Positions 1 through 64,000 of a stretch of 64,000 nucleotides of DNA are shown one piece after another. The DNA is taken from positions 1 to 64,000 of the forward strand of contig JAUWMI010000016.1 in NCBI GenBank assembly GCA_030613245.1, given 5' to 3'. This DNA comes from Candidatus Sumerlaeota bacterium. Lineage in GTDB: Bacteria > Sumerlaeota > Sumerlaeia > MWCT01 > JAUWMI01. The notes under the pieces were generated by a model, which saw only the letters and a program-made list of their open reading frames with translations, had not been told where the DNA came from and did not search any database. Within the stretch, counting starts at the first letter, position 1. Every line of letters begins with the position of its first letter. Position numbers and translations under genes: made by a program.

Positions 1-1
1 T

Positions 2-2830
2 CAAGAGCAGGTTCGTCTTGAGGAAAGTGAAGAAGTTTATGGGGGGTATGATGATTCAAAGGTTCCATGGGTTCGTGATTGGTCACAGTTTATAACAAGA
101 TTGAATTACGTGCCCGGTTCTTCATACGGGGTTGTGATAGCTGGCTACAGTGCTGTGGTTGATGGTTTTGAGATATCAGGAGCTGATCGTTCATACTCTG
201 GAGTGTATGGAGGTGATTATACAGTAAAGAATTGTGAAGTGAGCGGCTGTTTCATAGGCATAAATGGTGGGAAGTATATCATTAACAATATAGTCTATAG
301 GAACAGAGGAGAAGGCATCTGGGGCTATATGACTGATCTTGCGCAGGATAACATAGTGATGTGGAATGGTGGCTTTGGTATGAAGGGCGTGGACCAGGCG
401 ATTGGCAACATTGTTATGTTCAATTATAAAGGTATACAGGCATGGGATGTAATCCGGGATAATATTGTACGGTGTAACAGGCGGTCAGGGATTGTGCCGG
501 GTTGGGACTGCGTGATTGAGGGGAATGTGATATCAGACACGGGTTGGGATGCCGCGATAGAGGGTGGTACACTGAACGGTGCGATACGGGATAATATCAT
601 AACGCGCTGTTATCGAGGGATTGTGTTCAGCGAGGGGAATCCTGAGATACACAATAACGTGATAGCAGGCTGTGGGTGGGGAATAACGTCAAGCAGCGGC
701 TGGCCGGAGATCAGGAATTGTATTTTCTGGAACAATGCGGATGATCTGCGTTACGAGCCGTGGGATATCAAGTATTGCCTTACAGGAGAGGGATATCCAG
801 GAGAGGGGAATATCAGCGTTGATCCGAAGTTTATGGGGTGGGGAGAGTTTACGCTGGAGAATCCGCTGTATGTGGACGTGAACTACGCGGGAGAGGAAGA
901 AGATGGAACGACAGCGCGCCCATATACAGCGATCTGGAAGGCGCTGGCAGCCTATGATTTTCATCTGAGTGAAGGCTCGCCGTCTATAGGAGCGGGCGAA
1001 GGCGGCGTGGATATGGGAGCGTATCCCGGAGTTGCTTCATATCCCTCGCTGCATAGCCCGACGGCACGGATAGATGTTCTGCCAGGGACATATCATGAGT
1101 GGAATTTGCATCCAGGGAATCGAGTGTGGCTGCGGGCGGCTCAGGGGCCAGACGTAACGGTAATTAAGGGTAGCGGAAATAGCCATCTTACGCCGCGCAT
1201 ATTTCAGCTAACCGATCGAGCCATAATAGATGGCTTTACAATCAATGGTGCATCGGACGGGACGTATGGAGTGGATTGCGAGCACGGGAGTGAGGAGGAG
1301 CATCTGCGCCCGGTGGTGATGAATTGTATTCTAAAAAACTGCGGCAACAGTAGTATATTAGGAGAGTATTGGGGTCACCCGCAGGTAATATCGTGCCTGG
1401 TTTATTATAATATCCGCGGCTTACATTTTGATCATCTCTGTGACGTGGTGAACAGCATAGCGTATAGGAATGATGAGGGAATAGCAGTACGCAACAATAC
1501 AGGAGATTTCCGGATACGTAATTGCATATTCTGGGGAAACAGCAGAGCGGACGACTTAGTTGATGACCGCTTGGGATACATGAAGTACTGCGACACAGGT
1601 GGGCCAATAACTATAATGGATCCAACGAACCTGAGCGAGGATCCGAAGTTTGTAGGCGGAGGAGATTTTCATCTGGGCTGGGATTCGCCGTGCAGGAATC
1701 GGGGGACAGAGGAGATTGCCCCGGTCTTCGACCCGGAAGGGCGTCTTCGCGGACAGGGTAAGGTGGTTGACATTGGGCTGTATGAATATGAAGAGGGCTG
1801 GGTGTGGGATTATGACGATGGAACCACGGAGGGCTGGCAGAGCGCGAGTGTCCCGTTGGCCTTTGCAGAACCTGAGTTTTCGTGGAGCGATGGTGGACTG
1901 CTGGTGCGTGCTACGAGCAACACGGATTGCTTCGGCTTCTGGCTGAACTCAATGAGGGAGATCGCCTACGTCGAGGATTCAGTATACGAGCTCCGCTGGG
2001 AGACGAAACGGACGGTAAGTGGATTGAGTCATTATCCCGTAATGCGGCTTCGGACTAATACAGATAACCTGGAAGAATCAACGATGTACGTAGTAAACGA
2101 CAGCGGGGAGTTGACAAGCGGGACACAGACAGGCGTCTATACGCTCTACCTGGTGAGACCGGAACAGTTCCTTCAATATCCGGGACAGGGATATAGAAAG
2201 CTCTCAGAAGCGGCGCGATTGCTTCTGGCGTTTGATATGCTGAATTTCGATGAAGCAGGGGATCCCGAAGCGGAGATTGTGCTTGATGATATCGAAGTGA
2301 AACACAGCCGTTTCCGCAAAGATTGGCAAGCGCAGGAATTGATGAACTGGGAATTTGAGAGCGGTGAGGAGGGCTGGACGCCGAGCGGAGAGATCGAGCC
2401 ATTCACAGCGCCGCAAGACTCCTGGACATCAGGTATGCTGGCCCTGCAATCAACAACCAATACCAATTGTTTCGGGTTCTGGCAGAGTCAGGTGATAGAA
2501 CTGCCAACCACAGCGACCCAGAGCTTGCTTCTCGCCACCTTTACGGTGAAATCGGATGAGGAGGCAGGAGTGAGTCCATTACCAATTACGCGGCTGCGGA
2601 TAATCAGGGAGGATTCAAGCGAGGTGGTGGTAAAGACAATCGAGGGCAAAGGCTCGCGATCACCGGGAACAGAGCCACGCGACTACACGGTATGCTACTG
2701 GCTTGCAGCGGAGAGTGAACCACACCGTCTGCGACTGGCATTCGACCTTATGAACTTCAATCCCAAAGCCTCTGCCACCGCAACCCTGTTCCTTGACAAC
2801 GTCAAACTCGATTTGCTTTCGCGACCATAG
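2..2830 (+). CDS. Right-handed beta-helix surface protein with two C-terminal repeat domains (5' end outside window)
   Basis: The reading frame is open from the window edge to the stop at 2830, so about 942 residues are visible and the start lies upstream; the TTG at 101 is internal. The first two thirds are short turns rich in N, G, I and V (recurring patterns such as DNIV, NNVIAG, RNCIFW), typical of right-handed parallel beta-helix proteins of the NosD/pectate-lyase-like fold. Such proteins are usually exported and bind or cleave polysaccharide, but I see no catalytic signature. From about base 1800 there are two copies of a domain of about 160 residues. Both carry a GW near the start, NT-x-CFGFW (bases 1928-1942 and 2468-2482), a P-x-x-RLR segment and a LAFD-x-(M/L)-x-NF segment, ending in LD(D/N). 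This resembles a jelly-roll carbohydrate-binding module; I do not recognise the family. Substrate unknown. Confidence 0.85.
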   Translation, partial: QEQVRLEESEEVYGGYDDSKVPWVRDWSQFITRLNYVPGSSYGVVIAGYSAVVDGFEISGADRSYSGVYGGDYTVKNCEVSGCFIGINGGKYIINNIVYRNRGEGIWGYMTDLAQDNIVMWNGGFGMKGVDQAIGNIVMFNYKGIQAWDVIRDNIVRCNRRSGIVPGWDCVIEGNVISDTGWDAAIEGGTLNGAIRDNIITRCYRGIVFSEGNPEIHNNVIAGCGWGITSSSGWPEIRNCIFWNNADDLRYEPWDIKYCLTGEGYPGEGNISVDPKFMGWGEFTLENPLYVDVNYAGEEEDGTTARPYTAIWKALAAYDFHLSEGSPSIGAGEGGVDMGAYPGVASYPSLHSPTARIDVLPGTYHEWNLHPGNRVWLRAAQGPDVTVIKGSGNSHLTPRIFQLTDRAIIDGFTINGASDGTYGVDCEHGSEEEHLRPVVMNCILKNCGNSSILGEYWGHPQVISCLVYYNIRGLHFDHLCDVVNSIAYRNDEGIAVRNNTGDFRIRNCIFWGNSRADDLVDDRLGYMKYCDTGGPITIMDPTNLSEDPKFVGGGDFHLGWDSPCRNRGTEEIAPVFDPEGRLRGQGKVVDIGLYEYEEGWVWDYDDGTTEGWQSASVPLAFAEPEFSWSDGGLLVRATSNTDCFGFWLNSMREIAYVEDSVYELRWETKRTVSGLSHYPVMRLRTNTDNLEESTMYVVNDSGELTSGTQTGVYTLYLVRPEQFLQYPGQGYRKLSEAARLLLAFDMLNFDEAGDPEAEIVLDDIEVKHSRFRKDWQAQELMNWEFESGEEGWTPSGEIEPFTAPQDSWTSGMLALQSTTNTNCFGFWQSQVIELPTTATQSLLLATFTVKSDEEAGVSPLPITRLRIIREDSSEVVVKTIEGKGSRSPGTEPRDYTVCYWLAAESEPHRLRLAFDLMNFNPKASATATLFLDNVKLDLLSRP

Positions 2831-2880
2831 CCAAGTGCCCTGATTTGTAGTTGTGGTGACACATCTTAATTCGAATGCTC

Positions 2881-2952
2881 TTGAGACTCTTCACTTCGTT
2901 CAGAGTGACAAAAAAGGTCATTCTTCGTTCGCCGCGGCGGACTCAGGATGAC
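2881..2952. repeat. Possible short interspersed palindromic repeat
   Basis: Two adjacent imperfect hairpins lie between the beta-helix gene and folE: ACTCT/AGAGT arms at 2886-2890 and 2902-2906, and GTCAT/ATGAC arms at 2917-2921 and 2948-2952. The composition (CTTCGTTC, CGCCGCGGCGG, CTCAGGATGAC) resembles dispersed intergenic repeats found in many bacterial genomes. Only one copy is visible in this window, so repeat status is inference. It could also act as a terminator for the upstream gene, although it lacks a clean T-tract. Confidence 0.3.
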
Positions 2953-3035
2953 GTGCAGAAAGAATTTTTAAACAGGCACCATTATTATTTTTCGGAAGTT
3001 ATATGTGGTAGCACTTTAGCGTTCGACGAGGTGCA

Positions 3036-3617
3036 ATGATGAATCGGAAATCGGAGTCGAGTATGAAAGACCTTATTCGCGAGTTGATTGTACAGCTTGG
3101 TGAAGATCCGTCGCGTGATGGCTTGAAGAAAACCCCAGAACGTGTGGCGGAGATGCTGCGGTTCCTGACATCAGGCTATCGCATGGAACTCAGCGAGGTA
3201 ATTAATGGCGCAGTATTTGAAGAGAAGTTTGACGAAATGGTGGCAGTGAAGCACATCCATTTTTACAGTTTGTGCGAGCATCATCTTCTGCCTTTTTTCG
3301 GTGTCTGCCATGTCGGCTATATTCCGGACGGTCGCCTGCTGGGATTGAGCAAAATTCCGCGCATTGTAGATATGTTCGCGAAGCGGTTCCAGCTGCAAGA
3401 ACGTATGACTGCCCAGATAGCGGAAGCGATCAATGAGGTGCTAAAGCCCAAGGGTGTGGGTGTGGTTACGGAGGCGTCCCACCTGTGCATGATCATGCGT
3501 GGAGTGCAGAAGCAGGAATCCAAGACGGTTACCAGCGCAATGCTGGGTGGGTTTCGCGAAAATCCGAGGACTCGCGCGGAATTTCTTAGCCTGATTGGCT
3601 CAGCCGGATTGCCTTAG
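3036..3617 (+). CDS. folE: GTP cyclohydrolase I
   Basis: 193 residues, the usual length for bacterial GTP cyclohydrolase I. The enzyme converts GTP to 7,8-dihydroneopterin triphosphate, the entry step to tetrahydrofolate and, in some bacteria, to queuosine-type deazapurines. The zinc site is visible: Cys80 and His82/83 in SLCEHH and Cys151 in SHLCMIMRG. The conserved [12 protein letters not shown] and [22 protein letters not shown] blocks follow in order. The ATG at 3036 has a GAGG-type ribosome site just upstream; the second ATG one codon later is equally possible. The PduS-like gene starts 56 bases downstream on the same strand, so the two may be co-transcribed, but no functional link is known. 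Confidence 0.97.
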
Positions 3618-3673
3618 CTGGTCGCCCTACTCATTAACAATAAGTACACTCCTAGCGGTTTTGTGGAGAATTA

Positions 3674-4996
3674 ATGATTACGCTGGACATGATACGCCAG
3701 GCTGGAGTGATCGGGGCTGGTGGCGCTGGCTTTCCCGCCTATGCAAAGTTACGCACGCCCGTGGAGTTTGTGATTGCCAATGGCTCCGAGTGTGAACCGC
3801 TGCTGTGTGTAGACCAGCAGCTGATGGCAACCTTCCCTGAGGAAATTATCCGTGGACTCGAGATCGCAATGGAATTGACCGGTGCTCCGCGCGGAATTCT
3901 CGGGGTCAAGCAGAAGTATAGCGAGGCGATTGGGGCACTGGAAGTGGCGATGGCAGGTGCGCGGGCTGCTCTTTCGCTAGTGCCGCTCCGCGATTTCTAT
4001 CCTGCGGGTGACGAGCAGATTCTTGTTTTTGAAACCACGCGTCGCATTGTCCCCGAAGCCGGACTTCCACTCGACGTCGGGTGCGTGGTGTTTAACGTTG
4101 GGACATTGCGAAATATTGCAGTGGCTGCAGAAGGCACGCCTGTTACGCATCGCTTCGTGTCGGTACTGGGCGCTGTGAAAACCCCAAAAACCCTGAACCT
4201 GCCTATTGGGTCCCTGGCCAGCGAGGCCCTGGAGATGTGCGATGGGCCAAGTGTGAGGAACTATATTATCCTGGACGGCGGCCCCATGATGGGACGTATG
4301 AGCACTGGATACGTTCTCAAGACCACTACGGATTTACTCGTATTGCCCGTTTCGCACAGCCTCTCGGAGCAGAAGCAGCTGACCCGTGAAGCTCACTATC
4401 GCTATAGCATGTCGGTGTGCGACCAGTGTTTTGCTTGCACTGAGGTATGTCCACGTTACTTGCTCGGGCATCGGCTGGAGCCGCACATCGTGATGCGTGA
4501 CGTGGCGAACGGCATTCACATTGATCGGTACAAGCATTTTCTTGCAATGGCATATCTTTGCTGCCATTGTGATCTGTGCCGTGTCTGGGGGTGTCCTGTG
4601 AATCTGTCGCCGGGGGAAGTGATGCTGGATCTCAAGGCGAAGTTGCGTGCAGCTCAAATCCCGAATCCATATACAGCGCGTGATTGTACTTTGCGCGACA
4701 TGCGCAACGGCAGGTCGCCGTCAGTGAAAAGTCTGACGAAACGCATGGGTCTTTTGCCCTACGACGTTCCTGCCCCCATTGACACTCGTACCCAAAATGT
4801 GAAAGAGGTAAAAGTATCGCTGCACCAGCATATTGGCTCTCCATGTGTTGCAGCGGCTAAGGTTGGAGATAGGGTGCGGCAAGGCCAGATTATTGGCACA
4901 GTGGAAGAATCGCAACTGGGAGTACCCATACATGCAAGCATCAACGGGCGCGTGGAGCAGATTACACGAGACTATATTCATATCATTGCAGAGTAG
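3674..4996 (+). CDS. PduS/RnfC-like Fe-S flavoprotein, candidate electron-input protein
   Basis: 440 residues. The N-terminus has GAGGAGFP (residues 14-21) and ANGSECEPLL (about 35-44), the flavin/NADH-binding signature shared by NuoF, RnfC and the cobalamin reductase PduS. An SLBB-like region follows. Two iron-sulfur motifs come next: CX2CX2CX3CP at residues 249-259, and a PduS-style cluster with Cys296, 299, 302 and 307. A barrel-sandwich domain closes the protein (about 376-440, with GDRVRQGQIIG and HASINGRV). In RnfC that domain is N-terminal; in PduS it is C-terminal, as here. No microcompartment shell, diol dehydratase or other rnf genes are nearby. Instead nuoA starts 197 bases downstream and that nuo operon lacks nuoEFG. 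The family match is seen; a role in feeding complex I is inference. Confidence 0.85.
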   Translation: MITLDMIRQAGVIGAGGAGFPAYAKLRTPVEFVIANGSECEPLLCVDQQLMATFPEEIIRGLEIAMELTGAPRGILGVKQKYSEAIGALEVAMAGARAALSLVPLRDFYPAGDEQILVFETTRRIVPEAGLPLDVGCVVFNVGTLRNIAVAAEGTPVTHRFVSVLGAVKTPKTLNLPIGSLASEALEMCDGPSVRNYIILDGGPMMGRMSTGYVLKTTTDLLVLPVSHSLSEQKQLTREAHYRYSMSVCDQCFACTEVCPRYLLGHRLEPHIVMRDVANGIHIDRYKHFLAMAYLCCHCDLCRVWGCPVNLSPGEVMLDLKAKLRAAQIPNPYTARDCTLRDMRNGRSPSVKSLTKRMGLLPYDVPAPIDTRTQNVKEVKVSLHQHIGSPCVAAAKVGDRVRQGQIIGTVEESQLGVPIHASINGRVEQITRDYIHIIAE

Positions 4997-5017
4997 CGGT
5001 GCGGCAATGGGGAATTT

Positions 5018-5051
5018 ATTCTGTTTGCTTTATCTTTTTCTGAGACAGAAT
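5018..5051 (+). terminator. Weak inverted repeat after the PduS-like gene
   Basis: ATTCTGT (5018-5024) and ACAGAAT (5045-5051) can pair around a 20-base T-rich loop, starting 21 bases after the stop codon. The stem is short and no T-run follows, so it is at best a weak terminator. If it works, it would separate the PduS-like gene from nuoA. Confidence 0.2.
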
Positions 5052-5113
5052 CACTTGGTTTTTATTTTGGCTGTCTTGCCATTTCATCCTGCCAAATTCC
5101 AGAAACTAAAATA

Positions 5114-5141
5114 TTGACACTTTGATTTTCATGGTTATGCT
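5114..5141 (+). promoter_or_regulatory. Predicted sigma-70 promoter for the nuo operon
   Basis: A perfect -35 box TTGACA (5114-5119) is followed after 16 bases by TATGCT (5136-5141), about 50 bases before nuoA. A strong AGGAGG ribosome site stands just upstream of the nuoA ATG. This suggests that nuo transcription can start here even if some read-through from the PduS-like gene occurs. Confidence 0.55.
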
Positions 5142-5193
5142 CAGAGCCTGTGTGCTCTACAGGAGAGAAGTTCTATAAGGAGGCGCTTCAGCG

Positions 5194-5646
5194 ATGTTGT
5201 TTGATTTTGCTAACGTTTTGGCGTTCGTGCTGGTGAGTGTGGCATTTATCTACGGCACGCTGTTGGCCACAAGGTTGATTCGGCCAAAGAAGTACCTTCG
5301 CGATAAGGCCGCGATCTACGAATGTGGAGAACCCACCATAGGAAGCTCGTGGATTCGTTTTAACATTCGCTTCTATACGATTGCGCTGGTGTTTCTCATA
5401 TTTGATGTAGAGGTGGTATTTCTCTTTCCGGTGGTAGTGGTGCTCAGACAGCAAGGCCTGCTGGCATTTAGCGAGATTGTCGTTTTTGTGGTGGTGCTTG
5501 CGGTCGGACTCATCTACGCCTGGAGATTTGGCAACCTGGACTGGATTCGTGGGGGCGAGGCCAAGGAGGAGCTCGAGGATGCCTCAGAGGGAAAGAAAAC
5601 AGCGTACGGCTCGCTTGAAGCTGGCCAAGAGGATCTGAGCAAATGA
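5194..5646 (+). CDS. nuoA: NADH-quinone oxidoreductase subunit A
   Basis: 150 residues with three membrane helices. It shows the conserved YECGEP segment in the loop after helix 1 and the [13 protein letters not shown] segment of helix 2, both diagnostic of NuoA. It is a small membrane-arm subunit at the junction with the hydrophilic arm of complex I. A strong AGGAGG lies upstream of the ATG. The stop overlaps the start of nuoB by four bases (ATGA), implying translational coupling. The last 40 residues are a charged tail rich in E and K, longer than in many NuoA proteins. Confidence 0.97.
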
Positions 5647-6248
5647 GCGACGGCTCGGACAAGAAAGTTAAGGGCAATGAAGTGGACCCATCGGGCGAGA
5701 GTTCTCGTATGTCCATTGCGGAGCAGAAGATTGAGGAGTTGCGAGCGCTGGTCGCACGATTCGGCCCAACTCGTAAAGTAGTGATTGCACCAATGGATTT
5801 CGTTATAAACTGGTCGCGCCTCAGTTCGCTGTGGCCTATGACGTTTGGGCTGGCATGTTGCGCCATTGAAATGATGGCCACGGGAGCCCCGCGGTTTGAC
5901 ATTGATAGATTTGGGGCAGGCGCATTCCGCCCAACACCGCGTCAGGCTGACATGATGATAGTCGCTGGTACGGTGAATTACAAAATGGCCCCACGCGTCA
6001 AACGTCTCTACAATCAGATGGCAGAACCTAAATATGTGATTGCTATGGGCGCATGTGCCATTAGCGGGGGACCATATTACAAATACGGATACCACGTGTT
6101 GAAAGGCGTGGACAAGATAATTCCGGTGGATGTTTACGTGCCGGGATGCCCACCGAGGCCGGAAGCATTGCTTGACGGCCTGATGAAGTTGCAGGCGAAG
6201 ATTCGCGCCTCTTCGTTCGCTGATCGATGGCAGGAACATGGACGCTAA
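5643..6248 (+). CDS. nuoB: NADH-quinone oxidoreductase subunit B
   Basis: 201 residues. NuoB carries cluster N2, the last iron-sulfur centre before quinone. The ligands are visible: the tandem Cys72-Cys73 in [10 protein letters not shown], Cys138 in MGACAISGG and Cys169 in VPGCPPRPE. The N-terminal 25 residues are a polar extension before the conserved core. It overlaps nuoA by four bases and nuoC by eleven, so the three are coupled. Confidence 0.98.
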
Positions 6249-6714
6249 AGAAATCTACACACGGCTAGTATCTCAGTTCGGGTCAGAGCGCATTCTGGCT
6301 TTTCGCGATGACGCAGCGGGCGACCCATTTGTGCTCATTCGGCCAGAATCAGTGCGTGGGGTCATGCAGTTTCTTCGTAGCGAGCAGTCACTCGATTTTG
6401 ATTTTCTCTCCCTGATTACAGGGGTGGACTACCCGGATCAGCTGACCGTGGTTTATCATTTGTTCTCGTATTCGCAGACGCACAAACTTGTGGTGAAGGT
6501 TGAACTTCCCAGGGCTTCTCCTCGGGTAGACACGGTGGAAAGTATCTGGCCCACAGCAAACTGGCAGGAGAGGGAAACATTCGACTTGCTCGGCGTAGAA
6601 TTTGTGGGCCATTCGAATCTGCGCAGAATTCTTCTCCCCGAGGATTGGGATGGGCATCCACTGCGCAAGGACTATCAACAGCCCGATGAATACCATGGGG
6701 TCTCTAACTGGTGA
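6238..6714 (+). CDS. nuoC: NADH-quinone oxidoreductase subunit C
   Basis: 158 residues, a separate NuoC rather than a NuoCD fusion. The family signature is present near the C-terminus: [14 protein letters not shown] followed by [19 protein letters not shown]. NuoC is a hydrophilic-arm subunit that packs beside NuoD. The ATG at 6238 lies within the end of nuoB. A gap of 73 bases separates it from nuoD. Confidence 0.97.
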
Positions 6715-6787
6715 CACCCGTTGAGCGGATTCGAGTGGCCGGTAGTGTGAGAGATTGAGTCTGGTGTGATACCACAATGGCAATGAG

Positions 6788-7924
6788 GTGGAATCGCTGA
6801 CCGTGCAGGATTTTCTACAAACCGAAGAAATCCTTGTCAACATGGGGCCCCAGCACCCCAGTACGCATGGAGTGCTACGGCTGGTGATCAGAACTGATGG
6901 GGAGATGGTGCGCGAGACGTATACCCACATCGGCTATCTGCACCGCTGTGCCGAGAAGATTGGTGAGAATCTAACCTACAAGCAATTCGTTCCTTATACA
7001 GATCGTTTGGATTATCTCGCCTCAATCAACAATAATCTTGGGTTTTGCCTGGCGGTGGAAAATCTAGCGCAGATAGAAGTGCCAGAGCGCGCCGCGTACT
7101 TGCGGGTCATGGGTGCGGAGATGAACCGAATCGCGAGCCATCTGGTTTCGTACGGAACGTTAGGGATGGAAGCCGGGGCGTTCACCCCGTTTTTTTATGG
7201 GTTCCGTGAACGCGAGCAACTGGTCGCAATTATTGAGAAGATGTGCGGCGCGCGGCTGACGTATCACTACGCTCGTCTGGGCGGTGTGATGCGCGACATT
7301 ACGCCGGAGATTGCACGGGATACTCGCGAGTTCGTTCGCACCATGGAACAGCGCTGGGAAGAGTACAACACGCTGCTTTCGTTTAACGAGATTTTTATCA
7401 AGCGCACGGCAAACGTGGGTATCATTCCACGCGACATGGCCATTGGCTATGGCCTAACCGGGCCGTGCTTGCGGGGGTCTGGCGTCGAGTGGGATCTCAG
7501 AAAGGACGATCCTTATTCGCTTTATGAGCGCTTCGCTTTTACCGTTCCCTACGGTGATGGACGCATGGGCACGGTCGGGGATAGCTGGGATCGCTACTGG
7601 GTGCGAATGGTGGAAATCAAGGAGAGTCTGAAAATCATTACGCAGGTGCTCGATGGGTTGCCTGAAGGGCCAATTATGGGAAAGGTGCCACGGGTGCTTA
7701 AGTTGCCGGTTGGTGAGGCATATATGCGTGTTGAGAATCCGCGTGGTGAGTTAGGCTTTTATCTGGTGAGCGACGGAGGAACGAAGCCCTACCGGCTGCG
7801 CATTCGAGGCCCCTCATTCTGTAATCTTTCGATCATGAACGCGTTGGGGCGCGAGTGTCTGGTTGCTGATGTTGTTATGATTCTCGGTAGTATTGACGTC
7901 GTGCTCGGAGAGGTTGACCGGTAA
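6788..7924 (+). CDS. nuoD: NADH-quinone oxidoreductase subunit D (49 kDa)
   Basis: 378 residues, the normal size for a free NuoD. It begins with a GTG codon; the conserved NMGPQHPSTHGVLRL block begins about residue 18. The quinone-site region and the C-terminal GSIDVVLGEVDR end typical of NuoD are present. NuoD forms the quinone pocket with NuoB. In most operons nuoE, nuoF and nuoG follow; here only 82 bases separate the stop from nuoH and I see no remnant of those genes in them. The GTG start is weakly supported by a GAGG that abuts it. Confidence 0.97.
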   Translation: MESLTVQDFLQTEEILVNMGPQHPSTHGVLRLVIRTDGEMVRETYTHIGYLHRCAEKIGENLTYKQFVPYTDRLDYLASINNNLGFCLAVENLAQIEVPERAAYLRVMGAEMNRIASHLVSYGTLGMEAGAFTPFFYGFREREQLVAIIEKMCGARLTYHYARLGGVMRDITPEIARDTREFVRTMEQRWEEYNTLLSFNEIFIKRTANVGIIPRDMAIGYGLTGPCLRGSGVEWDLRKDDPYSLYERFAFTVPYGDGRMGTVGDSWDRYWVRMVEIKESLKIITQVLDGLPEGPIMGKVPRVLKLPVGEAYMRVENPRGELGFYLVSDGGTKPYRLRIRGPSFCNLSIMNALGRECLVADVVMILGSIDVVLGEVDR

Positions 7925-8006
7925 TTAGGTAGTGAGCTCCTTTTGTGCGTCTACTGAAAGTGGCACGTAGCGCATCAGACTTTTTATACACGGACGTCCA
8001 TTCGCA

Positions 8007-9041
8007 ATGCAATCGTACATTGATGCGTTGATTCAGAACATTGGAATTCTTCAGCAGGTGCCTCCGCTGATTATCTATACGGCGGCAATCCTGCTGGGAT
8101 GCGCGGTTGTGTTTGGTTATATTTCTGTTGTGGCGATGATCATGATTTATGCCGAACGCAAGGTAGCAGGTCATATGCAGTCACGCTATGGGCCGATGCG
8201 TGTTGGCCCACACGGGATTCTCCAGTCTGTTGCCGACTCAATCAAGCTCTTGTTGAAAGAAGATACTGTGCCCGATAAGGCGCACCGCTTTCTCTTCAAG
8301 CTGGCGCCGTTGCTTGTGTTTGCGGGTGCATTTGTACCGTTTGCAGTGCTCCCATTCAGCGAGCATCTGGTAATCAGCAGGATGAACATAGGTATCTTTT
8401 ACATTCTGTCGCTCGCAGCAATCGAGGTGATTGGCGTCATCATGGCCGGGTGGGCGTCAGGCAGCAAGTGGTCGCTTTACGGCGGGATGCGGCTCGCTGC
8501 GCAGATGGTGAGCTACGAAATTCCGATGGCCCTCGCCGTACTGACCGTGGTGGCGTTCAGCGGGCACCTGGGGTTACACGAAATTACGCATGCGCAGGGC
8601 AAATGGCCGTGGGAATGGTTTGCCAGTCCACTCAAGAGTCCGTTCACGGCGGTGGGCTTTGTTGTGTTTTATATCGCAGGGCTGGCCTCAACCAAGCGTT
8701 TGCCCTTTGATCTTCCAGAAGCCGAGTCGGAGCTGGTGGCTGGTTTTCATACAGAATACAGTGGAATGCGATTTGCCTACTTCTTCATTGGAGAATATAC
8801 GGCAATGTACGTAGTGTGCGCAGCGACGGCAGTGCTGTTCCTAGGAGGCTGGAATGGGCCTTTCCCTGGAGTTGTCAATATGCTCGGCAAGACGTTTTTC
8901 CTCCTGTTTGTGATGATCTGGCTGCGCTGGACCTTGCCGCGTCTGCGCATTGACCAGGTGATATTCGTCTGCCTTAAGGTGCTGCTCCCGATCTCCTTGA
9001 TCTGCGTAATCGGAGCAGCGTTGCAGGCAGTTTTATTCTAG
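8007..9041 (+). CDS. nuoH: NADH-quinone oxidoreductase subunit H
   Basis: 344 residues with about eight membrane helices. It has the conserved early block YAERKVAGHMQSRYGPMRVGP and the acidic loop with LPFDLPEAESELVAGFHTEYSG, which contributes to the quinone entry channel and links quinone chemistry to the membrane arm. It directly follows nuoD, where nuoEFG would normally intervene. Confidence 0.98.
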   Translation: MQSYIDALIQNIGILQQVPPLIIYTAAILLGCAVVFGYISVVAMIMIYAERKVAGHMQSRYGPMRVGPHGILQSVADSIKLLLKEDTVPDKAHRFLFKLAPLLVFAGAFVPFAVLPFSEHLVISRMNIGIFYILSLAAIEVIGVIMAGWASGSKWSLYGGMRLAAQMVSYEIPMALAVLTVVAFSGHLGLHEITHAQGKWPWEWFASPLKSPFTAVGFVVFYIAGLASTKRLPFDLPEAESELVAGFHTEYSGMRFAYFFIGEYTAMYVVCAATAVLFLGGWNGPFPGVVNMLGKTFFLLFVMIWLRWTLPRLRIDQVIFVCLKVLLPISLICVIGAALQAVLF

Positions 9042-9062
9042 ACCCGGGAGAAACCAGCAGGT

Positions 9063-9494
9063 ATGCGGGCAGTGGCCAATTATTTTCGCGACATTGTGGC
9101 GGCGATCTACACGATTACACTAGGTTTGGGTGTCACAATGAAGTGTTTGTTCAGCAAACCGGTGACCTTGCAATATCCGGATGAACGGCCGGAAGTCCCT
9201 GATGGTTACCGTGGCATTCACACATATGAGATTGAGAAGTGTATTGCCTGCAACTTGTGTGTGCAGATCTGCCCGATCACGTGCATTACGCTTGCTTATG
9301 AGGGGAAGGGGAAAAATGCGGTCATTCATCAATATGACATTGACTATACAAAATGTCTTTTCTGCCATCTCTGCTGTGAAGTGTGCCCAACTGATTGTGT
9401 GCACATGGGCAAGGAGTTCGATCTGGCTAGCTATACCCGTGCAGAATGTGTTATTCCATTCGCAAAGGCAGCTGCAGTTCAAAAACAAGAATAG
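9063..9494 (+). CDS. nuoI: NADH-quinone oxidoreductase subunit I (two 4Fe-4S clusters)
   Basis: 143 residues. Two 8-iron ferredoxin motifs are intact: Cys60, 63, 66, 70 and Cys98, 101, 104, 108. These are clusters N6a and N6b, which pass electrons to N2 in NuoB. The N-terminal amphipathic stretch (to about residue 35) matches the membrane-contact segment of NuoI. In complexes without NuoEFG, NuoI is the outermost Fe-S subunit and the likely docking point for an external electron donor. Confidence 0.98.
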   Translation: MRAVANYFRDIVAAIYTITLGLGVTMKCLFSKPVTLQYPDERPEVPDGYRGIHTYEIEKCIACNLCVQICPITCITLAYEGKGKNAVIHQYDIDYTKCLFCHLCCEVCPTDCVHMGKEFDLASYTRAECVIPFAKAAAVQKQE

Positions 9495-9547
9495 GTCGTG
9501 AGATTCTTCCATGGAAAGTATATGTCAAGTAAAGGTGCTCTGAAGAT

Positions 9548-10051
9548 ATGGGAAATGTCGTATTCGCAATAATCTTTTATGCATTGGTTGTCATGGTGCT
9601 TGTGTCGGCAGTTGCAGCGGCTTTTTTGCGGAACATCGTCATGGCCGCATTTGCACTGTTCTTCACGTTGCTGGGGATGGCGGGATTCTACGTTTTGCTC
9701 GGTGCGGACTTTCTTGCCATCACACAGGTGGTGGTTTACGTTGGAGGGATCTTGATCTTGCTTCTATTCGGTGTGCTGTTGACTCATCGGAGCATTGAAA
9801 CTCTGGAGTTGGAAACACGAGGCACGTACGTGCTCGGCATCTTTGGGGGATTGCTAGTCTATGGGGTGCTGCACTATTTTCTGTTTTCCGTATCGTGGCC
9901 TACACCGCTTATGAAGCCGCTCGAGCCAACAACTGCAGCGATCGGACAGCTGCTCCTCAGCAAATATCTGCTTCCGTTCGAAGTGTCGTCGGTTACCCTG
10001 CTTATTGCTCTGATTGGCGCTGCTTATCTGGTTAGACGGAGAGACACGTGA
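9548..10051 (+). CDS. nuoJ: NADH-quinone oxidoreductase subunit J
   Basis: 167 residues, five membrane helices, with the family segment ADFLAITQVVVYVGGILILLLFGVLL (positions about 57-82, including the key Tyr in VYVGG). NuoJ is a membrane-arm subunit involved in coupling. It overlaps nuoK by four bases (GTGATGA region). Confidence 0.96.
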   Translation: MGNVVFAIIFYALVVMVLVSAVAAAFLRNIVMAAFALFFTLLGMAGFYVLLGADFLAITQVVVYVGGILILLLFGVLLTHRSIETLELETRGTYVLGIFGGLLVYGVLHYFLFSVSWPTPLMKPLEPTTAAIGQLLLSKYLLPFEVSSVTLLIALIGAAYLVRRRDT

Positions 10052-10356
10052 TGATTACGCTGCATCACTATCTTGTGGTTGCTGCACTGCTGTTCACAAT
10101 AGGAATCGTGTGTGTAATTTCGCGACGGAATGCAATCGGTATCCTGATCGGCATTGAGCTGATTCTGAATGCAGCCAACTTAAATCTGATTGCATTCTCA
10201 CGCTATTTCGAGGTGGGTCTGGAGGGGCAGGTCTTTGCCATTTTTGTAATCATACTGGCCGCATGCGAAGCCGCCATAGCGCTGGCAATTTTAATTAGTC
10301 TCTTTGCGAGCTTCGGGACAATTGACGTTGATGCAGCACAGCGTATGAAACGATGA
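10048..10356 (+). CDS. nuoK: NADH-quinone oxidoreductase subunit K
   Basis: 102 residues with three membrane helices. The two conserved membrane glutamates of NuoK are visible in GIELILNAANLNLIAF and AACEAAIALAI. It is translationally coupled to nuoJ. A gap of 126 bases without a recognisable gene separates it from nuoL. Confidence 0.97.
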   Translation: MMITLHHYLVVAALLFTIGIVCVISRRNAIGILIGIELILNAANLNLIAFSRYFEVGLEGQVFAIFVIILAACEAAIALAILISLFASFGTIDVDAAQRMKR

Positions 10357-10482
10357 GCGGACCAGTGGCGGACCTGTAATAGAATGTGCTGTTGGAATGC
10401 ACTGGGGAGACGTCTCACATAGAGTAGAGGAATTATGCTAATGAGGGGTAGGTAATCAGCTAGCAAGAAAGATCACCACACA

Positions 10483-12555
10483 ATGCTCAATATTGCCATC
10501 TGCATCATTGCCATTCCGTTTGTCGCTCTTGTTGTGCACACGTTTTTGAGCGCACGCATGCCACGCCGGGGCGACTGGTTTGCTACTGGCGCTGTGTTTC
10601 TCTCTTTGGGCCTGGCCTGCTGGCTTTTCGTCCAAATGCTTTTTAGCCCCACCCCGATATACATAAATTTCCATATCGACTGGCTTAATCTGGGAAGCCG
10701 AATTATTCCTGCCGGTATTCTGCTTGATCACCTGACAATTGTCATGCTTGTAGTTGTCACGCTGGTCAGCGCGTTGGTGTATCTTTTTTCCATCGGTTAC
10801 ATGCATGGCGACGTTCGCTACGGACGTTATTTCAGCTACCTGCTGTTGTTCACAACGTCAATGCTGGGGCTTGTGCTGGCGAACAATCTGCTGGTTCTCT
10901 ACATCTTCTGGGAGCTGGTAGGTCTCAGTTCATACCTGCTGATCGGACATTGGTTTGAGCGAGACACCGCAGCGAAGGCGGCACTGAAAGCGTTCATCGT
11001 TACACGAATTGGCGATGTTGGGATGTTCTTTGGCATCCTGCGCATCTACTTCCATCTTGGGACATTCGATTATGAGGCAATCTTCCAGGCAGTGGCCAAC
11101 GGGACACTTTCTGGAAATATACGAGTGCTTGCGGGCCTGGGTATCTTTTTTGGGGCCATGGGCAAATCCGCACAATTCCCGCTCCATGTCTGGTTGCCGG
11201 ATGCTATGGAGGGCCCGACGCCCATCAGCGCCCTGATTCATGCTGCTACTATGGTGGCAGCAGGTGTCTATCTTGTGGGACGGATGTTCCTGATTTTTGA
11301 TCCGACCGTGCTGCTTATCATTGCCTACATTGGCTGCTTCACTGCCCTGTTTGCTGCCACAATCGCAGTTGTGATGGACGATATGAAAAAGGTGCTTGCC
11401 TATTCAACGATTAGCCAGCTCGGCTACATGATGCTTGGACTGGGTGTGGGCGGTTACGTTGCCGGTCTTTTTCATCTCACTACACATGCGAGCTTCAAAG
11501 CCCTGTTATTCCTGGGTTCTGGCAGTGTAATCCACGCCCTGGGAACACAGTCCATGCGCGAGATGGGTGGCTTGCGAAAGAAGATGCCGGTTACAACCGT
11601 GACGTTCCTGATCGGAACACTGGCGATTGTTGGTTGTCCGTTTTTTGCAGGATTTTATAGTAAAGACGCCATAATCGGCGCGGCGTTGGCCTTTGGGCTG
11701 CATCACCCGCAACATCTTGCGCTGTTTCTGGTCAGCGTTTTCACAGCAGGCCTGACCGCGTTCTACATGTTTCGGCTCTTCTTCAAGACGTTTACCGGAA
11801 GTCCACGGGATCAAGAGAAATTTCATCACGCGCACGAGTCGCCTCTCGTAATGACCATCCCGCTCGTCGTGCTGGCGTTCCTTGCTATTGTATCAGGCCA
11901 TGGGGGATGGTTTCAGAAATATAATCCCGCCCCGCAACTTTCCACGTATGAAGCTCAGCAAGTTGCAGAGCACGCGAGCCATGTGCAGCCCGAGGCATCA
12001 TCTTCCTTTGCGGCAAACCGTCTTGTCCCGGCAGGCACTCCAGTCGCTGAGCACGGGGCCGAAGAAATAGCAGACGAGGAAGAGCTGGAGCATCGCGCTC
12101 ACCTCGGAGCCATGGTCGCCTCGACCTTATTTGGGGCGATAGGATTTTTCCTTGCGTATCTGATGTTTTTTAAGCGCCGTCTAAGCAGCGCAGCGATTAT
12201 CCAGCGGTTTCGAGCCGTTTATACTTTGCTATCGAATAAATACTATATAGACGATTTTTTCCACGCCGTGCTTGTCCGCACGCTACATGCCGTGGTCTGG
12301 CTTGTAGGTGTATTTGACAAATACGTGATTGATGGGCTGGTCAACTTCTCCGGCCTGGCCACTCGTTTCACCTCTTGGCTTGTCGGCAAGTTCGACAATA
12401 TTGCGGTTGACGGAGCCGTGAATGGCACTGCGTGGACGACAGGAATTCTGGGAGAGATCCTGAGCCTGAGCCAGACCGGGCGTATTCGTAACTATCTCCT
12501 GTTTATCGTGCTCGGCATCGTGACGCTCGTAACCGTTTTTGTCTTTATCAAATAG
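10483..12555 (+). CDS. nuoL: NADH-quinone oxidoreductase subunit L (proton-pumping)
   Basis: 690 residues, a full-length antiporter-like subunit. It has the core WELVGLSSYLLIG, the pumping-channel HVWLPDAMEGPTPISALIHAATMVAAGVYL block and the later KKVLAYSTISQLGYMMLG block, with the C-terminal lateral-helix extension. Between the core and that extension there is a polar loop of about 60 residues with an acidic run (EEIADEEELEH), near residues 470-535. It pumps protons at the distal end of the membrane arm. Confidence 0.98.
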   Translation: MLNIAICIIAIPFVALVVHTFLSARMPRRGDWFATGAVFLSLGLACWLFVQMLFSPTPIYINFHIDWLNLGSRIIPAGILLDHLTIVMLVVVTLVSALVYLFSIGYMHGDVRYGRYFSYLLLFTTSMLGLVLANNLLVLYIFWELVGLSSYLLIGHWFERDTAAKAALKAFIVTRIGDVGMFFGILRIYFHLGTFDYEAIFQAVANGTLSGNIRVLAGLGIFFGAMGKSAQFPLHVWLPDAMEGPTPISALIHAATMVAAGVYLVGRMFLIFDPTVLLIIAYIGCFTALFAATIAVVMDDMKKVLAYSTISQLGYMMLGLGVGGYVAGLFHLTTHASFKALLFLGSGSVIHALGTQSMREMGGLRKKMPVTTVTFLIGTLAIVGCPFFAGFYSKDAIIGAALAFGLHHPQHLALFLVSVFTAGLTAFYMFRLFFKTFTGSPRDQEKFHHAHESPLVMTIPLVVLAFLAIVSGHGGWFQKYNPAPQLSTYEAQQVAEHASHVQPEASSSFAANRLVPAGTPVAEHGAEEIADEEELEHRAHLGAMVASTLFGAIGFFLAYLMFFKRRLSSAAIIQRFRAVYTLLSNKYYIDDFFHAVLVRTLHAVVWLVGVFDKYVIDGLVNFSGLATRFTSWLVGKFDNIAVDGAVNGTAWTTGILGEILSLSQTGRIRNYLLFIVLGIVTLVTVFVFIK

Positions 12556-12566
12556 GGGAGCAGACC

Positions 12567-14045
12567 ATGATTGATGCGCATTTACTCACATTGATCGTTT
12601 TTCTTCCAATTCTAGGAATGGTCATGGTGCTGGCAATTCCCGGTTCGCAGCGCCAGCTCATTCGTATCACCGCAGCATTCTTTACCTTTCTAGTCTTTGT
12701 CCTCTCCACGTACCTGTTTCTTGTGTTTGACCGCAGCAACGTGCAGATGCAATTCGTCGAGCATTATAGTTGGATCTCGCAATATAATATCTGGTACTAC
12801 ATGGGCGTTGACGGGCTCAGCGTTATCCTGATTTTTCTCACCGGCATCCTCTGCTTCATCGCCACCTTTGCCGCCTGGAATATCGAAAAGGCAGTCAAGG
12901 GCTACTATGCCATGTATTTGCTTCTCGTCACGGGCATGCTGGGAGTTTTCTGCACGTTGGATTTCTTCCTCTTCTACGTATTCTGGGAAATTATGCTCCT
13001 GCCGATGTATTTTCTGATAGGCATCTGGGGCGGACCGAAACGTGAGTATGCTGCGATTAAGTTCTTCATATATACGTTGGTAGGCAGCGTGCTGATTCTT
13101 CTGGTGATTCTGGCGTTTTACTTCAAGACCGGCTCGTTCGATATGCTTGAGCTCATTCGCGAGCGGCCGTTCCAAGCAACTCCAGTGTTTGAGAAGGTAC
13201 TCTTTTTTGCGCTCTTTATCGGATTTGCCATCAAGATTCCTGTGTTTCCTTTTCACACCTGGTTGCCGGATGCCCACGTGGAGGCACCCACAGCTATCAG
13301 TGTTATCCTGGCGGGAATATTGCTAAAGATGGGTGGATACGGTCTGCTGCGGATCAGTTATCCAATGCTACCGGGCGCGGCGTGGGACGACGGGGTGAGA
13401 TACTTCCTGGCGATCCTGGGATTGGTGAATATTATCTATGGCGCGCTCTGCGCCATGGCGCAGACCGACTTTAAGAGGCTCGTCGCCTACTCGAGTATTA
13501 GCCACATGGGCTTTGTGCTTCTCGGCATTGCGGTACTGAATGCCGAGGCGCTGAACGGTGCAGTGTTTATGATGTTTAGTCATGGCTTAAGCTCAGCGAT
13601 GCTGTTTTTGCTCGTTGGGGTAATTTACGATAGGGCGCATCATCGGGACCTGTCGCGCTTTGGGGGCCTGGGCACGAAGATGCCAATCTATCTCACACTC
13701 TCGATTGTTGGGTTTTTCGCGTCGCTTGGCTTGCCCGGCACGAGCAGCTTTATCAGCGAGATCATGGTATTCCTTGGCTCCTATCAGGTCTATCTGGGGA
13801 TTACTATTGCCGCGCTGCTCGGCATTATTCTGACGGCTGCTTACATTCTCTGGACTGTGGAGCGCGTATACCTGGGTAAACTGAGACCGGAGTTCGAAGG
13901 ATTCTCGGACTGTAGCGGCAGGGAGATATTCACGCTGGTGCCGCTGGCATTATTGCTTATTCTTTTCGGTATTCTGCCGAATATTGTGCTCGATGTCTTT
14001 CGCGAATCAATGCAGTATCTGATTCAGATTGTTACATTACAGTGA
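12567..14045 (+). CDS. nuoM: NADH-quinone oxidoreductase subunit M (proton-pumping)
   Basis: 492 residues with the antiporter-like fold. Diagnostic segments are FYVFWEIMLLPMYFLIGIWGG, FPFHTWLPDAHVEAPTAISVILAGILLKMGGYGLLR and KRLVAYSSISHMGFVLLG. It starts 11 bases after nuoL with a GGAG ribosome site, within the same operon. Confidence 0.98.
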   Translation: MIDAHLLTLIVFLPILGMVMVLAIPGSQRQLIRITAAFFTFLVFVLSTYLFLVFDRSNVQMQFVEHYSWISQYNIWYYMGVDGLSVILIFLTGILCFIATFAAWNIEKAVKGYYAMYLLLVTGMLGVFCTLDFFLFYVFWEIMLLPMYFLIGIWGGPKREYAAIKFFIYTLVGSVLILLVILAFYFKTGSFDMLELIRERPFQATPVFEKVLFFALFIGFAIKIPVFPFHTWLPDAHVEAPTAISVILAGILLKMGGYGLLRISYPMLPGAAWDDGVRYFLAILGLVNIIYGALCAMAQTDFKRLVAYSSISHMGFVLLGIAVLNAEALNGAVFMMFSHGLSSAMLFLLVGVIYDRAHHRDLSRFGGLGTKMPIYLTLSIVGFFASLGLPGTSSFISEIMVFLGSYQVYLGITIAALLGIILTAAYILWTVERVYLGKLRPEFEGFSDCSGREIFTLVPLALLLILFGILPNIVLDVFRESMQYLIQIVTLQ

Positions 14046-14106
14046 CCCTAAACGCTCGAAGAATTGCCGCAAGTAAAGGGATTTGAAAGGGATTTTCTAA
14101 GGCGTA

Positions 14107-15579
14107 ATGGATACACAGACCGTCTTTCGTAATTTGCAGCTGGTACTGCCGGAGATCGTACTTACGCTCACGATTCTGGCCATCATCGGCTATGATCTTT
14201 TTCTCCGTCGCGAGACGTCCCACAGAACCGGTCTGGTGGCGCTTGTGGGACTGGCCATCATGGCGGTCTTCTTGATTCGCCAGGGCACCACACCGCCAAC
14301 AGAGGCCTTCATGCAGCTGGTGCGTGTAGATGCATTCGGCCGGTTTTTTAAATTTCTTTTCATCGCGACCACAGCACTGATCGTTCTCTTCTCTCTTCAC
14401 AGTCGCGAAGTGCGTACCTACAAAAGTGGGGAGTACTATGCGATTCTCCTTACTGCCACGCTCGGTATGTGCTTCCTGGTCAGCGCCATAAATTTTCTTA
14501 TGTTCTACCTGGCCATAGAGACGGTCAGCCTATCGTCATATGTGCTGGCAGGATATCTGAAGCGCGATCGGATGTCCAGCGAGGCGGCATTGAAATATCT
14601 CCTGTATGGCGCAGTTGCGTCGGGCGTCATGCTCTTTGGCATCAGCTATCTGTTCGGCATCACTGGATCATTCAGCATGGCCGCGGCAATTGGAGGCATT
14701 TCGACGCAGAAGGTGGCGCTGGTGGCCCTGTTGTTCGTGCTGGTGGGATTCGCATTCAAGATGTCGCTGGCACCCTTTCACTTCTGGGTACCTGACGTCT
14801 ATCAGGGCGCGCCAACACCAATCACGGCATACCTGGCAGTAGCCTCAAAGGCAGCAGGCTTCGGGGCGCTGTTTCGATTTCTTCTGCCGCTATTTCCAGA
14901 CGTGGAGATCGGCCAGACGCTTCAGGGAGTCATCGCGCGGCTTGACGTGCGTCCTTTATTCTGGGTGCTGGCGGTTGTCACCATGAGCGTGGGAAACCTG
15001 GTGGCGATCCGGCAGCGTGATTTGAAGCGCCTGCTTGCCTATTCCAGTATCGCCCATGCTGGCTATATCACAATGGGGCTGGCAGTGATGAACGCCAAGG
15101 CGTTGGAGGCAATGCTGTTCTACTTTGTTGCCTACCTTTTTATGAATCTTGGTGCATTTCTGGTGGCAATGATCCTGATCAACAAGCTGGGGTCCAGTCT
15201 GCTTGATGACTGTAAAGGCCTGGTTAGCCGGCTGCCATTTCTGGCCGTTGCGATGGCTGTTTTTCTCTTTTCGCTCACTGGTATGCCACCGACAGTCGGA
15301 TTTATCGCCAAGTTTAATATCTTCTACGTCCTCATCGCCCAGGGTACGTGGTGGTATTATTCGCTGGCACTGATTGGGGTGGGGAACACAGTCGTGTCAC
15401 TTTACTATTATATGCGTATTGTAAATGCTATGGTGTTGCAGAAGGCAGACGTAGAACGGCCACCAGTGTCATGGTCTCCGGCTGATGGTCTTCTCTTACT
15501 GGTACTGGTTGTGCCGACTATCGTGTTGGGCATATACTGGAGTCCGCTCATCCGGTTTGTAACTGTCGCCTTGCAGTAA
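14107..15579 (+). CDS. nuoN: NADH-quinone oxidoreductase subunit N (proton-pumping)
   Basis: 490 residues, the third antiporter-like subunit. It contains APFHFWVPDVYQGAPTPITAYLAVASKAAGF and KRLLAYSSIAHAGYITMG, which distinguish NuoN from NuoL and NuoM, and the expected 14-helix hydrophobic pattern. It is the last nuo gene; the ferritin-like gene follows after 26 bases. Confidence 0.98.
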   Translation: MDTQTVFRNLQLVLPEIVLTLTILAIIGYDLFLRRETSHRTGLVALVGLAIMAVFLIRQGTTPPTEAFMQLVRVDAFGRFFKFLFIATTALIVLFSLHSREVRTYKSGEYYAILLTATLGMCFLVSAINFLMFYLAIETVSLSSYVLAGYLKRDRMSSEAALKYLLYGAVASGVMLFGISYLFGITGSFSMAAAIGGISTQKVALVALLFVLVGFAFKMSLAPFHFWVPDVYQGAPTPITAYLAVASKAAGFGALFRFLLPLFPDVEIGQTLQGVIARLDVRPLFWVLAVVTMSVGNLVAIRQRDLKRLLAYSSIAHAGYITMGLAVMNAKALEAMLFYFVAYLFMNLGAFLVAMILINKLGSSLLDDCKGLVSRLPFLAVAMAVFLFSLTGMPPTVGFIAKFNIFYVLIAQGTWWYYSLALIGVGNTVVSLYYYMRIVNAMVLQKADVERPPVSWSPADGLLLLVLVVPTIVLGIYWSPLIRFVTVALQ

Positions 15580-15605
15580 TTGAAAGCGGTCAACGGCTGA
15601 TAGTC

Positions 15606-16064
15606 ATGAGACAACAAGAGAGAGAGCACGTTATTGAGAAACTGAACGCTATTCTGTCGAAGGAATACAACTCTATGGTTCAATATGTTTTGGGCGCTAG
15701 TCCGTACGTGCGGCCAGATGAGAAACCGGCACTGGAGGTGTTAGAGAAGGTTATCGCGGACGAAAAGCGTCACGCCAGGGAAATAGGCCAGTTGATTACG
15801 CTTCTCAAGGGCATCCCTGATCCTGGGACGTTTGACTTCGACATTGCCGACATTAACTACCTGGCGCTGGACTATTTGATGGGCCTGATCGTGAAGGACA
15901 AGGAGGGAATTATTGCTTTATACGAAGAGGCGCTTCATGCAGCCAAGAATTTTTCCTCTATTTATACTCAGTTGGTGCAGATGCAGGAAGAAGAACACCA
16001 ACACCTTATCACTCTTCAGGCTATTAGCGCGAATCTCCAGATGAGAAGGAAGAACCCAACATGA
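15606..16064 (+). CDS. Ferritin-like (bacterioferritin-type) di-iron protein
   Basis: 152 residues, all-helical, of the ferritin/bacterioferritin superfamily. Likely di-iron ligands are Glu20 in LSKEYNSMVQY, Glu53 and His56 in ADEKRHARE, a glutamate in the third helix (LYEEALHAA) and the Glu/His cluster in MQEEEHQHL. Family members store iron or remove peroxide. It sits 26 bases after nuoN, so it may be transcribed with complex I, possibly supplying or protecting Fe-S assembly (inference). No haem-ligand Met is obvious, so I do not name it bfr. Confidence 0.85.
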   Translation: MRQQEREHVIEKLNAILSKEYNSMVQYVLGASPYVRPDEKPALEVLEKVIADEKRHAREIGQLITLLKGIPDPGTFDFDIADINYLALDYLMGLIVKDKEGIIALYEEALHAAKNFSSIYTQLVQMQEEEHQHLITLQAISANLQMRRKNPT

Positions 16065-16102
16065 GCCCGACATTCTTAGCCTTTTGACCGGTCGGCGGGG
16101 TG

Positions 16103-17020
16103 CTATGTGCCCCTGCCATCAATGAGCGCGCAGCAGTGTTCAGAAAACACCGGCGTGAGGCCCCGCTCGCGACTCAGCGCCACAACTCCTTCCGCTGGAT
16201 ATGCAATTCCATCCACCCCAACATCGAGCGCCATACGATCAAGTAGTTGCTGGTACGCACCGGAAGGCCGTGCACACCCCAGCAGTAGCGGCGTATGGGG
16301 AAACCACGTCCGTGCCTGAGTGAAAATGCTTTTGACTATCTCAGGGGAAGGCGGCGATACATTGGCCATGGGCGTCTGCCGCAGCGGGTTGACCACTACC
16401 AGCACAAGAGCTCGTAATGCTTTATCGCGCAGCATTTCCAGAGCCTCAAGCTCGCCTCGGATCTTGCCATAATGCAGCCCAATCACAATGTGTGGTGCAG
16501 CAGCCAGTCCGTATTGATCCAGCCACTCCAAGGAGTGTTCCACATCGGCCACACTCTTTCCTTCCAGATGGTAGACGGTGCGGAGCGTTTCCGTGCTGCC
16601 GACAACGTCTAACATAACTACATCCACGTTGGCTCTGGCAAGCCCATCTGCAAGCGGTTCATCAAGGAGCTTCGAATGAACCGCGAGCGTCAGTCCCAGC
16701 TGTTGTTTAATCCGTCGCAATATCTCAACGTAAGGCAAAACAGGAAGGCGTCCTTCGCGGTCGCATCCGCCAGTGATCAAAAGGCCGCGACATCCGCGCT
16801 GGCGAAGCTGCACAGCCATGTTCCAGAGGTCATCGGGGCAGCGCACGTAATACATTGAGCTGAGGAGACGGGCCTTGCAGTGGTCGCAGAAAAGCTCACA
16901 GTGCTTTTCAGTTATGGAGATAGAGACGAAGATTGGATCGCGGCTGTTGGAGTACTCGTCAGTCTCATATCGCTTCAAGGAAGGTGCAAAAAAATGGATG
17001 GTGTTGTTCATTCGTTGCAT
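16103..17020 (-). CDS. lipS2: Radical SAM protein, likely lipoyl synthase component LipS2
   Basis: 305 residues. The radical-SAM cluster motif is CX3CX2C at Cys41, Cys45 and Cys48 (HCELFCDHCKA). The following segments, SSMYYVRCPDDLW and GLLITGGCDREGRLPV, match what I recall of the LipS2 family. LipS1 and LipS2 together replace LipA in Thermococcus and some bacteria, each inserting sulfur into octanoyl groups on carrier proteins. The start overlaps the end of the upstream radical-SAM gene by 13 bases, so the two are coupled and probably act together. No lipoate ligase or lipoylated protein is in the window. The radical SAM assignment is firm; the LipS2 identity is an inference from motif style and pairing. 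Confidence 0.7.
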   Translation of the reverse strand: MQRMNNTIHFFAPSLKRYETDEYSNSRDPIFVSISITEKHCELFCDHCKARLLSSMYYVRCPDDLWNMAVQLRQRGCRGLLITGGCDREGRLPVLPYVEILRRIKQQLGLTLAVHSKLLDEPLADGLARANVDVVMLDVVGSTETLRTVYHLEGKSVADVEHSLEWLDQYGLAAAPHIVIGLHYGKIRGELEALEMLRDKALRALVLVVVNPLRQTPMANVSPPSPEIVKSIFTQARTWFPHTPLLLGCARPSGAYQQLLDRMALDVGVDGIAYPAEGVVALSRERGLTPVFSEHCCALIDGRGT

Positions 17021-18102
17021 TGCCGCTCTTTTGCCGGACTAATACGTGCGCAGTGACTGCGCGGGATTGTCCATTCTGGTTCTTCCAGACCGGCTAGTTG
17101 CTGTCGTATGCGTTGAATATCTTCGCGGTTTGGCTGAAACGGGTAGTTTCGCAATCCTGGCCCGGGCCATGAGTTGCCAAAAGGACGATTACAGGTGACC
17201 CGACCTTTGCTATTCCTGCAGCCGCGCGTCATAAAGGGGTAGCCGCTGTCAACAACCTTGTCCAGCTCCTGCGGGGCAATTCCAAAATCGAGAATCTTGC
17301 CGCTGCTTGATTCAAATACGAATCTACTACTATGGCTTAGCCCTTCGTCAATCAGGAAGCAGGCCAGCTGAACGCGGCGATACGCATCAAGCTGTGGCGG
17401 TGCCACGTCTTCCAACTCTGTGCCTGCCTCTGGGTAGAACGAAAAGAGATGATTCTCTCCTCTGCGATCTTTCACCTCCTGAAAGGCGTTGGCGAGCTCC
17501 TGTTCTGTTTCTCCCAGACCAACAATAAAATGACTACCGACATTGCCCGGGCCGAAAATTTCAGCTGCTTCGTCAAAGCGTTTCCAGTATGTCTCCCAGC
17601 TGTGGGGTCCGCGAACACCCTTGCCACGGTGCTTATTAAAAAGTATGGGGGTTGGGAGATCAAATGCGATGCCGATCTTATCAATCCCTGCCTGGCGCAG
17701 TAATACCAAATCTTCACGCCGCGTTATCGTTGGATTCAGCAGACATGAAATTGATTGAGGACAGGTTTTGTTAAAGTGGGACGCTATCTCGATAGTATGG
17801 CGCATCGCATTGGCATGTGTAATCATTGATAGACATATGCGCTCAGCAATTCCATTGTGTCGCAGGCGTTCAGTGACTTCCTGGAGAGAACGGGTAGGCC
17901 AGGGGACGCGAATAAAGCTCCGGATCTGACCCTTGCGCTCACGCCCCAGTCCGCAGTAGGCACAGTTGGCGCGGCAGCCATCCGCGTAGGTCAGAAGCAG
18001 ATTAATACAGCTCATACGCGCATTGCGCCAGAAGCGACCGGGGCGAAACCCCAGTGTCATATCCGCTGCAAGGCTCAGCCTGACGTACTGCGGGCTTTCC
18101 AC
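17008..18102 (-). CDS. lipS1: Radical SAM protein, likely lipoyl synthase component LipS1
   Basis: 364 residues with a biotin-synthase-like radical-SAM barrel. The cluster motif CX3CX2C is Cys43, Cys47 and Cys50 (CRANCAYCG). Near the C-terminus, around residues 285-310, a cysteine-bearing GCRNSKGRVTCNRPF segment followed by NYPFQP resembles the extra-cluster region of LipS1-type proteins, where a second Fe-S cluster could act as sulfur donor. It is followed immediately by the second radical-SAM gene (13-base overlap). An unrelated two-gene radical-SAM pathway is the main alternative. Confidence 0.7.
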   Translation of the reverse strand: MESPQYVRLSLAADMTLGFRPGRFWRNARMSCINLLLTYADGCRANCAYCGLGRERKGQIRSFIRVPWPTRSLQEVTERLRHNGIAERICLSMITHANAMRHTIEIASHFNKTCPQSISCLLNPTITRREDLVLLRQAGIDKIGIAFDLPTPILFNKHRGKGVRGPHSWETYWKRFDEAAEIFGPGNVGSHFIVGLGETEQELANAFQEVKDRRGENHLFSFYPEAGTELEDVAPPQLDAYRRVQLACFLIDEGLSHSSRFVFESSSGKILDFGIAPQELDKVVDSGYPFMTRGCRNSKGRVTCNRPFGNSWPGPGLRNYPFQPNREDIQRIRQQLAGLEEPEWTIPRSHCARISPAKERQCNE

Positions 18103-18179
18103 GTTATCACTCCTTGGAGATCGCGCAATTGTTCAGGAACCTCAGGCACTGGTGAGAATCACTGTGTTCATGGAGAAGA

Positions 18180-18962
18180 CTAAGGCGTGCGGGCCTTGTT
18201 GAGGAAATAGGAAAGCACAGCGATGAGCAGCAAATAAAAGATTGTCAGGGCAATGTTTCGCATCGCGGATTTCTGAGCCGGAGGCTCTGATGTCGGAGAC
18301 TCTGATGCCGGAGGGGTTGGATGCTCTTCCTCCTTCTCTTCAGGCTGACCAAAAAGATCTTCCAGGGAACGCTGGGTGAAAAGGTCTTTGAGCGTAATTC
18401 GGCGTTTGGGTTCAGTTGCTTCAAGGGGAAGGAGCTCTTCTTCTACAGCTGCTTCTTCTACTTGTTCACGGCGCGGGTGTGGCACTTCGGCTGGAGCAGG
18501 CTGTAGTGGCGCACCTTTTAGCGCTTGCAGCTTCTCATTCACTTCTTCATAGGTCTTCAGGTCGAGCGAGGAGAAACGAATCTTATCTAACACTGTATCA
18601 TGACCCCACAGGCTGCATTCCGCCCGACCGTAGAGGTCGCCTTTTACCTCTGCACGTACAATCACGCTTAGCGGGTACTTCGACACGATGACGTCCCGCG
18701 CTAATGCCTTATTAAGAATGAACCAGTGTTGAGGGGTGATGATAGACCAGCACTCGCCAATATCGCCTCGCTTATCCGCAGCCGTGCGAATGACAATAGC
18801 TGGCTCTTCACCAGGTTGAAGCTCCGGCTTTAATCGGTCGCGGATATCCACGGGGATTTGAATCATGCTCTTCGCGGCTTCGCGCCTAACGCGCTTTTGT
18901 GCCATCTGTGGGCGCATCGGTTCGTGGGCCTCTGAGCCCCAGATCTGTCGAGGAATTTTCAT
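18180..18962 (-). CDS. Hypothetical tail-anchored membrane protein
   Basis: 260 residues from the ATG at 18962, which has a good AAAGGA ribosome site; the frame extends to 19058 but that would overlap yqeY. Residues about 45-145 form a compact domain with alternating hydrophobic strands (PGEEPAIVIRT, CWSIITPQHWFIL, YPLSVIVRAEVKGDLYGRAEC), reminiscent of bacterial PH-like domains. A Pro/Glu-rich linker of about 80 residues follows, then a single C-terminal membrane helix (IALTIFYLLLIAVLSYFL). I do not recognise the family. It lies between yqeY and the LipS-like pair on the same strand. Confidence 0.7.
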   Translation of the reverse strand: MKIPRQIWGSEAHEPMRPQMAQKRVRREAAKSMIQIPVDIRDRLKPELQPGEEPAIVIRTAADKRGDIGECWSIITPQHWFILNKALARDVIVSKYPLSVIVRAEVKGDLYGRAECSLWGHDTVLDKIRFSSLDLKTYEEVNEKLQALKGAPLQPAPAEVPHPRREQVEEAAVEEELLPLEATEPKRRITLKDLFTQRSLEDLFGQPEEKEEEHPTPPASESPTSEPPAQKSAMRNIALTIFYLLLIAVLSYFLNKARTP

Positions 18963-19026
18963 TCCAGATTTCCTTTGCATGCGTTGTATTGTAGGAGCAA
19001 AAAATTTCTCGTAGCGCTGTGATTTA

Positions 19027-19494
19027 TTACTCGTCTGAAGTCTGGAGCGACTGCACAACGATCTCTTTTACTTCAGCACCCTCGACTAGCTTTTCCGTTT
19101 CCTTCAGCCGACGCATTGCCAGGCCCATCACTTTCCCGATGTCCCGGGGTGTTGTTGCGCCGGTCTCAGTGATGACCTCGCCAACAACCTGACGAATCTC
19201 GTCTGGCGACACCCGCTCTGGCAGATACAACTCAATAATTCGAGACTCGGCTTGCTCCTTTTCGACAAGGTCATTGCGCCCGCCACGCTCGAACTGTTCA
19301 ATAGAATCCTGATGCCGCTTCGCCATTGTCTGGAGCAGCTGCACCACGACCTCGTCGGTCAGCTGTGGGCCGGCTTTTTCCTTTTCCTTCTTTTGAATTT
19401 CCGCACGTACCATGCGTAGGGTCGAAACTCGAATCTCATCTTTAGCTTTCATCGCCATTTTGAGGTCCTGGCTGATCCGCTCTTTTAAATCCAC
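19027..19494 (-). CDS. yqeY: GatB/YqeY domain protein
   Basis: 155 residues, the full length of the stand-alone YqeY family related to the tail domain of the GatB amidotransferase subunit. Family features are LKMAMKAKDEIRVSTLRMV at the start, then ESRIIELYLPE, and a C-terminal GKVMGLAMRRL segment. The precise role is unknown; the fold suggests tRNA-related binding. The ATG at 19494 begins the conserved sequence directly. A small membrane protein gene lies 24 bases upstream. Confidence 0.93.
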   Translation of the reverse strand: MDLKERISQDLKMAMKAKDEIRVSTLRMVRAEIQKKEKEKAGPQLTDEVVVQLLQTMAKRHQDSIEQFERGGRNDLVEKEQAESRIIELYLPERVSPDEIRQVVGEVITETGATTPRDIGKVMGLAMRRLKETEKLVEGAEVKEIVVQSLQTSDE

Positions 19495-19518
19495 GTTGCA
19501 CCTCTCACAGATGGAATG

Positions 19519-19833
19519 CTATACGTAACGGGAAAACCGATTCACAATCGGCGTGAATACCCATACGAGAATGCCGATAATCATAAAGCTCAGAATCCAG
19601 ATGGCAATAAACGTGCCGAGATTGGCAAGGAATTCCGTTCGACAATCCTGAATAAAGCGCTGCCAATCTTCCTCCTCACGGAATCGCCCACGCATATAGT
19701 CCGCAGTACTGGCTCGAAACTTCCGGTAACTCTCGCCGATTTCCCTGATATCCTTGGGTAAGGCGCGAAAGAAATGAAGCACCCACCCTAGCCCCAGGAT
19801 AAGCAGAATAGCGAGGAACAGAAGATATAACAT
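19519..19833 (-). CDS. Hypothetical small membrane protein
   Basis: 104 residues with one membrane helix at each end (residues about 2-22 and 72-96) and a charged, helical middle (RALPKDIREIGESYRKF, REEEDWQRFIQDC). The pattern is protein-like with balanced charge. It sits 24 bases upstream of yqeY on the same strand, so co-transcription is likely. I do not recognise the family. Confidence 0.6.
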   Translation of the reverse strand: MLYLLFLAILLILGLGWVLHFFRALPKDIREIGESYRKFRASTADYMRGRFREEEDWQRFIQDCRTEFLANLGTFIAIWILSFMIIGILVWVFTPIVNRFSRYV

Positions 19834-20149
19834 AGCGCGTCAAAGCGAAAACTCAAAACTGCTTTTTATCCCTGTCATGTTCAGACTTTTGAAGTTATTA
19901 TTCCCATAGGGTAGGATGGAATGCAATATATTTTTCTTTCTTGGGACTTGAGGTTATGCAAATTAGCAGTCGCGCAACTTGTGCCGTCTGATTTTAATAT
20001 TTCGTTTTGTTATGCGCTCTTAGCTTCTGTTGCGACATGGTGATCAAGGAGGGATGTGCCCCTCAGTATAAAGACCTGCACGGAGGTGGTCACTAGGAGC
20101 TTCAGAGTATCCAAGGAAGCCTGGCGATTTCCCCATGAAAAAAAATAAG
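19834..20149. other. Intergenic region, possible structured RNA element
   Basis: About 316 bases between the small membrane protein and rnpB, with no convincing gene. At 20038-20098 the sequence can fold as a three-way arrangement: an outer helix pairing TGGTGATCA with TGGTCACTA (two wobbles), an inner GAGGG/CCCTC hairpin and an ACCT/AGGT hairpin. The remainder is AT-rich. I could not match the fold to a known riboswitch or small RNA. Confidence 0.25.
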
Positions 20150-20587
20150 GGCTGGAGTGGATCTATAAGCCGAATCCTGTATTCCGGCGGGATTACTCCC
20201 ATCCAGAATGGTGACCATCCATCTGGGACTGGTGTTGCCACCAGCCTCAAGCGACCTACCCGGGAGTCATATCAGCACGGAAACGTTCTGTGCTGAAACG
20301 AGGCGGGCCACCTCTTCTCCTCTATTTGGTCTTGCACCGGATGGGGTTTACCAAGCCGTCCTGTTACCAGGACGCTGGTGCGCTCTTACCGCACCTTTTC
20401 ACCCTTACCGGTCCGCCAAGGCGGACAGCCCTTGCGAACAAGGGCTTTTGTACGGCGGTATATTTTCTGTGGCACTTTCCGTCGGGTCACCCCGCCCCCG
20501 TGTTACGGGGCATCCTGCCCTGTGGTGTTCGGACTTTCCTCCCAAATTCTAGGAATTTGAGCGGCCACCCGATCCACTTCAGCCTCT
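20150..20587 (-). ncRNA. rnpB: RNase P RNA, bacterial class A
   Basis: Read on the - strand this contains the universally conserved core of RNase P RNA: the 5' GAGGAAAGTCCGAACACC block with GGGCAGGATGCC, the ACAGAAA/ATACCGCC block, the GGTAAGGGTGAAAAGGTGCGGTAAGAGCGCACC segment, and near the 3' end ACAGGATTCGGCTTAT. The ends pair as a 14-base P1 helix with one mismatch (GGCTGAAGTGGATC with GATCCACTCCAGCC), followed by a T-rich tract at 20140-20149. It is the catalytic subunit that matures tRNA 5' ends. Length of about 437 bases and the helix order fit class A. Several apparent coding frames inside it are spurious. Confidence 0.97.
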
Positions 20588-20601
20588 ATAAAACTATGTC
20601 T

Positions 20602-20631
20602 ATGTTAGCCAAACAGCGAGTAAGATTGCAA
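20602..20631 (-). promoter_or_regulatory. Candidate promoter for rnpB
   Basis: On the - strand TTGCAA (20626-20631) and TAACAT (20602-20607) stand 18 bases apart and would start transcription close to the predicted 5' end of rnpB. Both boxes are imperfect matches; the support comes mainly from their position. Confidence 0.35.
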
Positions 20632-20769
20632 GCTTTAAAACGGCTCACGCGACCTTCATACAAAGCTTTAATAAAAGCACGTATCCGGTGAATTATCAAT
20701 AATCCAGCCCCTGCCGGTCGGCTGCCAAATCAGAAATTATTCGGCGGTCTGGAATTTGCGCAGATATGA

Positions 20770-22380
20770 TCAAAGATGGAAGCGCCTGCGAATGGGTAGC
20801 AGAATCAAGAGTAGCATGATTAGAAAAGAGATTACAAAACTCGCAATAAGAAAGAGCTCGCTCTTGAACGAGATATAAAGGATTGCCGATACCAATGCCA
20901 GTCCCATCGCCAGGATGCCAATCAGCGATCGCTTCAGGATGATTGACAGAAAGCGTTCGATTTCCAGGATATCTTCTTCATGTGCCTTTACTTTAAGCTG
21001 CTCGCGCTCGGCACGAAGGATCACTTTTTCAAGATTCTCCAGAAATTCCATTACGTCACGCGCTTTGTCAATCAGGCGGTCGGACCATCGCCGCTCGGGC
21101 TCAACGTAAACCTCTTTCACCAGGTTTTTAACAATAGGCGTGGCAACACGCAGGGCATTGAAATTAGGGTCGAACGAAATGCCGATTCCCTCAACCAGCG
21201 TTGCAGCCCGGAACAAATACACTAGATTGTAAGGCAGGCGCAGGGGAAACTTGTAGAACGTCTTCAAAATGTCGTCCGTGATCTGCTGAATGAGCTGTGG
21301 CCGGTATTTCGTGGTGAACTGGATACTCATCAGCACCTGCGCTGCATCGCGCAGTGTGGCAATGTTGGTCTCCGGATCAACCATGCGCAGCTTATAAAAT
21401 CCGTTCACCACACCGTGGATGTCTTGACGTACCGCAGCAATTGAAATCTTGAGCAGCTCCATCTTCACTTCTGGCTCAAAGGTTACAGTCATGCCGTAAT
21501 CCACAATAACCAGTCGTTTTTCCTGCGTGACCAGCAGGTTGCCAGGATGCGGATCTGCATGCAGAAAGCCATGAATCAGTACCTGCCGGGTATAAAGGTC
21601 AACGAGAATCTTGACCAGGTCATCAGGGCTAATGTCCAAGGCTTTTAGCCCCTCAATGTTGTCAACTCGTGTCCCTTTGTAGAATTTCAACACCAGAATC
21701 TTGCGGGTGCAGATTTCGTGATAGATTTTGGGGATGATGACCTGCGGATTTGCCTCGAAGTCGCGACGAAAACGCTCTCCATTGGCTGCCTCTTTTAAAA
21801 AATCCATTTCGTCACGAATCATTTTTGAAAATTCCTGATACACAATCCACAGACTGCGCAAGTAGTGGCTGATGATGAAATGGTTGAGCATGAGAATCAA
21901 TGCGCCCAGAACTTTCAAATCGGCATTCACCTTGGCCTCAACGTCTGGCCGGAGAATTTTCACCGCCACCTCCTCTCCGCGGTATTGTGCCTTGTGGACC
22001 TGGCCAAGTGAAGCCGCAGCAACGTCGGCCGGATCAAAGCTATCGAAGATTTCGTTAATGTCTCTTCCCAGCTCAGCCTTGATTATCTTTTTGACCTTGC
22101 GAAAGGCAAAGGGTGGAACCTTGTCTTGCAGCGTCTTAAATTCATCGGTATACAGCTTTGGCAAGATATCCTCGCGCATGCCGAGAACCTGAACCAGCTT
22201 GATAAATGTAGGGCCAAGTGAGGCGATCGTGTTTGTCAGGGCGCGAACACGTTCCTTCTTTTGCGCCATAGTAAATAGCCTGGGGCGACCGAAGAGAATC
22301 CAGCAGTGCCAATCCCGGATGAAGCTAATGGTGAAGGGAAGCAGGGTCCACAGTACTACGATCGGTCGGAGAAGAAACAT
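20770..22380 (-). CDS. UbiB/AarF (ABC1/ADCK) family atypical kinase
   Basis: 536 residues. Recognisable parts are the N-terminal family region (SLGPTFIKLVQVL), the alanine-rich nucleotide loop AAAS at 121-124, the ATP lysine Lys141 in EEVAVKIL, the catalytic HADPHPGN loop, DYGM in place of DFG, and two C-terminal membrane helices. UbiB proteins are membrane-associated ATPases that support quinone and lipid biosynthesis or transport. The diagnostic KxGQ motif reads K61-L-V63-Q64, so the invariant glycine appears replaced by valine. It lies between murJ and rnpB on the same strand. Confidence 0.92.
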   Translation of the reverse strand: MFLLRPIVVLWTLLPFTISFIRDWHCWILFGRPRLFTMAQKKERVRALTNTIASLGPTFIKLVQVLGMREDILPKLYTDEFKTLQDKVPPFAFRKVKKIIKAELGRDINEIFDSFDPADVAAASLGQVHKAQYRGEEVAVKILRPDVEAKVNADLKVLGALILMLNHFIISHYLRSLWIVYQEFSKMIRDEMDFLKEAANGERFRRDFEANPQVIIPKIYHEICTRKILVLKFYKGTRVDNIEGLKALDISPDDLVKILVDLYTRQVLIHGFLHADPHPGNLLVTQEKRLVIVDYGMTVTFEPEVKMELLKISIAAVRQDIHGVVNGFYKLRMVDPETNIATLRDAAQVLMSIQFTTKYRPQLIQQITDDILKTFYKFPLRLPYNLVYLFRAATLVEGIGISFDPNFNALRVATPIVKNLVKEVYVEPERRWSDRLIDKARDVMEFLENLEKVILRAEREQLKVKAHEEDILEIERFLSIILKRSLIGILAMGLALVSAILYISFKSELFLIASFVISFLIMLLLILLPIRRRFHL

Positions 22381-22442
22381 GTGTCCCAGTTCCTCGTTTG
22401 CCGGCCTGCCGTGCTCCTTGGATTCTGGAGCCCAAGGCGCTA

Positions 22443-23999
22443 TCAGACCTTTTTGCCAGCGAGTAAATCTTTGATAGATTTAAGCTCATGCATTCGTAAA
22501 GCCCAGGCAAGTGCAATATAGATAAGTGCAGCGACAAAAATCAAGACGATTAGTGCGGCAATTTGTAGCAGAATCGTCAGCTGCAACGCATGAAGTCGGA
22601 TCTGATTAACGGCAAAGACTGTCCATATCGCCATACCGGCAGTGGCGCCCATCATCTTCAGGAGGGAATTAAAAATCCGTCTGCCGTCGAGATGCTCGAG
22701 TCGGCGCTTGAGGATTATCAACGACAAGACCAGCATCGCAGTGTAGGTGATCCCTGTACATAGCGCCAGCCCTTGGACCCCCATGTATTGCACCAGAATG
22801 ATATTCCCTACAATATTGATCCCCACACCCACGGCAGTAATCCACATGGGCGTGCGCGTATCGCGAAGCGAATAGAACACGCGCGTGGTAAACATATAAA
22901 GGCTGAACGAAAAGAGGCCCAGCGAATAGTAGAATAGTATGCTCGCCAGCAATCCCGTATTTGCCTCTGTGAAATGCCCATGCTCCATAACGATCTTAAT
23001 GGCCGGGTAGCTGATCAGCGCGTAGCCAAGCGTCACGGGAAGCATGATCACTGAAGTCCAGCGGATTCCCGTGGAAAATGTCTCGCGGTACGCGCTCCAG
23101 TCTTTCTCGACAGCGTAGCGTGACAGACTGGGGTAGAGAACCGTTGCCAGTGCCACAGCAAAGATACCATAAGGCAACTGGAAAAAGCTAAAGCCCCATT
23201 GCATAGCAGCAAATCCGCCAGGAAATTGATAGGCCAGGTTGGTCCGTACAATTAACCCAATCTGATTGATCGCAATGTAGCCAATAACAGGCAGAGCCAG
23301 CCGAAACACAGTGCCAATAATAGGATGACGAAGATTGAGTCGTGGCTTGAGGGGCATGCCAATCTTTATCAATAAGGGAATCTGCACCGCAGCCATCATG
23401 GCAACACCAAGCGTGGTGCCAATGGCCAGCCCGGTATTACCGAAGCCGGGCAGCGCCAGATAAAGTATCACGGTGCCAATGACCGTAACATTATTCATAA
23501 TGGGCGCGAAAGCCGGGAGCGCGAAGTGTTTAAAGGTATTCAGAATGCCAGTGAAGACAGCGCTCAATCCATAGAAGACCATCTGAAAGGCGAAGATGCG
23601 AAAAAAGTATACTGCGAGGCGCCGATTCTCTTCGTCAACAATGAGTAGCGTCTGCAGCTTGATCGCCAATGGCGCAACCAGTATTGCCAGAACTGTCACT
23701 CCTGAGAGTACAAGCAGTGCAAAACCCAGAATGACGTTCGCGCTCTCCCACGCCTGACGGTGATTCCCATCCTTGCCCACGTATTCAACAAACAGGGGGA
23801 TGAAGACTGCGGTGATGATGCCGCCCAGGACGAATTCGTAAATCATGTTCGGTAGAATATTGGCAACGCAGTAAGCATCCGCGATCCGGCTTAGTGCCAG
23901 CGCGGCACCAAGGAGGGCGAGCTTGATCATGCCCGTAGCCCTGCTCAGGATCGTCAGAGCCGATACCGAAATGGTACTTCTTGCATACTCACTGTTCAT
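22443..23999 (-). CDS. murJ: Lipid II flippase MurJ (MviN)
   Basis: 518 residues from the internal ATG at 23999; a GTG at 24083 would add 28 residues that do not resemble the family. MurJ moves lipid-linked peptidoglycan precursor across the inner membrane. The conserved first segment TILSRATGMIKLALLGAALA with DAYCVANILPN and GGIITAVFIPLF, the central FFQLPYGIFAVALATVLYPSLSRYA block, and about 14 membrane helices are present. Neither start has a strong ribosome site. It works in the same pathway as MurA encoded upstream on this strand. Confidence 0.96.
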   Translation of the reverse strand: MNSEYARSTISVSALTILSRATGMIKLALLGAALALSRIADAYCVANILPNMIYEFVLGGIITAVFIPLFVEYVGKDGNHRQAWESANVILGFALLVLSGVTVLAILVAPLAIKLQTLLIVDEENRRLAVYFFRIFAFQMVFYGLSAVFTGILNTFKHFALPAFAPIMNNVTVIGTVILYLALPGFGNTGLAIGTTLGVAMMAAVQIPLLIKIGMPLKPRLNLRHPIIGTVFRLALPVIGYIAINQIGLIVRTNLAYQFPGGFAAMQWGFSFFQLPYGIFAVALATVLYPSLSRYAVEKDWSAYRETFSTGIRWTSVIMLPVTLGYALISYPAIKIVMEHGHFTEANTGLLASILFYYSLGLFSFSLYMFTTRVFYSLRDTRTPMWITAVGVGINIVGNIILVQYMGVQGLALCTGITYTAMLVLSLIILKRRLEHLDGRRIFNSLLKMMGATAGMAIWTVFAVNQIRLHALQLTILLQIAALIVLIFVAALIYIALAWALRMHELKSIKDLLAGKKV

Positions 24000-24160
24000 C
24001 GCTGTTGCTGCCCGGGCACAGATATCGTCATTTCCAATTTGCTGTATTCCAAAAAGACATTCTACGGACTGGTATTCAAGCACTCACTCAGGCGCAATAT
24101 CCCGATCTTACGCGCAGGTATTTTCTTAGGAAGCATGTATAGTTTGGTTTTTCTGGCTTG

Positions 24161-24640
24161 TTAGCGATGGCGGATCACCTTGTGTACACTGGTTTCAGAT
24201 GGATAAATTTGTGCGTAGTAGAAAAGGGCGATGATACCGGAGAAGAACATGGTTCTGAAGTCTCCGTTGATTAAGAAGAGAACCAGCCCAAGAAACGCCA
24301 CGACATCACAGACCGCTGCCAGGACCAGCAGCTGCCTCCGCAACTGTTGCCCAAATGCAGCCGCATTGTCCAGAAATCCCTTCAGGCGCTGCGTAAAGAT
24401 CATCTTGACCCATAGAAGCATAATTTGACCAGAGAAGATGATCAGCGCAAAGACAATGAGAACTACACGGTATGTCTTCTGTGACAGGGGCTTGAACCCT
24501 TGAATACCATGTTTCAGAAAGACGTAGTTATCAATGATAATGCATATAATGAGGTAAAAAATTGGGAGGCAGATGCAGAAGATCCAGAATCGCTTCAGCC
24601 GGTATAGCTCGGGTTGAATTTCTTCAAACAAGTTGGGCAT
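24161..24640 (-). CDS. Hypothetical four-helix membrane protein
   Basis: 159 residues with about four membrane helices (around 20-40, 58-80, 105-125 and 130-148) and short polar ends. No motif is recognised. It lies between the YesL-like protein and murJ on the same strand, with 161 bases to the murJ start, so an envelope role is plausible but unproven. Confidence 0.6.
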   Translation of the reverse strand: MPNLFEEIQPELYRLKRFWIFCICLPIFYLIICIIIDNYVFLKHGIQGFKPLSQKTYRVVLIVFALIIFSGQIMLLWVKMIFTQRLKGFLDNAAAFGQQLRRQLLVLAAVCDVVAFLGLVLFLINGDFRTMFFSGIIALFYYAQIYPSETSVHKVIRHR

Positions 24641-24786
24641 CGCAAGGGTCCCGCGTCAGGATGTCTCGTTTTTCCGGACATGGTCTATCCGCCTGGGGGA
24701 TTGCCCGGCGCATACTGGTCAGGACGTAGCTTATGCATCATCGTCCCGGTTACGCGCGGGGGAGACGGCAGACGCGCCGTCGCTGG

Positions 24787-25602
24787 TCAGTATTCCCAGG
24801 GTTTAAAAATTTCCCGGATTGTCCGTTTGTAGCGATCGTGTTTCTTCTCTCGCTCTTCCTTGTCCTTGATTTGTATCCACGATGTGAGGCGGCGCTGTTC
24901 CTGTGGTTGTTCTTGTGCTTGCTGTGCTGCCTGCCGATCGGCGTATTTTTTCATTACATTGTCCAATGCACTGTTGACCATGGTGGCGCTTAGCGCATAA
25001 AGGAACACTACAAAGCCGACATAGGTTAGTAGAGCTAGTGCCAGGATACCGGCCAGCATTATGAGCACTACAAAACTGTAGAGCGGATTATCGAGCACAA
25101 TGAGTGCCGCACTCTTGAGCGTCTGTCGGAGTCCCACATTCTGAGTGACCATAATCGGATAGGCATAAACCAGAACCATGAGCACAAAAATGATCGCCCA
25201 GAAGCACAAGCCAGCCGCAATGGCAGCAGGAATACGCAGTGAGGCAGGCACCAAGGCTGAATTCATATAGAACAGTATATTGACAACAAGAACACCGATT
25301 ACAAGAACGCCAATTAGGGTAAGAAGCGCGCTGCGCAAGAAGTAACGCTTGAATCCGATCCAGAAGTCAATAAACTCAGGTTCCCGCTCGTCCGTAATTT
25401 GGGAAGCAAAATAAAGAAATGCCGCCCAAATGCCAGGGATTGGAATCACAAGAAGGCTTGTAAAGAAGGAAAGAATATTAGCCAGCAAGAAATGGCCAAG
25501 GAAGTCGTACGTGTCCCACCAGAACTTGGCAAATGTTCGACTCAGCAACGCCTTAGCTTCTCCAGAAGTCCCGGGCGATGCCCGCAGCAGGACTTCGTCC
25601 AA
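24787..25602 (-). CDS. YesL-like (DUF624-type) membrane protein
   Basis: 271 residues with about six membrane helices and a charged C-terminal tail of about 50 residues rich in Q, E, R and K. The opening FAKFWWDTYDFLGHFLLANIL and the GLRQTLKSAALIVLDNPLYSF segment resemble YesL/DUF624 proteins, membrane proteins of unknown function. It follows murA by 14 bases, so it is probably in the same transcript. Confidence 0.6.
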   Translation of the reverse strand: MDEVLLRASPGTSGEAKALLSRTFAKFWWDTYDFLGHFLLANILSFFTSLLVIPIPGIWAAFLYFASQITDEREPEFIDFWIGFKRYFLRSALLTLIGVLVIGVLVVNILFYMNSALVPASLRIPAAIAAGLCFWAIIFVLMVLVYAYPIMVTQNVGLRQTLKSAALIVLDNPLYSFVVLIMLAGILALALLTYVGFVVFLYALSATMVNSALDNVMKKYADRQAAQQAQEQPQEQRRLTSWIQIKDKEEREKKHDRYKRTIREIFKPWEY

Positions 25603-25616
25603 ACGTTCTCAGGCCC

Positions 25617-26936
25617 TCACGGATCGGGCGTATCACCCCAGTGGCTACTTGTGGATCCCAGGTCTTTTGTCTTTGTGGTGTCAAGCCGTTCGATCTTAGC
25701 GCCCAACAAAGCCATCTTTTGCTCAATGCGTTCGTAGCCCCGGTCAATGTGATAGACGCGCAGTACCTCTGTGAGCCCCTCGGCTGCGAGGCCAGCAACA
25801 ATCAGCGCAGCACTGGCGCGTAGATCAGACGCCATAACCGAAGCCGCGCTGAGCTTCTTAACGCCGCGGACAATTGCCGTCCCGCGATGTAACTGGATAT
25901 CAGCGCCCATGCGCAGGAGCTCGGCTACGTGAATAAAGCGGTCAACGTATATTGTTTCTGTCACAGTGCTTTGTCCCTCGGCCAGGCAGAGGAGCGCGGT
26001 AAACTGTGCCTGCATATCTGTGGGGAAACCAGGATAGGGGAGCGTGCGGATTGAAACTGGCTTCAGATGATCTGTCCCTTGCACGCGTATACCGTCATCC
26101 TGAGGAGTAACTTCAATCCCGATCTCGAGGAGCTTGTTTATTATCGCCTCCATGTGGTCAATTCGGCAGCCCTTGATCAAGATGTCCCCCTGTGTAATGC
26201 CTGCCATGGTCATGAAGGTCCCGGCCTCAATCCGATCAGGAATCACGGTATGATCGGCGCATTGAAGTCCATTAACTCCGGTGATAGTGATGGTAGATGT
26301 ACCTTCTCCTTCGATGCGTGCGCCCATTTGACGCAGCATTGTGACGAGATCCACGACTTCTGGTTCGCATGCTGCCCCTCGGATGGTTGTGATGCCCTTG
26401 GCAAGCACGGCTGCCATCATGACGTTATTGGTAGCGCCAACGCTCGATCCATGTGCACCTTCAAGCACAATCTCTGCGCCTTTTAGTCCTGGATTATCCG
26501 CCAAGATATAGCCATGGCTCAGTTTGATGTTAGCACCTAAAGCTGCCAGCCCTTTGAGATGGAGGTCAATTGGCCGCGCGCCGATCGCGCAACCACCGGG
26601 TAAGGAAACTATTGCTCGACCTAGCCTGGCAATGAGTGGCCCGAGTACATAAATCGAGGCTCGCATCTTGCGCACCATGTTGTAGGGCACCTTGGGAACA
26701 GAGAACCCTCGGGGGTCAATTGTCAATGTTGTCCCCTTTAACGAGGCTTTTGCGCCAAGCTCTCCCAGCATGATCATCATGGTCGTAATGTCGCGCAAAT
26801 TCGGCACATTATGAAGCTGTGTCGGAGAGTCTCCCAGCAAGCTTGCCGCCATTAAAGGCAGGCATGCGTTCTTTGACCCACTGATTGCAACAGTACCTTG
26901 CAGACGACGGCCACCTTGAAGCACGATTTTATCCAT
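25617..26936 (-). CDS. murA: UDP-N-acetylglucosamine 1-carboxyvinyltransferase
   Basis: 439 residues. It catalyses the first committed step of peptidoglycan synthesis, transferring enolpyruvate from PEP to UDP-GlcNAc in the cytoplasm. Lys22-Asn23 in ISGSKNA and the catalytic Cys116 in PGGCAIGARP are present, the latter being the fosfomycin target, so no Cys-to-Asp resistance change is seen. The PTDMQAQF-type segment (FPTDMQAQFTALLCLAEG) and the RGYERIEQKMALLGA end also match. The protein extends about 20 residues beyond the usual C-terminus. Confidence 0.98.
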   Translation of the reverse strand: MDKIVLQGGRRLQGTVAISGSKNACLPLMAASLLGDSPTQLHNVPNLRDITTMMIMLGELGAKASLKGTTLTIDPRGFSVPKVPYNMVRKMRASIYVLGPLIARLGRAIVSLPGGCAIGARPIDLHLKGLAALGANIKLSHGYILADNPGLKGAEIVLEGAHGSSVGATNNVMMAAVLAKGITTIRGAACEPEVVDLVTMLRQMGARIEGEGTSTITITGVNGLQCADHTVIPDRIEAGTFMTMAGITQGDILIKGCRIDHMEAIINKLLEIGIEVTPQDDGIRVQGTDHLKPVSIRTLPYPGFPTDMQAQFTALLCLAEGQSTVTETIYVDRFIHVAELLRMGADIQLHRGTAIVRGVKKLSAASVMASDLRASAALIVAGLAAEGLTEVLRVYHIDRGYERIEQKMALLGAKIERLDTTKTKDLGSTSSHWGDTPDP

Positions 26937-27036
26937 GATTGTTTTTCACCTCGTTCATCAGTGATGCACTCTTCCATGCGGCGTTCTTAACCACACAATC
27001 TTTGCCCCTGGATCCGATAATGATTTGCACACCTCA

Positions 27037-27915
27037 TTATGCATGCTTCTTTACCTGCACAATCCGTTCTATATTCTGATAATCAAGAAATACCTCGATG
27101 CTATTGTATGCACGCGTAGCTTTGAGAATACGCTCGATCTCTGTTCTCTGCCCCTGCCCAAACTCAAGTAGCAGATGCCCGCCGGGCTGTAACCGGCCCC
27201 TCGCGGCCTGGTGGATAATCTTTTCAATAACTTCTGTGCCACGTTCACCAGCGAATATGGCCTGCGCAGGCTCGTACTCTGTGATCTCGCGCTGGAGTGC
27301 CTCGCGCTCTCCAAAAGCGACGTATGGTGGATTGCTGACAATAATATCCAGAGGTTGATTAAATCCGCAGAAAAGATCGCCGTGGAGGAATAGAATACGG
27401 TCAATCACTCCCCAGCGTCTGGCGTTGTCAGCTGCAACTGCCAGCGCCTTTTCAGAAACGTCGCTGGCGATGATCTGCGAGTGCTTTAGCTCACGCGCAA
27501 GACAAATGGCAATTGCTCCGCATCCAGTGCCAATTTCAAAAATCTTTATTGGCTTGTCGAGCCGGGCTTCCAGGCGCTTACTACATTCCAGGCATTTGTC
27601 TACCAGTAATTCGGTTTCCGGACGCGGAATCAGGACGTCGCGCGTTACGACAAAGCCGAGGGAATAGAACTCTTTTTTCCCTGTGATGTACGCCACCGGT
27701 TCGAATGCCGCACGGCGCGTAATTGCCTCTCGGAAAGAAGACCTTTCTCCATCAGCGACCGGTTTGTCGAAACCGAGATATAAATCTAGCCGCCTGACGC
27801 CCAGAACGTGGGCAAGCAGCACCTCGGCGTCCAGCCGCGCTGTTTGTATACCTCGATTCGCAAGATAGGCGGTGCTTAGTTCCAGGGCATTGAGTAGCGT
27901 TAAAGGGCCTTGCAT
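27037..27915 (-). CDS. prmC: Release factor glutamine methyltransferase
   Basis: 292 residues. PrmC (HemK) methylates the glutamine of the GGQ loop of peptide-chain release factors. The SAM-binding motif EIGTGCGAIAI (127-137) and catalytic NPPY (195-198) are present, with the family N-terminal helical domain and the RPETELLVD segment. prfA, its usual partner, is not next to it here. It lies 100 bases upstream of murA. Confidence 0.96.
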   Translation of the reverse strand: MQGPLTLLNALELSTAYLANRGIQTARLDAEVLLAHVLGVRRLDLYLGFDKPVADGERSSFREAITRRAAFEPVAYITGKKEFYSLGFVVTRDVLIPRPETELLVDKCLECSKRLEARLDKPIKIFEIGTGCGAIAICLARELKHSQIIASDVSEKALAVAADNARRWGVIDRILFLHGDLFCGFNQPLDIIVSNPPYVAFGEREALQREITEYEPAQAIFAGERGTEVIEKIIHQAARGRLQPGGHLLLEFGQGQRTEIERILKATRAYNSIEVFLDYQNIERIVQVKKHA

Positions 27916-27986
27916 GGTTCAACAGTCGCTGTATCAATATGTGCTCATGCACCCCATCTTGCGCGTTTGTTTGCTCGTGAGCATCG

Positions 27987-29090
27987 TCAGGATCTGGATC
28001 TACGAGGTGCCTGCAAATGTTCGTGTTTCACTTTCGCTACTTCTTCCAACAAGGCATTCACCAGCTCGGCTTCCGGAACCTTTCGCACAATTTCACCCTT
28101 GCGGAACACCAGCCCGACACCTTTGCCTCCGGTGATACCGACATCGGCATCTCTGGCCTCGCCCGGGCCATTCACCACGCATCCCATGATAGCGATTTTG
28201 AGGGGCATCGTCTCCTCAGCAAGGGCTTCTTCAACTTTTACTGCGATGTTTTCCACATCAATATCCGTGCGCCCACATGTCGGACAGGAGATCACCTGCG
28301 GGCCGTCGGTGGCCAGTCGCAGGGACTGGAGGATTTTCTTTGCTACCACAACTTCCTGGCAAGGATCGCCTGTCAGGGAGACACGAATGGTATCGGCAAA
28401 GCCTTCGAAGATCAAAATTCCGAGACCTACAGCTGATTTGATAATGCCTGTCCGGCCTACGCCTGCTTCCGTAATGCCCACGTGAAACGGATAACGGCAC
28501 TCGCGTGCAAGCAACTGGTACGCCTGTACAGTGGTGAGAATATCCGATGCCTTCAGAGAGATCTTTATTTGTCGAAATCCCATGGATTCAAAATGGTTGA
28601 TAAACTCACGGGCGCTGGCCACCATTGCTTCCGCCAATCCCATTTTGCCCTGCTCGACCTGTGGGCGGTAGCCGCGGGCAAGAGAACCTGCGTTGACACC
28701 AATCCGGATAGGGATATGCTTTTGCCCGGCTTTCTCAACGATCCGCGCAACGTCGTCATGGCGTTCGATGTTTCCAGGGTTCAAGCGCAACCCGTGTACG
28801 CCGGCCTCCAGAGCCATTAGCGCGAGGCTCGCCGAATAATGGACGTCAGCCACGATGGGGCAGGGTGAAGAGGCGACAATCTCTCGAAGTGCATCGGCTG
28901 ATGCACTATCAGGAACTGCAACACGCACAATGTCGCAGCCCGTACGGCAGAGTGCCTGGATTTGCTCAAGCGTCGCTATCACATCAGTGGTTTTCGTTTT
29001 CGTCATTGACTGAATGCTAATCGGAGCACCATTGCCAATTTGAACATTGCCAATCTTAACTGCTACGCTCTGGCGCCGCGCAATTGTCAT
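27987..29090 (-). CDS. ispG: 4-hydroxy-3-methylbut-2-enyl diphosphate synthase
   Basis: About 367 residues from the ATG at 29090, whose first bases overlap the rseP stop as ATGA, a typical coupled start; a start at 29111 is possible. IspG is the [4Fe-4S] enzyme of the MEP isoprenoid route. Seen are PISIQSMTKTKTTD, the barrel segments VADVHYSASLAL and GLRLNPGNI, and Fe-S ligands in CPTCGRTDID and CVVNGPGEA. It sits with dxr on the same strand, so two MEP-pathway genes are in one operon. Confidence 0.97.
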   Translation of the reverse strand: MTIARRQSVAVKIGNVQIGNGAPISIQSMTKTKTTDVIATLEQIQALCRTGCDIVRVAVPDSASADALREIVASSPCPIVADVHYSASLALMALEAGVHGLRLNPGNIERHDDVARIVEKAGQKHIPIRIGVNAGSLARGYRPQVEQGKMGLAEAMVASAREFINHFESMGFRQIKISLKASDILTTVQAYQLLARECRYPFHVGITEAGVGRTGIIKSAVGLGILIFEGFADTIRVSLTGDPCQEVVVAKKILQSLRLATDGPQVISCPTCGRTDIDVENIAVKVEEALAEETMPLKIAIMGCVVNGPGEARDADVGITGGKGVGLVFRKGEIVRKVPEAELVNALLEEVAKVKHEHLQAPRRSRS

Positions 29091-30559
29091 CTGCCAATGC
29101 CGAGCCTCCATATATTCATGATGATATCGTTGTAGGTGACCAGAATTGCTACGCCGATCAAGAGCAGGAGAAACATCGTATAGATTTTGATCAGGATGCG
29201 TGCAGGAATAGACCGTTTTATTGTTGCCTCAATTATGGAGATCAGAATGTGACCCCCGTCCAGTATCGGAATGGGAAGAAGGTTGATGATTGCGAGCATT
29301 ATATTAAAAGCGGCGAAGAACAGTAAGAAATCCATCACGCCTCTCTGTGCAGTCTTGTACGAAATGACGGCAATAGCAATCGGCCCTCCAAGACTTTCTT
29401 TAACCAGAGTAAGATTCATGCTGCTGATTATGTCGTACATCGTATAGACGATAAACAGCGAAATGTTATAGCTTCGCCCAAAGCTATTTATGAACGAAGT
29501 AAACAGCGGTTCGCGAAGCAATCTCTTCGCCGGATTACCCCGTGCAATGCCGATTTCGCCCATTTGAGGCTTGTCTGCCCGAGGCTTTGGAGTAATTATC
29601 AGGTGCAAAAGTTGGTCTCCACGCTGCACTTCGAAGTCCAGGGGCTTTCCGACACTCTCCCTAATTATGTCCACCATATCGTACCAGCTGTGTGTAGGAA
29701 TCCCGTTGATAGATCGGATAAAATCGCCACCTTTTAACCCGGCTTTCTCCGCCGGCTTATTCGGTATAATATCGCCAACATATGCCGGGACGTCAGGATA
29801 GATCATTGCCACCAGCGGCGAGGTGAAATCATCGGCTAAGAACAGCGGAAGCTGTTGTTGCAGCCGACTGCCATCTCGTTGTATAGTCAGGGTCACCTGA
29901 GGCTGCTTTTCCTTGGTCAGGCTCAGGAGTGCAATCTCGATGTCTGTCCAGTCCTCGGTTTCAGATTCGTTAACCGCGAGTATACTATCCTGGACCTTAA
30001 TGTCATATTGGTCATGCGGAAATGTTTTATCAATATGGCCTATCACCGGAGGGAAAGGAGCGTTTTCTTCGAAGCCGACAGCTATCAAGAGGGTGAGCAC
30101 TAACACAGCAGTGAGATAATTGAAGAACACACCGGAGCTGAAAATTGCTAGTTTTGTGCCGAGCGGTTTTTGTTTCAATGACAGAATGTCGCTATAGATC
30201 ACTTCAGATGTAGTTTTTGGCTTTTCTTCTGTATCTGTAGAGGTTTTGTCACATGGCGGCACTTCCTGTGTTTCGGCGGATGGTTTCTTGTCGTCTGATT
30301 CCTTCTCAGGCTCACTTACCTTTTCCTCTTCGATGGAGATGGCCCCCTTGAGCTGGACATACCCACCAAAGGGGATCACGCTCAGGGCATACGTAGTCTC
30401 TCCCTTTTTGAATTTGATCAGTTTTTTGCCAAATCCGATCGAGAAGACCTCAACGCCAACGCCCAAGAGCTTAGCAAAGAGGAAATGGCCAAATTCATGG
30501 ACCAGAATGGCAATGCCAAACGTGAATATTATGGCCAGGAGTCCAATGATACTACTCAT
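29087..30559 (-). CDS. rseP: Site-2 zinc metalloprotease RseP
   Basis: 490 residues from the ATG at 30559, which overlaps the end of dxr; a longer frame to 30727 lacks family character. HEFGH (21-25) is the zinc site and PILDGGH the second metal-binding motif; a PDZ domain lies in the middle (GDFIRSINGIPTHSW). RseP cleaves membrane-bound anti-sigma factors and signal-peptide remnants. After GGYVQLKG (about residue 70) there is an insert of roughly 50 residues rich in E, K, D, S and T that is not typical of the family. The usual GPxxNF motif reads SGVFFNY. Confidence 0.95.
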   Translation of the reverse strand: MSSIIGLLAIIFTFGIAILVHEFGHFLFAKLLGVGVEVFSIGFGKKLIKFKKGETTYALSVIPFGGYVQLKGAISIEEEKVSEPEKESDDKKPSAETQEVPPCDKTSTDTEEKPKTTSEVIYSDILSLKQKPLGTKLAIFSSGVFFNYLTAVLVLTLLIAVGFEENAPFPPVIGHIDKTFPHDQYDIKVQDSILAVNESETEDWTDIEIALLSLTKEKQPQVTLTIQRDGSRLQQQLPLFLADDFTSPLVAMIYPDVPAYVGDIIPNKPAEKAGLKGGDFIRSINGIPTHSWYDMVDIIRESVGKPLDFEVQRGDQLLHLIITPKPRADKPQMGEIGIARGNPAKRLLREPLFTSFINSFGRSYNISLFIVYTMYDIISSMNLTLVKESLGGPIAIAVISYKTAQRGVMDFLLFFAAFNIMLAIINLLPIPILDGGHILISIIEATIKRSIPARILIKIYTMFLLLLIGVAILVTYNDIIMNIWRLGIGR

Positions 30560-31697
30560 AATGCTGTGCTTTCTCGCGTGCCCAGGCATCCGCAGTCTGA
30601 ATTTCCTCAAGGCTGGCTGCGTCACCGACACTATGCTCAGCCATAACGTGACTGATGATTTCGGGCACCTGTGAAAATCCAATCTCTTTGCGCAGATAGC
30701 GATTAACAGCCACTTCATTTGCCGCATTTAATACTGCCGGCATGGTTCCTCCCTTGACTGCCGCATTGTATGCGTATTGCAGGCATGGAAAGCGGGAAAA
30801 ATCGGGCGCAAAAAACGTCAGCTTGGAAACTTCCATAAGATCCAGTGACGGGAGATTGGTCGGACAGCGACGAGGATACGTCAGGGCGTTCTGAATAGGC
30901 AGATACATGTCTGGAGGTGCTAGCTGTGCCAGGATTGATCCATCCACAAATTCTACCATCGAGTGAATTATACTTTCCGGGTGTATAACGACCTCTATAT
31001 TGTGGATATCCACGCCGAAGAGATGATGTCCCTCGATGACCTCGAACCCTTTGTTCATAAGCGTAGCGGAGTCTACTGTAATCTTGGGGCCCATCGCCCA
31101 CGTAGGATGCTGCAGCGTTTCTTCCAGTGTTGCCTTTTCGATTTCTTCCTTGGAACTCGTACGAAAAGGGCCTCCCGAGGCAGTGAGAATAATACGCCGA
31201 ATTGCATTCCGGTCGTTTCCCTGCAGACATTGAAAAATAGCGTTGTGCTCGCTATCAATAGGGATGATCTGACTTCTGTGCTGCTCGACAGCACGCATGA
31301 CCAGCTGGCCTGCGGTCACCAGAACCTCCTTGTTCGCCAGCGCTATGCTGATGCCTTTTTCAATGGCTCTAAGCGTAGGAAGGAGTCCAACAGACCCCAC
31401 TGTTGCCACGACAAGCAGGTCCGTCTCGATCTCACTGGCTAGCTCTATCAATCCTTCAATACCAAACAGGGCTCGAATCTGAAATTGTCGAGCAAGTGCC
31501 CGGCCGTCATTGACTTTGGTTGTGTCTACAATGGCAACGGCCGGAGGCCGAAATTCTTCGATCTGCTCCTTAAGCAATGAAAGATTTGCAAAAGTTGAGA
31601 GTCCCACTACTCTGAATTGATCACGAAAATCACGTATCACCGACAGCGTCTTCGTGCCAATAGAACCCGTTGATCCTAGGATGGTTATGCGCTTCAT
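30552..31697 (-). CDS. dxr: 1-deoxy-D-xylulose 5-phosphate reductoisomerase
   Basis: 381 residues from the ATG at 31697, where the conserved MKRITILGSTGSIGTKTL NADPH-binding N-terminus begins; 25 further upstream codons look non-homologous. It converts DXP to MEP, the committed step of the MEP pathway. LANKEVLV, IPIDSEHNAIFQCL, TASGGPFR and the HPTWAMGPKITVDSATLMNKGFE signature are all present. It is first in the dxr-rseP-ispG operon; the downstream start codons overlap the preceding stops. Confidence 0.98.
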   Translation of the reverse strand: MKRITILGSTGSIGTKTLSVIRDFRDQFRVVGLSTFANLSLLKEQIEEFRPPAVAIVDTTKVNDGRALARQFQIRALFGIEGLIELASEIETDLLVVATVGSVGLLPTLRAIEKGISIALANKEVLVTAGQLVMRAVEQHRSQIIPIDSEHNAIFQCLQGNDRNAIRRIILTASGGPFRTSSKEEIEKATLEETLQHPTWAMGPKITVDSATLMNKGFEVIEGHHLFGVDIHNIEVVIHPESIIHSMVEFVDGSILAQLAPPDMYLPIQNALTYPRRCPTNLPSLDLMEVSKLTFFAPDFSRFPCLQYAYNAAVKGGTMPAVLNAANEVAVNRYLRKEIGFSQVPEIISHVMAEHSVGDAASLEEIQTADAWAREKAQHYE

Positions 31698-31742
31698 GTT
31701 ATCAAATTTTGGCAATGTCTGCTCATCAAATACAATTTCGAA

Positions 31743-31772
31743 TTTGTAACAAACATATATGCCTGTTGTCAA
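31743..31772 (-). promoter_or_regulatory. Predicted promoter for dxr-rseP-ispG
   Basis: On the - strand TTGACA (31767-31772) and TACAAA (31743-31748) are separated by 18 bases and lie about 45 bases upstream of the dxr start. The -35 box is perfect and the spacing acceptable. Confidence 0.5.
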
Positions 31773-32115
31773 AGTGTAAATCTGGCATTAGATTGGTGCG
31801 GGCCGCTCATGAGAGGATGCGTCGGGAACTCACTGACCTAAGGAATGTAGCAGAGTGAAATAAGGAAAGAATTAATGACCCGGAGGCACTGCTGGCAAGC
31901 ACAATCAGCAGCCAAGGGTCTTAAAAAAGAAAAACGTGCCGCAGGAGATTTTCTCTCCTGCGGCGCACCATTCAGATGCACTGCCTTCTGCTATGCCGAT
32001 TTACATAATAAAGGGCACCCTAAAGATCCATGCACCCAGGGCAAGCCAAACTGCCCCGGGTATTAATCTCCTCCAGAATCTGTGCCCAGTCAAGCCACTC
32101 TAGCAAACCGCTACA
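31773..32115. other. Intergenic region between dxr and the 56-residue gene
   Basis: It holds the dxr promoter edge and a strong - strand terminator (entered separately). Between the terminator and the small gene there is a 30-codon - strand frame with a TTG start (about 31999-32091) encoding a hydrophobic, tryptophan-containing peptide. A GGAGGA lies inside that frame rather than before it, so I do not call it a gene. Confidence 0.3.
31921..31964 (-). terminator. Strong Rho-independent terminator
   Basis: An 11-base perfect stem, GCCGCAGGAGA (31938-31948) with TCTCCTGCGGC (31954-31964), has a 5-base loop. On the - strand it is followed by a T-rich run (complement of 31921-31935). It therefore ends transcription arriving from the right, that is from the small gene at 32116-32286, and insulates the dxr promoter. 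Confidence 0.85.
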
Positions 32116-32286
32116 TTACCGCGCGGGAACCTCTGGTGGTTGTTGGCCAGGCTGTGTCTGTTCTAGCATTTCTTCTGGAGGAAGATCTAATGGGGTTGGA
32201 TAGTATTTCTTATACTGCTTGTGCGAATAGATCGCAATCGCCACCACTGCAGCAACGACGATCAAAACAGCTACCAGCTTCTTCAT
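32116..32286 (-). CDS. Small membrane peptide of 56 residues
   Basis: A short frame with an ATG at 32286, a GGGAGG ribosome site eight bases upstream and a TAA at 32116. The N-terminus MKKLVAVLIVVAAVVAIAIY is a membrane helix or uncleaved signal anchor. A short KQYKKYY basic patch and a Pro/Glu/Gln-rich tail follow (LPPEEMLEQTQPGQQPPEVP). A strong terminator lies 150 bases downstream. Ribosome site, composition and terminator together support a real gene. No family is recognised; the tail would face the periplasm if the basic end stays inside. Confidence 0.65.
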   Translation of the reverse strand: MKKLVAVLIVVAAVVAIAIYSHKQYKKYYPTPLDLPPEEMLEQTQPGQQPPEVPAR

Positions 32287-32751
32287 GGTCTATACCTCCC
32301 TCTAGTGTTTATTGCTAGCAAAACGAAAAACTTATTGCAGCATTGTAGGCTCTGTCTATATGATTATCGAAAAATGAGTATAGACAACATGATTCTGAGT
32401 GCAACAAAAAAATGCGATTTTTTTTCAATCTTTTTAAAGGAGTGCCTTTTCGCTTCTTTCGCAATTGGCCGGTGATTTCCTGTCGCCGTTCTTGGCGGAG
32501 GATATGGTTGAGTCATATTCACCCTGAAGCGGCGGTTGCTTGGGCAAACCTTATGCTTGGCTAATGTGGTCAGTGTAGCCAGCAATAGCATTTGTGCCAT
32601 GACAGGCTGACATGCTCTTTAAAGCGATTTTGCAGTGCAAGGGTCAAGCCAGGATGATCTCAGCGCGCAGGAGGATGCAGGACGGAGAGATGCGCATGGC
32701 CATGGTTGCGCAACCGGATTGAACAATCGGAAAGGGAAGAGGTGACAAACT
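32287..32751. other. Intergenic region, divergent promoters expected
   Basis: About 465 bases between the divergently transcribed 56-residue gene and the YihY-type gene. It contains an A7/T8 hairpin-like tract near 32406-32425 but no gene I can support. The right end has the ribosome site AGAGGTGA for the downstream gene. I see no clear -35/-10 pair. Confidence 0.4.
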
Positions 32752-34038
32752 ATGTGGGTAGCACGGATAAAGCAAGGGCTCTTAAGCCACTCGGCCGAGG
32801 GCCTGGGAATCGGGCGCAGGTTCGTACTGCGCGTGTCACAATTTGGCATTTTTTTACACGATCAATTCTTTGAGGACAAGTGTCCACATCGCGCCGCTGC
32901 TTTGACGTATACGACCATTCTGTCCATTTTTCCGTTGATTGCCCTGCTCACGCTCCTTGCCCCTGTTTTCGTAGGTGGGACATCGAACATAGAAGACACC
33001 GTCATTGGCTTTTTGGATAAGAGCTTGGTGCCTTCAGCCAGCATGGAGACTGAGCAGACGATCCAGAGCTATTTTCAGGCATTTCGGGAGAATTCCAGCG
33101 CCATAGGGCTCTTTGGAGTAGTTGGCCTGATGTTAGCATGTGTCGCGCTGTTTTCTACTATTGAGAAGACATTTAACGAGGTCTGGTATACGGGCAAGCG
33201 CCGGAGCTTTTTGCGCATATTTTCTTCCTTCACGGCCATCGTCATCTGTGCACCAATTCTTATTGGTATCTCTATTTTTCTGACTTCACTTATGGAATCA
33301 TACGGCCGTGTTGTGGGCAAGGCGCTCTTGGTCATTGTGCCTTATGGCATCACCAGCCTGGCTCTGACGCTCGGCTACTGCCTTATTCCCAACGCTCCTG
33401 TCCGCTTTCGCAGTGCACTGGCAGGTGGCTTGGTGGCTGGCGCACTATGGGAAGTGGCCAAGTTGACCTTCGGTTTCTACGTCGTTAGCCCCAGGATCAG
33501 CATCTTTATGAAATCAGTTGGTGCGGTTCCGATTTTCTTGATCTGGATTTATTTTCTGTGGAATATTGTGCTATTGGGCAACGAGGTTTCCTACGTGACC
33601 CAGCATTTTAGGAGGTTGTGTCGGAAAGCCATGCTTGAATCTCCACCCCAGGTTATGGATTCCAGAGTAGTACTGGCCGTACTGCTGGTGATCGCCAATC
33701 AATTTCGCCACAATGCTGGCGGCATGACCGCTGCACAACTAGCCGATCGCCTGCTTATCCCGGATACGGATTTGAATCTGATCTTGCACACTCTGGAAGA
33801 GGCGAAGCTCGTTACAACCGCAGCAGATGGAACCTATGTTATGGCCAGGCCGATAGAGAATATTGACGTCTCGCAACTCTTACAACTTGGATGTAATATC
33901 TGTGGCGTGTTCAGGATGGATCCTGATGACCGCGGGCTTCAGCTAGCGCTGGAACGCATCCATCAGGCCTCCACCAGCTGGCCCGGCCGCTTGACGGTGA
34001 AAGCACTGCTTGAAGAACCCATGGGAGCGCAAGCATGA
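32752..34038 (+). CDS. YihY/BrkB-family (UPF0761-type) inner-membrane protein with C-terminal winged-helix-like domain
   Basis: 428 residues. The first 285 match the YihY family: a cytoplasmic start, then DKCPHRAAALTYTTILSIFPLIALL, a VALFSTIEKTFNEVW segment and about six membrane helices, ending with LIWIYFLWNIVLLGNEVSY. After residue 290 there is a soluble extension of about 140 residues with an HTH-like pattern (MTAAQLADRLLIPDTDLNLILHTLEEAKLV). Family members were once called ribonuclease BN; that activity is now attributed elsewhere and the true role is unclear. It overlaps the AsmA-family gene by four bases, so the products are probably made together. Confidence 0.9.
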   Translation: MWVARIKQGLLSHSAEGLGIGRRFVLRVSQFGIFLHDQFFEDKCPHRAAALTYTTILSIFPLIALLTLLAPVFVGGTSNIEDTVIGFLDKSLVPSASMETEQTIQSYFQAFRENSSAIGLFGVVGLMLACVALFSTIEKTFNEVWYTGKRRSFLRIFSSFTAIVICAPILIGISIFLTSLMESYGRVVGKALLVIVPYGITSLALTLGYCLIPNAPVRFRSALAGGLVAGALWEVAKLTFGFYVVSPRISIFMKSVGAVPIFLIWIYFLWNIVLLGNEVSYVTQHFRRLCRKAMLESPPQVMDSRVVLAVLLVIANQFRHNAGGMTAAQLADRLLIPDTDLNLILHTLEEAKLVTTAADGTYVMARPIENIDVSQLLQLGCNICGVFRMDPDDRGLQLALERIHQASTSWPGRLTVKALLEEPMGAQA

Positions 34039-37000
34039 TGGTGCCACACAGCACTTCCTCCAACAAACCCAGAACCCGACGACGATGGAAAAAGATCCTG
34101 GCAATAGTGACCATCGCCGCTGCCGTGCTACTAATGCTGGTTGTGATCTCAACATACATGTATGTGACCTCGGATAGATTTCTTAGAGGAGTTTTGCTCG
34201 TCAGATTGGGAAAGCAAATCGGGCAGAAGATTACCGCGGGAAGTATTGAGCTGCATCCGCTCAGCCGCATTCAAATCCAAAATCTCACAGCAGTTAGCCT
34301 GGAGGATCAGCAACCCCTGCTTCAGATCGAAAAGCTCGATGTGCAGTATAATTTGCTCGCCATTCTTGTGAAAAAGAAGATGGCCATTAAGCAACTCGAT
34401 CTGACAGGGCTTCAACTGACCGCACGCCGCGATGCTAAAGGACGATGGAATTTTGAACCGGCAGAGAGGGCCGTGCCTGAAGTTGCGCCAGAAAAACGAG
34501 CCCCGGTTAAGAAGCCATCAAAAGCAAAACCCACAAAACTAGCCTTGCCAAAGCTTGCTATCGAATCTATTCGAATTGCCGATGCAAACATCTCGCTGAT
34601 TGATGAGAGTCAGAAGCCCGGGACACCGAGATCACTGGCAATAAACAATATTGTAGTGGAAGTAAAGGATCTGGTGGCGGGGCGTAGCGGCTCTTTACAT
34701 CTTCACGCAGAACCGCGCTTGCACGAAGGCATAGCCACTGACATTCGCCAGGGGAAAATTCAGCTCGATTCGCAAATCACCCTGGATTCCACGCTCAAAG
34801 GAATAACCTGCACCGGGGACTTATCTATCACAGGAGTGCGGGGAGTTCTGCAGGGAGTGCAGGTTAAAAACTTCGCGCTTTCCTCGCATCACGATATCAA
34901 GCTGGAGGAGACAGGGGTTCTTGCCCTTCGTGCACTGAGCTTTGCATTCATGCATAATGACCGACCGGGTGGCGAGATTAACATTACTGGCAATTTGAAT
35001 ACTGCGACGCAGGAAGGTGTTTTGAGCCTCTTAGTGAAGGATATTAACCGGAATCTTCTTGACCTGGCGTTTGCCCATGCCGGGGTGCAATTTCAAGATA
35101 CAACGATTAATGTAAATAATAAGATTGAAATAACCGAAGCCGGGCAAGCGGTTCGCGTGGCCGGAAAAGTAGACGTGCGTGACTTCAGTCTGCTTGCTCC
35201 CGCATTCCATCCTCAGCCCACGGAGCCTATGCAGGTTGCCGCGGAGTACGATGGTCAGATTAACCTGAAACAGCAGATCGCCAAGCTGAGCCAGTTCAAC
35301 TTCCGCGCATCGCAGAAGGGGAGAGAGTTTGGCAAAGGGTCTCTCAACCAACCACTTGTTATTGCTCTTGGGCAGGCGGAACTCCCTGGATCAGCTCCTG
35401 CAGAAACCCGGTTTGTTTTGAAAATCCACGATCTCGACATCACGCAGTTTGAGCCATTTCTTGTCCCATCGCCAGAGTTTGATCTCAAGGGCGGCGTCAT
35501 TCAGCTCGATATGCTTGTAACTACGCACGAGAAAGGCAAAAAGATTCGTCTGACCGGCGATGCGGAAGTTCGCAATCTCAAAGCTGCAGTGGCAGGCAGC
35601 GACCTTGGCTCATTGGACGTTGCCGCGAAGCTGAGCTGTTCACTGGAGAATGGCGAGACGCTTATCGTCAAACCCGTTGAGATTGTTGTCTCCCAGAACG
35701 GAAAGCGGAGCGGAGAAATTCGGCTGGAGAGCACCGCCGACCTGAAGCGCAAAAAGATGGATGCGACAATCACCATGAAGAATCTGGATCTCACTGCGTT
35801 TCGTATGTTTTATGCAGACGTAAAAGAGGTAAGCCTGAAATCTGCGTTGGTTGATTTTCAGGGTGTGCTCCAGGCAATCGATTCGCAGAAGCAGATTCTC
35901 GCCGAAGGGACTCTCAGCGTGCGCAATATCGCTTTGCAGTTACCCACGGTGCCCTCCAAACCGGAATATGCTCTTGGGCTCAACTCCACCTATAAGATGG
36001 GCTTTAATTATGACACGTACATCGCCTCGGTGGAGACGTTTACCCTTGAGTTACAAGAACGAAACCGTCGGGCTGCGGAGATTACGCTGGCCAAACCCGT
36101 GAAACTTCCGTTGCAGGAGATTGCCCAACCGGGTGCCAAGTTACAGGTACCAGATTCCAAATTGACCATTCAATGTAGTGATCTGGGTCTCGAGCTTTTC
36201 AATCCAATCCTTGTTGCCGTTGGTGGAATTGAGGCGACGAAGGGAAGTTTTTCCACCACATCGGAACTCGTGTGCGAAAACAATCTCGATACAATTGTTC
36301 TTAAGGGAACAAGTGATGTAAAAGACCTCTCCATAAGCCTTCCAGGAATGGCTTTCAGCGGACTCTCCACCAACTCGACGTATGATGTCGTGCTGGCAAA
36401 ACGCAAGACAGTCACTATTCGTTCCTTTGAAACGCGGTTGAGTAAATTAAACGAGCCGGCCGGCCAACTCGCAGTTGCGGGAGGCGTAGATCTCAAAACG
36501 CTTGATGGGAAGTTTGACATATCACTTGAGGGGATTAACGAGCGGCTAATGGCCGATTTTATTCATCAATACCTGCCTGATGTTGAGCTGAAATCGGCAA
36601 CCGTCAATTTCGTCACCTCCCTTGAGCTGGCCAACAATTTGCAGAAAGTGAACAGCAAGGGAAATCTGACCGTGGAAAATATTCGTCTGGCTCATAAAGA
36701 TATGCCACAAGCCGCAGACCAAGCATTCAGAGTTGTGCTGGCGCACGATATAAGCATGGATGGCCAGCTCTATGATCTCAAATCACTCAGTCTTGAGCTT
36801 GCACGCGGCAGTCTGCCTCCTCAGAGGCTTTCCTGCAAAGCGCTCGTGGATTTACGCAAATCAGCAGGAAAGTCGAGCATAACCATTACATCAAAAGGAC
36901 TGAACCTTGATCAGTACCTCGGCGATATAATCCAGATGCCAGGTAAGACCGTGAGTGACCAAGCCACGAGAGGTAGGCAGCCGTCGTCTAAGCAAACGTC

Positions 37001-37856
37001 AATACCTTCTGCTCCACCGCCCCAGGAGATCGGTCCTATTGACCTTGGCGATCTGAACCTGGAAGGAAACATTGACATCGCCTCACTCGTTTTTTCGAAT
37101 TTGACCTTTAAGGATCTTGCGGTGCACTTCCTGATAGCCAAGAGCACTGTAACCATAGAAAAATGCGCGACGAAGCTGAATCAGGGCGAGGTGAACCTTA
37201 CGGGCAAGGTGCAGACAAACGTCCCTGGTTTTCGCTACGATGTCGAATTCCAGGCAAAAAATCTTGCGATTGCTCCTTTCACTGATGCCTTTATTCCATC
37301 ATTGCGTAACGTGATTGAAGGTACGCTGAATTGTCAGTCTGTTGTGCAGGGGCAAGGTTTGCTGCCGGAAAATCTTGCAAAGAATCTCTCCGGCAATGTG
37401 ACATTCGATGTCTCTGATGGGCGCTTGAATAATATACCGGTGCTCGACGCCATCGCTGGCCTGACAAAAATCCTCGAGCTCCGGGAGTTGCGATTTTACT
37501 CTGCAAAAGGACGCTTCGACGCTCAGAATGGTAAGGTGACAATCCCGGAACTGGATTTTATTGGGAAACTGCAAAAACTGGGGGTAACGGGATGGGTCAA
37601 CTTTGACCAGGAGATTGAATTCGAAGTTGCCCTGGCTTTAAGCGCTGGCCTGGATGAAAAAGTCCGTGATCTCAGGTACATCGGCGAGCTGCTCACAACA
37701 CAGGATGGCTATGTCAGATTGCCTATTCCTATTGTGGTCACCGGAACTCTGACAAAACCGAAGGCAAAGTTTAGGCTCACCGAGTCGCTCAAAGATGTGG
37801 GCAAAGATCTTCTGCGGGATGCTCTCAAGAGGCAACTGGAGAAGTTGATGGAATAG
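34035..37856 (+). CDS. AsmA-family protein, probable intermembrane lipid-transport bridge
   Basis: 1273 residues. A cytoplasmic start of about 17 residues with RRRW precedes one membrane helix (about 18-41), followed by a very long repetitive beta-strand-rich periplasmic region with the AsmA opening RGVLLVRLGKQIGQKITAGSIELHPLSRIQIQNL. The C-terminal part (about 1100-1270) has the conserved AsmA ending with LSGNVTFDVSDGRL and LPIPIVVTGTLTKPKAKF. AsmA/TamB/YhdP-type proteins form grooves that carry phospholipids towards the outer membrane. A 30-residue K/P/A-rich linker interrupts the N-terminal part near residue 155. Translational coupling to the YihY-type protein suggests a joint envelope role (inference). 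Confidence 0.9.
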   Translation: MMVPHSTSSNKPRTRRRWKKILAIVTIAAAVLLMLVVISTYMYVTSDRFLRGVLLVRLGKQIGQKITAGSIELHPLSRIQIQNLTAVSLEDQQPLLQIEKLDVQYNLLAILVKKKMAIKQLDLTGLQLTARRDAKGRWNFEPAERAVPEVAPEKRAPVKKPSKAKPTKLALPKLAIESIRIADANISLIDESQKPGTPRSLAINNIVVEVKDLVAGRSGSLHLHAEPRLHEGIATDIRQGKIQLDSQITLDSTLKGITCTGDLSITGVRGVLQGVQVKNFALSSHHDIKLEETGVLALRALSFAFMHNDRPGGEINITGNLNTATQEGVLSLLVKDINRNLLDLAFAHAGVQFQDTTINVNNKIEITEAGQAVRVAGKVDVRDFSLLAPAFHPQPTEPMQVAAEYDGQINLKQQIAKLSQFNFRASQKGREFGKGSLNQPLVIALGQAELPGSAPAETRFVLKIHDLDITQFEPFLVPSPEFDLKGGVIQLDMLVTTHEKGKKIRLTGDAEVRNLKAAVAGSDLGSLDVAAKLSCSLENGETLIVKPVEIVVSQNGKRSGEIRLESTADLKRKKMDATITMKNLDLTAFRMFYADVKEVSLKSALVDFQGVLQAIDSQKQILAEGTLSVRNIALQLPTVPSKPEYALGLNSTYKMGFNYDTYIASVETFTLELQERNRRAAEITLAKPVKLPLQEIAQPGAKLQVPDSKLTIQCSDLGLELFNPILVAVGGIEATKGSFSTTSELVCENNLDTIVLKGTSDVKDLSISLPGMAFSGLSTNSTYDVVLAKRKTVTIRSFETRLSKLNEPAGQLAVAGGVDLKTLDGKFDISLEGINERLMADFIHQYLPDVELKSATVNFVTSLELANNLQKVNSKGNLTVENIRLAHKDMPQAADQAFRVVLAHDISMDGQLYDLKSLSLELARGSLPPQRLSCKALVDLRKSAGKSSITITSKGLNLDQYLGDIIQMPGKTVSDQATRGRQPSSKQTSIPSAPPPQEIGPIDLGDLNLEGNIDIASLVFSNLTFKDLAVHFLIAKSTVTIEKCATKLNQGEVNLTGKVQTNVPGFRYDVEFQAKNLAIAPFTDAFIPSLRNVIEGTLNCQSVVQGQGLLPENLAKNLSGNVTFDVSDGRLNNIPVLDAIAGLTKILELRELRFYSAKGRFDAQNGKVTIPELDFIGKLQKLGVTGWVNFDQEIEFEVALALSAGLDEKVRDLRYIGELLTTQDGYVRLPIPIVVTGTLTKPKAKFRLTESLKDVGKDLLRDALKRQLEKLME

Positions 37857-37890
37857 GAGTGAGCCAAAGAAGCAGCAAAGCATATGAGTA

Positions 37891-37922
37891 GGGGCGATCC
37901 GGCGGGTCGCCCCTCTATTCTT
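37891..37922 (+). terminator. Probable terminator after the AsmA-family gene
   Basis: GGGGCGA (37891-37897) pairs with TCGCCCC (37907-37913) around a nine-base loop, followed by the moderately T-rich TCTATTCTTT. It lies 35 bases after the AsmA-family stop. Confidence 0.6.
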
Positions 37923-37962
37923 TACATCCTGATTACAGAACAGAGTGGATTTCCACGCGTCC

Positions 37963-38652
37963 ATGAAAACCCGATATTCACACCGCTGGGATTTAAGCCC
38001 CAGAGACGCCATCGCCTTGCAGACCAGACTGGCCAGCCGGGTCAGGCTGAAAAATGCCGTGCGCTATCGAGACATTCGGACGATCGCTGGCGCAGATGTT
38101 GCCTATTCAAAGGAAACAGATTATTGCTTTGCAGTAGTTGTGGTGTTAAAGTTTCCGGAGCTAAGCGTTATTGAGGAAGCCACGCACGTTTGCGAGGGGC
38201 CTTATCCCTATGTTCCGGGTCTTCTTACGTTTCGCGAAGCCCCGCCTCTGATCCAGGCATTTGCCAGGATTCGCACAATCCCTGACGTCATGGTGTTTGA
38301 CGGTCAGGGGATTGCCCATCCTCGGCGTATGGGATTGGCGACTCACCTTGGCATCCTTTTTGATTGCCCGTCAATTGGATGCGCAAAGAGCCGTCTGTGG
38401 GGGCATTACGCAGAGCCGGGCAAGCTGGCCGGAAGCTGGGTCGCGCTGCGAGACAACCGCAATCGCACTATTGGGTGTGTCTTGCGAACAAAACGCGGGT
38501 GCCGGCCTGTTTTTCTCTCCCCAGGCCACAACGTCACCCTACCACTGGCCCGGAAGATTATCCTTCGCACCGTGACGCACTACCGTATTCCCGAAGTAAC
38601 ACGTCTTGCACACCTGCTGGCAAACAAGCTGCGGCGAGATTACCAACGCTAG
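37963..38652 (+). CDS. nfi: Endonuclease V (deoxyinosine 3' endonuclease)
   Basis: 229 residues from the ATG at 37963; a GTG at 37945 would add six residues and neither has a clear ribosome site. Endonuclease V nicks DNA 3' to hypoxanthine and other deaminated bases. All family blocks are present in order: GADVAYS with the metal-binding Asp, YVPGLLTFREAP with the metal Glu, FDGQGIAHPRRMGLATHLG, and the IGCAKSRL segment. The C-terminus (TRLAHLLANKLRRD) is complete. It converges on the radical-SAM gene downstream. Confidence 0.95.
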   Translation: MKTRYSHRWDLSPRDAIALQTRLASRVRLKNAVRYRDIRTIAGADVAYSKETDYCFAVVVVLKFPELSVIEEATHVCEGPYPYVPGLLTFREAPPLIQAFARIRTIPDVMVFDGQGIAHPRRMGLATHLGILFDCPSIGCAKSRLWGHYAEPGKLAGSWVALRDNRNRTIGCVLRTKRGCRPVFLSPGHNVTLPLARKIILRTVTHYRIPEVTRLAHLLANKLRRDYQR

Positions 38653-38741
38653 CAGCTGAGGACTGGCACAAGGCCTGCTCCTACGTTTTCATGTGCAAGC
38701 AGAATTTTTCATTGGACAACCGGATGGCTACCGCCGATGGC

Positions 38742-40214
38742 TTATGCAGTACGGTCCGATTGAAGCAGGTGTCTCAAGCGCCGCCATGCTGCCTTGAGAT
38801 AGTTCAATACGGTTGGCAGCGATCCAGCGTGTCGTAAGGTGCGCAAAATATACTTTGGCCGTAACGAAAGACGCAGCAATGCCCTTTTTCGCCATCGTGT
38901 GAGGTCCTCAGCAGAGAGGGTGTATGTCCGCACAACACCGTGCGCATAGCTGCCCTGGTGTAATTGTTCCGCCTGCAATAGCCCTTCCCTTACGGCAATA
39001 TCATAGAATTCCGTGCCCGGCAACGGATAGGCGATATTGATGTCGAAAAAGTCCGTATCTAGCTCGCGTGCGAACTTAAAGGTCTGCTTTAAGGTATTCC
39101 GCGTTTCCCATGGCAAACCAATCACATAGAATGCATGGGTTAGCAATCCATGACGCCGACAAATGCGCATCGCCTCACGTGCTTGCTCGAGTGTGGTGGT
39201 CTTCTTCATCTTCTGCAAAAGCTCCTGCACACCACTTTCCACACCAAATGCCACGACCCAGCATCCAGCGCGTTTCATCCACTCTGCCCGCTCGTCGTCT
39301 ATGGTATCCACACGGCTATTGCATCCCCAGTGAATCCGTAAACCCTTTTCGCAAATCAGCTGACAGAGCTCTATCACCCATCGCTTGTTCATAGTAAGGG
39401 TGTCGCCATGGAAGAGAAACTCCTGAATGTCGTGGTGGTATACACACTCTTCAATCTCCGCCACGATGTTTTGTGGCGACCGCAGACGCAGCCGATAGTG
39501 CGAAAGGTGACCTGCCGGACAGAAAATGCACCGACCAGGACAACCACGGTTAGCGTAAATTACTGTCAGCCGTTTCCCGGTCTCAGGACTTCGATAGAGA
39601 TTATTATCCAACAAATCTCTCGCCGGAAAGGGGAGAGTATCGAGGTTGTCAATAAACGTACGCTCAGTCGTTTGAAATACAAGTGGCAGCTCGCTGTCAA
39701 CACTGGATCGGCATAGGATGCCTGCAACGTCCTTTAGCGATTTTCCTGCAATAATGTCGTAAAGCGTATACTCCGGCTCACCCAGGAGGATGACATCCAG
39801 CAATGGATTCTGACCAAGTACCTCTTCACTGAAGATAGTCAGATACTCGCCCTTGCCAATTGTGACAATGCCCGGGTTAGATTCCTTGGCCAATTCACAG
39901 ACGTGAAGGTCATCACGCACAGTAGCCGTGGTTGTATTGAGAACCAGATAATGTGGTGAAAATTCGTGAAGGTCGCGGACGATGGCGTGCAAACCTTGCC
40001 CCAAGGCCGGATAGTCTACAATACGAACCATTGCCCCGGCCTTCCGTGCCATAGCTCCCAGATATGCAAGATCAATTGGAGCAAAAACGACCTGCACGGT
40101 CTGATCCTCAACTCTAGACTGGCAGCGGTCGTCGCGCCGATACAGACCGGAAGGTGGGTTGATGATCAAAACCCGCTTTTGTGATTGCTTATCCATCATA
40201 TCAGACTGAAACAT
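38742..40214 (-). CDS. B12-binding-type radical SAM enzyme, substrate unknown
   Basis: 490 residues. The N-terminal half looks like a Rossmann-type cobalamin-binding domain (RVLIINPPSG, FAPIDLAYLGAMARKAG, ILLGEPEYTLYDII). The radical-SAM motif CX3CX2C is Cys225, Cys229 and Cys232 (RGCPGRCIFC). Later segments FHGDTLTMNKRWVIELC, VAFGVESGVQELLQKMKK and FYVIGLPWETRNTLKQT match the BchE/HpnP-like class of class B methylase-type enzymes. The classic cobalamin-ligand His of DxHxxG is not evident. Such enzymes often methylate or rearrange lipids, cofactors or antibiotics; nothing nearby fixes the substrate. An ATG seven codons in (MDKQSQKR) is an alternative start. Confidence 0.85.
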   Translation of the reverse strand: MFQSDMMDKQSQKRVLIINPPSGLYRRDDRCQSRVEDQTVQVVFAPIDLAYLGAMARKAGAMVRIVDYPALGQGLHAIVRDLHEFSPHYLVLNTTTATVRDDLHVCELAKESNPGIVTIGKGEYLTIFSEEVLGQNPLLDVILLGEPEYTLYDIIAGKSLKDVAGILCRSSVDSELPLVFQTTERTFIDNLDTLPFPARDLLDNNLYRSPETGKRLTVIYANRGCPGRCIFCPAGHLSHYRLRLRSPQNIVAEIEECVYHHDIQEFLFHGDTLTMNKRWVIELCQLICEKGLRIHWGCNSRVDTIDDERAEWMKRAGCWVVAFGVESGVQELLQKMKKTTTLEQAREAMRICRRHGLLTHAFYVIGLPWETRNTLKQTFKFARELDTDFFDINIAYPLPGTEFYDIAVREGLLQAEQLHQGSYAHGVVRTYTLSAEDLTRWRKRALLRLSLRPKYILRTLRHAGSLPTVLNYLKAAWRRLRHLLQSDRTA

Positions 40215-40616
40215 GTATAGACAATTACGTATTTATATGCGTGAAGAACTTGATCTTATGTTCCAAGGAAAACGGCTCTTAGTCAACAGGATAATTGCTT
40301 ACCCCACCCCCGGGGAAGAAAAGGGCATCCTTATCTTTACCTGCTTTTTCTTGACACCTGAAAAACTGTTCCTATACGATAGGCCTACTTGTTATTGGGT
40401 TTACGCCTTTTAACAGGTTTCGTCGAATTTAAAACTGACGTTTATTGCAGGTGCAAAGGAAGAGAGGATAACAAATTCTCGATCTTGTTTGAATTCCAGA
40501 GCACCAGTAAGAACGTTCAACGATTTCCATACAATACACTCGTCCTTCCCTTCTGTTTCAAAAGGCGCATCAGCTGCCTTAATTTTCAAGCGGACCATAG
40601 ATGGGAGCATAGATGA
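40215..40616. other. Intergenic region upstream of lysS
   Basis: About 400 bases between the divergent radical-SAM gene and lysS. It holds a predicted + strand promoter (entered separately), leaving a leader of about 230 bases before lysS. I searched it for a T-box (AGGGTGG-type antiterminator) and see none. A - strand frame of 62 codons (40410-40598) has a plausible composition but no ribosome site, so I do not call it. Confidence 0.4.
40351..40378 (+). promoter_or_regulatory. Predicted promoter upstream of lysS
   Basis: TTGACA (40351-40356) and TATACG (40373-40378) are 16 bases apart; an alternative -10, TACGAT at 40375, gives 18. It points towards lysS-lolC-lolD. Confidence 0.45.
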
Positions 40617-41564
40617 ATGTCGGATGAGATTATTAAGAATCGGTACCAGAAAGCAGAGGCCCTTCGCAAAGAAGGGATCAATCCTTTTGTTAACCGCTAT
40701 ACACCTGAGCAAAAGAGTAGCGAGATACTTGCCAATGCAGACGAGCTAATTAGCTCGGAACAGCCGGTCAGTGTGGCTGGAAGGGTGCTGGCGATTCGCA
40801 CCTTGGGCAAAGCAGCGTTCTTCCATATGCAAGATGGAACGGGCAAAATTCAAATCTATATCAAGCAAGGCATGGTAAGCGATGAAGGTTATCGCCTTCT
40901 AAAGCAGTATATTGACACCGGTGACATTGTTGGCATTCAAGGTACGGTTTTTAGAACAAGAACCGGGGAAGTAACAGTTGGCGCTAGGCAATTGCAGTTG
41001 TTAACAAAGTCTATGCGGCCCCTGCCTGAAAAATGGCACGGACTACGCGATCAAGAAACGCGCTACCGGCAACGCTACGTTGATCTGATCGTGAATGAAA
41101 ATGTGCGACGTACGTTCGAGCTGCGAAGCAAAATTGTTAGCAGCTTTCGACGCTACCTCGACAGCCAGGGCTACATTGAAGTCGAGACCCCTATGATGCA
41201 GCCCGTCTACGGCGGAGCGCTGGCAAGGCCTTTTACTACCTACCATAATGCTCTTGATATGCCACTATTTCTGCGCATAGCGCCGGAGCTCTATCTCAAG
41301 CGTCTTGTGGTGGGCGGTTTTGAGAAAGTCTACGAGATTAATCGCAACTTTCGCAACGAGGGCATCTCGACGCAGCACAATCCGGAATTCACCATGCTCG
41401 AGCTATACACTGCCTACTGGGACTATACTGATATGATGCGGTTTCTGGAAAAGATGATTAAGGCGGTGTGCCAGGATGTCCTGGGCTGCTTACAATTCGA
41501 CTATCTGAGTGATAGAATAAATCTCGAAGCCAAGTGTGAACATCTTACAGTGCTCAAGCGATAG
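40617..41564 (+). CDS. lysS: Lysyl-tRNA synthetase, 5' part of a frameshifted gene
   Basis: 315 residues covering the anticodon-binding OB domain ([32 protein letters not shown]) and the first half of the class II catalytic domain, with motif 1 ([23 protein letters not shown]) and motif 2 ([24 protein letters not shown]). It ends prematurely after EHLTVLKR. One base earlier or later in the frame, the sequence continues as [13 protein letters not shown] into the 3' part, so one base is missing at about 41553-41556. Together the parts give about 499 residues, the normal length. No slippery heptamer is visible. A consensus error in the assembly or a recent mutation is more likely than programmed frameshifting. 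Confidence 0.93.
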
Positions 41565-42115
41565 AGCGGACAACGGGACTGCAGTTGCGCTGGTCGGATA
41601 GCAAGGAAGAGATTCACAAAGCCCTCGGGAAGCGTATTGAAGCGGATGAAGAGCTGTCACCACCGGAGCTCATTATGGCGTTTTTCGAACAGGAAGTTGA
41701 GCCTCAATTGGTACAGCCAACGTTTATTACCGAGTTTCCTCGCGCTTTGAGTCCGCTCGCTAAACATAAACCCGATGACCCCCTTGTTGCTGAGCGATTT
41801 GAGCTCTTCATCGGACGTTTGGAAACTGCCAATGCCTACACAGAGCTTAATGATCCCAGAGAACAATATGAGCGTTTCCATGAACAGGCGGAGTTGCGGA
41901 AGGCGGGCAAATTGGAAGCCTTCATGATGGATGAGGATTACATTCGGGCGCTGGAGTACGGGATGCCGCCGACGTGTGGCCTGGGCATTGGCGTTGATCG
42001 GCTCGTAATGTTACTGACCAACTGTTCCTCCATTCGCGATAGTATCCTCTTTCCCCTTATGCGGCCAGAGAGCTCCGCATCACCACAGGAGGGACAGGAC
42101 CCAACGGATGGTTAA
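41565..42115 (+). CDS. lysS: Lysyl-tRNA synthetase, 3' part of a frameshifted gene
   Basis: The remaining C-terminal part of the catalytic domain in the -1 frame relative to the 5' part. The homologous frame already resumes at 41555. It includes [16 protein letters not shown], the [20 protein letters not shown] segment that binds lysine and tRNA, and motif 3 ([21 protein letters not shown] with the class II arginine) followed by [11 protein letters not shown]. All catalytic parts are intact, which argues against an old pseudogene. It is followed by lolC after 65 bases, an arrangement (lysS-lolC-lolD) seen in several diderm lineages. Confidence 0.9.
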
Positions 42116-42180
42116 TCTGGCGTCCTTAGCCTTTGGCGACATCACCCACGGACGCATTCATTCAGGAGCTTGATCTTACA

Positions 42181-43398
42181 ATGACATTTGAGCGGTTCAT
42201 CAGTTTTCGCTATCTCCTGTCCAAGGAGCACAGGGCCCTTGTCTCGATCATCACGATCATCTCGATTATCGGGGTTATGCTGGGCGTAGGCGCCCTAATC
42301 GTGGTGATTTCTGTGATGGATGGTTTCGACAATGAGCTGGTGGGCAAGATGATGGGGGTCTTTTCGCACATTGAAATCTGGCAGGGATGGCAAGAAGAAA
42401 TGACGGATTACGAGCAGGTGATTGCAAAGGTCAGCAACGTGCCCGGGGTTGTGGCCGCAGCACCGATCATTACCCGTCAGGCGCTGCTTCAACCCTCAAC
42501 AGGCATTGAAACCCAGAAGGTCGGCGTGGAATTTCGCGGCATTGATCCTGAGCGTGAAAGCCATGTAACTTCATTTGCCAAGGATGTTGTCGCAGGCACT
42601 GGCTTGCCCGGCTGGCGTGAAGTGGTTATTGGCTGGAAGCTGTCCCAGCGACTCGGACTGACGGTGGGTGATGATGTGTATGCTATTACGAAGCTGGCTA
42701 GGACTGCAAATGGACCCGTTGCCAAAATTGCCAGACTTAAAGTTGTCGGTGTATTCAAATCCGGACTATACGACGTGGATTCAGCATTTGTATATTCCAA
42801 TCTGGCCACGGTGCGAAGCATCTTTCTCCTTGGCGAGGGTGTAGATTGTGTGCATGTGCACGTCGGGGATCCGTACCAGGTCAGGCAGATCAAAGGGCGC
42901 ATTGCCAGGGAGCTCGGTGGACACCGTACGATCCGCAGCTGGGACGAGCTGAACCGGGCGTTCTTCAATGCCCTGCGCATGGAAAAACTCGTGATGTTTA
43001 TTATTCTGATGCTTATTATTGTTGTTGCCGCTTTTAACATCGTTGGCACTCTCATTATGATTGTCACGCAAAAGACACGCGAGATCGGCGTCTTAAAATC
43101 TATGGGTGCTAACAACACGAGCGTTCTCAAGATTTTTCTCTTTTATGGAGTCACGATTGGGATTGTTGGAACAGCCGTTGGAGTGGTGCTCGGACTTGGG
43201 CTGTGTGGGCTCTTGAGGTTGATTCGTTACGACCTTCCTGATGCGATCTATGGGATTGACACCTTGCCGGTCTTAGTTGAGCCACTGACTGTTCTCATTA
43301 TTGTTGCGGCGTCGCTGGCAATTTGTATACTGGCCTCCCTTGTGCCGGCCTGGCAGGCGTCTCGCTTAGATCCTGTTGAGGCATTGCGCTATGAATAG
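42181..43398 (+). CDS. lolC: Lipoprotein-releasing ABC transporter permease LolC/LolE
   Basis: 405 residues from the ATG at 42181, which has an AGGAG site; a TTG at 42133 is less likely. Topology is one N-terminal helix, a periplasmic domain of about 230 residues and three C-terminal helices. The family start FISFRYLLSKEHRALVSIITIISIIGVMLGV and the FtsX segment IVTQKTREIGVLKSMGA are clear. It extracts outer-membrane lipoproteins from the inner membrane together with LolD. Only one permease gene is present, so it likely forms a homodimer (LolF-like). Confidence 0.95.
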   Translation: MTFERFISFRYLLSKEHRALVSIITIISIIGVMLGVGALIVVISVMDGFDNELVGKMMGVFSHIEIWQGWQEEMTDYEQVIAKVSNVPGVVAAAPIITRQALLQPSTGIETQKVGVEFRGIDPERESHVTSFAKDVVAGTGLPGWREVVIGWKLSQRLGLTVGDDVYAITKLARTANGPVAKIARLKVVGVFKSGLYDVDSAFVYSNLATVRSIFLLGEGVDCVHVHVGDPYQVRQIKGRIARELGGHRTIRSWDELNRAFFNALRMEKLVMFIILMLIIVVAAFNIVGTLIMIVTQKTREIGVLKSMGANNTSVLKIFLFYGVTIGIVGTAVGVVLGLGLCGLLRLIRYDLPDAIYGIDTLPVLVEPLTVLIIVAASLAICILASLVPAWQASRLDPVEALRYE

Positions 43399-44074
43399 TG
43401 TGCTTGAGGCAATTGAAGTCAAAAAGAATTTCTCTGACGCGCACCGCGTGCTGGAGGTTCTCAAGGGAGTGAATCTTTGCGTCCAGAAGGGCGAATCCAT
43501 AGCAATCGCAGGAGTATCAGGCGCTGGGAAAAGCACGCTCCTTCATCTGCTTGGTGCACTGGATCGTCCTACTGCAGGCACGATTATTCTCGCCGGGCAT
43601 AATTATAATGACCTGAAGGACAAAGAACTGGCTCAGATTCGCAATCGCAGAGTTGGCTTCATTTTTCAATTCCATCATCTGCTTGCCGAATTCTCCGCGC
43701 TGGAAAATGTTATGATCCCTTCCTTGATCAACGGGTCGCCTCGTGAGGAGGTAACAAAGCGCGCAAAGCTGCTGCTCGAGGAAGTTGGACTTGGCGAACG
43801 CTTGAACCATCGGCCTGCGAAGCTATCTGGTGGTGAACAGCAGCGTGTTGCTCTGACACGCGCCTTGGTCAATGACCCTGACATCGTGCTGGCTGATGAG
43901 CCCACAGGCGACCTGGATCTCAATACTGGCGCCGAGATGATCAATCTGATCTGGTCCCATACGGTTGAGCGTGGTAAGTCCCTTGTTATTGTAACGCACG
44001 ACCCGGAAATTGCCTCTAAGGCTCACCGCATATATCGCCTTCACAATGGCATCCTGTGTGACGAAAAAGCTTGA
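43391..44074 (+). CDS. lolD: Lipoprotein-releasing ABC transporter ATPase LolD
   Basis: 227 residues from the ATG at 43391, inside the end of lolC. Walker A (GVSGAGKST), the Q-loop, signature LSGGEQQRVALTRAL, Walker B (DIVLADEPTGDLD) and the switch His (VIVTHDPE) are all intact. It supplies ATP hydrolysis for LolC; the eight-base overlap implies coupled synthesis. Confidence 0.96.
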   Translation: MNSVLEAIEVKKNFSDAHRVLEVLKGVNLCVQKGESIAIAGVSGAGKSTLLHLLGALDRPTAGTIILAGHNYNDLKDKELAQIRNRRVGFIFQFHHLLAEFSALENVMIPSLINGSPREEVTKRAKLLLEEVGLGERLNHRPAKLSGGEQQRVALTRALVNDPDIVLADEPTGDLDLNTGAEMINLIWSHTVERGKSLVIVTHDPEIASKAHRIYRLHNGILCDEKA

Positions 44075-44163
44075 AAACCTGAAAAAATGTGCTATGAGGA
44101 CTGCATGCATTGGCTAAAGCAGCGATTTTTCTCAGCGCCGGTTCGGCAGAGGAGGTAACACGG

Positions 44164-45042
44164 TTGGGCCTGAAAATTTATCTTAATGGAAAATATGTGG
44201 ACGTACGAAATGCTAAGATTAGTATCTTTGATCATGGCGTGCTTTACGGCGATGGCGTCTTCGAAGGTATTCGCGCCTATAAGGGCTGCATATTTCGTCT
44301 TAAACAGCATCTCGAGCGGCTGTACGCCTCTGCAAAATATATCATGCTGAAAATTCCGTTGACACTCGGTCAGATGACCGATGTTGTGGTCAATACCTGT
44401 CGGATGAACAAGATTAAGGATGGCTATATTCGATTGGTAGTTACGCGTGGGCCGGGTACTCTGGGATTGGCTCCATGGCTCTGCACGAAGCCTACCATTT
44501 TTGTTATTGCGGACCGCATCAAACTGTATCCCGAGGAATTTTACAAGAACGGTTTATCTATAATTACAGTACCCACACTGCGCAATTTGCCGGAAACAAC
44601 TAGCCCCCGCGTGAAGTCGCTCAACTATCTCAATAATATTCTTGCCAAGATCGAGGCGCATAACTCTGGCGTGCAGGAAGCATTAATGCTGAACCAGCGG
44701 GGCTATGTGGTTGAATGTTCCGGCGAGAATATTTTTATAGTAAAAGGCAGTACGCTCTATACACCTCCCGTCTACCTCGGCGCATTGAAAGGCATCACCC
44801 GTGATTGTATTATCGAGATTGCCACTCACCTTGGCTTCCGTGTGATCGAAGAACCCTTCACGCGCTTCGATGTCTTTGATGCTGATGAGTGTTTCCTCAC
44901 CGGCACGGCTGCAGAGGGCATTCCCGTCGTGAAGGTTGATAATCGCATCATTGGGAACGGCAGGCCCGGGAAGATTACGAAATTGCTCATTAAGAAATAT
45001 CGCGAGATAACGTCAACCGATGGCGTTATGATTTACTCATGA
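44164..45042 (+). CDS. ilvE: Branched-chain amino acid aminotransferase (class IV)
   Basis: 292 residues from a TTG at 44164, chosen because AGGAGGT lies seven bases upstream and the family sequence (LKIYLNGKYVDV) begins there; a TTG at 44110 would add 18 unrelated residues. This PLP enzyme transfers amino groups between branched-chain amino acids and 2-oxoglutarate. Seen are HGVLYGDGVFEGIRAY, the PLP lysine in RVKSLNYLNN, a glutamate in VVECSGENIF and the LTGTAAEGIPV phosphate-binding segment. D-amino-acid aminotransferase or ADC lyase are related alternatives, but the length and motifs favour IlvE. A strong terminator follows. Confidence 0.9.
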   Translation: MGLKIYLNGKYVDVRNAKISIFDHGVLYGDGVFEGIRAYKGCIFRLKQHLERLYASAKYIMLKIPLTLGQMTDVVVNTCRMNKIKDGYIRLVVTRGPGTLGLAPWLCTKPTIFVIADRIKLYPEEFYKNGLSIITVPTLRNLPETTSPRVKSLNYLNNILAKIEAHNSGVQEALMLNQRGYVVECSGENIFIVKGSTLYTPPVYLGALKGITRDCIIEIATHLGFRVIEEPFTRFDVFDADECFLTGTAAEGIPVVKVDNRIIGNGRPGKITKLLIKKYREITSTDGVMIYS

Positions 45043-45095
45043 GACGGCTGGCACGTTAGCCGCAGCAACGCGTTCAGTACCTAATAAATCTAGCC

Positions 45096-45140
45096 ATGGA
45101 AAAAGGGGCTGTAGCTAGCATCCTTTTTCCATTTTTTTTG
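45096..45140 (+). terminator. Rho-independent terminator after ilvE
   Basis: ATGGAAAAAGG (45096-45106) and CCTTTTTCCAT (45122-45132) form an 11-base perfect stem with a 15-base loop, followed by a run of seven more T residues. It lies 54 bases after the ilvE stop and ends the lysS-lolCD-ilvE run. Confidence 0.85.
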
Positions 45141-45505
45141 TTTAATAGCATAGTTGCAGCTACGTGCCCACATATGCGGCTTTCCAGAAACGAGCGCATG
45201 GCCCTGGCTCATGCGGCATGCTCTGATAGCACTATGCACGACTCTTATCTGGAACGAAACGAGTGCCAGGTAACAACTTTCTTTTTGCATTGACATCAAG
45301 CCCCTTCGCTCTTACGGTATGAAATAGACGACTGTGCGTTGCGTGCGCTTTTCTTATAGTGACTGGGTTTTTGTTTGGCGCGTACTTCTTGTGATCAACG
45401 AATCGTGCTAGGCAATTTCGGGCGCGCGAAATGCAGGGTATCATTCAGAGTGAGCAGAGCGATCCCATGACAGACAAGGCCAGATTAGATAGGAGGTTAG
45501 TAGGG
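45141..45505. other. Intergenic region upstream of the trehalose cluster
   Basis: About 365 bases holding the presumed promoter of the trehalose cluster. No clear -35/-10 pair or operator stands out. The coding frame of the downstream lipoprotein opens at 45431, but the ribosome site AGGAGG near 45491 favours the start at 45506. Confidence 0.35.
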
Positions 45506-46708
45506 ATGCTCAGGCGGCTCGCGGCATTTGGCCTGATAGGGCTGGCTTTGCTTGGCAGTCTTCTCATGGCGTGCCAGGGCCAGCGAGAGGCATCGCTTAC
45601 GTTCTATCTGGCCGTCCTTCCCTCCGAAAAAGAAGCATATCAGCCGCTTCTACGCGATTTTTCCAAACAGACCGGCATCGCTGTGAACCTCGTGGCGCAG
45701 CAGTATGCCGAAATTCGCCGTGCTCTCCAGGCTGAAGTAATCGCCGGCCGAGGCCTGGCGGACGTGATTGAGGTGGATGTCTACTACCTGGCTGCGATGC
45801 AATCGCTGGTTAAAGACCTCATGCCACTTATGAATGCGGAAACCCTCACGGGAATCAATGCCGAAGCTCTGGAGGCGGGACGGTTTGGCGGTAGCCTCTA
45901 TTATATTCCTCATCGCTTATCATGGCAAGCTATGGTCTACAATTCGCACTACATCGAGAATCCTCCCGCAACCTGGGAGGAGCTGCTCGACGTCGCCAGG
46001 CGCTATCCGGGTCGTATGGGACTCAAGGCTGCACAATACGAAGGGCTCACCTGCGATATTCTCTCCTTTGTCTGGCAGGCAGGTGGCGATCCGCTCCGAA
46101 TGAACGACGCCGGCTGCTTAGCGGCAATGAACTTCTTGGCTGCCTATGGAGAGGCGTTGAATCCATCTGCCCGAAGCTACAAGGAGAACTCTGTCTTGGA
46201 AGCGCAGCAGAAGGAAGAGATTTACCTGCATTTTAACTGGCCGTTCGTGGTGCCATTGCTCCAGGAGAAACAGCTGTTGCCCGAGCCAAATGTAGTGGCT
46301 CCCCTTCCTGCCGGGCCTAAAGGCAAAGCTGCGGTTCTGGGTGGTGGGTATCTTGCGATATCCACCGTGGCTCCTCATCCGGAGGAGGCAGCCCGGCTTG
46401 TTCGCTTTCTTGCCAGCGCTCAAGCACAGCGGTTCTTTGTGAAGCATCTTGGCTGGATGCCTACTCGCCCGGAAGCCTGGGATGCGCTGCCTCAGGAGAT
46501 GCGCAAAGTATATCATGGGTTCATTGAGATGGCGCCACATGTCAAGCCCCGGCCGCCAGTCGAGTACTATGAATCTCTCAGTCGGCTGTGGCAGCAGGCA
46601 TTTCGCGATATCGTGTTTGACCACAAGCCCGTGAAAGAAACCATGGATCACTACGCGGCGCAGGCCGCAACTTTGAGAGGAAACAGCCCCGCGGAGAATG
46701 TCCGTTAG
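45506..46708 (+). CDS. ABC transporter sugar-binding lipoprotein
   Basis: 400 residues from the ATG at 45506, which has AGGAGG nine bases upstream and gives a textbook lipoprotein signal (MLRRLAAFGLIGLALLGSLLMAC, lipidated Cys23). Upstream starts at 45431 or 45467 would bury that signal. The rest is a MalE-type solute-binding protein (FSKQTGIAVNLVAQQYAEIRRALQAE, PATWEELLDVARRYP, VVAPLPAGPKGKAAVLGGGYLAIS). It heads an operon with two permeases and trehalose-synthesis genes, so trehalose, maltose or a related disaccharide is the likely ligand (inference). Confidence 0.92.
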   Translation: MLRRLAAFGLIGLALLGSLLMACQGQREASLTFYLAVLPSEKEAYQPLLRDFSKQTGIAVNLVAQQYAEIRRALQAEVIAGRGLADVIEVDVYYLAAMQSLVKDLMPLMNAETLTGINAEALEAGRFGGSLYYIPHRLSWQAMVYNSHYIENPPATWEELLDVARRYPGRMGLKAAQYEGLTCDILSFVWQAGGDPLRMNDAGCLAAMNFLAAYGEALNPSARSYKENSVLEAQQKEEIYLHFNWPFVVPLLQEKQLLPEPNVVAPLPAGPKGKAAVLGGGYLAISTVAPHPEEAARLVRFLASAQAQRFFVKHLGWMPTRPEAWDALPQEMRKVYHGFIEMAPHVKPRPPVEYYESLSRLWQQAFRDIVFDHKPVKETMDHYAAQAATLRGNSPAENVR

Positions 46709-47579
46709 GCAGCAGCGCAACTGGTTTTTTTTCCTTCTTGTCCTTCCCTCCTTGGTATATCTGCTTCTCTTGATTATTGGGCCTTCGTTCTATGCGGTGA
46801 AGCTCGCACTTACCGTGCCCGCGGGAATTCATGCGCCGCATCCGACAGCCAGGTTCCCGAGTCTGGTCAATTTTTCCCATTTGTTTGCTGATCCCGAATT
46901 CTGGCTCGCGGTTCGCAACAATCTGATCATCCCGGTCTTCAGCGTAATAGTTGAGCTCATCGTAGGACTCTGCCTGGCGTTGTTGCTGAGCCAAAAAATT
47001 GTCGGCCGCGGCGTGTTTCGTACCATAGCCTTACTACCATTCGTGGTGCCTGAAATTGTCTTTCTCATCATCATGAAGTCTGTTTTCAGCGAACATGGTT
47101 ACCTGAACAGCGTGCTTGAGACGAGCAATCTCTCTGGCGTGTTCTGGCTCGAGCCGCGCAGCCTTCTCGCACTGGGCGTTGTCATACTGGTGGATGCGTG
47201 GCACGTTACGCCTATCGTATTTTTAATCCTGCTTTCGGCACTGGAAAGCATCCCTACAGATATTTACGAAGCTGCACGGATTGACGGTACAACGGGCTGG
47301 ACTCTGTTTTGGTATATTGTGTTTCCCCTGCTCATTCCAGCAATTCTGGTTGCGGTTGTCCTGCGTTCTATTGACGCATTTCGCATCTTTGCAACTCCTT
47401 TGGTCCTCCTCGGTTTCGAAGGAACACCAGTGATCTCCAGCTATGCATACCACTACTGGATTGACTACTCGAATGAATCGTTGGCGTGCTGCGCCACGAC
47501 AGTGCTTGCTATCGTCATTCTGGCGTTATCATATCTCTACGTTAAGCTATGGAAACAAGCGGAAAGAATCGAAGGATGA
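46698..47579 (+). CDS. ABC sugar transporter permease (MalF/UgpA type)
   Basis: 293 residues, six membrane helices. The EAA loop that docks the ATPase is EAARIDGTTGWTLFWYIVFP, and the N-terminus FFFLLVLPSLVYLLLL is typical of MalF-type sugar permeases. It overlaps the binding-protein stop by eleven bases and the next permease start by four. Confidence 0.94.
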   Translation: MSVRQQRNWFFFLLVLPSLVYLLLLIIGPSFYAVKLALTVPAGIHAPHPTARFPSLVNFSHLFADPEFWLAVRNNLIIPVFSVIVELIVGLCLALLLSQKIVGRGVFRTIALLPFVVPEIVFLIIMKSVFSEHGYLNSVLETSNLSGVFWLEPRSLLALGVVILVDAWHVTPIVFLILLSALESIPTDIYEAARIDGTTGWTLFWYIVFPLLIPAILVAVVLRSIDAFRIFATPLVLLGFEGTPVISSYAYHYWIDYSNESLACCATTVLAIVILALSYLYVKLWKQAERIEG

Positions 47580-48385
47580 AACGTAACGTTCTGATTGCGG
47601 TTGCGCTCGTGTTGCTTGTGGCGGTCAACGTCGCGCCGCTTTACTTGCTCGTCAAACAGGCTTTTACACCTGAACGGGAAAGCGTGCAGTGGCCACTGAG
47701 TTTTGTGCCCAAAACGCTTACGCTTGTTCACCTGAAGCAGATCGTGAGTTCTGCAAATCTGCTCAATGGTTTTGTTCTGAGCATCGTGGCAGCACTGGGA
47801 TCAACGCTGCTCAGCCTGGTGCTAGGTGTTGTGGGTGGTTGGGCGATGGCCCGTGCCCGTGCTTTGAGTAGTGTAGTGTTGAGCGTTGTTGTGATGGCGC
47901 GGCTGTTTCCAACCATCTCGGTCGGAATCCCTGTTGCTGTGCTATTTATTTCCTTTGGGCTTTATAATCATCCATGGGCTGTTGGGCTCATCCTTGCGCA
48001 TGCAACCGTGAGCCTTCCCTTTGTCCTGTTGATTAGCTACTCCACGTTCATTGCCATTCCGCAAACATTGGAAGAATCGGCCCTGGTTGATGGATGCTCG
48101 CTCCTGGGAGCATTCATTCGTATCTCGGTGCCCTTAGCCAGACCCGGAATCGCAGCAGCTGCAATTCTTGCGTTTATCCTATCGTGGGACGAATTTACCT
48201 ATGCACTCTTGCTGCAAATTACGAATCGCAACCTTCCGCCGCTCATCTATTATTATAGTTCCTATGGAAACATCGGCACGGCAAGTGCGCTATCCTTTCT
48301 CATGCTGGTGCCTGCAGTCGTGATTACCTTCGTAATACAAAAGCACATCAAGGCCGGCTATGTAACGGGCGCCGTCAAAGCTTAA
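47576..48385 (+). CDS. ABC sugar transporter permease (MalG/UgpE type)
   Basis: 269 residues from the ATG at 47576, which overlaps the previous stop as ATGA; an ATG at 47549 is also in frame. Six membrane helices, the EAA-type loop (EESALVDGCSLLGAFIRISVPLARPG) and the SWDEFTYALLL segment characterise the MalG class. No ATPase gene follows in the cluster, so a shared MsmK/UgpC-type ATPase from elsewhere is presumably used. Confidence 0.93.
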   Translation: MKRNVLIAVALVLLVAVNVAPLYLLVKQAFTPERESVQWPLSFVPKTLTLVHLKQIVSSANLLNGFVLSIVAALGSTLLSLVLGVVGGWAMARARALSSVVLSVVVMARLFPTISVGIPVAVLFISFGLYNHPWAVGLILAHATVSLPFVLLISYSTFIAIPQTLEESALVDGCSLLGAFIRISVPLARPGIAAAAILAFILSWDEFTYALLLQITNRNLPPLIYYYSSYGNIGTASALSFLMLVPAVVITFVIQKHIKAGYVTGAVKA

Positions 48386-48465
48386 GAGTTTAACATCGCG
48401 GGTTCGGATGAAATTTGTATTGATTTATTTTATTTGCTACTTTATTTTCTAAAAATAAAGACGTT

Positions 48466-49176
48466 GTGAAAGATATGCAGATGAATTTAGGACGTACCGA
48501 TAAGGGATTTCAATTCTATAAGTGCTACACGATTGTGGAGCTGACGGGCGACCAGGCGCGCGACATTAAGGAGTTTGTTGAAATACTCCGCTATGTTGAT
48601 TCGGCTTCTATTTTTGGCCACACGCATCGAACCTTTTTTAAACACCACTTCGCGCGCGATCTCTATTCAAATGATTTTGCTTACTGGATATCCGAAGTTT
48701 TGCAAGAGCGCCGACTTGGTGAACGCGTGGCAAGTATTGACCTCACACGTTATCAGGATATCGAACAACTGCGCAAGGACCTCATTGAGATCATCGAGAG
48801 CTATATTGCCAATCAGGTACAGTTTCGTTCCGTGCCTAGGGGGGAGGAATTTCACTTTACGAAGGCAATCAGCTTAATTCAACCAACGTGCTATGTGGCG
48901 CACTCTATTCATGAGTTCCGTGACTGCTTGAAACTGGTGGATATTTCCTCTCTCTATTATCATTTTTTTGAAGCTGACCTGCGTCTGAAACGCCCGACAA
49001 ACGACTTTTCGTTCTGGATTGAAGATACCCTTAATGGCGCCGAGCTGGCGCACAAGATACAGCGTATTAATCCCTATATGAGCACTCTGGAGGAACTGCG
49101 TGAAAAAATCGTCAGGCTCGTCGAGGCCTACCTCAACTCGCTCGCCCTCGCTCAATTCAAACAGAAGAAAGGATGA
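48466..49176 (+). CDS. DUF5752-type protein linked to trehalose synthase
   Basis: 236 residues with no membrane segment. It is built of two related halves, each with an F-x-F or Y-x-C-x-x-x-E-x-T-G start, a VDSASIFGHTHRTFFKHHF or VDISSLYYHFFEADLR segment, a (N/D)DF-x-(Y/F)WI segment and a helical L-E-E-L-R-E-K end. I recall this as DUF5752, often found next to trehalose synthase genes; its function is unknown. The start may be the GTG at 48466 or the ATG at 48475 or 48481. treT begins five bases after its stop. Confidence 0.8.
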   Translation: MKDMQMNLGRTDKGFQFYKCYTIVELTGDQARDIKEFVEILRYVDSASIFGHTHRTFFKHHFARDLYSNDFAYWISEVLQERRLGERVASIDLTRYQDIEQLRKDLIEIIESYIANQVQFRSVPRGEEFHFTKAISLIQPTCYVAHSIHEFRDCLKLVDISSLYYHFFEADLRLKRPTNDFSFWIEDTLNGAELAHKIQRINPYMSTLEELREKIVRLVEAYLNSLALAQFKQKKG

Positions 49177-49180
49177 GCTG

Positions 49181-50422
49181 GTGATCACAGCGCTTCCGTC
49201 CATTCGGGACTATGAGCCCATAGTGGGGAAGGATTGCATTGATGAGCTCTTCTATCTTGCGGGCAGAATCCAGCGAAGGAAGATTCAGCATATCAATTCC
49301 ACCCCTGTCGGGGGTGGCGTGGCTGAAATCCTTGCACGCATGGTTCCGCTCATTCGCGAATTGGATCTGGATGCTTCGTGGGATGTTATAAAGGGCGGTG
49401 ACGATTTCTTCGCAGTGACCAAGGAGTTTCACAATGCCCTCCATGGCAAAACGCAGCTCATTACGGAAGAAATGTACGACATCTATGAGCACTATACAAA
49501 CCTCAATTTGGAGCTGACGCCGCTCATAGGTGATGTCATTTTCGTTCATGACCCACAGCCTGCCGGTCTCATCAAGGCCAAGCTACGAGATGAGGATCAT
49601 CGCTATTGGATCTGGCGCTGCCATATTGACGTCTCTAATCCGGACCGCCAGGTATGGCGCTTCCTCAAGAAGTATGTGGAGCGCTATGACTCAGCAATCT
49701 TTTCGATGCCCAGCTTTGCCCAGGTGCTATCCATCCCTCAGTTTCTTATTGCTCCCTCGATTGACCCGCTGAGCAAAAAGAATATCGAGCTCTCGCAAGA
49801 GGAGATTCAAGGGGTACTGGAACGCTTTCAAATTGATCCAGAGCTGCCAATCGTGACCCAGATATCCCGTTTTGATCGGTTTAAAGACCCAATTGGCGTG
49901 ATTGAAGCCTACAAGATAGTCAGCCGCCACATTGACTGCCAATTGGTTCTTGCAGGGGGAGGAGCATCGGACGATCCCGAAGGCGCAGAAGTCCTGAGTG
50001 AAGTCAAGGCGAAATCTGAGGGAGATAAAAACATCCATATCATCGAGCTGGCGCCAAATAGCGATTTTGAGATTAACGCTCTCCAGCGCGCCTCGACGGT
50101 TATCATCCAGAAGTCACTCAAAGAAGGATTTGGCCTGACTGTTACAGAGGCTCTGTGGAAGGGCAAGCCGGTCGTGGCCGGGGCCGCTGGCGGCATTGTA
50201 ACTCAAATTGAAAATAAGATCACGGGCATGTTAGTCTCCTCTGTGGAAGGCGCTGCGTATAAAATTGAATACTTGCTGAACAACCCGGATTTTGCAGAGC
50301 AGCTGGGGGAGAACGGACGCCAACACGTCTTGCACAATTTCTTGATCACTCGTCACGTGCGCGACCATCTCTTACTCCTACTCTACTTAGACCATTTGAA
50401 CGAGACTGTGGTGAAAATCTAG
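49181..50422 (+). CDS. treT: Trehalose glycosyltransferring synthase TreT
   Basis: 413 residues from a GTG at 49181 with an AAGGATGAG ribosome site; the frame extends to 49100 but only by reading through the preceding gene. It is a GT4 retaining glycosyltransferase. It has the opening HINSTPVGGGVAEILARMVPLIRELDLDASWDVIKG, then DDFFAVTKEFHNALHG, VFVHDPQ-type HDPQPAGLI, and the GT4 donor site (ITQISRFDRFKDPIGVIEAY-type, VTEALWKGKPVVAGAAGG). TreT joins glucose to NDP-glucose or the reverse to make trehalose, and in Thermococcus it is encoded beside a trehalose/maltose ABC transporter as here. Confidence 0.9.
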   Translation: MITALPSIRDYEPIVGKDCIDELFYLAGRIQRRKIQHINSTPVGGGVAEILARMVPLIRELDLDASWDVIKGGDDFFAVTKEFHNALHGKTQLITEEMYDIYEHYTNLNLELTPLIGDVIFVHDPQPAGLIKAKLRDEDHRYWIWRCHIDVSNPDRQVWRFLKKYVERYDSAIFSMPSFAQVLSIPQFLIAPSIDPLSKKNIELSQEEIQGVLERFQIDPELPIVTQISRFDRFKDPIGVIEAYKIVSRHIDCQLVLAGGGASDDPEGAEVLSEVKAKSEGDKNIHIIELAPNSDFEINALQRASTVIIQKSLKEGFGLTVTEALWKGKPVVAGAAGGIVTQIENKITGMLVSSVEGAAYKIEYLLNNPDFAEQLGENGRQHVLHNFLITRHVRDHLLLLLYLDHLNETVVKI

Positions 50423-50513
50423 TGGAGAGTGGCAACCCCGTGTTTCCTGGCAGATTGCAGGCAAAGGACATCGGCCAGCGAGCGATGCAATTTTGGAAAG
50501 AAGTTTTGGGTCT

Positions 50514-52010
50514 ATGAGTGCAAAAGAGCGTTTGTACAGTTTCCTTGAAACAAAGCTGGCTGATTACGATCTCATTCTGGTCTCCAACCGCCAGCCCTAC
50601 GAACATCGGTATTCCTCGAAAGGCATTGACTGCATCACACCAGCAGGCGGTCTGACTGCTGCTCTTGATCCGGTAATGCAGGCGACCAAAGGAGTCTGGA
50701 TTGCCTGGGGCAGCGGTACGGCGGATCGGGATGCCGCGAATGAGGAAGGCCATGTGAAGGTTCCTCCTGGGAAAGACCTCTACTTGCTCCATCGCCTCTG
50801 GCTCACCAAGCAGGATCTCAAGGATTATTACTATGGCTTCTCAAACCAGGTGATGTGGCCACTGTTCCATAATGCCTTTGGACGTCCTTCGTTCAAGCAC
50901 TCCTTCTGGCGGGGCTACGAGCGCGTAAACAAGAAGTTCGCTGTCGCTGTCAATAAGGAACTCCAGCAGCGCAAGGGCAGGAACACAATTGTCTGGATTC
51001 AGGACTACCAGCTAGCGCTATGTTCCGAATGGATTCAGCGCGATTACGAAACTACTATGCTGCTGCATTTCTGGCACATCCCCTGGCCTAGCTCTGAGCT
51101 CTTTGGCATTTGCCCGTGGCGCCAGGAACTGCTTAGAGGACTCTTGCACAACGACATTGTTGGATTCCACATTCGCGAATACGTCTATAACTTCCTCCGC
51201 TCCGTGGAGCGCTATCTGCCAGAGGCCGAGGTTGACTATCGCAACCGCCATGTTGTGTATAAGAATAATATTACGCACATTAGAGAATATCCCATAAGCG
51301 TGGACTTTGACTACATTAATCATGCCGCCAGATCCCGGAAAACCGTGGATAGGATTAAGCATCTCCGCTCAAATATGCGATTTCAATTCCCTATAATCGG
51401 GCTCGGCGTTGATCGCATGGATTATACCAAAGGCATTATTGAAAAGCTCAAGTCTCTGGCCGTATTCTTAAAAAAATACAAGCACTACCGCAAAAAGTTC
51501 GTCTACGTGCTGGTTGCCCCGCCTTCGCGCTCGCGCATTGATCTCTATCGTCGCGTTGGCTATTCGATTCAGAATATGGTAAGCGATATCAACTATGATT
51601 TTCAGGCGGCCGAGTGGCAGCCCATTGTTTTTATGCACGAAAATCTCCCCCTTGATGAGCTCATTGCCTACTACCGCATGGCAGATTTTCTAATCGTATC
51701 GTCGCTGCACGACGGGATGAACCTGGTGGCCAAGGAATACGTAGCGGCGCAGGTTGATCAAAAAGGGGTGCTGCTCATTAGCGAGTTCACGGGCGCTGCC
51801 AAAGAGATGAAAGACGCCTTGATCATTAATCCCTTCGATACCGAACAGTTTGCGCGACGCATCGGCGAGGCCATTCGCATGCCTTTGCGAGAACGCAGGG
51901 TGCGAATGCAAAAATTGCAGGACTACGTCGCCAAGCACGACATCTACCACTGGCTCTATACCATACTGGCTGATGCTCTGGATATTAGCACCGAACGCAA
52001 ACTTTTCTAA
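50514..52010 (+). CDS. otsA: Trehalose-6-phosphate synthase (GT20)
   Basis: 498 residues from the ATG at 50514; a TTG at 50493 would add seven residues. It makes trehalose 6-phosphate from NDP-glucose and glucose 6-phosphate. GT20 landmarks are LILVSNRQPYEH, TPAGGLTAALDP, WIQDYQLALCSEWIQ, LHFWHIPWPSSELF, VDRMDYTKGI and DGMNLVAKEYVAAQ. It is followed by otsB after 18 bases. The set has both this two-step route and TreT. Confidence 0.96.
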   Translation: MSAKERLYSFLETKLADYDLILVSNRQPYEHRYSSKGIDCITPAGGLTAALDPVMQATKGVWIAWGSGTADRDAANEEGHVKVPPGKDLYLLHRLWLTKQDLKDYYYGFSNQVMWPLFHNAFGRPSFKHSFWRGYERVNKKFAVAVNKELQQRKGRNTIVWIQDYQLALCSEWIQRDYETTMLLHFWHIPWPSSELFGICPWRQELLRGLLHNDIVGFHIREYVYNFLRSVERYLPEAEVDYRNRHVVYKNNITHIREYPISVDFDYINHAARSRKTVDRIKHLRSNMRFQFPIIGLGVDRMDYTKGIIEKLKSLAVFLKKYKHYRKKFVYVLVAPPSRSRIDLYRRVGYSIQNMVSDINYDFQAAEWQPIVFMHENLPLDELIAYYRMADFLIVSSLHDGMNLVAKEYVAAQVDQKGVLLISEFTGAAKEMKDALIINPFDTEQFARRIGEAIRMPLRERRVRMQKLQDYVAKHDIYHWLYTILADALDISTERKLF

Positions 52011-52028
52011 CCTTGCGGCTTTCCACCT

Positions 52029-52850
52029 ATGACCACTGGTCCCACACGCCTTTCGCTGTCAACGTTCCGCCGAAGACTCGCTGGATATGACCACCTTCTC
52101 CTCATGTCGGACTACGACGGCACTCTCGTGGCAATCCGCAAACACCCGGCTCAGGCCGTAGCTTCCAGGTCTTTGCGTGAGTTGCTCCAGAGATTGGCCA
52201 ACACGCAAGGAATGACTCTGGCGATTATTTCCGGCCGCTCGCTGCGAGAAATAAAACGGTTACTTCCTTTGCGGCGGATCATCAGGGCTGGCAACCACGG
52301 CTTTGAGATCACAGGCCTGGGCATGCGTATCGTTCTTCGCATTCCGCCGGTGGCCCGAAACGCATTGCAAGAAGTCGGCAATCTGCTACGCCAACGTCTC
52401 GGGAAAATCCCCGGCTGCCTGGTAGAAGAAAAAGGCGTGACAGTTAGTATCCACTACCGCCGCGTACCTGCTCAATACCTACATCAAGTGCGCCAGAACG
52501 TTCGGGCAGTGGCCGAGCCATATCTCTGCCAAAAGGTGCTGCGTCTCACACGAGGCAAAAAGGTGTTAGAGCTGAGACCGCCGATTGAGTGGGATAAAGG
52601 GAAAGCAGTTGAGGCAATATGGCGTCATGTTGCACAGCGCGTAGGGTCACGCCGTGTGCTGCCTGTTTATTGCGGGGATGACGTCACCGATGAAGATGCC
52701 TTCCATGCCCTGCGGCATCAGGGCGTCACGGTGCGCATCGGCAGGGCACGCCAAACTGCTGCGCGCTATTACCTGCCCTCGCCTAAAGAAATGGTGCGTT
52801 TTCTCAAGGCCCTATCGTGCCTGGATTGGCACGCACGCAGAGCTAGCTGA
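52029..52850 (+). CDS. otsB: Trehalose-6-phosphate phosphatase
   Basis: 273 residues of the HAD superfamily. The nucleophile motif DYDGTL (near residue 28), the AIISGRSLREIKRLLPL segment, an ELRPPIEWDKGKAV cap-to-core segment and the metal-binding GDDVTDEDAF motif are all present. It removes the phosphate from trehalose 6-phosphate made by OtsA. The stop overlaps the end of the convergent oxidoreductase gene by eight bases. Confidence 0.95.
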   Translation: MTTGPTRLSLSTFRRRLAGYDHLLLMSDYDGTLVAIRKHPAQAVASRSLRELLQRLANTQGMTLAIISGRSLREIKRLLPLRRIIRAGNHGFEITGLGMRIVLRIPPVARNALQEVGNLLRQRLGKIPGCLVEEKGVTVSIHYRRVPAQYLHQVRQNVRAVAEPYLCQKVLRLTRGKKVLELRPPIEWDKGKAVEAIWRHVAQRVGSRRVLPVYCGDDVTDEDAFHALRHQGVTVRIGRARQTAARYYLPSPKEMVRFLKALSCLDWHARRAS

Positions 52851-53886
52851 ACACGACTTCTCGCTCTGTGGCGGCAGATTCATAGATTGCATCCATTATC
52901 CGCTGAACCTGGTAACATTGCTCTGGCTTGACCAGCAGCTCCTTTTCGCCGCGCATCGCTGCAATCAACCAGCGAATTTCCTCTGCATACGGATTTACCT
53001 GGCACAGGGCACGGGGCGTAATATCCATCAGGCTGCGGTGCCTCTGGGCAAAAACCTGTAGTGGATAAAGCGTCGCGCCTCCTTTGTCGCCAAGCAGCTG
53101 CTGAGTGATCTTGTCGCTAAATTCGATATTTGCTGCCCAGCAGGTCTCCAGGCTCATCGTTGCCCCTCCGGCGAAGCGAATCAGGCCATAAGCAAAGTCT
53201 TCCACGTCGAACTCCGTACGATCGTACTCTCCGCAGCCGATCACCGAGTTGTCCGGTTTGTTTCCAAAAGCCGTATACGTTGCTCCCGTAACTGCTACCG
53301 GCTCTGGAAGCCCCATGAGCCATAGCATCAAGTCGAGAAAATGCACTCCTGTATCAAGCAATACCCCACCGCCTGACTTAGCCTTAATGTGGAATGCGCC
53401 CCAGCCTGGGATTCCTGCCCGGCGCAAGCATTGAGCGCGGGCGTAATAAATTGTGCCTAGCTCCCCAGCCTCGATAAAACGCTTGAGAATCTGGGCATCG
53501 GTAGAGAATCGGTGTTGATGGCCGATAGTTAATAAGGCGCGCGCACGTTGAGCAGCACGTACCATGTCAAGCGCCTCCGTGGCGTTCATCGCCATCGGCT
53601 TTTCACATAGCACATTGATCCCTGTCTCTAATGCCTCGATCGCTTGAGTTTTGTGGACGTAATTTGGAGTACAAATGCTTACAATATTCAGCCGCGCTTT
53701 TTCGAACATCTCGTGATAGTCAGCATATACATTTTCAATCTCATACTTTTTTGCGAATCGCCGTGCACGCTCAACGTCCTGATCAGAGCACGCAACCACC
53801 TGAACCTCCGGATTCTCCCGGTACCCCGGCATATGGTATAGCTCCGCAGCTGAGCCGGTTCCAAGAATTCCCACACGTACCACCAT
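52843..53886 (-). CDS. Gfo/Idh/MocA-family NAD(P)-dependent oxidoreductase
   Basis: 347 residues. The N-terminal Rossmann domain starts RVGILGTGSAAELYHMPGY, and the EKPMA motif (CEKPMAMNATEALDMV) with the catalytic-region GVLLDTGVHFLDLMLWLMG segment places it in the Gfo/Idh/MocA family. Members oxidise or isomerise sugars, inositols or sugar nucleotides. Substrate cannot be told from sequence. It converges on otsB and so may be unrelated to trehalose. Confidence 0.93.
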   Translation of the reverse strand: MVVRVGILGTGSAAELYHMPGYRENPEVQVVACSDQDVERARRFAKKYEIENVYADYHEMFEKARLNIVSICTPNYVHKTQAIEALETGINVLCEKPMAMNATEALDMVRAAQRARALLTIGHQHRFSTDAQILKRFIEAGELGTIYYARAQCLRRAGIPGWGAFHIKAKSGGGVLLDTGVHFLDLMLWLMGLPEPVAVTGATYTAFGNKPDNSVIGCGEYDRTEFDVEDFAYGLIRFAGGATMSLETCWAANIEFSDKITQQLLGDKGGATLYPLQVFAQRHRSLMDITPRALCQVNPYAEEIRWLIAAMRGEKELLVKPEQCYQVQRIMDAIYESAATEREVVFS

Positions 53887-54210
53887 ATAGCCCTCCTTTT
53901 GAATCCTGCCTATCTCCAGGCCGGGTCGCAGTAGTTACCAGATTCCTTAGCAACCGAGCCTCACAGGCTGCTATAACTTTTTAAAAACCAGAATCCTTTT
54001 CTTGCCCCATTGTCAATGACTTTTCACAGAACGGCCTATCGGCTGGCTGGATAGTATTGGTTCGCCTGTGTGTTTTCTCAGCGTAAAGAAGAAAGTCTGG
54101 CTTTTTATAAAATATCGCTTGGTTTGAGCAGGTTTTCATAGTATAGGCAGCTACGTTTCAGGTAATGTGACCGCTTTTGTGCAAGCACGCGACAAAAGGA
54201 GGACACTGGG
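53887..54210. other. Intergenic region between divergent oxidoreductase and glycosidase-like gene
   Basis: 324 bases. The left end carries an AGGAGG-type site for the - strand oxidoreductase. A weak + strand promoter (TTGGTT 54119-54124, 17 bases, TATAGG 54142-54147) precedes the glycosidase-like gene. No gene is seen. Confidence 0.35.
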
Positions 54211-55113
54211 TTGGCAAAAGATCAAGACCTCGTTCGTGCAGGAGAGTTTGTCAGAATTTATGATCCAAGCATTGGCGAAGATGAAAAATGGTATATCAAT
54301 GATCATTATTTCATTAGGGGTACTGATGGGATTTGGCACCTGTTTGGAATCACTCATGCCGAACCAGCTAATCCCCTGGATGAGAAGAACTTCGCTCATG
54401 CAACGGCCAGGAGCCTGACCCAGAAGCCATGGAATAAGCACCCCGTTGCTCTGACAGCCGAGTGGAAGAAGTGGAAGGAAATTCATCTCTGGGCACCACA
54501 TATCATTTTTCACGAGAATGTATATTACATGTTCTATTGCGCTGGAGATGAAGACCACACAAAATATAAAATCCACCTGGCCACCTCATCGGATTTGAAA
54601 ACATGGAAGCGCCATCCAGAGAATCCAATGGTTGTTGATGGCCATGAGGCAAGGGATCCCTTTGTCTTCAGGGTAGGGGATAGGTGGGTGATGTATTATA
54701 CCGCAACCAGTGATCCATCTGGCGGTGACCACATTGTGGCCTATAGAACCAGCGATGATCTTGTCAAGTGGGGCGAGCGAAACGTTGCTTTCCGTGACAC
54801 GATCAAGGAACACTCCTGGAGCCCTGCCGAGTCACCCTTCGTTGTGCGTCGCGGCAGTTACTATTATTTGTTCACCGGGCCATGGGGTGGCTATGTTGGT
54901 ACACACGTGTTTCGCAGCAATGACCCGTTTCACTGGAGTGTGGAAGATAAAGTCGGACGTATACATTCCCATGCGGCGGAGGTAGTCCGCGATGCCGACG
55001 GCAAGTGGTACGTTAGTCATTGTGGTTGGGGCCAGGGAGGCGTTTATCTTGCCCCGCTCTACTGGAACGATGGGTTAGACAATGCTGAATCCTCGATGCC
55101 CATTCCTGTATAG
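54211..55113 (+). CDS. Five-bladed beta-propeller glycosidase-like protein (GH43/GH32 clan type)
   Basis: 300 residues from a TTG at 54211 with AGGAGG eight bases upstream. Repeating blades with W-H-L-F, HLWAPHIIFHENVYYMFYCA, HEARDPFVFRVGDRWVMYYTAT and SWSPAESPFVVRRGSYYYLFTG are typical of the GH43/GH32/GH62/GH117 propeller hydrolases; the ARDP segment resembles the RDP motif of GH32/68. No signal peptide is seen, so it is probably cytoplasmic. Family number and substrate are uncertain; beta-fructosidase or arabinosidase-like activity are candidates. Confidence 0.75.
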   Translation: MAKDQDLVRAGEFVRIYDPSIGEDEKWYINDHYFIRGTDGIWHLFGITHAEPANPLDEKNFAHATARSLTQKPWNKHPVALTAEWKKWKEIHLWAPHIIFHENVYYMFYCAGDEDHTKYKIHLATSSDLKTWKRHPENPMVVDGHEARDPFVFRVGDRWVMYYTATSDPSGGDHIVAYRTSDDLVKWGERNVAFRDTIKEHSWSPAESPFVVRRGSYYYLFTGPWGGYVGTHVFRSNDPFHWSVEDKVGRIHSHAAEVVRDADGKWYVSHCGWGQGGVYLAPLYWNDGLDNAESSMPIPV

Positions 55114-55462
55114 AGACTTCAACGACAATCATCCAGATAGTGCGATAATAGCGTTCTTACAGTTCCGGCTGAAAGAATGTCTGCGATAGATTGTGAATAT
55201 GAGTGGCAAGGGAAGAGCACTCGCCCGAGCTCTCACATGAAGATCACGGTCCTTGTTACCGGACTCTCACCGAAGCCTAATCGCGTGCCATTGTGTCCAT
55301 CTGAACGACTACCCCGTAGCAGAATTCCACCTTGGCTGCCATGGATTTCTCGAAAAAAGAAAAACAGTTCTTGACATTGAGAAAGCATGGTACTATAAAA
55401 TAAAGATTCGTTTTTCTTATAATACGGAGGATTTTCAAATCAGCTGAATTAGGAGCCAAGAA
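55114..55462. other. Intergenic region with regulator promoter
   Basis: 349 bases between the glycosidase-like gene and tetR. Apart from the near-consensus promoter entered separately I see no gene. AT-rich stretches around 55390-55445 may include the operator for the TetR-type regulator. Confidence 0.4.
55371..55399 (+). promoter_or_regulatory. Near-consensus promoter of the TetR/efflux operon
   Basis: TTGACA (55371-55376), a 17-base spacer and TATAAA (55394-55399). This is the best promoter match in the window. It lies 64 bases before the regulator start, which has an AGGAG site. Such strength suits an operon held off by its own repressor (inference). Confidence 0.7.
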
Positions 55463-56083
55463 ATGAAACAATTGTCCAGAAAAGGAAGAGAGAAGCAAAG
55501 GCACCGGAGCGAAATTCTCCAGGTGGCGGAAGCTGTGTTCTCTGAGAAGGGCTTTTTTAAATCCACGATTCGAGAAATTGCTAGAAAGGCAGAGTTTGCA
55601 ACTGCAACCATCTATAAGTTCTTCAAGAGCAAAGAAGATCTCTATACAAAAGTGATAATAGAGAAGGCTGACGAATTTGTGAGTTTTGTAGAGTCAGAAG
55701 TTTCAAAAGAGACGAGTATTATGATGAAGGTAGAGAAATCCATTGAAGCAAAGGTCGGTTTCTTCCTCGGGAATGTATCTTTTGTAAAAATTTACTTCGC
55801 CCAGACAAGAGGTGCGGGTTTCAGTATCCATATGAGCATGGACAAAAGAATCCGCAAAAAATATGAGGGTCTCCTTCAGTTTGTTGCGCAATTATTCAGG
55901 GACGGGATAAAGGAAGGCATCTTTATCAAGGCAGATCCGTGCGATCTTGCATTGGCGCTGGACGGCTTGACGAATGCGTTTATGTTTTCGTTCCTCGAAT
56001 CAAGGAAAGAAAGCAAAGAGTTGCTTCTAAAGAAAATACCGCTAATGAAAAAGATATTTTTCGAACAAGTGCGGCTAAAATAG
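55463..56083 (+). CDS. TetR/AcrR-family transcriptional regulator
   Basis: 206 residues. The N-terminal DNA-binding domain is standard TetR: RSEILQVAEAVFSEKGFFKSTIREIARKAEFATATIYKFFKSKEDLY (residues about 14-60). The C-terminal domain is helical and variable, as expected for a ligand-binding domain. Start ATG with TTAGGAG upstream. It precedes an adaptor and RND pump on the same strand and probably represses them, responding to a pump substrate. Confidence 0.95.
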   Translation: MKQLSRKGREKQRHRSEILQVAEAVFSEKGFFKSTIREIARKAEFATATIYKFFKSKEDLYTKVIIEKADEFVSFVESEVSKETSIMMKVEKSIEAKVGFFLGNVSFVKIYFAQTRGAGFSIHMSMDKRIRKKYEGLLQFVAQLFRDGIKEGIFIKADPCDLALALDGLTNAFMFSFLESRKESKELLLKKIPLMKKIFFEQVRLK

Positions 56084-56109
56084 ACGTCGAAACAAGGAGA
56101 GATAGAATA

Positions 56110-57228
56110 GTGAGAAAACCCTCTATCTACGGCATGTCTGCCTTGCTTGTCAGTTTGGCGCTGGTAATTGGATGCAGACAGGAGAATCCCGGTAAGCCAT
56201 CAGATAAAATAGACGAACACAAAACCAAGGTAAAGGCGATTACTGCAAGGAAAGGGAGCCTTTGCATTTCTCTGTCCTTGACTGGAACCCTGGCTCCTTT
56301 CCAAGAGATAAAGATAACGTCGAAAATTCCCGGCCGCGTGGAAGAAGTATACGTAGAAGAAGGGAGCCAAGTCAAGGCTGGACAGACCTTGATCCAATTA
56401 GAACAGAAAGAGCTGGTTCTAGGCGTCAAGCAGGAAGAATCTTCACTTACTTCGGCCAATGCCCATCTTGCCGATACAAAGAATGACTATGAAAAGATGA
56501 AGAAGCTTTGGGAGGAAAAATGCATAGCCGGGCAGAGATGGGACAAAATCCAGGCCGGTCTTGAAGTGGCTGAAGCTCAAGTTGAACATGCGAAAGCCGC
56601 TCTAGCCTTAGCAAGGAACCAACTTGCCAATTCCAATATAAAATCTCCGATCAATGGAATCGTAACTAAAAAATTTGTTGAACCGGGAGAAGTTGTATCA
56701 CCCCCTATGATGCCAGGTATACCGCTTCTACAGATCATGAAACTCGACGTACTCAAAAACAAGGTAAATATTTCCGAAAAAAGGATTAATCAGATACATA
56801 TTGGCCAGGAATCTGAAATCAGGGTAGACGGGTTCCCTGGCAAGACCTTTTCTGGAAAGATCTGCAAGATTGCCCCGGTGGTCGATCCCCAGAGCAGGAC
56901 ATTCGAGGTTGAGATCAACATTGCCAATCCTGAACTTGAGCTCAAGGCCGGTATGTTCGCAAGGGTCAATATTGCCCTTGAGAAGCGCTCCAATGTTTTG
57001 CTGCTACCGGTTAAGGCTGTTTCGGATGAAGGTAAAGAGAAGGTAATCTTTCTGGCAAAGAACGATGTTGCCGAGGAGCGAACGGTGACCGTCGGACTAA
57101 CCGATGGAATGAACGTCGAAATTACTTCCGGAGTCAAAGAGGGCGAGATGGTCATCGTGAAAGGAAATCTTGGGCTAGAGAGCGGCACAAGAATAATCGT
57201 TGAAGCCATTCCTCTTTCAGAAGAATAA
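56110..57228 (+). CDS. RND efflux periplasmic adaptor (membrane fusion lipoprotein)
   Basis: 372 residues from a GTG at 56110 with AGGAGA nine bases upstream; the frame extends back to 55939 only through tetR. The N-terminus is a lipoprotein signal ending LVIGC. A lipoyl-like half (IPGRVEEVYVEEGSQVKAGQTLIQLEQKE), a helical hairpin, its return half (SPINGIVTKKFVEPGEVV) and beta-barrel/MP domains follow. It links the inner-membrane pump to an outer-membrane channel; no TolC-type gene is in the window. Confidence 0.94.
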   Translation: MRKPSIYGMSALLVSLALVIGCRQENPGKPSDKIDEHKTKVKAITARKGSLCISLSLTGTLAPFQEIKITSKIPGRVEEVYVEEGSQVKAGQTLIQLEQKELVLGVKQEESSLTSANAHLADTKNDYEKMKKLWEEKCIAGQRWDKIQAGLEVAEAQVEHAKAALALARNQLANSNIKSPINGIVTKKFVEPGEVVSPPMMPGIPLLQIMKLDVLKNKVNISEKRINQIHIGQESEIRVDGFPGKTFSGKICKIAPVVDPQSRTFEVEINIANPELELKAGMFARVNIALEKRSNVLLLPVKAVSDEGKEKVIFLAKNDVAEERTVTVGLTDGMNVEITSGVKEGEMVIVKGNLGLESGTRIIVEAIPLSEE

Positions 57229-57249
57229 GAACACAGAAGGTGAAGTCAA

Positions 57250-60200
57250 ATGAAAATACCAGAATTTTCGGTACACCGCCCGGTAACAGTATCAATGTTT
57301 ATTCTCATGATTGTGGTCTTGGGTGGCATATCTTTTATCAGACTTCCCATTGAACTTATGCCCGACCTGACCTACCCGGTGGCTGCGGTCATAACCAGCT
57401 ATGAAGGGGTTGCATCGGAAGATGTGGAAACCCTTATTACTAAAGTTATTGAATCAGCGGTTAGCAAAGTCAAGAATGTAAAGACCGTCAGTTCCACATC
57501 TCAAGAAGGTCTTTCGATAGTAGTAGTGGAATGTGAGTGGGGTACCAATATTGATTTCGCTGCCCAGGACATGCGCGATGCTATAGGGGTTGTCAGGGAC
57601 TATCTACCGTCCGAGATCGATGACCCCATCGTTTTAAAATTCGACCCATCAATGATCCCCGTTATCGCCTATGGAATTGTGGGAAAGAGGAGCCTGCGTG
57701 ATCTCCGGTCTCTCGTCAAGGATGAAATAAAGGATCGCATCGAGATGGTTGATGGTGTGGCAAGCGCCATGATTATGGGGGGCAGAGAAAGAGAAATACA
57801 AGTCTTGCTTGACCGCGCAAAAGTGGAATCATTAGGTATCCCCCTCCAGCAGGTGGTTGCAAAACTGAGGTATGAAAATCTCAATCTTTCGGGAGGACAT
57901 TTAACCCAAGGCCACACAGAATATCTTCTGAGGACCCTTGGTGAATTTGAAAATATTGCCCAGATCATAAACACAGTGGTAGCAGTTCAAAATGGTAATC
58001 CTGTTTATATCAGAGATATTGCCACGGTCGCAGATACTCACAAAGAGGTTCGCAATGACAGCCGTGTCAATCGTCAAAATGGAATAATCCTTTCTGTCAT
58101 CAAAGAGTCGGGTGCCAATACGGCTGAAGTTGTCAGCGCAGTTAAGAAACAGGTTGCGGCACTCAGGGAGGAACTTCCCCCGGATATTGAATTCTATATT
58201 GCCCTCGATCAAGGTGCACTTACCGAGAAGATTGTCTCCTGCACAGGGCAGGATGCCCTATGGGGTGGTCTCATCGCGGCAATCCTGATCCTGCTTATCT
58301 TACGCAACTGGCGTCCTACCCTTACCATCGCACTTTCGATTCCTCTTTCAATCCTGGGCACATTCGTTGTGGTGTATGCCTTCGATTTCACCCTTAACAC
58401 CATGACAATGAGTGGTCTTGCACTCGGCGTTGGGATGCTGGTGAGCAACGCCATCATTGTCATCGAGAATATTTTCCGCCACATGGAAGAAGGCAAGAAT
58501 AGATTCGAGGCTGCGATCGATGGCACAAGTGAAGTAGGAATGGCAATAGCCGCTTCCACTTTCACCACCATAGCGGTCTTTCTTCCAATGTTCTTTGCAA
58601 CCGGCATTGCGGGAAAACTCTCGCGTGGTCTTGCCCTCACCGTAGCCGTATCGCTGTTGGCCTCGCTTTTCGTGGCCTTGACACTCGTGCCAATGATGGC
58701 ATCCAAGATATTCCGGCTGAGAACGAGAAAACAGGGGAATGATTCAAGAAAAGATAAGCGTGGAGTCGTTAGCAAAATCTACGGCAGTCTCCTGCAATGG
58801 GCACTGCGCCATCGCTGGAAGGTAACCCTAGCTTCATTCGCTGTATTTGCAGGAAGCCTGGCACTTGTTCCTCTTGTCGGAACAGAATTCATGCCCGCCA
58901 TTGACACAAGTTTGGTGATTATCAAAGTCGAAATGCCTGTTGGAACAGAACTGGACGAGACACGCCATGTAGTACAGCAGATTGAAGATATTATGGCTGA
59001 TGAGGGAGGACTCGACGTTGTCTGTTCGTTCACTGGTGTGCTGGTAGGAGCAAAGATGGAAGCAGCCTTCGGAATGAGCAACATCGGAGTAAATGAGGCG
59101 CAGATTTTCGCCCACGCCGTAGACAAAGACAAGCGTAAGCGCACAACCATGGAGATACAAGATAGTATCAGGAGAAAGCTTCCCAATATAAAAGGAGCTA
59201 AGATAGAATTTATGGATCTGGCAAGGATGATTACGAGTGCCGGTACAGGGCAAATCCCTATCGAGGTAAAGATTTTCGGTAAGGACATAATAAAGCTGGA
59301 GCAGATAGCTAACAATCTCGTCGCTGACTGTAAGGATATAGAAGGACTATATGATGTGGACACTACTCTTCGACGTGGAAAACCTGAGCTTCACTTCAAG
59401 ATTGACCGAGAGAAGGCTTCACAGATGGAACTATCGGTTGGACAGATTGCCTCCACCGTCCGAGCTGCGTTTGAAGGGCAGGTAGCAACTCTTTACCGCA
59501 CTGGCGGAGATGAGTTTGACCTGAGAGTGAAATATCAGGAGAATGATAGGAAGACCTTGCAGGATGTTGAAGACATCCTCGTGGCCGCTCCGCTCGGGTC
59601 GCAGCATCGGCTCTCTGATATCGCAGAAATATCAAAAGGGGAGGGTCCTGTGAGGCTCTTCCGTGAAAATCAAAAGCGGAAAGCCTCGGTGACCGGCAAC
59701 TTCAGCGGACGGGACCTTGGTAGCATTCTTGCTGATATCAAGTCAAAAGTAGCCAAGGTTGACTTTCCTCAAGGTTATTTCGTGGAGTACGGTGGCGAGA
59801 TCAAGCGCATGAGGGAGACCTTTTTTTCGCTGGGCGCAGCCTTCATACTTTCCGTTCTCCTAGTCTATATGGTTATGGCTGCCCAATTTGAATCCCTGGT
59901 ACATCCTTTCGGTGTTATTTTTACAGTGCCCTTAGGACTCATCGGCGTAATACTGCTTCTTCTTTTCACAGGAAATACACTCTCTCTACCCTCGCTTTTG
60001 GGAATGATCATCCTGGCAGGAATAGTGGTAAACAACGGAATTGTGCTGGTGGATTATATAAATCAACTCAGGGCGCGCGGCATGGCGAGGGATGAAGCCA
60101 TTGTCCGGGGCGGTATAACAAAGATGCGAGCTATGCTGCTGACCGCCGCCGTGGCAATCGTGGGGATGACCCCGATGGCTATATCGACCGGCGAAGGAGC

Positions 60201-60357
60201 TGAAATGCGTGCTCCTATCGCACTATCAGTTATTGGCGGGATGATCGTATCGACCTTTCTGATGTTAGTAATCATACCGACGGTCTACAGTATCCTGGAT
60301 GAAATTGCCCGTAAAGCAAAAAGGCGAACCGCCGAGATTCTACATGGGGAGGAATAG
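57250..60357 (+). CDS. RND-family multidrug efflux transporter
   Basis: 1035 residues, full length, with helix 1 near residues 10-30 (TVSMFILMIVVLGGISF), two large periplasmic loops and helices 2-6 and 8-12. Proton-relay residues appear in the GLALGVGMLVSNAIIVIENIFRH segment (helix 4 in HAE1-type pumps usually has two Asp; here GMLVSNAI has Asn). The C-terminus has VMAAQFESLVHPFGVIFTVPLG and GMIILAGIVVNNGIVLVDYIN. It probably exports hydrophobic drugs, bile-like compounds or metabolites. It starts 21 bases after the adaptor. Confidence 0.95.
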   Translation: MKIPEFSVHRPVTVSMFILMIVVLGGISFIRLPIELMPDLTYPVAAVITSYEGVASEDVETLITKVIESAVSKVKNVKTVSSTSQEGLSIVVVECEWGTNIDFAAQDMRDAIGVVRDYLPSEIDDPIVLKFDPSMIPVIAYGIVGKRSLRDLRSLVKDEIKDRIEMVDGVASAMIMGGREREIQVLLDRAKVESLGIPLQQVVAKLRYENLNLSGGHLTQGHTEYLLRTLGEFENIAQIINTVVAVQNGNPVYIRDIATVADTHKEVRNDSRVNRQNGIILSVIKESGANTAEVVSAVKKQVAALREELPPDIEFYIALDQGALTEKIVSCTGQDALWGGLIAAILILLILRNWRPTLTIALSIPLSILGTFVVVYAFDFTLNTMTMSGLALGVGMLVSNAIIVIENIFRHMEEGKNRFEAAIDGTSEVGMAIAASTFTTIAVFLPMFFATGIAGKLSRGLALTVAVSLLASLFVALTLVPMMASKIFRLRTRKQGNDSRKDKRGVVSKIYGSLLQWALRHRWKVTLASFAVFAGSLALVPLVGTEFMPAIDTSLVIIKVEMPVGTELDETRHVVQQIEDIMADEGGLDVVCSFTGVLVGAKMEAAFGMSNIGVNEAQIFAHAVDKDKRKRTTMEIQDSIRRKLPNIKGAKIEFMDLARMITSAGTGQIPIEVKIFGKDIIKLEQIANNLVADCKDIEGLYDVDTTLRRGKPELHFKIDREKASQMELSVGQIASTVRAAFEGQVATLYRTGGDEFDLRVKYQENDRKTLQDVEDILVAAPLGSQHRLSDIAEISKGEGPVRLFRENQKRKASVTGNFSGRDLGSILADIKSKVAKVDFPQGYFVEYGGEIKRMRETFFSLGAAFILSVLLVYMVMAAQFESLVHPFGVIFTVPLGLIGVILLLLFTGNTLSLPSLLGMIILAGIVVNNGIVLVDYINQLRARGMARDEAIVRGGITKMRAMLLTAAVAIVGMTPMAISTGEGAEMRAPIALSVIGGMIVSTFLMLVIIPTVYSILDEIARKAKRRTAEILHGEE

Positions 60358-60665
60358 ATGACAATCCCTTCACGTCAGAGGAATGCCAATAGAAGAATTT
60401 TACTCATTCTTGCCGGGAGTTCGGGAGTTCCGGGGACACCATACTTATCTCTCTTTTCCAGGGTATCTCTCCGATGGTTGAATGGGTTTGCTTTTCGGTC
60501 CCGGCTTGCGAGGCACGCGCATGTGACCCAACATTCTCTCAAGGTTAGCTATGGACCCCGGTTTGCTTAGAGATCTTTCTGTCCTCTCGTGCACACACAT
60601 CCTTTCCACTTCCTCACCCGCATCCTGCCCATCCTGTTTAATCTCCGAGCTGCACTCGCAACGCT
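60358..60665. other. Intergenic region, possible transposase remnant
   Basis: About 300 bases. On the - strand around 60445-60570 the frame encodes a short stretch (LERMLGHMRVPRKPGPKSKP) reminiscent of the C-terminus of REP-associated tyrosine transposases, but no start, catalytic region or complete frame is present. I see no intact gene. Confidence 0.25.
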
Positions 60666-60770
60666 TAATGTATAGTGCGTCCATTTAAGCAATGAGAAGA
60701 ACAGGATATTAGGATGTGAAGGATAAACCCCAAGAAAATCGTATGTATCCTACCTATCCTGTTTGCTATT
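60666..60770. repeat. Palindromic repeat, copy A
   Basis: An imperfect palindrome: AACAGGATATTAGGAT (60700-60715) faces ATCCTACCTATCCTGTT (60746-60762) around GGATAAACCCCAAGAA. It is preceded by a 35-base segment (AATG-AT-GTG-TCC-TTT-AGCAAT) that is also shared with copy B. Confidence 0.7.
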
Positions 60771-60817
60771 TAGTTCTACGCATCCTTCTTATTTACCGGC
60801 CTGGAGCTTGCGAATCT

Positions 60818-60922
60818 GAATGCATTGTGTATCCGTTTCAGCAATAAAAAGAACAGGACGATAGGATGTATAGGATAAACCCCAAGAACATCCTATCCAT
60901 CCTACCCATCTTGTTTACTGCC
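60818..60922. repeat. Palindromic repeat, copy B, at the 3' end of the GxxExxY gene
   Basis: Second copy about 152 bases from copy A, with the same leading segment, AACAGGACGATAGGAT, the central GGATAAACCCCAAGAA and ATCCTATCCATCCTACCCATCTTGTTT. The stop codon and last residues of the GxxExxY gene lie inside this copy. Confidence 0.7.
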
Positions 60923-61285
60923 CGGCCGAAACAATCGCTTGTACTCGATTCTTGGGGTTCCGAAGTTGACCAACAGTCCGACTTCAATCCCCGTGGCTTT
61001 TAGGTAGTGGATTACCTGAGCAGAATGCTCTGGGGTGAGCACCTTTACAGCTTTTAGTTCGACAATAACCTTCCCTTCTACCAGTAGATCGGCGAAATAT
61101 TCCCCGATCTCCTGGCCCCTGAAGAAGACCTTAACGGACGCCTGGGACTCTACGGAAAGCCCTTTCTCTCGGAGGGCAATGGCCAACGCCTTCTCGTAAA
61201 CTGGCTCGAGAAATCCTGACCCCAGCTCATTCGCAACCTCAAAGCAGGCTTCCAGGATTTTCGATGTAAGCTCTTCGTAAAGCAT
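60902..61285 (-). CDS. GxxExxY protein
   Basis: 127 residues. The namesake motif is G24-F-L-E27-P-V-Y30 in ELGSGFLEPVYEKAL. Later segments VKVFFRGQEIGEYFADLLVEGKVIVELKAV and QVIHYLKATGIEVGLLVNFG match the family, which has a PD-(D/E)XK nuclease-like core (D-x-L-V and E-x-K in the ELKA segment). Cellular function is not established. The gene is bracketed by palindromic repeats, one ending inside its 3' end and one about 10 bases upstream of its ATG, which suggests it moves or spreads with them (inference). Confidence 0.9.
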   Translation of the reverse strand: MLYEELTSKILEACFEVANELGSGFLEPVYEKALAIALREKGLSVESQASVKVFFRGQEIGEYFADLLVEGKVIVELKAVKVLTPEHSAQVIHYLKATGIEVGLLVNFGTPRIEYKRLFRPGSKQDG

Positions 61286-61295
61286 AAATTTAATG

Positions 61296-61362
61296 AACAG
61301 GATTTTAGGATTAGTAGGATATCTTATTAAGAAACATCCTATCTATCCTACCTATCCTGTTA
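61296..61362. repeat. Palindromic repeat, copy C, just upstream of the GxxExxY gene
   Basis: Third copy: AACAGGATTTTAGGATTAGTAGGAT faces ATCCTATCTATCCTACCTATCCTGTT with a shorter, AT-rich centre. It shares the arms but not the leading segment of copies A and B. Confidence 0.65.
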
Positions 61363-61487
61363 ATATTGTTTACTTTGCGTAGACAAGATGAATATTCCAT
61401 CTTGGGGGAGCGCTTTACGCAAAAGGCCATCGCTTGGTTCCAGATGTCAGTTTTTTTATAAGCTAATCTGCTATGTCTTTATATCTT

Positions 61488-64000
61488 TTAATCAAAAGTG
61501 AGAAATTCTAATATTGAATTCATGGCCTTATGACGAATTTCTTCGCTCGTTATTGTTTCAAAAGGGAATCCAAAGACAACCACTCGATAATCTACACCTC
61601 GGTATGCAATCCCTGCGTTGAATTTAGCATCTTCATATCGAATTACAGTCTCTGCACCTGAATCTTTTGCTGGTTTCAAGGAGTCCGGTAACTCGACCCC
61701 GTATACATCATTCTCACCAATGCCCGCACTAAAATGAAATTCGCCTACTTCCTCGAATATGCTACCCTTAACTGGCACAACATTATTCGTCTTGCTGCCG
61801 TTATTTGTCACCCAGTCGCATTTTAATACAGTACGTAAAAATTCTCGGTCTGATTCTGTAACTGTCGGCGCTGTGCCGCCAAGGTCAGTTGCAACGTATG
61901 CGCCGCTGATAAATAGCCGACCGGAACCTGTGGTCAGGTAGTCGTTGATAAACGCCTGTTCCATACGAGTTAATGTCTTGAATTGCGGTTGCATCCTGTC
62001 AGGTGGGGCAGTTCCCTGGGGCCATGGTGGCGGCAAGGTCGTTCGTTCCTCGCCAAGCAGCCAATCGACTACTGCGTAATCGTTCAGGTCTATTTGTCCT
62101 GTTGCCACTGCTTCGTCGCTAACCGTGTCAAACGTCCACCCTGCCTGAGCCAGTGCATCCCCATGAATAATGGCAAAATCAAAGGTATTCCCCAGCTCCA
62201 GCTTCGTTTCCAGATCACCATACGATGCTCCCCAGCCTGGATTATCATTGGTAAGGAATTTGTGGCTTGGATCGAAATCATACTGGTCTCCTGTAAGTCC
62301 CAGATTCCAGCAATAACCCACGCCATGGTCTGCGTTTGCTCTCAGTGCTCCACGAAAATTCGGACTTTCTACAAAACTTGGCGGGGCAATTCGGTCGAAT
62401 CCATTTACAATAAGTGCCTTCGGAGTTTTTGCACCATCTCCTGTGCGTACGCATAGCACTTCGGAAGCGAAACTTTTACCCCCTTCATTAACCGCTGCGA
62501 CCTTGAAGCTATAAATCTCATTCGGATCAAGCCCGTCGAGTTCAACTCTATTATCCCTGACATAAATACCGTTGTCGAAACTCGCATCAACGCCAGAACG
62601 TGTATATACCACATAGGCATTTGGCACTGCACTTGGCTCTAACGGGTCATCCTGCGGCTCCCATTGAAGCAGTACCTTCCCTTTACCAGTTGCTCTGGCG
62701 AGGAAATTCTTTGGTGCCAACGGCGCAATCACCGGCTCAAAACCATATTCATAAGCAATAAATCTGAGCATCCCCTTGTAAATTGCGCGTGAAACATCAA
62801 AACGGAACCGTGGATCAAGGCCGTATTTCATGTCATCAAAATTCTGATGCGAAAGTAACTCCAGTAGCACTGCAGGAACATTTGGCCGACGCACCTCGCT
62901 ATAATCTGCATTCCTCAGCTGACGTCGTGTCCACGTAGAGCTGTATTTCAGCCTCAAGTCGCGGATTATTTGCGATTGCATTATATCTGCATAGTCTCGA
63001 TTTAACCAGCGCGAGCGCCCATCTGGAAACTGTTCCTGTCTCTTTGCGTCTTGCACACGATATATCATCAACGTTCCGACTACACCTGTCGTAATACCTG
63101 CATCCGTATGAAACCCGAGAGATAAATCAATCGGTACGCCAAGTCCCGGATGTTCTCGCTTCACATTCGGCCCTGATGGCGCTCCACGCAAATAGTTCAC
63201 CCATTCACTTCTGCCTGTGTAGTCTTCAAGATAATCAGGTCCTCCAAATCTTGATTCTATGCCAAGTTTGTATACAAATTCAGGCTCCACCCCTGCATAC
63301 TGCATCCAGTACCGGGCACCTTCGCAATATCTGGGATATCCACTTATACTCTCTTCACGAATTATATCACCCATCCCACCACCAAATTTTACCGCATCTG
63401 CTGATATGGTCATTCCTGCGGTTGTCGAATCGTTAAATAGGGCCACACTCCCCCTTTCTGACGAATGCCCCTCACGAAAGTGAAAACCGCCAAGATAAAC
63501 CCAGGTATTACCAGCCATCTGTTGATTGACCAGAAACTCAGTTTTCCCACCTGTATGATAGACCACATAGTGCGCATCAGTGGCTCGTTCTGGCGATGCA
63601 TTGTAGGAGATGTAAATACCATAATAACCATCTTCTGGAATTACTGGTGTCCAATGAGATACAGCTGTCGCATCCCCGTCAACGGTTTTTACCACTCGGT
63701 GATGTCCCTCTCGATGCGGATTCATATCGTCAGGATACGGAGCCAGATAGTTCTTGAATCCAAAACCATCGTCCACATCCCAATTTTCTGTTCCTTCTTC
63801 CTTAAAAGTGCCATTTTCGGAAAATCTCTCACCGTCATCGTCATCCACCAACACTTCATGTATTTGCAGATCACGATCTCTTGGGCAGAAAACTACTGCA
63901 CCGGCATTCTCCAGCATCGGCATTAAAAAAGGTATTGTAAAACTCATCGGCAGCATATCCTCTACAATGGTGAACATCCTGGGTCTTTGCCACTGCCATC
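61488..64000 (-). CDS. N-acetylmuramoyl-L-alanine amidase-like exported protein with golvesin-type insert and FnIII domain (5' end outside window)
   Basis: The frame is open to the window edge, so at least 837 residues are visible and the N-terminus is missing; the ATG at 63977 is internal. Order seen: an amidase start helix (PFLMPMLENAGAVVFCPRDRD); a golvesin-C-like jelly roll inserted at about 55-185 (HYVVYHTGGKTEFLVNQQ, WVYLGGFHF); the rest of an Amidase_3-like domain with a putative zinc His in SLGFHTDAG and the catalytic Glu in VPAVLLELLSHQNFDD; an FnIII domain (KVLLQWEPQDD, NEIYSFKVAAVNEGG); and a C-terminal domain of about 300 residues (KALIVNGFDRI, FDFAIIHGDALAQAG, GRLFISGAY) resembling a class I amidotransferase-like fold. 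It probably cleaves peptidoglycan or another glycan outside the cell. Confidence 0.82.
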   Translation of the reverse strand, partial: WQWQRPRMFTIVEDMLPMSFTIPFLMPMLENAGAVVFCPRDRDLQIHEVLVDDDDGERFSENGTFKEEGTENWDVDDGFGFKNYLAPYPDDMNPHREGHHRVVKTVDGDATAVSHWTPVIPEDGYYGIYISYNASPERATDAHYVVYHTGGKTEFLVNQQMAGNTWVYLGGFHFREGHSSERGSVALFNDSTTAGMTISADAVKFGGGMGDIIREESISGYPRYCEGARYWMQYAGVEPEFVYKLGIESRFGGPDYLEDYTGRSEWVNYLRGAPSGPNVKREHPGLGVPIDLSLGFHTDAGITTGVVGTLMIYRVQDAKRQEQFPDGRSRWLNRDYADIMQSQIIRDLRLKYSSTWTRRQLRNADYSEVRRPNVPAVLLELLSHQNFDDMKYGLDPRFRFDVSRAIYKGMLRFIAYEYGFEPVIAPLAPKNFLARATGKGKVLLQWEPQDDPLEPSAVPNAYVVYTRSGVDASFDNGIYVRDNRVELDGLDPNEIYSFKVAAVNEGGKSFASEVLCVRTGDGAKTPKALIVNGFDRIAPPSFVESPNFRGALRANADHGVGYCWNLGLTGDQYDFDPSHKFLTNDNPGWGASYGDLETKLELGNTFDFAIIHGDALAQAGWTFDTVSDEAVATGQIDLNDYAVVDWLLGEERTTLPPPWPQGTAPPDRMQPQFKTLTRMEQAFINDYLTTGSGRLFISGAYVATDLGGTAPTVTESDREFLRTVLKCDWVTNNGSKTNNVVPVKGSIFEEVGEFHFSAGIGENDVYGVELPDSLKPAKDSGAETVIRYEDAKFNAGIAYRGVDYRVVVFGFPFETITSEEIRHKAMNSILEFLTFD

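Follow-up and report, generated by a model that had tools for sequence, protein, structure and literature searches.

A GxxExxY nuclease gene between phased-core inverted arms: a candidate minimal mobile element recurring in many bacterial phyla

A GxxExxY gene and three palindromes

The window analysed here is the whole 64,000-nucleotide stretch at positions 1 to 64,000 of contig JAUWMI010000016.1 from a Candidatus Sumerlaeota bacterium. Between a gene at 57250-60357, which by eye has the appearance of an RND-type transporter, and a golvesin/amidase-domain gene at 61488-63977 (profile search), the window holds a small GxxExxY gene accompanied by palindromic repeats, as follows.

60902-61285, minus strand: GxxExxY gene, 127 aa, predicted RecB/Cas4-type PD-(D/E)XK nuclease (PF13366/TIGR04256)
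61052-61090, minus strand: codons D66 to K78 with the D...ExK motif (D66, E76, K78; then Q90xxxY94), from conservation in 80 sequences
60700-60763, no strand: palindrome A, 3' of the gene (repeat analysis and folding)
60852-60915, no strand: palindrome B, overlapping the 3' end of the gene (repeat analysis and folding)
61296-61361, no strand: palindrome C, 5' of the ATG, with AGGAT cores every 9 bp (repeat analysis and folding)
60655-60767, plus strand: tandem unit copy 1, holding palindrome A (direct repeat, 152-bp spacing)
60807-60919, plus strand: tandem unit copy 2, holding palindrome B (direct repeat, 152-bp spacing, 78% identical)
60622-60639, plus strand: partial right arm ATCCTGCCCATCCTGTTT, facing outward; probably a decayed additional copy

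The sequence-only reading had placed three palindromes at this locus, and all three were recovered as non-random structures, since none of 200 dinucleotide shuffles of each folded equally well (z -3.68 for A, -3.63 for B and -3.91 for C). Its description of A and B as direct repeats 152 bases apart also held, as they lie in 113-nt tandem copies with GGATAAACCCCAAGAA common to both. Palindrome B, as described, runs into the gene and covers its final bases, and palindrome C lies upstream, ending 11 bases from the ATG. Each arm proved to be no single simple arm but a row of AGGAT cores, repeating about every 9 bp. Across the whole genome, the exact pattern AACAGGAT-N30..60-ATCCTGTT matched at palindromes A and C only, and a wider 9-bp-periodic pattern gave 33 matches versus 1 for its reversed-pattern control. 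Elsewhere in the window, short tandem repeats with a 15-bp period (18272-18313 and 42992-43020) are unrelated to the GxxExxY unit.

Profile searches assigned the window's protein to TIGR04256 (147.4 bits against a cut-off of 35, E-value 2e-43) and PF13366 (146.3 bits against a cut-off of 22, E-value 6e-43). Among 80 sequences, G22, G24, Y30, D66, E76 and F108 were invariant and E27, K78, Q90 and Y94 nearly so, with K78, Q90 and Y94 conserved in at least 90%; the resulting D...ExK...QxxxY residues we take to be the signature of RecB/Cas4-type nucleases. An AlphaFold2 model (mean pLDDT 94.9) had Cas4 SSO0001 (E 8e-5) and lambda-type exonucleases as its best solved Foldseek matches, and a sequence search of the PDB gave no credible match. 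Predicted fold and catalytic residues together point to a RecB/Cas4-type PD-(D/E)XK nuclease, lending support to the earlier suggestion of a nuclease-fold core. A paper on reverse transcriptases reported a GxxExxY domain where another annotation tool had called cas4 (PMC8934634), which fits the Cas4-like fold. For most compared pairs dN/dS was 0.03-0.2, indicating that the protein is selected for function. Relatives of the protein were not found in viral contigs, PHROGs gave no match, and Rfam gave none to the repeats. In L069 (G010) and in G018:C73, a single open frame of 302-360 aa carries two GxxExxY domains, and fusions are suggested by further frames in G033 and G034 that reach about 550 aa.

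Seven PF13366 genes were found in the window's genome, and palindromic or inverted arms lie beside all seven. Their cores are of several types, namely CACAGAG (L005), CACGAAT (L008 and L010), CACAAAG-like (L009), ACARGAT (L007 and L011) and the AGGAT of the window copy. On contigs 48 and 42, two 468-bp unit copies that are 95.7% identical occupy unrelated sites, their similarity stopping at the arms or at most 13 bp from them; no target duplication was found at these two young copies. Gene-less phased palindromes are also dispersed across this genome. Four further loci (L022, L024, L026 and L030) are composite tandem repeats in which ACARGATTN palindromes are joined to CACGAAGNN-type arrays, and no GxxExxY gene was seen in the stretches of them that were read.

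Inverted arms across the GxxExxY family

Family loci were collected from 31 related genomes, from 29 named contigs (Planctomycetota, Acidobacteriota, Chloroflexota, Neomarinimicrobiota, Pseudomonadota, Bacteroidota, Verrucomicrobiota and others) and from the whole genomes behind some of these contigs, the genomes being mostly drafts and metagenome bins. In a non-redundant set of 125 GxxExxY genes spanning several phyla, 69% had left and right flanks that matched as inverted repeats with a score of at least 14, versus 0.85% of 235 other ORFs from the same loci, and when left and right flanks were mispaired between different GxxExxY genes (116-gene set), 4% passed. Phased cores, counted where three or more C[AG]CNNA[GTA] cores followed one another at intervals of 8-11 bp, were present beside 77 of the 125 genes, and were seen in 0.1% of shuffles and in 1 of 100 cases at a distance of 460-600 bp. 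One or the other arm test was passed by 98/125; the roughly 20% of sampled genes failing both automatic tests include visibly bracketed ones with other cores, such as the window copy. The usual unit measures about 420-560 bp and holds one gene. Palindrome bracketing is the rule for the GxxExxY family, and gene and arms form one evolutionary unit.

The sequence-only reading had also named what would speak against a mobile unit, that is, repeats widespread without the gene together with GxxExxY genes mostly lacking repeats. Palindromes without a gene are indeed common, but the genes themselves are mostly bracketed, and this combination is as expected if an autonomous unit has given rise to derivatives that lack the gene. 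On the protein tree, the window's protein has L072 in genome G023 as its closest neighbour (support 93), and directly behind L072 stands a tandem array of a 150-bp unit, repeated about 11 times, with a CACGGAT/ATCCGTG palindrome. In total, G023 holds about 30 copies of this palindromic unit in several arrays, among them L233:1105-2811 (11 copies) and L234:182-1347 (8 copies), one of which lies directly behind a GxxExxY gene. By analogy, these arrays can be regarded as a BIME-like amplification, and the A/B pair of the window, with its 152-bp spacing, resembles this process on a small scale.

Each arm is composed of 3-4 tandem, inward-pointing 7-base cores (mostly CRCNRAK), with a core spacing of 8, 9 or 10 bp and few exceptions. 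Within a unit, left and right arms agree at 94% for core positions, at 76% for the fourth core base and at 50% for the spacers (1-3 bases), so that the cores are conserved and plain base pairing is not. By these values, the arms have the pattern of a row of putative protein-binding sites, unlike that of a plain stem; stem pairing as the conserved property was rejected, as the spacers mismatch freely. The ATCCTGTT arm alone was dropped as a family identifier because the cores vary between protein clades.

On the protein tree, which is built from short proteins and has many weakly supported forks, the last base of the core changes 6 times, versus at least 15 times in 300 label shuffles. Within the AG clade (n=52) this base is G in 50 cases, T in one and A in one, and outside it there are 0 G, 14 T and 4 A. 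Both core types, AG and AT, coexist in G000, G032, G033, G041 and G043, each with its own protein clade, and a shared genome background is therefore no explanation. Core sequence and protein co-diversify, both across phyla and inside single genomes.

Empty sites, target duplications and copy number

The evidence on empty sites and target-site duplications (TSDs) comes from relatives of other copies, not of the window's copy; a joined-flank search in two genera belonging to the same class as the window's genome did not find orthologous flanks, and for this reason no empty sites were seen there, but it brought the 150-bp arrays to light. In the Neomarinimicrobiota genome G035, the flanks of eight units were joined and searched in congeners, and five of the sites proved contiguous, that is, empty, in one or both of them. 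The three congeners of this genus carry 25, 7 and 1 GxxExxY matches. One unit type (L141/L146/L149) is flanked by the exact 8-bp duplications ATAAAAAC, CAATTTTG and AATTTATG, which in L146 and L149 can be read as some bases longer. A fourth copy has AAAATAAC on both sides, the pairing being deduced as the copy is split over two contig ends, and a fifth, L216, has no duplication. Of the five copies examined of this unit type, four thus have exact 8-bp TSDs, and such TSDs were found for this type only, in a single Neomarinimicrobiota genus. In our base-level reading, an 8-bp duplication with one mismatch fits L148, and one of 7-8 bp fits L140. A blind TSD test on 78 elements gave no general signal and recovered only those few. 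Of the features that the sequence-only reading had proposed to look for, empty sites were present, and target duplications were exact in one unit type and not detectable in the bulk of the elements. In G046, the counterpart of L149 has an internal deletion. Units insert at new sites in one genus.

In a Chitinophagaceae genus (14 genomes), six junctions were followed at base level, and the presence or absence of the unit differs by species, with different GxxExxY types occupying some of the junctions in different species. One species retains the left arm alone (L174), and another species has a gene-less palindrome where relatives have the gene (L205). Against the mobile-element reading, many GxxExxY copies in the wider collection are old and have been kept vertically at one site (L086/L087, L098/L101).

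Two junctions show further detail. At the L156 junction of the Chitinophagaceae genus (L191-L194), the unit sits exactly where, in unit-less species, two genes share an ATGA overlap, and the downstream gene then appears to begin inside the right arm. At L210 (G057), the left arm repeats, in inverted form, the opening bases of the host gene that lies downstream (GTCAGAACCATGATTTGG versus CCAAATCATGGTTCAGAC), which looks as if the other junction had templated one arm.

Taken together, family-wide bracketing, empty sites, 8-bp duplications and copy-number differences between congeners support the original proposal of a mobile unit distinct from classical insertion sequences.

Known systems and candidate mechanisms

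In REP/RAYT systems, a gene is flanked by two inverted REPs and co-evolves with them (PMC2817692). The GxxExxY units resemble these systems (REPtron, REPIN, BIME; PMC2817692, PMC8266576, PMC3116915) in having a single gene between inverted palindromic repeats, repeats that diversify together with the protein, and gene-less palindromes that are both dispersed and arrayed. However, RAYT is an HUH tyrosine transposase and GxxExxY a predicted PD-(D/E)XK nuclease. In the GxxExxY units, moreover, 7-base cores repeated in tandem every 8-10 bp make up the arms, a genome usually has more than one copy that carries the gene, and TSDs occur in one genus. The test that defines RAYT was negative because the enzyme is unrelated: the window protein gave no HUH/Y1 tyrosine transposase match, PF13366 being its sole profile match and its predicted fold being Cas4-like. 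By eye, no GTAG or CGTC tag was seen beside a hairpin in the listed arms.

With DDE insertion sequences and their MITE derivatives, the units share empty sites, internally deleted copies and, in one GxxExxY-bearing genus, an 8-bp TSD, and they are bounded by terminal inverted repeats (TIRs), as DDE insertion sequences are. They differ in that the whole unit of about 430-560 bp has room for one ORF, the PD-(D/E)XK nuclease of about 125 aa, with no DDE transposase found within it; moreover, each arm is a phased array and not a single TIR, and most copies show no TSD. Rpn/transposase_31 proteins (PMC5350276) are likewise PD-(D/E)XK nucleases with many paralogs that have been proposed to promote recombination or mobility. 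The Rpn families PF04754 and PF12784, different Pfam families, did not match the window protein in a profile search. We know of no bracketing repeats for Rpn. Cas4 and lambda-type exonucleases share the predicted fold and the D...ExK...QxxxY catalytic residues, but GxxExxY is shorter (about 125 versus about 200 aa) and stands alone in an arm-bracketed unit. In a literature search on GxxExxY, PF13366, TIGR04256, the repeat strings, and PDDEXK with inverted repeats, with preprints and most subscription papers outside its reach, no account of the association was found.

We propose that the small RecB/Cas4-type nuclease would bind the cores, which offer 3-4 sites per arm spaced by roughly a helical turn, would pair both arms and would then cut at or near their outer ends. 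Intergenic DNA could subsequently receive the unit, inserted or copied by host repair or replication. In one genus, insertion duplicates 8 bp of AT-rich target. Gene-less palindromes would be non-autonomous derivatives mobilised in trans, and the tandem palindrome units of about 150 bp may be local amplifications. By core recognition and cutting, the nuclease would drive the movement of its own unit and of the gene-less copies. The window copy, a GxxExxY gene with phased-core inverted arms, is probably such a minimal mobile element, moved, we infer, by its nuclease. With about 450 bases and a recurrence in many phyla, the unit has the look of a minimal mobile element of a kind so far undescribed. 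For the family at large, we lean slightly towards GxxExxY units being a widespread, undescribed class of minimal autonomous transposable elements, powered by a RecB/Cas4-type PD-(D/E)XK nuclease that would read phased 7-base cores, and seeding many of the palindromes with 8-10-bp periodicity (CACAGAG, CACGAAT and ACAGGAT types) that are dispersed over bacterial genomes.

The main rival to nuclease-driven movement is a DDE transposase acting in trans, in which case the units would be MITE-like and moved by an unrelated enzyme, with the nuclease as cargo that has another role, such as defence or repair. A TIR together with an 8-bp TSD is what DDE elements typically show; the tip GTAATAG...CTATTAC is similar to what we take to be IS66-type ends, its GTAA together with the 8-bp duplication recalling IS66, and L148, a differently cored unit, likewise begins GTAAGAGTTCAC. 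However, a search for IS66 in G035, a draft genome, found none, and IS66 was set aside as the mobiliser there. The unit-end tips in that genome belong to copies of the L141/L146/L149 unit or to L148, the remaining tip matches look like chance, and no insertion sequence was recognised at them, the transposase search having covered IS66. Furthermore, the arms are specific to the GxxExxY clade in many phyla and the tips vary by unit, whereas cargo would be swapped. We consider movement by such a transposase unlikely.

Still less probable, in our judgement, is that the arms are operator and terminator-like binding sites of a resident nuclease that now serves the host, for instance in repair or phage defence, mobility being a matter of the past. 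Strong purifying selection, long retention at some sites, the overlap of the arms with the gene start region and the weak Cas4 similarity would all suit such a domesticated gene, but it would not account for equal arms at both ends, for close species that differ in presence or absence, for recent insertions with TSDs, or for copy numbers of up to 25 alongside gene-less copies. That GxxExxY genes merely lie by chance among common intergenic palindromes of the REP kind, as the numerous solo palindromes might suggest, has a negligible probability. This reading was refuted by the other ORFs of the same loci (bracketed in 0.85%), by the absence of arms 460-600 bp from the gene, and by the correlation between core and protein clade inside single genomes.

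If nuclease-driven movement of the GxxExxY unit is true, a nuclease fold would join the few enzymes known to drive DNA elements, here in an element of very small gene content, and a protein family so far known by its motif alone would gain a function. The AG/AT core rule offers a simple and immediate test of specificity. An explanation would also be at hand for large classes of intergenic palindromes that have had none in many bacterial phyla, and Cas4-like mobility enzymes would be relevant to how the CRISPR adaptation nuclease arose.
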